Shown: positions 1 through 10,335 of the stretch, in pieces
Layout of the letters: each line of letters starts with the position of its first letter
Position numbering within the stretch: the first letter of the stretch is position 1
Assembly (NCBI GenBank): GCA_014859225.1
Contig: JACUUP010000046.1
Span: 1 to 10,335 of the forward strand
Direction: 5' to 3'
Source of the DNA: Candidatus Aerophobota bacterium
GTDB taxonomy: Bacteria > Aerophobota > Aerophobia > Aerophobales > B3-G15
DNA: 10,335 nucleotides
Notes under the pieces: generated by a model
The model's database searches: none
What the model was told of the DNA's origin: nothing
Seen by the model: the letters and a program-made list of their open reading frames with translations, nothing else
Position numbers and translations under genes: made by a program

Positions 1-43
1 TAAGGGTGAGCTTAAATTTGGTTAAAAATTAAGGAGCGTAAAA

Positions 44-2863
44 ATGAAAAAAACAAAAAAAGTTCTGGCTCTGGTTGTTTTTATCCATCTTTTAATATTT
101 TCTTGTACGTTCTTTTCCCTTCCCTCTTTGGCATTGGCACAAGCAGGACCTGAAGAGGATTTTGCTACTGCACAGAGACTTTACCAGGATGGAGTGCTTG
201 AGCTTGCTGCACAGCAGTTCCAGAATTTTATAGCAAAATACCCGGAGCACGAACTTTGTGATGATGCTCAATACTGGACGGGAATGAGCTTCTGGCAGAC
301 GGGCAGATACGACCGGGCACAAGAAGCCTTTGAAACCTTGCTGAGAAGATATCCTAAAAGCGAGCTTTTGCATAAAGCACTCTATCAGTTAGGAGAGTGC
401 TACTACCAGCTGAACAAATTTGACGAGGCACTTTCCACATATCAAAGGCTCACAGCAAGTTTCCCTCAAAGTGAACTTGCCCCTTTCGCTCTTTACTCTG
501 CAGGGTATATTCAGTATGAAGGTAGAAACTACAAAGGTGCATTTGAAAATTTTAGAAAGCTAAAGGAGAACTATCCATATTTTGAATACTATCAAGAGGC
601 ATGGTATATTTACGCAAAACTTCTTTATCTGGAAAAAAAGTTTTCTCAAGCCATAGAAGAGTTCACCTCCTTTCTGAAAGATTATCCGGTTTCACCCTAT
701 ACACAAGATGTTTATACAGAAAGAGGATTTTCTTATTTTGAACTTGCTAACTACAAAGAGGCAGTTCAGGATTTTAAAAAAGTAAACCTTTTTTACTGGG
801 AGGCAGAAGCCTTATATCAGCTTAGACAATATAAAGAGGCAAGAGATGCTTATACAAGGGAACGTGCCCGAGCGCACAGTGAGTGGATGCAAGAGGCTCT
901 TTTTGGTATTTCTTACACGTATTTTCAGGAAAAAAGTTTTGATGAGGCAGCCCGAAAATTTCAGGATTTTATCACCAGCTATCCTAATTCGGTCAACATT
1001 CCTGAAGCCTGGGTCAGACTGGGTGATTCGTATTATTATAGAAGAAATTTCAATTCCGCTATTGATGCCTACGAGCAAATTATCAACTGGCACAGGGATA
1101 GTGAATTCATTGACGAGGCACTGATTGGAGCAGGTTACTGCTATTTTGCCCTGGAAAGCTTTGATAAGGCTGCAGGCTACTTTGAAAAAATCACCAAAGA
1201 GTTTCCAAAATCCCCTTATCACCTTGAGGCAACTTTTCACTTGGCGGAAAGTCTTTTAAATATGTCAAGATACCGCGAGTCAAGAAGTCATTTTGAAAAA
1301 GTTCTCTCTGGATATCCAGCTACCAGAGAGGCAGCTCTTGCTCAGTATGAAATAGGCTGGTCCTACATAGGGGAGAATAACTACAGCCTTGCCCTGGAGG
1401 CTTTTGATAAGGTAATCAAGGTATATCCTGTATCAGAAAAAGTTCCTGATGCACTTTTGCAAAAAGGTAACTGTCTTTTTAATTTAAAAAGATTCAGAGA
1501 AGCCACTGAAACTTACACTCAGCTTGTAAACAGGTTCCCTCAATCAGACCTTGTGCCTCTTGCCATATACCAGACTGGAGCCTCCTATTTTAAACTTGAA
1601 AGATACGATGAGGCAAGAAGTTATTATACAAGGTTTATGGAAAATTTTCCTGTTAATCCCCATACACCTGATGCTCAGTATGCAATTGGCTGGACTTATT
1701 TTCACCAGCAAAGATGGTCTTTGTCCAGAGAAGCTTTTCAAAAAATACTGGATAAATTCCCCCGAAGAGAAGATTTATTGGAGCATGCTTTATATTTAAT
1801 CGGGAACTGCTGGTACAACGAGGGAATAATTGATAGGGCAATTGATACCTTTGACAGGATGATTTCCCGCTATCCTGCAAGTGAATTTGTTCCCCCTGCG
1901 CTTTTCAGAATAGGAGAGGCTTATGAGCGACTCGGGCAGGAAGGAGAGGCACATGAGCGACGTGAACAGGAAAATAGAGCGCTTGATACCTTCGGCAGGA
2001 TAGTAAGGGATTATCCTCTATTTCCAGATGCTGATGCGGCTCAATTTAAGATAGCTAACCACTATATAAGAAAAGAAAACTACGAAAAAGCAAAGGATGA
2101 ACTGAGAAAAATAATAGATAAGTTTCCTAAAAGTCCCGACCTTCCTCTGGCTTACTACTGGTTAGGTTACTCTTACTTTGAGCTTGGAGACTATCCAAAT
2201 TCTACCCATTTTTATCAGGAATTTGTTAAGCTTTTCCCGGGCAACCCCTTCCTGGGAGAAGTTCACTATAGATTAGGAGATGCTCTTTTCAAACAGGCAA
2301 AATACAGAGAAGCAGCAGCATCCTATACTAATGCCCTCAATACATCAAGAATGAGGGATATTCTCCTGAATGCCCTTTATAGCTTAGGACTTTGCTGGGA
2401 AAATGCGGGTGAATGGAAAAGGGCAGAGGAGAGCTTTCAAAGATTCATTAGAGACTACTCTGACCATGAACTCATCTTACCCGCACGTCTGAAACTTGCC
2501 AACGCCCTATTCCAGCAGGCACAATGGACTGAAGCACGCAATCATTACCAGTGGGTTGTGGCAAATGGCAGAGGAACCGAACTATTAATTGAAGCTCAGT
2601 ACAGAGTTGGTGATTGTTGGTTCAGGGAGAAAAATTACGAAAAGGCTGTTGTAGAGTATCTGAAAATTCCTACCTCCTATCCTCCTGATAGATTTCCCCA
2701 GGTTAAAGAGTGGATTTTCAATGCTGAGCTGCAGGTTGCAGAATGTTACAAGGCTTTAGGTGAGGTGGAGGCAGCGCAAAGAACATATAGGAAAATAATC
2801 CAAACCAGGGATTACAAAGAGGAGTGGATTAAAGAGGCAGAGCGAAGATTAAAGGAGCTTTAA
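44..2863 (+). CDS. Large secreted TPR-repeat protein (BamD/CpoB-like repeats)
   Basis: The 939-residue protein starts with a signal peptide: Lys-rich MKKTKKV, a hydrophobic core to about residue 30, and a probable cleavage near ALAQA (about 31-34). The rest is a nearly unbroken array of roughly 22-24 TPR units of 33-38 residues. Each has the pattern aromatic/Gly-x-x-Tyr-x-Tyr ... Tyr-x-x-Ala-x-x-x-Phe ... Phe/Tyr-Pro-x-Ser, for example KYPEHEL, RYPKSEL, SFPQSEL and KFPKSPD. The YP/FP-x-S turn is typical of the TPRs of BamD and CpoB/YbgF. Known TPR proteins of this type act as periplasmic scaffolds at the outer membrane; that role is inferred here. No catalytic domain is seen. AAGGAG lies 7 bases before the ATG. 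The next gene follows after 2 bases, so the two are probably co-translated and may work together. A 30-base tandem duplication lengthens one repeat (residues about 623-642). The specific function is unknown. Confidence 0.93.
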   Translation: MKKTKKVLALVVFIHLLIFSCTFFSLPSLALAQAGPEEDFATAQRLYQDGVLELAAQQFQNFIAKYPEHELCDDAQYWTGMSFWQTGRYDRAQEAFETLLRRYPKSELLHKALYQLGECYYQLNKFDEALSTYQRLTASFPQSELAPFALYSAGYIQYEGRNYKGAFENFRKLKENYPYFEYYQEAWYIYAKLLYLEKKFSQAIEEFTSFLKDYPVSPYTQDVYTERGFSYFELANYKEAVQDFKKVNLFYWEAEALYQLRQYKEARDAYTRERARAHSEWMQEALFGISYTYFQEKSFDEAARKFQDFITSYPNSVNIPEAWVRLGDSYYYRRNFNSAIDAYEQIINWHRDSEFIDEALIGAGYCYFALESFDKAAGYFEKITKEFPKSPYHLEATFHLAESLLNMSRYRESRSHFEKVLSGYPATREAALAQYEIGWSYIGENNYSLALEAFDKVIKVYPVSEKVPDALLQKGNCLFNLKRFREATETYTQLVNRFPQSDLVPLAIYQTGASYFKLERYDEARSYYTRFMENFPVNPHTPDAQYAIGWTYFHQQRWSLSREAFQKILDKFPRREDLLEHALYLIGNCWYNEGIIDRAIDTFDRMISRYPASEFVPPALFRIGEAYERLGQEGEAHERREQENRALDTFGRIVRDYPLFPDADAAQFKIANHYIRKENYEKAKDELRKIIDKFPKSPDLPLAYYWLGYSYFELGDYPNSTHFYQEFVKLFPGNPFLGEVHYRLGDALFKQAKYREAAASYTNALNTSRMRDILLNALYSLGLCWENAGEWKRAEESFQRFIRDYSDHELILPARLKLANALFQQAQWTEARNHYQWVVANGRGTELLIEAQYRVGDCWFREKNYEKAVVEYLKIPTSYPPDRFPQVKEWIFNAELQVAECYKALGEVEAAQRTYRKIIQTRDYKEEWIKEAERRLKEL
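1912..1971 (+). repeat. 30-bp imperfect tandem duplication inside the TPR gene
   Basis: Two adjacent 30-base units (1912-1941 and 1942-1971) both begin AGGAGAGGC, share ATGAGCGAC in the middle and end CAGGA. By eye they match at 24 of 30 positions. The unit is a multiple of three, so the frame is kept. It encodes GEAYERLGQE followed by GEAHERREQE, adding ten charged residues within one TPR hairpin, just before RALDTF. Confidence 0.85.
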
Positions 2864-2865
2864 GA

Positions 2866-5193
2866 ATGAGAAGATATCTTTTTTTGGCGCTCATACCTAT
2901 TTTGCTTTTTACGCTCCAATTTGCCTTTGCAGAGGAAGATGAAGAACCTTTAACCAGGCTCCCAACCATTGTGGTAAGAGGAGAAGATAGGTCATACCTT
3001 GAGATTATAAGACCAAAAGAGATATACTATATGCCCCATAGAGGAGAAAAAGGGAAAGGTGAGATTCCCTATGAACTAGAACTTCCCCCACACACAAGGC
3101 TTGAAACTAAACTCCCCACTCCTTATGTCCGTTTCATTGAGATAAAACCCCTTGCTACCCCTGTGCAAATAAAAGAAATTCCTGCCTTATCCCCTATTCC
3201 ACCTTCTCTTTCTCAGGAGTATCTGGGTGCAGAAAGATTTACCATCCCTCAGGATAAAATTGAGAAAGAATTTATTGCCATGGAGAAAATAACTAAAAAA
3301 GCGCTCATTCATCCCCCTCTTTATCCTCTATCTATTATCAGAGAAACCTACCTGCCTCCAGTTGGAGAACCTATTCCTACCGAAGCTATAGAGATGGCAA
3401 AACCGCCAGAAATAACAAAGGTAACGGTCAGGGAAATGCCTGTTTTTACCCTTGCTGATGTATATATTCAGGAGGAGAAAATATTTCTACCCGAGCCAGA
3501 AAGATGGGAGAAAGTGGTTATACCAGAAAAAATCTCAGGAGAGAAAAAAGTTATCTTTTTTACTCCACTTATAGAGGTTCCCGAAAAATCTGTTGCTCAA
3601 ATTCCTCCTCCCCGGGTTTCTTTAGAGCCACCAGCACTCCACCCCTTGTTTTACGAAAAGAGCATCCCCAGAGAACCTATCAGAGAGATTTCTCTTCGCC
3701 ATTTGTACACAGAAGCTACCTTGAGACCGGGAGAGAAAGAAAAGGAGCCTTTACTGGTAAAAACAGTTAAGGAATTCAGGGAAGAGAAAGAATTAATACG
3801 ACCTCCCGTAGAAGCTCCTCACGTAGAAAGAGTTTATTTTCCCGAGAAAATTAAAAAATCCGAGTATCCCTTCGTTACATTTGCTGTGGGTGGAGATGAT
3901 GCTGCTGGTTTCAACTATCAAATTAGCTACGGAAGAGAGGATGCGGACAAAAGATACCTTTTAACCTTAAAAAGAGACTCTTCTCCTCATTATGTTGCTC
4001 ATCAATCTGCTCCAGTTACAGGTGAGACTTTATTACGGGAAATAGATGTTCTTCAAGGGGGTCTAAGCTGGGGTGAAGTGGGGGAAAATGAAACTCAAAT
4101 ATATGTTGATGCAGCACAAAAGGTGCTGGGACTACCAGGTGCAGGAAAAAGAAAAGATACATCCATTTATTTTTCAGGTAAAACTACTATTGCAGACATC
4201 TGGAAAGTAGGTGTATGGGGGGAGAAGGCAACACGGGAGGACAACCAGCCCGTAGAAGAAAAATTAGATGATTTGAGTTATGGAGCTAACGTATCTCTTC
4301 AACCTAAAAAATCTGACTTTTTGATAGAAGGTGAGATTAACTGGGATGACTTAAGAAAGCTATCTCCTGGGGAAGATAGAAGGAATAGGTACCAGGCCCT
4401 ACTGCAAGTAAAAGCTCTGCGGCCATTTTCCTTAAGTGAGAACATCTTTCTGGAATCTCCCAGAATAGGTATAAAAGGCATTCAAGATAGAGAAGCCGAG
4501 CTGGTGGGATTTGTAAGAGTGCACTGGTATGGAAAAGATGCTCTGGAAGTATTGCTGGATATTGATAAAGACTTTTACCTTCCCCCATTTGCCAGCACCT
4601 ATATACCCCAGGATTACTCTCAGGTCGCTCTGGATATGGGTGAGGTAAGTATGACTAAATATTCCCTTAGGCTGAACTACACCAGAGCATTATTGATAGA
4701 TGGAGCTTTAATAATTTTTAGTGAACACGGCAATGACCTGGTCTGGGTATACGATGACCGTAGACTAAACCCTAAAACAGTTCATCTTTCACGAGAGGGT
4801 GTAAGGTTACAGGGAAGATGGTATATCACCCCCTTCGTAATCTTTGAGCCTTCCTACACCTGGAAAAATGTGAAAAATCTACAAAACTCTGAAGAGGTGA
4901 TTCCTCACCAACCTGAAAGTGCCTTAGAGGCTCTTTTAACTATATACCTTTTCAAAAGAGAAAAAGATGTTTTAGCCCTGGAAGCAAAAGGCGAGTGGTT
5001 AAGTGAAAGGTACTACACTTTTGAGCCCGGGGATGTCCTTGATGCCTCATCCAGAATAGGATTAAAGCTAACCTACCAGCAGGAAAGATGGAAGGCTTTC
5101 CTGGGGATGGAGAGCACAAACCACTTTTTATCAAAGGATTATAAACTGCTGGAAAAAAGCTTAAACTTTGGTTTAGAAATTAAACTATTTTAA
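2866..5193 (+). CDS. Outer-membrane beta-barrel candidate with proline-rich periplasmic region
   Basis: The protein has 775 residues. A signal peptide covers about residues 1-22 (MRRYLFLAL core, cleavage near FAFA-EEDEE). Residues about 23-330 are rich in Pro, Glu and Ile/Val and form short strand-like blocks separated by prolines. They begin with LPTIVVRGEDRSY, which loosely recalls the start of TonB-dependent receptor plug regions, but no full plug domain is recognised. From about residue 335 (FVTFAVGGDDAAGFNYQISY) to the end, alternating polar/hydrophobic strands with short turns suggest a beta-barrel. The C-terminus LNFGLEIKLF ends in Phe and fits the BAM-recognition beta-signal. AAAGGAG overlaps the end of the upstream TPR gene, 8 bases before the ATG, implying coupled translation. 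The substrate or role is not known; a porin-like, receptor or structural barrel are all possible. Outer-membrane location is well supported, function is not. Confidence 0.8.
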   Translation: MRRYLFLALIPILLFTLQFAFAEEDEEPLTRLPTIVVRGEDRSYLEIIRPKEIYYMPHRGEKGKGEIPYELELPPHTRLETKLPTPYVRFIEIKPLATPVQIKEIPALSPIPPSLSQEYLGAERFTIPQDKIEKEFIAMEKITKKALIHPPLYPLSIIRETYLPPVGEPIPTEAIEMAKPPEITKVTVREMPVFTLADVYIQEEKIFLPEPERWEKVVIPEKISGEKKVIFFTPLIEVPEKSVAQIPPPRVSLEPPALHPLFYEKSIPREPIREISLRHLYTEATLRPGEKEKEPLLVKTVKEFREEKELIRPPVEAPHVERVYFPEKIKKSEYPFVTFAVGGDDAAGFNYQISYGREDADKRYLLTLKRDSSPHYVAHQSAPVTGETLLREIDVLQGGLSWGEVGENETQIYVDAAQKVLGLPGAGKRKDTSIYFSGKTTIADIWKVGVWGEKATREDNQPVEEKLDDLSYGANVSLQPKKSDFLIEGEINWDDLRKLSPGEDRRNRYQALLQVKALRPFSLSENIFLESPRIGIKGIQDREAELVGFVRVHWYGKDALEVLLDIDKDFYLPPFASTYIPQDYSQVALDMGEVSMTKYSLRLNYTRALLIDGALIIFSEHGNDLVWVYDDRRLNPKTVHLSREGVRLQGRWYITPFVIFEPSYTWKNVKNLQNSEEVIPHQPESALEALLTIYLFKREKDVLALEAKGEWLSERYYTFEPGDVLDASSRIGLKLTYQQERWKAFLGMESTNHFLSKDYKLLEKSLNFGLEIKLF

Positions 5194-5912
5194 GACTGCA
5201 CATCTCTTAAAATCGCAGTCAGTAATCCAAAAGAAGTGGTTACTTGTATGTAAAGGGGAAGTCGGCGCTCATCCTGAGAAATCCACACCCGAATAGGATT
5301 GTCTGTTTCCAGCTGCTTACAGACAAAAGCAGGAAATGTCCCAAGATAGGTGTAAGCTTTTTCCACCCCGGAAACTTCAAACTGTATCTCTTTAAAGCTG
5401 CCAGGGATATCAAGTAAAAGAACATCAAACTTTTTACCTACCTCTAACTCTTGATTTCTTATCCAGTAAACTAAACTGAGTATATCAAGGGGAGTAGAAG
5501 CGATTTTCTCTATCCATTCTCTTTCTCTTTTTTTATCATACAGGGTAGCTTTTATGCTATCTCCCTCTTCAATTTTAACCTCAATGTCTTCTACGCGGGA
5601 GTTCTCCTTAATCTTTATTCTCACAAAACGAGGATAAAGGGTTTTTACATCAACATGACTTTCAATTTTATCTTCCATTTGAAAAAAAAGAGAGACAATT
5701 CCCGTGCTTCTCACCGTAGACGAAAGAACATACAAGGAGCGGGTATCCTCTTCAATAATATCTTTTATCTCCAGAATCTGCTCCCCTGCAGGAATCCCCA
5801 TCAATTTAATAGTATAAGAAAGCTTCTCCCCCACTCTGAAGGGATGAGCCAGAGAAGGGGAGTTTGCAAGCAAAAATACCACAGTAAAAATAATCAGGAT
5901 ATTTTTCAGCAT
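5190..5912 (-). CDS. DUF3108-family secreted protein
   Basis: The 240-residue protein has an N-terminal signal peptide (MLKNILIIFTVVFLLANS, cleavage near SLA-HPF, about residue 22). The mature part opens with FRVGEKLSYTIKLMGIPAGE. This is the hallmark of the DUF3108 family: a GE-x-L-x-Y strand followed by a G-x-P-x-G turn. Later strands around IVSLFFQMEDKIESHVD and LYPRFVRIKIKE also fit. Family members are exported, predicted beta-rich proteins of unknown function, usually about 220-260 residues, so this copy looks complete. It most likely works in the periplasm or at the outer membrane, which suits the neighbouring envelope genes. The ATG is the only usable start: an in-frame TGA lies at 5946-5948, no ATG/GTG/TTG comes between, and the signal peptide begins at this Met. 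No Shine-Dalgarno sequence precedes it. Its stop overlaps that of the convergent barrel gene. Confidence 0.85.
   Translation of the reverse strand: MLKNILIIFTVVFLLANSPSLAHPFRVGEKLSYTIKLMGIPAGEQILEIKDIIEEDTRSLYVLSSTVRSTGIVSLFFQMEDKIESHVDVKTLYPRFVRIKIKENSRVEDIEVKIEEGDSIKATLYDKKREREWIEKIASTPLDILSLVYWIRNQELEVGKKFDVLLLDIPGSFKEIQFEVSGVEKAYTYLGTFPAFVCKQLETDNPIRVWISQDERRLPLYIQVTTSFGLLTAILRDVQS
5194..5220. terminator. Weak stem-loop between convergent genes (possible terminator)
   Basis: GACTGC (5194-5199) and GCAGTC (5215-5220) form a perfect 6-bp stem with a 15-base loop. It starts directly after the barrel stop codon and covers the last codons of the DUF3108 gene. On the + strand no T-tract follows. 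On the - strand it is followed by TTAAAATAG, which is AT-rich but not a clean T-run. A bidirectional terminator is possible but poorly supported. Confidence 0.25.
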
Positions 5913-5921
5913 TATGATGTT

Positions 5922-5949
5922 AACATAGCATACTCTTGTTTTCTGTCAA
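5922..5949 (-). promoter_or_regulatory. Sigma-70-like promoter for the DUF3108 gene, predicted leaderless
   Basis: On the - strand, TTGACA (5949-5944) is followed after 16 bases by TATGTT (5927-5922). The -10 box ends 9 bases before the ATG at 5912, so transcription should begin within a few bases of the start codon. That agrees with the missing ribosome-binding site. The -35 is a perfect consensus; the -10 matches TATAAT at 4 of 6 positions. Confidence 0.6.
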
Positions 5950-5966
5950 AAGGTTTTTATTTGACA
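5944..5966. repeat. Perfect 7-bp inverted repeat spanning both divergent -35 boxes
   Basis: TGTCAAA (5944-5950) and TTTGACA (5960-5966) are exact reverse complements separated by 9 bases. Each arm contains one of the two TTGACA -35 elements. The symmetry may simply result from two consensus -35 boxes facing apart, or it may be an operator through which one regulator controls both directions. Confidence 0.6.
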
Positions 5967-5988
5967 AGGAGAGATACTCTGGTATAAT
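5961..5988 (+). promoter_or_regulatory. Consensus sigma-70-type promoter of the hydrogenase-metVF operon
   Basis: TTGACA (5961-5966) and TATAAT (5983-5988) are both perfect consensus hexamers with a 16-base spacer. The likely transcription start is about 5995, giving a leader of about 35 bases before the ATG at 6030. This suggests strong, housekeeping-sigma-dependent expression; no sigma-54 -24/-12 site was seen. Confidence 0.85.
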
Positions 5989-6015
5989 TTCCATCTAATT
6001 TAATTATTTTTGCCT

Positions 6016-6024
6016 AAAGGAGAG
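6016..6024 (+). promoter_or_regulatory. Ribosome-binding site fixing the hydrogenase small-subunit start
   Basis: AAAGGAGAG lies 5 bases before the ATG at 6030. The codon just before the ATG (6027-6029) is an in-frame TAA. The start is therefore certain and an N-terminal Tat signal is excluded. Confidence 0.85.
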
Positions 6025-6029
6025 AATAA

Positions 6030-6905
6030 ATGCAGGTGAAAGAGCAAGAAGTTATCTGGCTTCAGGGCGCTGGATGCACCGGCTGTTCTGTATCTCTTAT
6101 GAACTCGGTAAGCCCAAATATAAAAAATTTGCTCCTGGACGAGATTGTTCCGGGCAAACACATAAACCTTTTATTTCACCCTACTTTAATGGCAGGAAGT
6201 GGCGATTTATCCATAGAAGTAGTGCTGGGTGAAGAGAAAAAGACAGACTACCTTCTTATATTAGAAGGAGCAATCCCGACAGCAAAAGGCGGTATATTTG
6301 CCACTGCAGGAGAGGAAAAAGGAGAACCTGTAACCATACACTCTCACTTTAAAAAGTTAGCTGAAAGGGCGCTTGCGGTAGTTGCTGTGGGAACTTGTGC
6401 CAGCTTTGGAGGAATCCCTGCGGCAAAACCAAATCCCACCGGTTCAAAATCCGCACAAGAAGTGCTGGATGAAGAAAACATAAAAGTTCCCTGTATAAAT
6501 ATTCCAGGATGTCCTCCTCATCCTGATTGGTTTGTAGCAACAGTTACCTATATTATGCTTAATGGGCTTCCCCCGGCGGACAAGCTGGATGATTTAAAAA
6601 GACCTACGTTTATCTATGGCCAGCTTATCCATGAAAACTGTCCCCGAAGAGCTTTTTTTGACGAGGGAAAGTTTGCAAAAAACTTTGGCGATGAGGGCTG
6701 TTTATACGAGCTTGGCTGCAAAGGTCCGTTTACCTATGCAGATTGCCCCAACCGCCTGTGGAATGGTGGGATAAACTGGGTCATAGGAGCAGGTTCTCCT
6801 TGCCTGGGATGTGTAGAACCAATCTTCCCTGACACTTCGGGTCCATTTTATAAGAAAATATCACAGTGGGAAAAGTTTAAACTCCCTGTCAAAAAGGAGA
6901 GCTAA
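6030..6905 (+). CDS. [NiFe] hydrogenase small subunit, cytoplasmic (no Tat signal)
   Basis: This 291-residue subunit carries the electron-relay clusters of a [NiFe] hydrogenase. The N-terminus WLQGAGCTGCSVS gives C16 and C19. With C123 (GTCASFGG) and C161 (GCPPHP) they ligate the proximal [4Fe-4S]. H201, C204, C224 and C230 match the His-Cys3 set of the distal [4Fe-4S]. C239, C258 and C261 match the medial cluster. The position that is Pro in [3Fe-4S] enzymes (Cys in some relatives) is V251 (NWVIGAG), so a [3Fe-4S] is expected. The C-terminal cluster domain places it with group 1/2 uptake-type subunits, not MvhG- or Ech-type ones. It has neither the Tat leader nor the C-terminal membrane anchor of periplasmic members, and an in-frame TAA abuts the ATG, so it should be cytoplasmic. 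It is first in the operon, 1 base from the large-subunit gene. The exact group needs a phylogeny. Confidence 0.93.
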   Translation: MQVKEQEVIWLQGAGCTGCSVSLMNSVSPNIKNLLLDEIVPGKHINLLFHPTLMAGSGDLSIEVVLGEEKKTDYLLILEGAIPTAKGGIFATAGEEKGEPVTIHSHFKKLAERALAVVAVGTCASFGGIPAAKPNPTGSKSAQEVLDEENIKVPCINIPGCPPHPDWFVATVTYIMLNGLPPADKLDDLKRPTFIYGQLIHENCPRRAFFDEGKFAKNFGDEGCLYELGCKGPFTYADCPNRLWNGGINWVIGAGSPCLGCVEPIFPDTSGPFYKKISQWEKFKLPVKKES

Positions 6906-6906
6906 C

Positions 6907-8466
6907 ATGGAAAAAATTATCATAGACCCTATTACCAGAATTGAAGGTCATCTTAAAGTTGAGGTTACAGTAGATAAAGGAGAAGTTAAAGATGCCAGGT
7001 TGGCAGGGACTCTCTTCAGGGGATGGGAGATAATTTTAAAGGGAAGGGATGCGCGGGATGCATCTCAAATTACCCAGCGTGTTTGTGGTGTATGTCCTGC
7101 CGTTCATGCTAATGCTTCTGTATTTGCTCTGGATGATGCATTTGGAGTTAAAGAATCCATACCAGATAATGCCAGGATTATTAGAAATTTAATCCTCGGG
7201 GCTAATTTTCTCCAATCCCACATCCTGCATTTTTACCATCTTTCCTCCCTTGATTTTTTCGATGTAGCAGAAATTTTTGATTATGAGGGAAAAGAGCCGG
7301 ACCTAATTTCTTTAAAAAAATTCCTGGGCAGGGGAAAACTTTCCCCTTTCACCCCCCGCTATGAAGGAGACTACAGACTGGACAAAAAAACAAACCAGGA
7401 ATTTGCAGCTCACTACATTAAGGCACTTGAGATACGGAGAAAATGCCACGAGATGCTTGCTATATTTGGAGGAAAAATGCCCCACAGTGTAGGAATAGTA
7501 GCAGGAGGAGTTACAGAGAAACCTTGTCCTGACAAAATAGCATCTTTTCTATGGAGACTGAATGAAATAAGAGATTTTATAAACAATTTTTATCTTCCGG
7601 ATACTCTAACTCTTGTTAGGTTTTATGAGGATAATCTTTATACAGGCTCATCTAACAGCAGTTTCCTATCTTATGGAGCTTTTAATCTTGACTCAGGCGA
7701 GTTTGACCCCACAAAGAGGAATCGTCTCTTTGCACAAGGAGTGGTAAGCCAAAATTGTACCTACGAAACACTTGATGTTGAGGCTATATCTGAATATATA
7801 AGATACAGCTGGTATTCTCAGAACAATTCCAATTTGCATCCCGCCCGGGGAATAACCGAACCCGATGAGAAAAAAGAAAAAGCCTATTCCTGGTTAAAAG
7901 CACCCCGTTACAGGGGAGAGCCCTGCGAGGTGGGTCCTGCAGCCAGAATGATAGTTAGCTATTTTGGCGGAAAAAAAAGTATCAAAGAAGCTTTAGAAAA
8001 AACTCTATCTCAAATAGGAGGAAAACCTGTTTTACTTTCCTCCACTCTCGGCAGACATATTGCAAGGGCACTTGATGCTAAGCTTGTTGCCGATAATATG
8101 GCTGAGTGGATTCTACAATTAAAGATAGATGAGCCAGTCTATACTCCCTGTTCACCTCCGGAGAAAGGAGAAGGTATGGGACTTACAGATGGACCACGGG
8201 GAGCTCTCGGACACTGGATAAGAATAAAAGATAAACTGATAGATAACTACCAAATGGTGGTTCCAACTACATGGAACGCTTCTCCCAGAGATGATAAAGA
8301 TGAACCAGGTCCTGTGGAGAGAGCTCTTTTGGGTTTAAAGGTAAAAGATACGGCAAATCCCTTTGAAGTTGTTAGATGTGTTCGCTCTTTTGACCCCTGT
8401 CTTGCCTGTGCAGTTCATCTTATAACCCCCAGAGGGAAAAAACTTAATAGCTTCCGGGTAAGCTAA
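6907..8466 (+). CDS. [NiFe] hydrogenase large (catalytic) subunit
   Basis: The 519-residue subunit holds the Ni-Fe(CN)2CO site where H2 is split. The L1 motif QRVCGVCPAVHA gives C60 and C63; the L2 motif DPCLACAVH gives C498 and C501. RIEGH (residues 11-15), HILHFYHLSSLD (105-116), canopy Arg R431 in DGPRGALGHW, and PTTWNASPRD (453-462) are all in place, so the active site looks complete. After H504 there is a 15-residue tail (LITPRGKKLNSFRVS), the extension removed by a HyaD/HupD-type maturation protease. No protease or Hyp gene lies in the window, so maturation is encoded elsewhere. Length and motifs resemble group 1 uptake enzymes. AAAAGGAGAG precedes the ATG and overlaps the end of the small-subunit gene, implying coupled translation. 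H2 oxidation is the expected direction, with electrons leaving through the small subunit. Confidence 0.95.
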   Translation: MEKIIIDPITRIEGHLKVEVTVDKGEVKDARLAGTLFRGWEIILKGRDARDASQITQRVCGVCPAVHANASVFALDDAFGVKESIPDNARIIRNLILGANFLQSHILHFYHLSSLDFFDVAEIFDYEGKEPDLISLKKFLGRGKLSPFTPRYEGDYRLDKKTNQEFAAHYIKALEIRRKCHEMLAIFGGKMPHSVGIVAGGVTEKPCPDKIASFLWRLNEIRDFINNFYLPDTLTLVRFYEDNLYTGSSNSSFLSYGAFNLDSGEFDPTKRNRLFAQGVVSQNCTYETLDVEAISEYIRYSWYSQNNSNLHPARGITEPDEKKEKAYSWLKAPRYRGEPCEVGPAARMIVSYFGGKKSIKEALEKTLSQIGGKPVLLSSTLGRHIARALDAKLVADNMAEWILQLKIDEPVYTPCSPPEKGEGMGLTDGPRGALGHWIRIKDKLIDNYQMVVPTTWNASPRDDKDEPGPVERALLGLKVKDTANPFEVVRCVRSFDPCLACAVHLITPRGKKLNSFRVS

Positions 8467-8487
8467 TCTTTTGTTAAGGAGGATAGC

Positions 8488-9186
8488 ATGTTAGTGTCTG
8501 AGAGAAAACCCTGGGATGAAATAGTAAATTTTTTAACTCAGGATGAAAACATTTTTCTTATAGCCTGCAATGGATGCTCTGAGGCATGTCAGACAGGAGG
8601 AAAAAAAGGCCTGGATGAGCTTCAAAGCAAATTAGAGGAGGAAGGAAAGAAAATAAGCGGCTCTTTTTTAGCAGACTTTGCCTGCAATAAGATTTTGGTA
8701 GCTCTCAAATTAAATAGGTACATACAGTGCCTCCATAATGCAGATTCAATCCTGGTGAGCGCCTGCGGGGTAGGTGTTCAATCTGTTGCCAGCATGGTGA
8801 ACATTCCAGTTTATCCAGCTGATAATACCTTATACATGGGAGGATTCTCAGGAGTCTGGACAGGAGAGGAAAGATGTCTTCAATGCGGAGACTGCAAATT
8901 AAATAGTACTGGAGGAATATGTCCCTACGCTAACTGTCCCAAGAATCTCGTAAATGGAGCATGCGGTGGTTCAAACAAGGGAAAATGTGAGGTAGACCCT
9001 GAGCAAGACTGCGCCTGGACAAAGATATACGATAGATTGCAGGAGACAGGAAAAATTGAAAATTTAAGAAAACTTCATCCTCCACGTAACTGGAATTTAA
9101 TGCAACCACCAAACGAGAGAAAAAAAACTCTATTCTGGGCCCTTGAATTTGAACAAGAGGAAAAAGAAAAAGAGGTCGTAAAATGA
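8488..9186 (+). CDS. metV: MetV, iron-sulfur/zinc subunit of methylene-THF reductase
   Basis: The 232-residue protein matches the family called methylene-tetrahydrofolate reductase C-terminal domain, the MetV partner of MetF in Wood-Ljungdahl bacteria. The diagnostic part is residues 130-178: C130-x2-C133-x2-C136, then GGICPYANCPKNLVNGACGG (C145, C150, C159), then GKCEV (C167) and DCAW (C175). The N-terminal half has a further set: C27, C30, C34, C66, C81 and C93 (IACNGCSEAC and SACGVGVQS). These 14 cysteines fit several Fe-S and/or Zn sites. In characterised MetVF enzymes MetV passes electrons to the flavin of MetF. AAGGAGG lies 5 bases before the ATG, 21 bases after the hydrogenase large-subunit gene. 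The 3' end overlaps metF by ATGA, as expected for a heterodimer. A charged tail (FEQEEKEKEVVK) ends the protein. No RnfC2, HdrA or MvhD is adjacent, unlike metVF loci of studied acetogens. Confidence 0.9.
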   Translation: MLVSERKPWDEIVNFLTQDENIFLIACNGCSEACQTGGKKGLDELQSKLEEEGKKISGSFLADFACNKILVALKLNRYIQCLHNADSILVSACGVGVQSVASMVNIPVYPADNTLYMGGFSGVWTGEERCLQCGDCKLNSTGGICPYANCPKNLVNGACGGSNKGKCEVDPEQDCAWTKIYDRLQETGKIENLRKLHPPRNWNLMQPPNERKKTLFWALEFEQEEKEKEVVK

Positions 9187-10058
9187 AACTGAGAGAGCTT
9201 TTTAAGAAAGGAAAATTTGTTGTTACATCTGAAATTGGTCCCCCGAAGGGAGTAAATATAGAACCACACCTGAAGGAGGCAGAAGATTTAAAAGGAAAGG
9301 TAGATGCTATAAATGTTACCGACCTTCAAAGCTCAGTGATGAGACTTGGCTCTATGGCTGTTTGCAAACTTTTAAAAGAAAGAAACCTTGAGCCTGTGTT
9401 CCAGATGACCTGCCGGGATAGAAATAGATTAGCTCTTCAATCTGACCTTCTCTCAGCATACATCCTGGGAATAGAAAATGTTTTATGCCTGACAGGCGAC
9501 CATAATGTTTTAGGAGATGACCCCCAATCAAAACCAGTTTTTGACCTTGACTCGGTAAGTTTACTAAGAGCGGCAAAGTCCTTGATTGAAGGAAAGGATA
9601 TGGTTGGAAATAAGTTAGACGGCTCCCCTGATTTTTGCCTGGGGGCAGTTGCTAATCCAGGAGCAGAACCTCTTGAACCTCAGATAATTAAGATGGAGCT
9701 AAAAGCAGAAGCTGGAGCAGAGTTTTTTCAAACCCAGGCTGTTTATGAGGCAAAAAAATTTGAGCAATTTATCCGGGCAACAGAACATATAAAGGTCCCT
9801 ATAATGGTAGGTATAGTTCTTTTAAAATCAGCCGGTATGGCAAAATTCATGAATGCCAATGTCTCAGGTGTATTTGTTCCGGATAACCTTATAAAAATAA
9901 TGGCATCAGCATCAAAGGAAGAGCGTCCTGAAAAAAGTATTGAGATAGCAGCATCACTCATAAAACAGCTTAAAGGAATGTGCCAGGGAGTGCATATTAT
10001 GCCTCTTGGATGGGACAGGTATGTTCCTGGCGTCCTGGAAAAAGCAGAGCTTGCATAA
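9183..10058 (+). CDS. metF: MetF, 5,10-methylenetetrahydrofolate reductase (FAD subunit)
   Basis: This 291-residue TIM-barrel flavoprotein reduces 5,10-methylene-THF to 5-methyl-THF, the last reductive step of the methyl branch. TSEIGPPKG near the N-terminus holds E17, equivalent to catalytic Glu28 of E. coli MetF. LTGDH (D106) matches the flavin/folate-binding Asp120 region. FFQTQAVY (181-188) matches the conserved strand with the folate-contacting Gln. INVTDLQSS (43-51) and GIVLLKSAGMAKFMN (210-224) are also typical. At about 290 residues it is complete for the bacterial type and lacks the regulatory domain of eukaryotic enzymes. The start overlaps the metV stop by four bases (ATGA) with only a weak AGAGG site, so translation is probably coupled to metV. 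Pairing with MetV suggests electrons arrive through Fe-S clusters and not directly from NADH. Last gene of the operon. Confidence 0.93.
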   Translation: MKLRELFKKGKFVVTSEIGPPKGVNIEPHLKEAEDLKGKVDAINVTDLQSSVMRLGSMAVCKLLKERNLEPVFQMTCRDRNRLALQSDLLSAYILGIENVLCLTGDHNVLGDDPQSKPVFDLDSVSLLRAAKSLIEGKDMVGNKLDGSPDFCLGAVANPGAEPLEPQIIKMELKAEAGAEFFQTQAVYEAKKFEQFIRATEHIKVPIMVGIVLLKSAGMAKFMNANVSGVFVPDNLIKIMASASKEERPEKSIEIAASLIKQLKGMCQGVHIMPLGWDRYVPGVLEKAELA

Positions 10059-10066
10059 AATTTTAA

Positions 10067-10335
10067 TTAGATTTGGGTATGCACCTCGGTGTATGCTTGC
10101 CACAGCTCCTCGTACATCTTGCCCTGAAAGATGTTCTGAAAACTACAAACAAAAAGGGGTGGGGGGAAAGTAACATTCTTTTTTTCCAGGGGCGGGATGA
10201 TTTTTATTTTATCCTCGGGGATGTTTTTTTCCCTGAGCTGTCTAAGATATTCCTCTGAGCTTACCAGTATTTTGTCCATCTGGCTGTAAAACCACCTGAG
10301 GTACTGCCACACAAAATTTTCAAAGCTTTTATTAT
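10067..10335 (-). CDS. 3'-partial gene, glycosyltransferase-4-like segment, apparently truncated
   Basis: The frame is open from the right edge of the window to a TAA at 10067-10069, giving about 88 visible residues; the 5' part lies outside. The segment FENFVWQYLRWFYSQMDKIL, continuing VSSEEYLRQLREKNIPEDKI and KIIPP, resembles the end of the N-terminal Rossmann domain of family-4 glycosyltransferases. There W-x-YLRWFY, D-x-(I/V)-x-V-x-S and a Gly-Ile-Pro...KI-x-(I/V) strand precede a conserved RGVD-type motif. Here that motif and the whole donor-binding domain are missing. Instead about 45 unrecognised residues (from LEKKNVTF to EVHTQI) end the protein. The two other frames after this point also stop within a short distance, so a single frameshift does not restore the domain. 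It may be a truncated gene or remnant, or a different protein. A GTG at 10310-10312 is internal and not the likely start. Family assignment is tentative. Confidence 0.45.
   Translation of the reverse strand, partial: NKSFENFVWQYLRWFYSQMDKILVSSEEYLRQLREKNIPEDKIKIIPPLEKKNVTFPPPLFVCSFQNIFQGKMYEELWQAYTEVHTQI
10074..10099. terminator. Stem-loop between metF and the convergent fragment (possible terminator)
   Basis: GGTATGCAC and GTGTATGCT pair around a CTCG loop (10085-10088) to give a stem of about 8-10 bp with several G-T pairs. It lies about 16 bases after the metF stop and inside the 3' end of the opposing reading frame. No T-run follows on the + strand; on the - strand AAATCTAATTAAAATTTT follows. 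Its position fits a bidirectional terminator, but the sequence is not canonical. Confidence 0.3.

Follow-up and report, generated by a model that had tools for sequence, protein, structure and literature searches.

The window, by which we mean the whole 10,335 nucleotides analysed, is contig C131 of a metagenome-assembled genome (MAG) of the Aerophobota ("Candidatus Aerophobetes") that comprises 1.8 Mb and is 91% complete. It contains one operon in which hydS, hydL, metV and metF follow each other in that order behind a consensus promoter. The features are:

5961..5988, + strand: promoter-like site TTGACA-16-TATAAT, with 12/12 consensus matches and a TG before the -10 (extended -10), ~40 nt 5' of hydS
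6030..6905, + strand: hydS, [NiFe]-hydrogenase small subunit, group 1a/NiFeSe-like, 291 aa; PF01058 (Oxidored_q6) and PF14720 (NiFe_hyd_SSU_C), TIGR00391 over cut-off
6907..8466, + strand: hydL, [NiFe]-hydrogenase large subunit, 519 aa; PF00374 (NiFeSe_Hases) at 1.2e-153 over the full profile, NF033181 over cut-off
8488..9186, + strand: metV, iron-sulfur subunit of MetVF methylene-THF reductase and putative adaptor receiving electrons from HydS, 232 aa; PF12225 (DUF5981, MetV C-terminus) at 1e-33, invariant Cys set
9183..10058, + strand: metF, flavin-containing catalytic subunit of methylene-THF reductase, 291 aa; PF02219 (MTHFR) at 9.6e-37 over the full length

The junctions are tight: hydS and hydL are separated by 1 nt and hydL and metV by 21 nt, while metV and metF overlap. 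A GGAG-type ribosome site lies 5' of each of hydS, hydL and metV, and metF starts inside metV. The next gene 3' of metF, a glycosyltransferase gene at 10067, is convergent and, therefore, the operon ends with metF. The first-pass annotation of this DNA had described small and large subunits with complete metal ligands in a tight operon with metVF under a strong promoter, which the open reading frames (ORFs), Pfam matches, motifs and 12/12 promoter bear out. It had also described the operon as free of Hdr, MvhD, RnfC2, diaphorase, F420 and cytochrome genes; likewise, genes of all these kinds, RnfC in general included, were absent from the operon in our survey of ORFs and Pfam matches.

HydL scored 698.6 bits against NF033181, a model for NiFeSe-like large subunits with a cut-off of 600, and both Ni-binding motifs, RVCGVCxxxH and DPCLACxxH, are complete. 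The residue at the Sec position is Cys, and a C-terminal tail extends beyond DPCLACAVH, the usual maturation cleavage site. HydS has complete ligands for the proximal (4 Cys), medial (3 Cys) and distal (His201, Cys204, Cys224 and Cys230) clusters. At the fourth medial position, the Aerophobota except G006 carry Val or Pro and the other metV-linked HydS carry Cys; thus, the medial cluster may be [3Fe-4S] in the Aerophobota other than G006. The nearest solved relatives of HydS are the periplasmic NiFeSe small subunits 4kl8 and 1cc1 (PDB), and in the HydL tree the window protein lies beside Hup of Dehalococcoidia. Judged by its L1 and L2 CxxC motifs, family profile and proximal, medial and distal ligands, the window hydrogenase is group 1a/NiFeSe-like, i.e. 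of a normally exported family, and its relatives are exported uptake hydrogenases including Dehalococcoidia Hup. A group 3c Mvh-type assignment does not fit, as HydL is far below the cut-offs of the VhuA and FrhA models and MvhD is absent from the operon. The sequence family and cluster ligands are shared with the uptake hydrogenases of group 1a [NiFe]/NiFeSe type (Desulfovibrio/Desulfomicrobium Hys; Dehalococcoides-type Hup); however, the window enzyme lacks the Tat signal and C-terminal helix of the membrane-bound group 1 uptake type as well as a cytochrome or membrane partner, and is linked to metVF instead.

metV (PF12225, with its Fe-S cysteines) and the adjoining metF (PF02219) are those of a MetVF-type methylene-THF reductase (MTHFR types II-IV), and MetV retains all invariant Cys, including the eight of the C-terminal domain. 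None of MTHFR types I-IV as described in PMC8760232 includes a hydrogenase. The type III enzyme, RnfC2-MetVF of Acetobacterium woodii, has been purified as a 1:1:1 complex (PMC8760232) and resembles the window in having homologous MetV and MetF and an electron-input gene directly upstream of metV; however, its input module is the NADH-binding RnfC2 and that of the window is a [NiFe] hydrogenase, and the ORFs and Pfam matches of the window include no RnfC-like gene. The type IV enzyme, HdrABC-MvhD-MetVF of Moorella thermoacetica (PMC8760232, PMC5736913), likewise has a redox module encoded in one cluster with MetVF, and some Dehalococcoidia hydrogenase-linked MetFs belong to the type IV lineage. 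By contrast, the window lacks the HdrA bifurcation flavin and MvhD, no Hdr or MvhD gene lies in the operon, and its MetV is from another clade than the Hdr-linked one.

MetV searches covered relatives; HydL searches covered relatives as well as 294 genomes of the class to which the Dehalococcoidales MAG L027 belongs and 386 genomes sampled across the domain. They returned 27 loci from at least two phyla in which HydS-HydL precedes MetV, with MetF next where the contig permits: 8 in Aerophobota (G000, G001, G002, G006, G007, G011, G012 and G014), 17 in Dehalococcoidia, including L066 in which the small subunit is cut by a contig end, and 2 in other lineages (G495 and G377, of other families). 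In G627, HydSL lies at one contig end and a protease fragment, MetV and MetF lie near the end of another contig, as would be seen if assembly had broken up the same operon. A HycI-type maturation protease is encoded between hydL and metV in most Dehalococcoidia and in G006, G377 and G495, and 3' of metF in G007; in total, it is within the operon in most loci beyond the closest kin of the window, and the window genome has one HycI match, away from the operon (C260). In G142, the order is AcsE-like gene, Fhs, FolD, hydS, hydL, protease, metV, metF, so that the cluster sits amid Wood-Ljungdahl genes, and in G139 a CooC-like gene is upstream of the cluster. The carriers identified all seem to be MAGs of uncultured organisms; the operon order is also present in the single-contig chromosome CP070645. 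The first-pass annotation had named a lack of conserved gene order as a reason to abandon its reading; instead, hydS-hydL-(protease)-metV-metF is kept across Aerophobota, Dehalococcoidia and two other lineages. With 27 loci in at least two phyla sharing this order, the gene association is far beyond chance.

The Tat motif was missing in 26 of the 26 metV-linked HydS with a readable N terminus, and so was the hydrophobic C-terminal transmembrane helix or anchor in all 26 readable linked HydS. By contrast, the motif was recognised in 29 relatives not linked to metV, most of which also have the C-terminal helix; three further unlinked loci, L077, L085 and L089 (the G627 contig end), showed no recognisable motif, and these are cut or frame-broken there or lie at a contig end. 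Tat loss and metV linkage were strongly associated (Fisher p ~3e-16, a statistic that ignores the kinship of the sequences). On the HydL tree, the metV-linkage label requires two changes, and a single clade of linked hydrogenases, as opposed to one with Dehalococcoides-type Hup nested within it, was neither demonstrated nor rejected (AU p 0.234). A Tat signal hidden by a misplaced hydS start was ruled out: the start is ~40 nt past the promoter, and no upstream in-frame RRxF/L is present in the 26 readable linked loci. The best reading of these sequences is that the metV-linked hydrogenase is cytoplasmic and derived from a normally exported family.

MetV loci were sorted by neighbour (hydrogenase, RnfC2, HdrA/MvhD, MetV-MetF fusion, other) by comparison to a few reference proteins, the class "other" comprising neighbours left without finer sorting, and careful MetV and MetF trees were made over 66 loci. 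Four partner labels required 3 changes on the MetV tree, which is the minimum possible, and 7 on the MetF tree; for the hydrogenase-linked label alone, the changes were 2 and 8, respectively. All hydrogenase-linked MetV copies grouped together with the RnfC2-linked ones, and a single clade of hydrogenase-linked MetV was not rejected (AU p 0.575), with the constrained tree scoring slightly above the free search. By contrast, a single clade of hydrogenase-linked MetF was rejected (delta lnL 403), and several MetF lineages occur in these operons. Among Dehalococcoidia, the same hydrogenase-MetV pair occurs with two distant MetF kinds, one of them of the Hdr-linked lineage, and in Aerophobota the window MetF clade is sister to MetFs that have RnfC2 in the place of the hydrogenase. 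In some Aerophobota, the hydrogenase slot is occupied, in the same gene order, by another module, namely RnfC2 in G004, G008 and G013 and Hdr-MvhD in G003; G013 and G007 are of one genus, and RnfC2 stands in G013 where G007 has HydSL. The RnfC2 partner bears an N-terminal MetV-like domain of its own. Given that the label changes on the MetV tree are minimal and that the MetF clade is rejected, the link between MetV and the hydrogenase persists while MetF is swapped. In total, we conclude that MetV tracks the hydrogenase while MetF is exchanged, as expected if the hydrogenase hands electrons to MetV.

The MetV monomer model had a pLDDT of 63.5 and was weak in the Fe-S half, with only the N-terminal Rossmann-like domain confident. 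Its PDB matches were generic periplasmic-binding folds and were discounted as functionally meaningless, and neither phmmer nor profile searches at the thresholds used returned a solved MetV or MetVF relative. The conserved MetV tail RKxxxWALExE was considered and rejected as a hydrogenase-docking motif, because hydrogenase-linked MetVs that occur with an Hdr-type MetF lack it; from this pattern in the sequences, the tail may contact MetF instead.

From the gene content and order, the absence of export signals and the tracking of the hydrogenase by MetV, all of which are observed, we infer a physical complex, its electron path and its direction of flow. The four genes probably encode a cytoplasmic enzyme that functions as a direct H2:methylene-THF oxidoreductase, i.e. 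a hydrogenase-linked MetVF-type MTHFR beside types I-IV with MetV as the adaptor. On the basis of homology and co-inheritance, HydL would split H2 at the NiFe site; the electrons would travel along HydS via its proximal, medial and distal clusters, enter the Fe-S clusters of MetV and reach the MetF flavin, where methylene-THF would be reduced to methyl-THF for the Wood-Ljungdahl pathway. HydSL would thus fill the slot that RnfC2, for NADH input, or HdrABC-MvhD has in other MTHFRs. The conserved order, export loss only where metV is linked, and MetV rather than MetF following the hydrogenase all support electron input through MetV, which had been proposed at first pass. The same annotation had regarded the reaction as downhill, and our calculation gives -41 kJ/mol under standard conditions from potentials of -414 and -200 mV, the former as given in PMC8760232 and the latter consistent with the free energies there. 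At 1e-5 atm H2, it is still ~-13 kJ/mol, and with equal methyl- and methylene-THF it is downhill to ~1e-7 atm.

The window genome also has ACS, CFeSP, methyltransferase and HypD. No ion-pumping component is encoded in the operon; however, a group 4 [NiFe] hydrogenase lies on the same contig as ACS, CFeSP and methyltransferase, and comprises a NuoD-like large subunit (RICGIC and DPCYCC), a NuoB-like small subunit, NuoH and antiporter-type subunits. Only one RnfC_N match occurs in the genome, in a 442-aa frame that belongs to another contig and has the ordinary RnfC length, as opposed to the ~675 aa of RnfC2 of relatives. The initial statement that energy coupling is not visible holds for the window; the genome, however, encodes an energy-converting group 4 hydrogenase with antiporter-type subunits beside ACS genes. 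More tentatively, the operon could represent a fifth MTHFR architecture in which MetV is a hydrogenase-docking adaptor and MetF is exchanged, with the host running an H2 loop from ferredoxin through the ion-pumping group 4 hydrogenase to H2 and on to HydSL-MetVF. If such a loop operates, ferredoxin-dependent methylene-THF reduction would conserve energy with H2 as the carrier.

Among the alternatives, the one that survives best, and which we consider unlikely, is that HydSL and MetVF form two soluble enzymes that are co-expressed but exchange electrons via ferredoxin or another diffusible carrier. MetVF of several acetogens accepts reduced ferredoxin in vitro (PMC8760232), a shared promoter would explain the co-location, and tight co-regulation with a ferredoxin carrier would also yield synteny. 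However, neither the phylogeny, in which MetV but not MetF goes with the hydrogenase, nor the position of HydSL, which is that of the physically bound RnfC2 in relatives, would be accounted for by a free carrier; moreover, electron transfer from H2 to ferredoxin is hardly downhill at low H2. [NiFe] hydrogenases are reversible, and the same complex could run backwards, oxidising methyl-THF and forming H2 in the oxidative Wood-Ljungdahl direction. This is less probable still, even though Aerophobetes MAGs have been read as heterotrophs degrading fatty acids and hydrocarbons (PMC6472368): since the forward reaction remains favourable down to the ~1e-7 atm H2 calculated above for equal methyl- and methylene-THF, H2 would be released on balance only if it were extremely scarce or if the methyl-THF ratio were high. 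Only a very small likelihood attaches to a larger enzyme, in which HydSL-MetVF is coupled to ion pumping or bifurcation through a subunit encoded elsewhere (e.g. group 4 hydrogenase, Rnf or Hdr). This would agree with the ordinary-length RnfC and with the group 4 hydrogenase of the ACS contig, which includes NuoH- and antiporter-type subunits, as well as with the Ech-MetVF or Rnf-MetVF link proposed for acetogens (PMC8760232), but no such gene is kept beside the operon across lineages and HydS has no membrane anchor. Finally, the possibility that two unrelated operons adjoin by chance or were wrongly assembled has practically no likelihood left and is ruled out by the 27 conserved loci, which come from many assemblies including CP070645.

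The reading of the four genes as a direct H2:methylene-THF oxidoreductase has a precedent. A study of marine Chloroflexi described Hdr-MvhD-MetVF with no hydrogenase in those single-cell genomes (PMC5736913). In two Great Salt Lake Ca. Bipolaricaulia OTUs, however, Shoemaker et al. 2024 (PMC11287216) report group 1a HysAB adjoining MetVF and state that it may supply electrons; both the gene pairing and the proposed electron donation for methylene-THF reduction match those described here. With both in print, the idea is not wholly new, and its priority may be older than 2024. The first-pass annotation knew of no characterised enzyme of this composition, which agrees with types I-IV (PMC8760232) but has to be qualified by that suggestion. 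The treatment there is one sentence in a metabolic reconstruction, and that sentence neither names Aerophobota nor covers export loss, distribution, MetV/MetF phylogeny or partner exchange. Added here are the spread to Aerophobota, Dehalococcoidia and other lineages, the export loss, the MetV/MetF phylogeny and the partner exchange.

The natural electron donor of MetVF has long been disputed in acetogen energetics. As donor, ferredoxin works in vitro, and in models it gives negative ATP yields on H2 + CO2 (PMC8760232). If the proposed hydrogenase-MetVF enzyme is real, it would resolve the identity of the donor in a large group of uncultured bacteria from sediments, and H2 would join NADH and ferredoxin as MTHFR inputs. 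The donor question would also become testable through one four-gene operon together with maturation genes. Altogether, these observations suggest that several uncultured sediment groups feed H2 straight into a carbon-fixation step of the Wood-Ljungdahl pathway, and the ability of H2 to drive this step to ~1e-7 atm fits energy-limited sediments.

The fourth medial-cluster position of HydS, the small hydrogenase subunit encoded in one operon with metV, is residue 251 (window 6780-6782). This position is Val in most Aerophobota and Pro in the Aerophobota genome G002, whereas it is Cys in the other metV-linked HydS proteins. Judged from these ligand residues, Val or Pro as opposed to Cys may give a [3Fe-4S] instead of a [4Fe-4S] medial cluster. 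Separately, in HydS of another Aerophobota genome, G006 (L119:482-1423), Asp replaces the first proximal-cluster cysteine (GASDSGC); Asp is likewise present near this place in L093, a Tat-type relative not linked to metV.

In the HydL tree, the Hup-type hydrogenases of Dehalococcoidia (loci L074-L087) branch either next to the clade of cytoplasmic MetVF-linked enzymes or inside it. The HydL gene of one relative (L077, G255:C193:5055-6629) contains a single in-frame TGA, possibly encoding the selenocysteine of a NiFeSe enzyme.

The C terminus of MetV (window 9115-9183) forms a tail resembling RKxxxWALExE. Such a tail is common to most hydrogenase-linked MetVs whose MetF is of the window's kind, and in the MetV comparison it was not found in RnfC2-linked or Hdr-linked MetVs. 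RnfC2 proteins adjoining metVF carry an additional N-terminal MetV-like domain, i.e. a natural MetV-RnfC2 fusion, and in some Dehalococcoidia a kinase gene separates metV from metF, which is in turn followed by response regulators. The loci concerned are:

L015:3-1523, L162, L174, L180, L190, L205 and L206: RnfC2 with N-terminal MetV-like domain
L110:4750-5901 and L115:4366-5511: cyclic-nucleotide-binding histidine kinase gene

The window's genome (G000) encodes a second MetV-MetF on contig C99 (L024 / L152), which is fused, derives from another lineage and is flanked by sensor-kinase-like and response-regulator-like genes. Upstream of the operon lies a gene pair (window 44-5193). One product is a TPR protein of 939 aa; the other, 775 aa long, has a signal-like N terminus and gave no match in Pfam or NCBIfam.

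Contig C16 of the same genome carries the ACS/CFeSP genes together with a group 4 [NiFe] hydrogenase of the energy-converting type, which includes antiporter-type subunits (L210:12939-19999). Here, the acetyl-CoA synthase gene is split by an in-frame intein of ~535 aa, recognized by TIGR01445 and TIGR01443 matches with the ACS profile on either side:

L210:1-3365 (G000:C16): acetyl-CoA synthase gene with intein (intein at ~ bases 1100-2710)

Finally, contig C132 (L208:6407-10222) encodes a second, distant [NiFe] hydrogenase (~31% identity). Its immediate downstream neighbours are a histidine kinase gene and a response regulator gene, an arrangement which suggests that the second enzyme is an H2-sensing regulatory hydrogenase.
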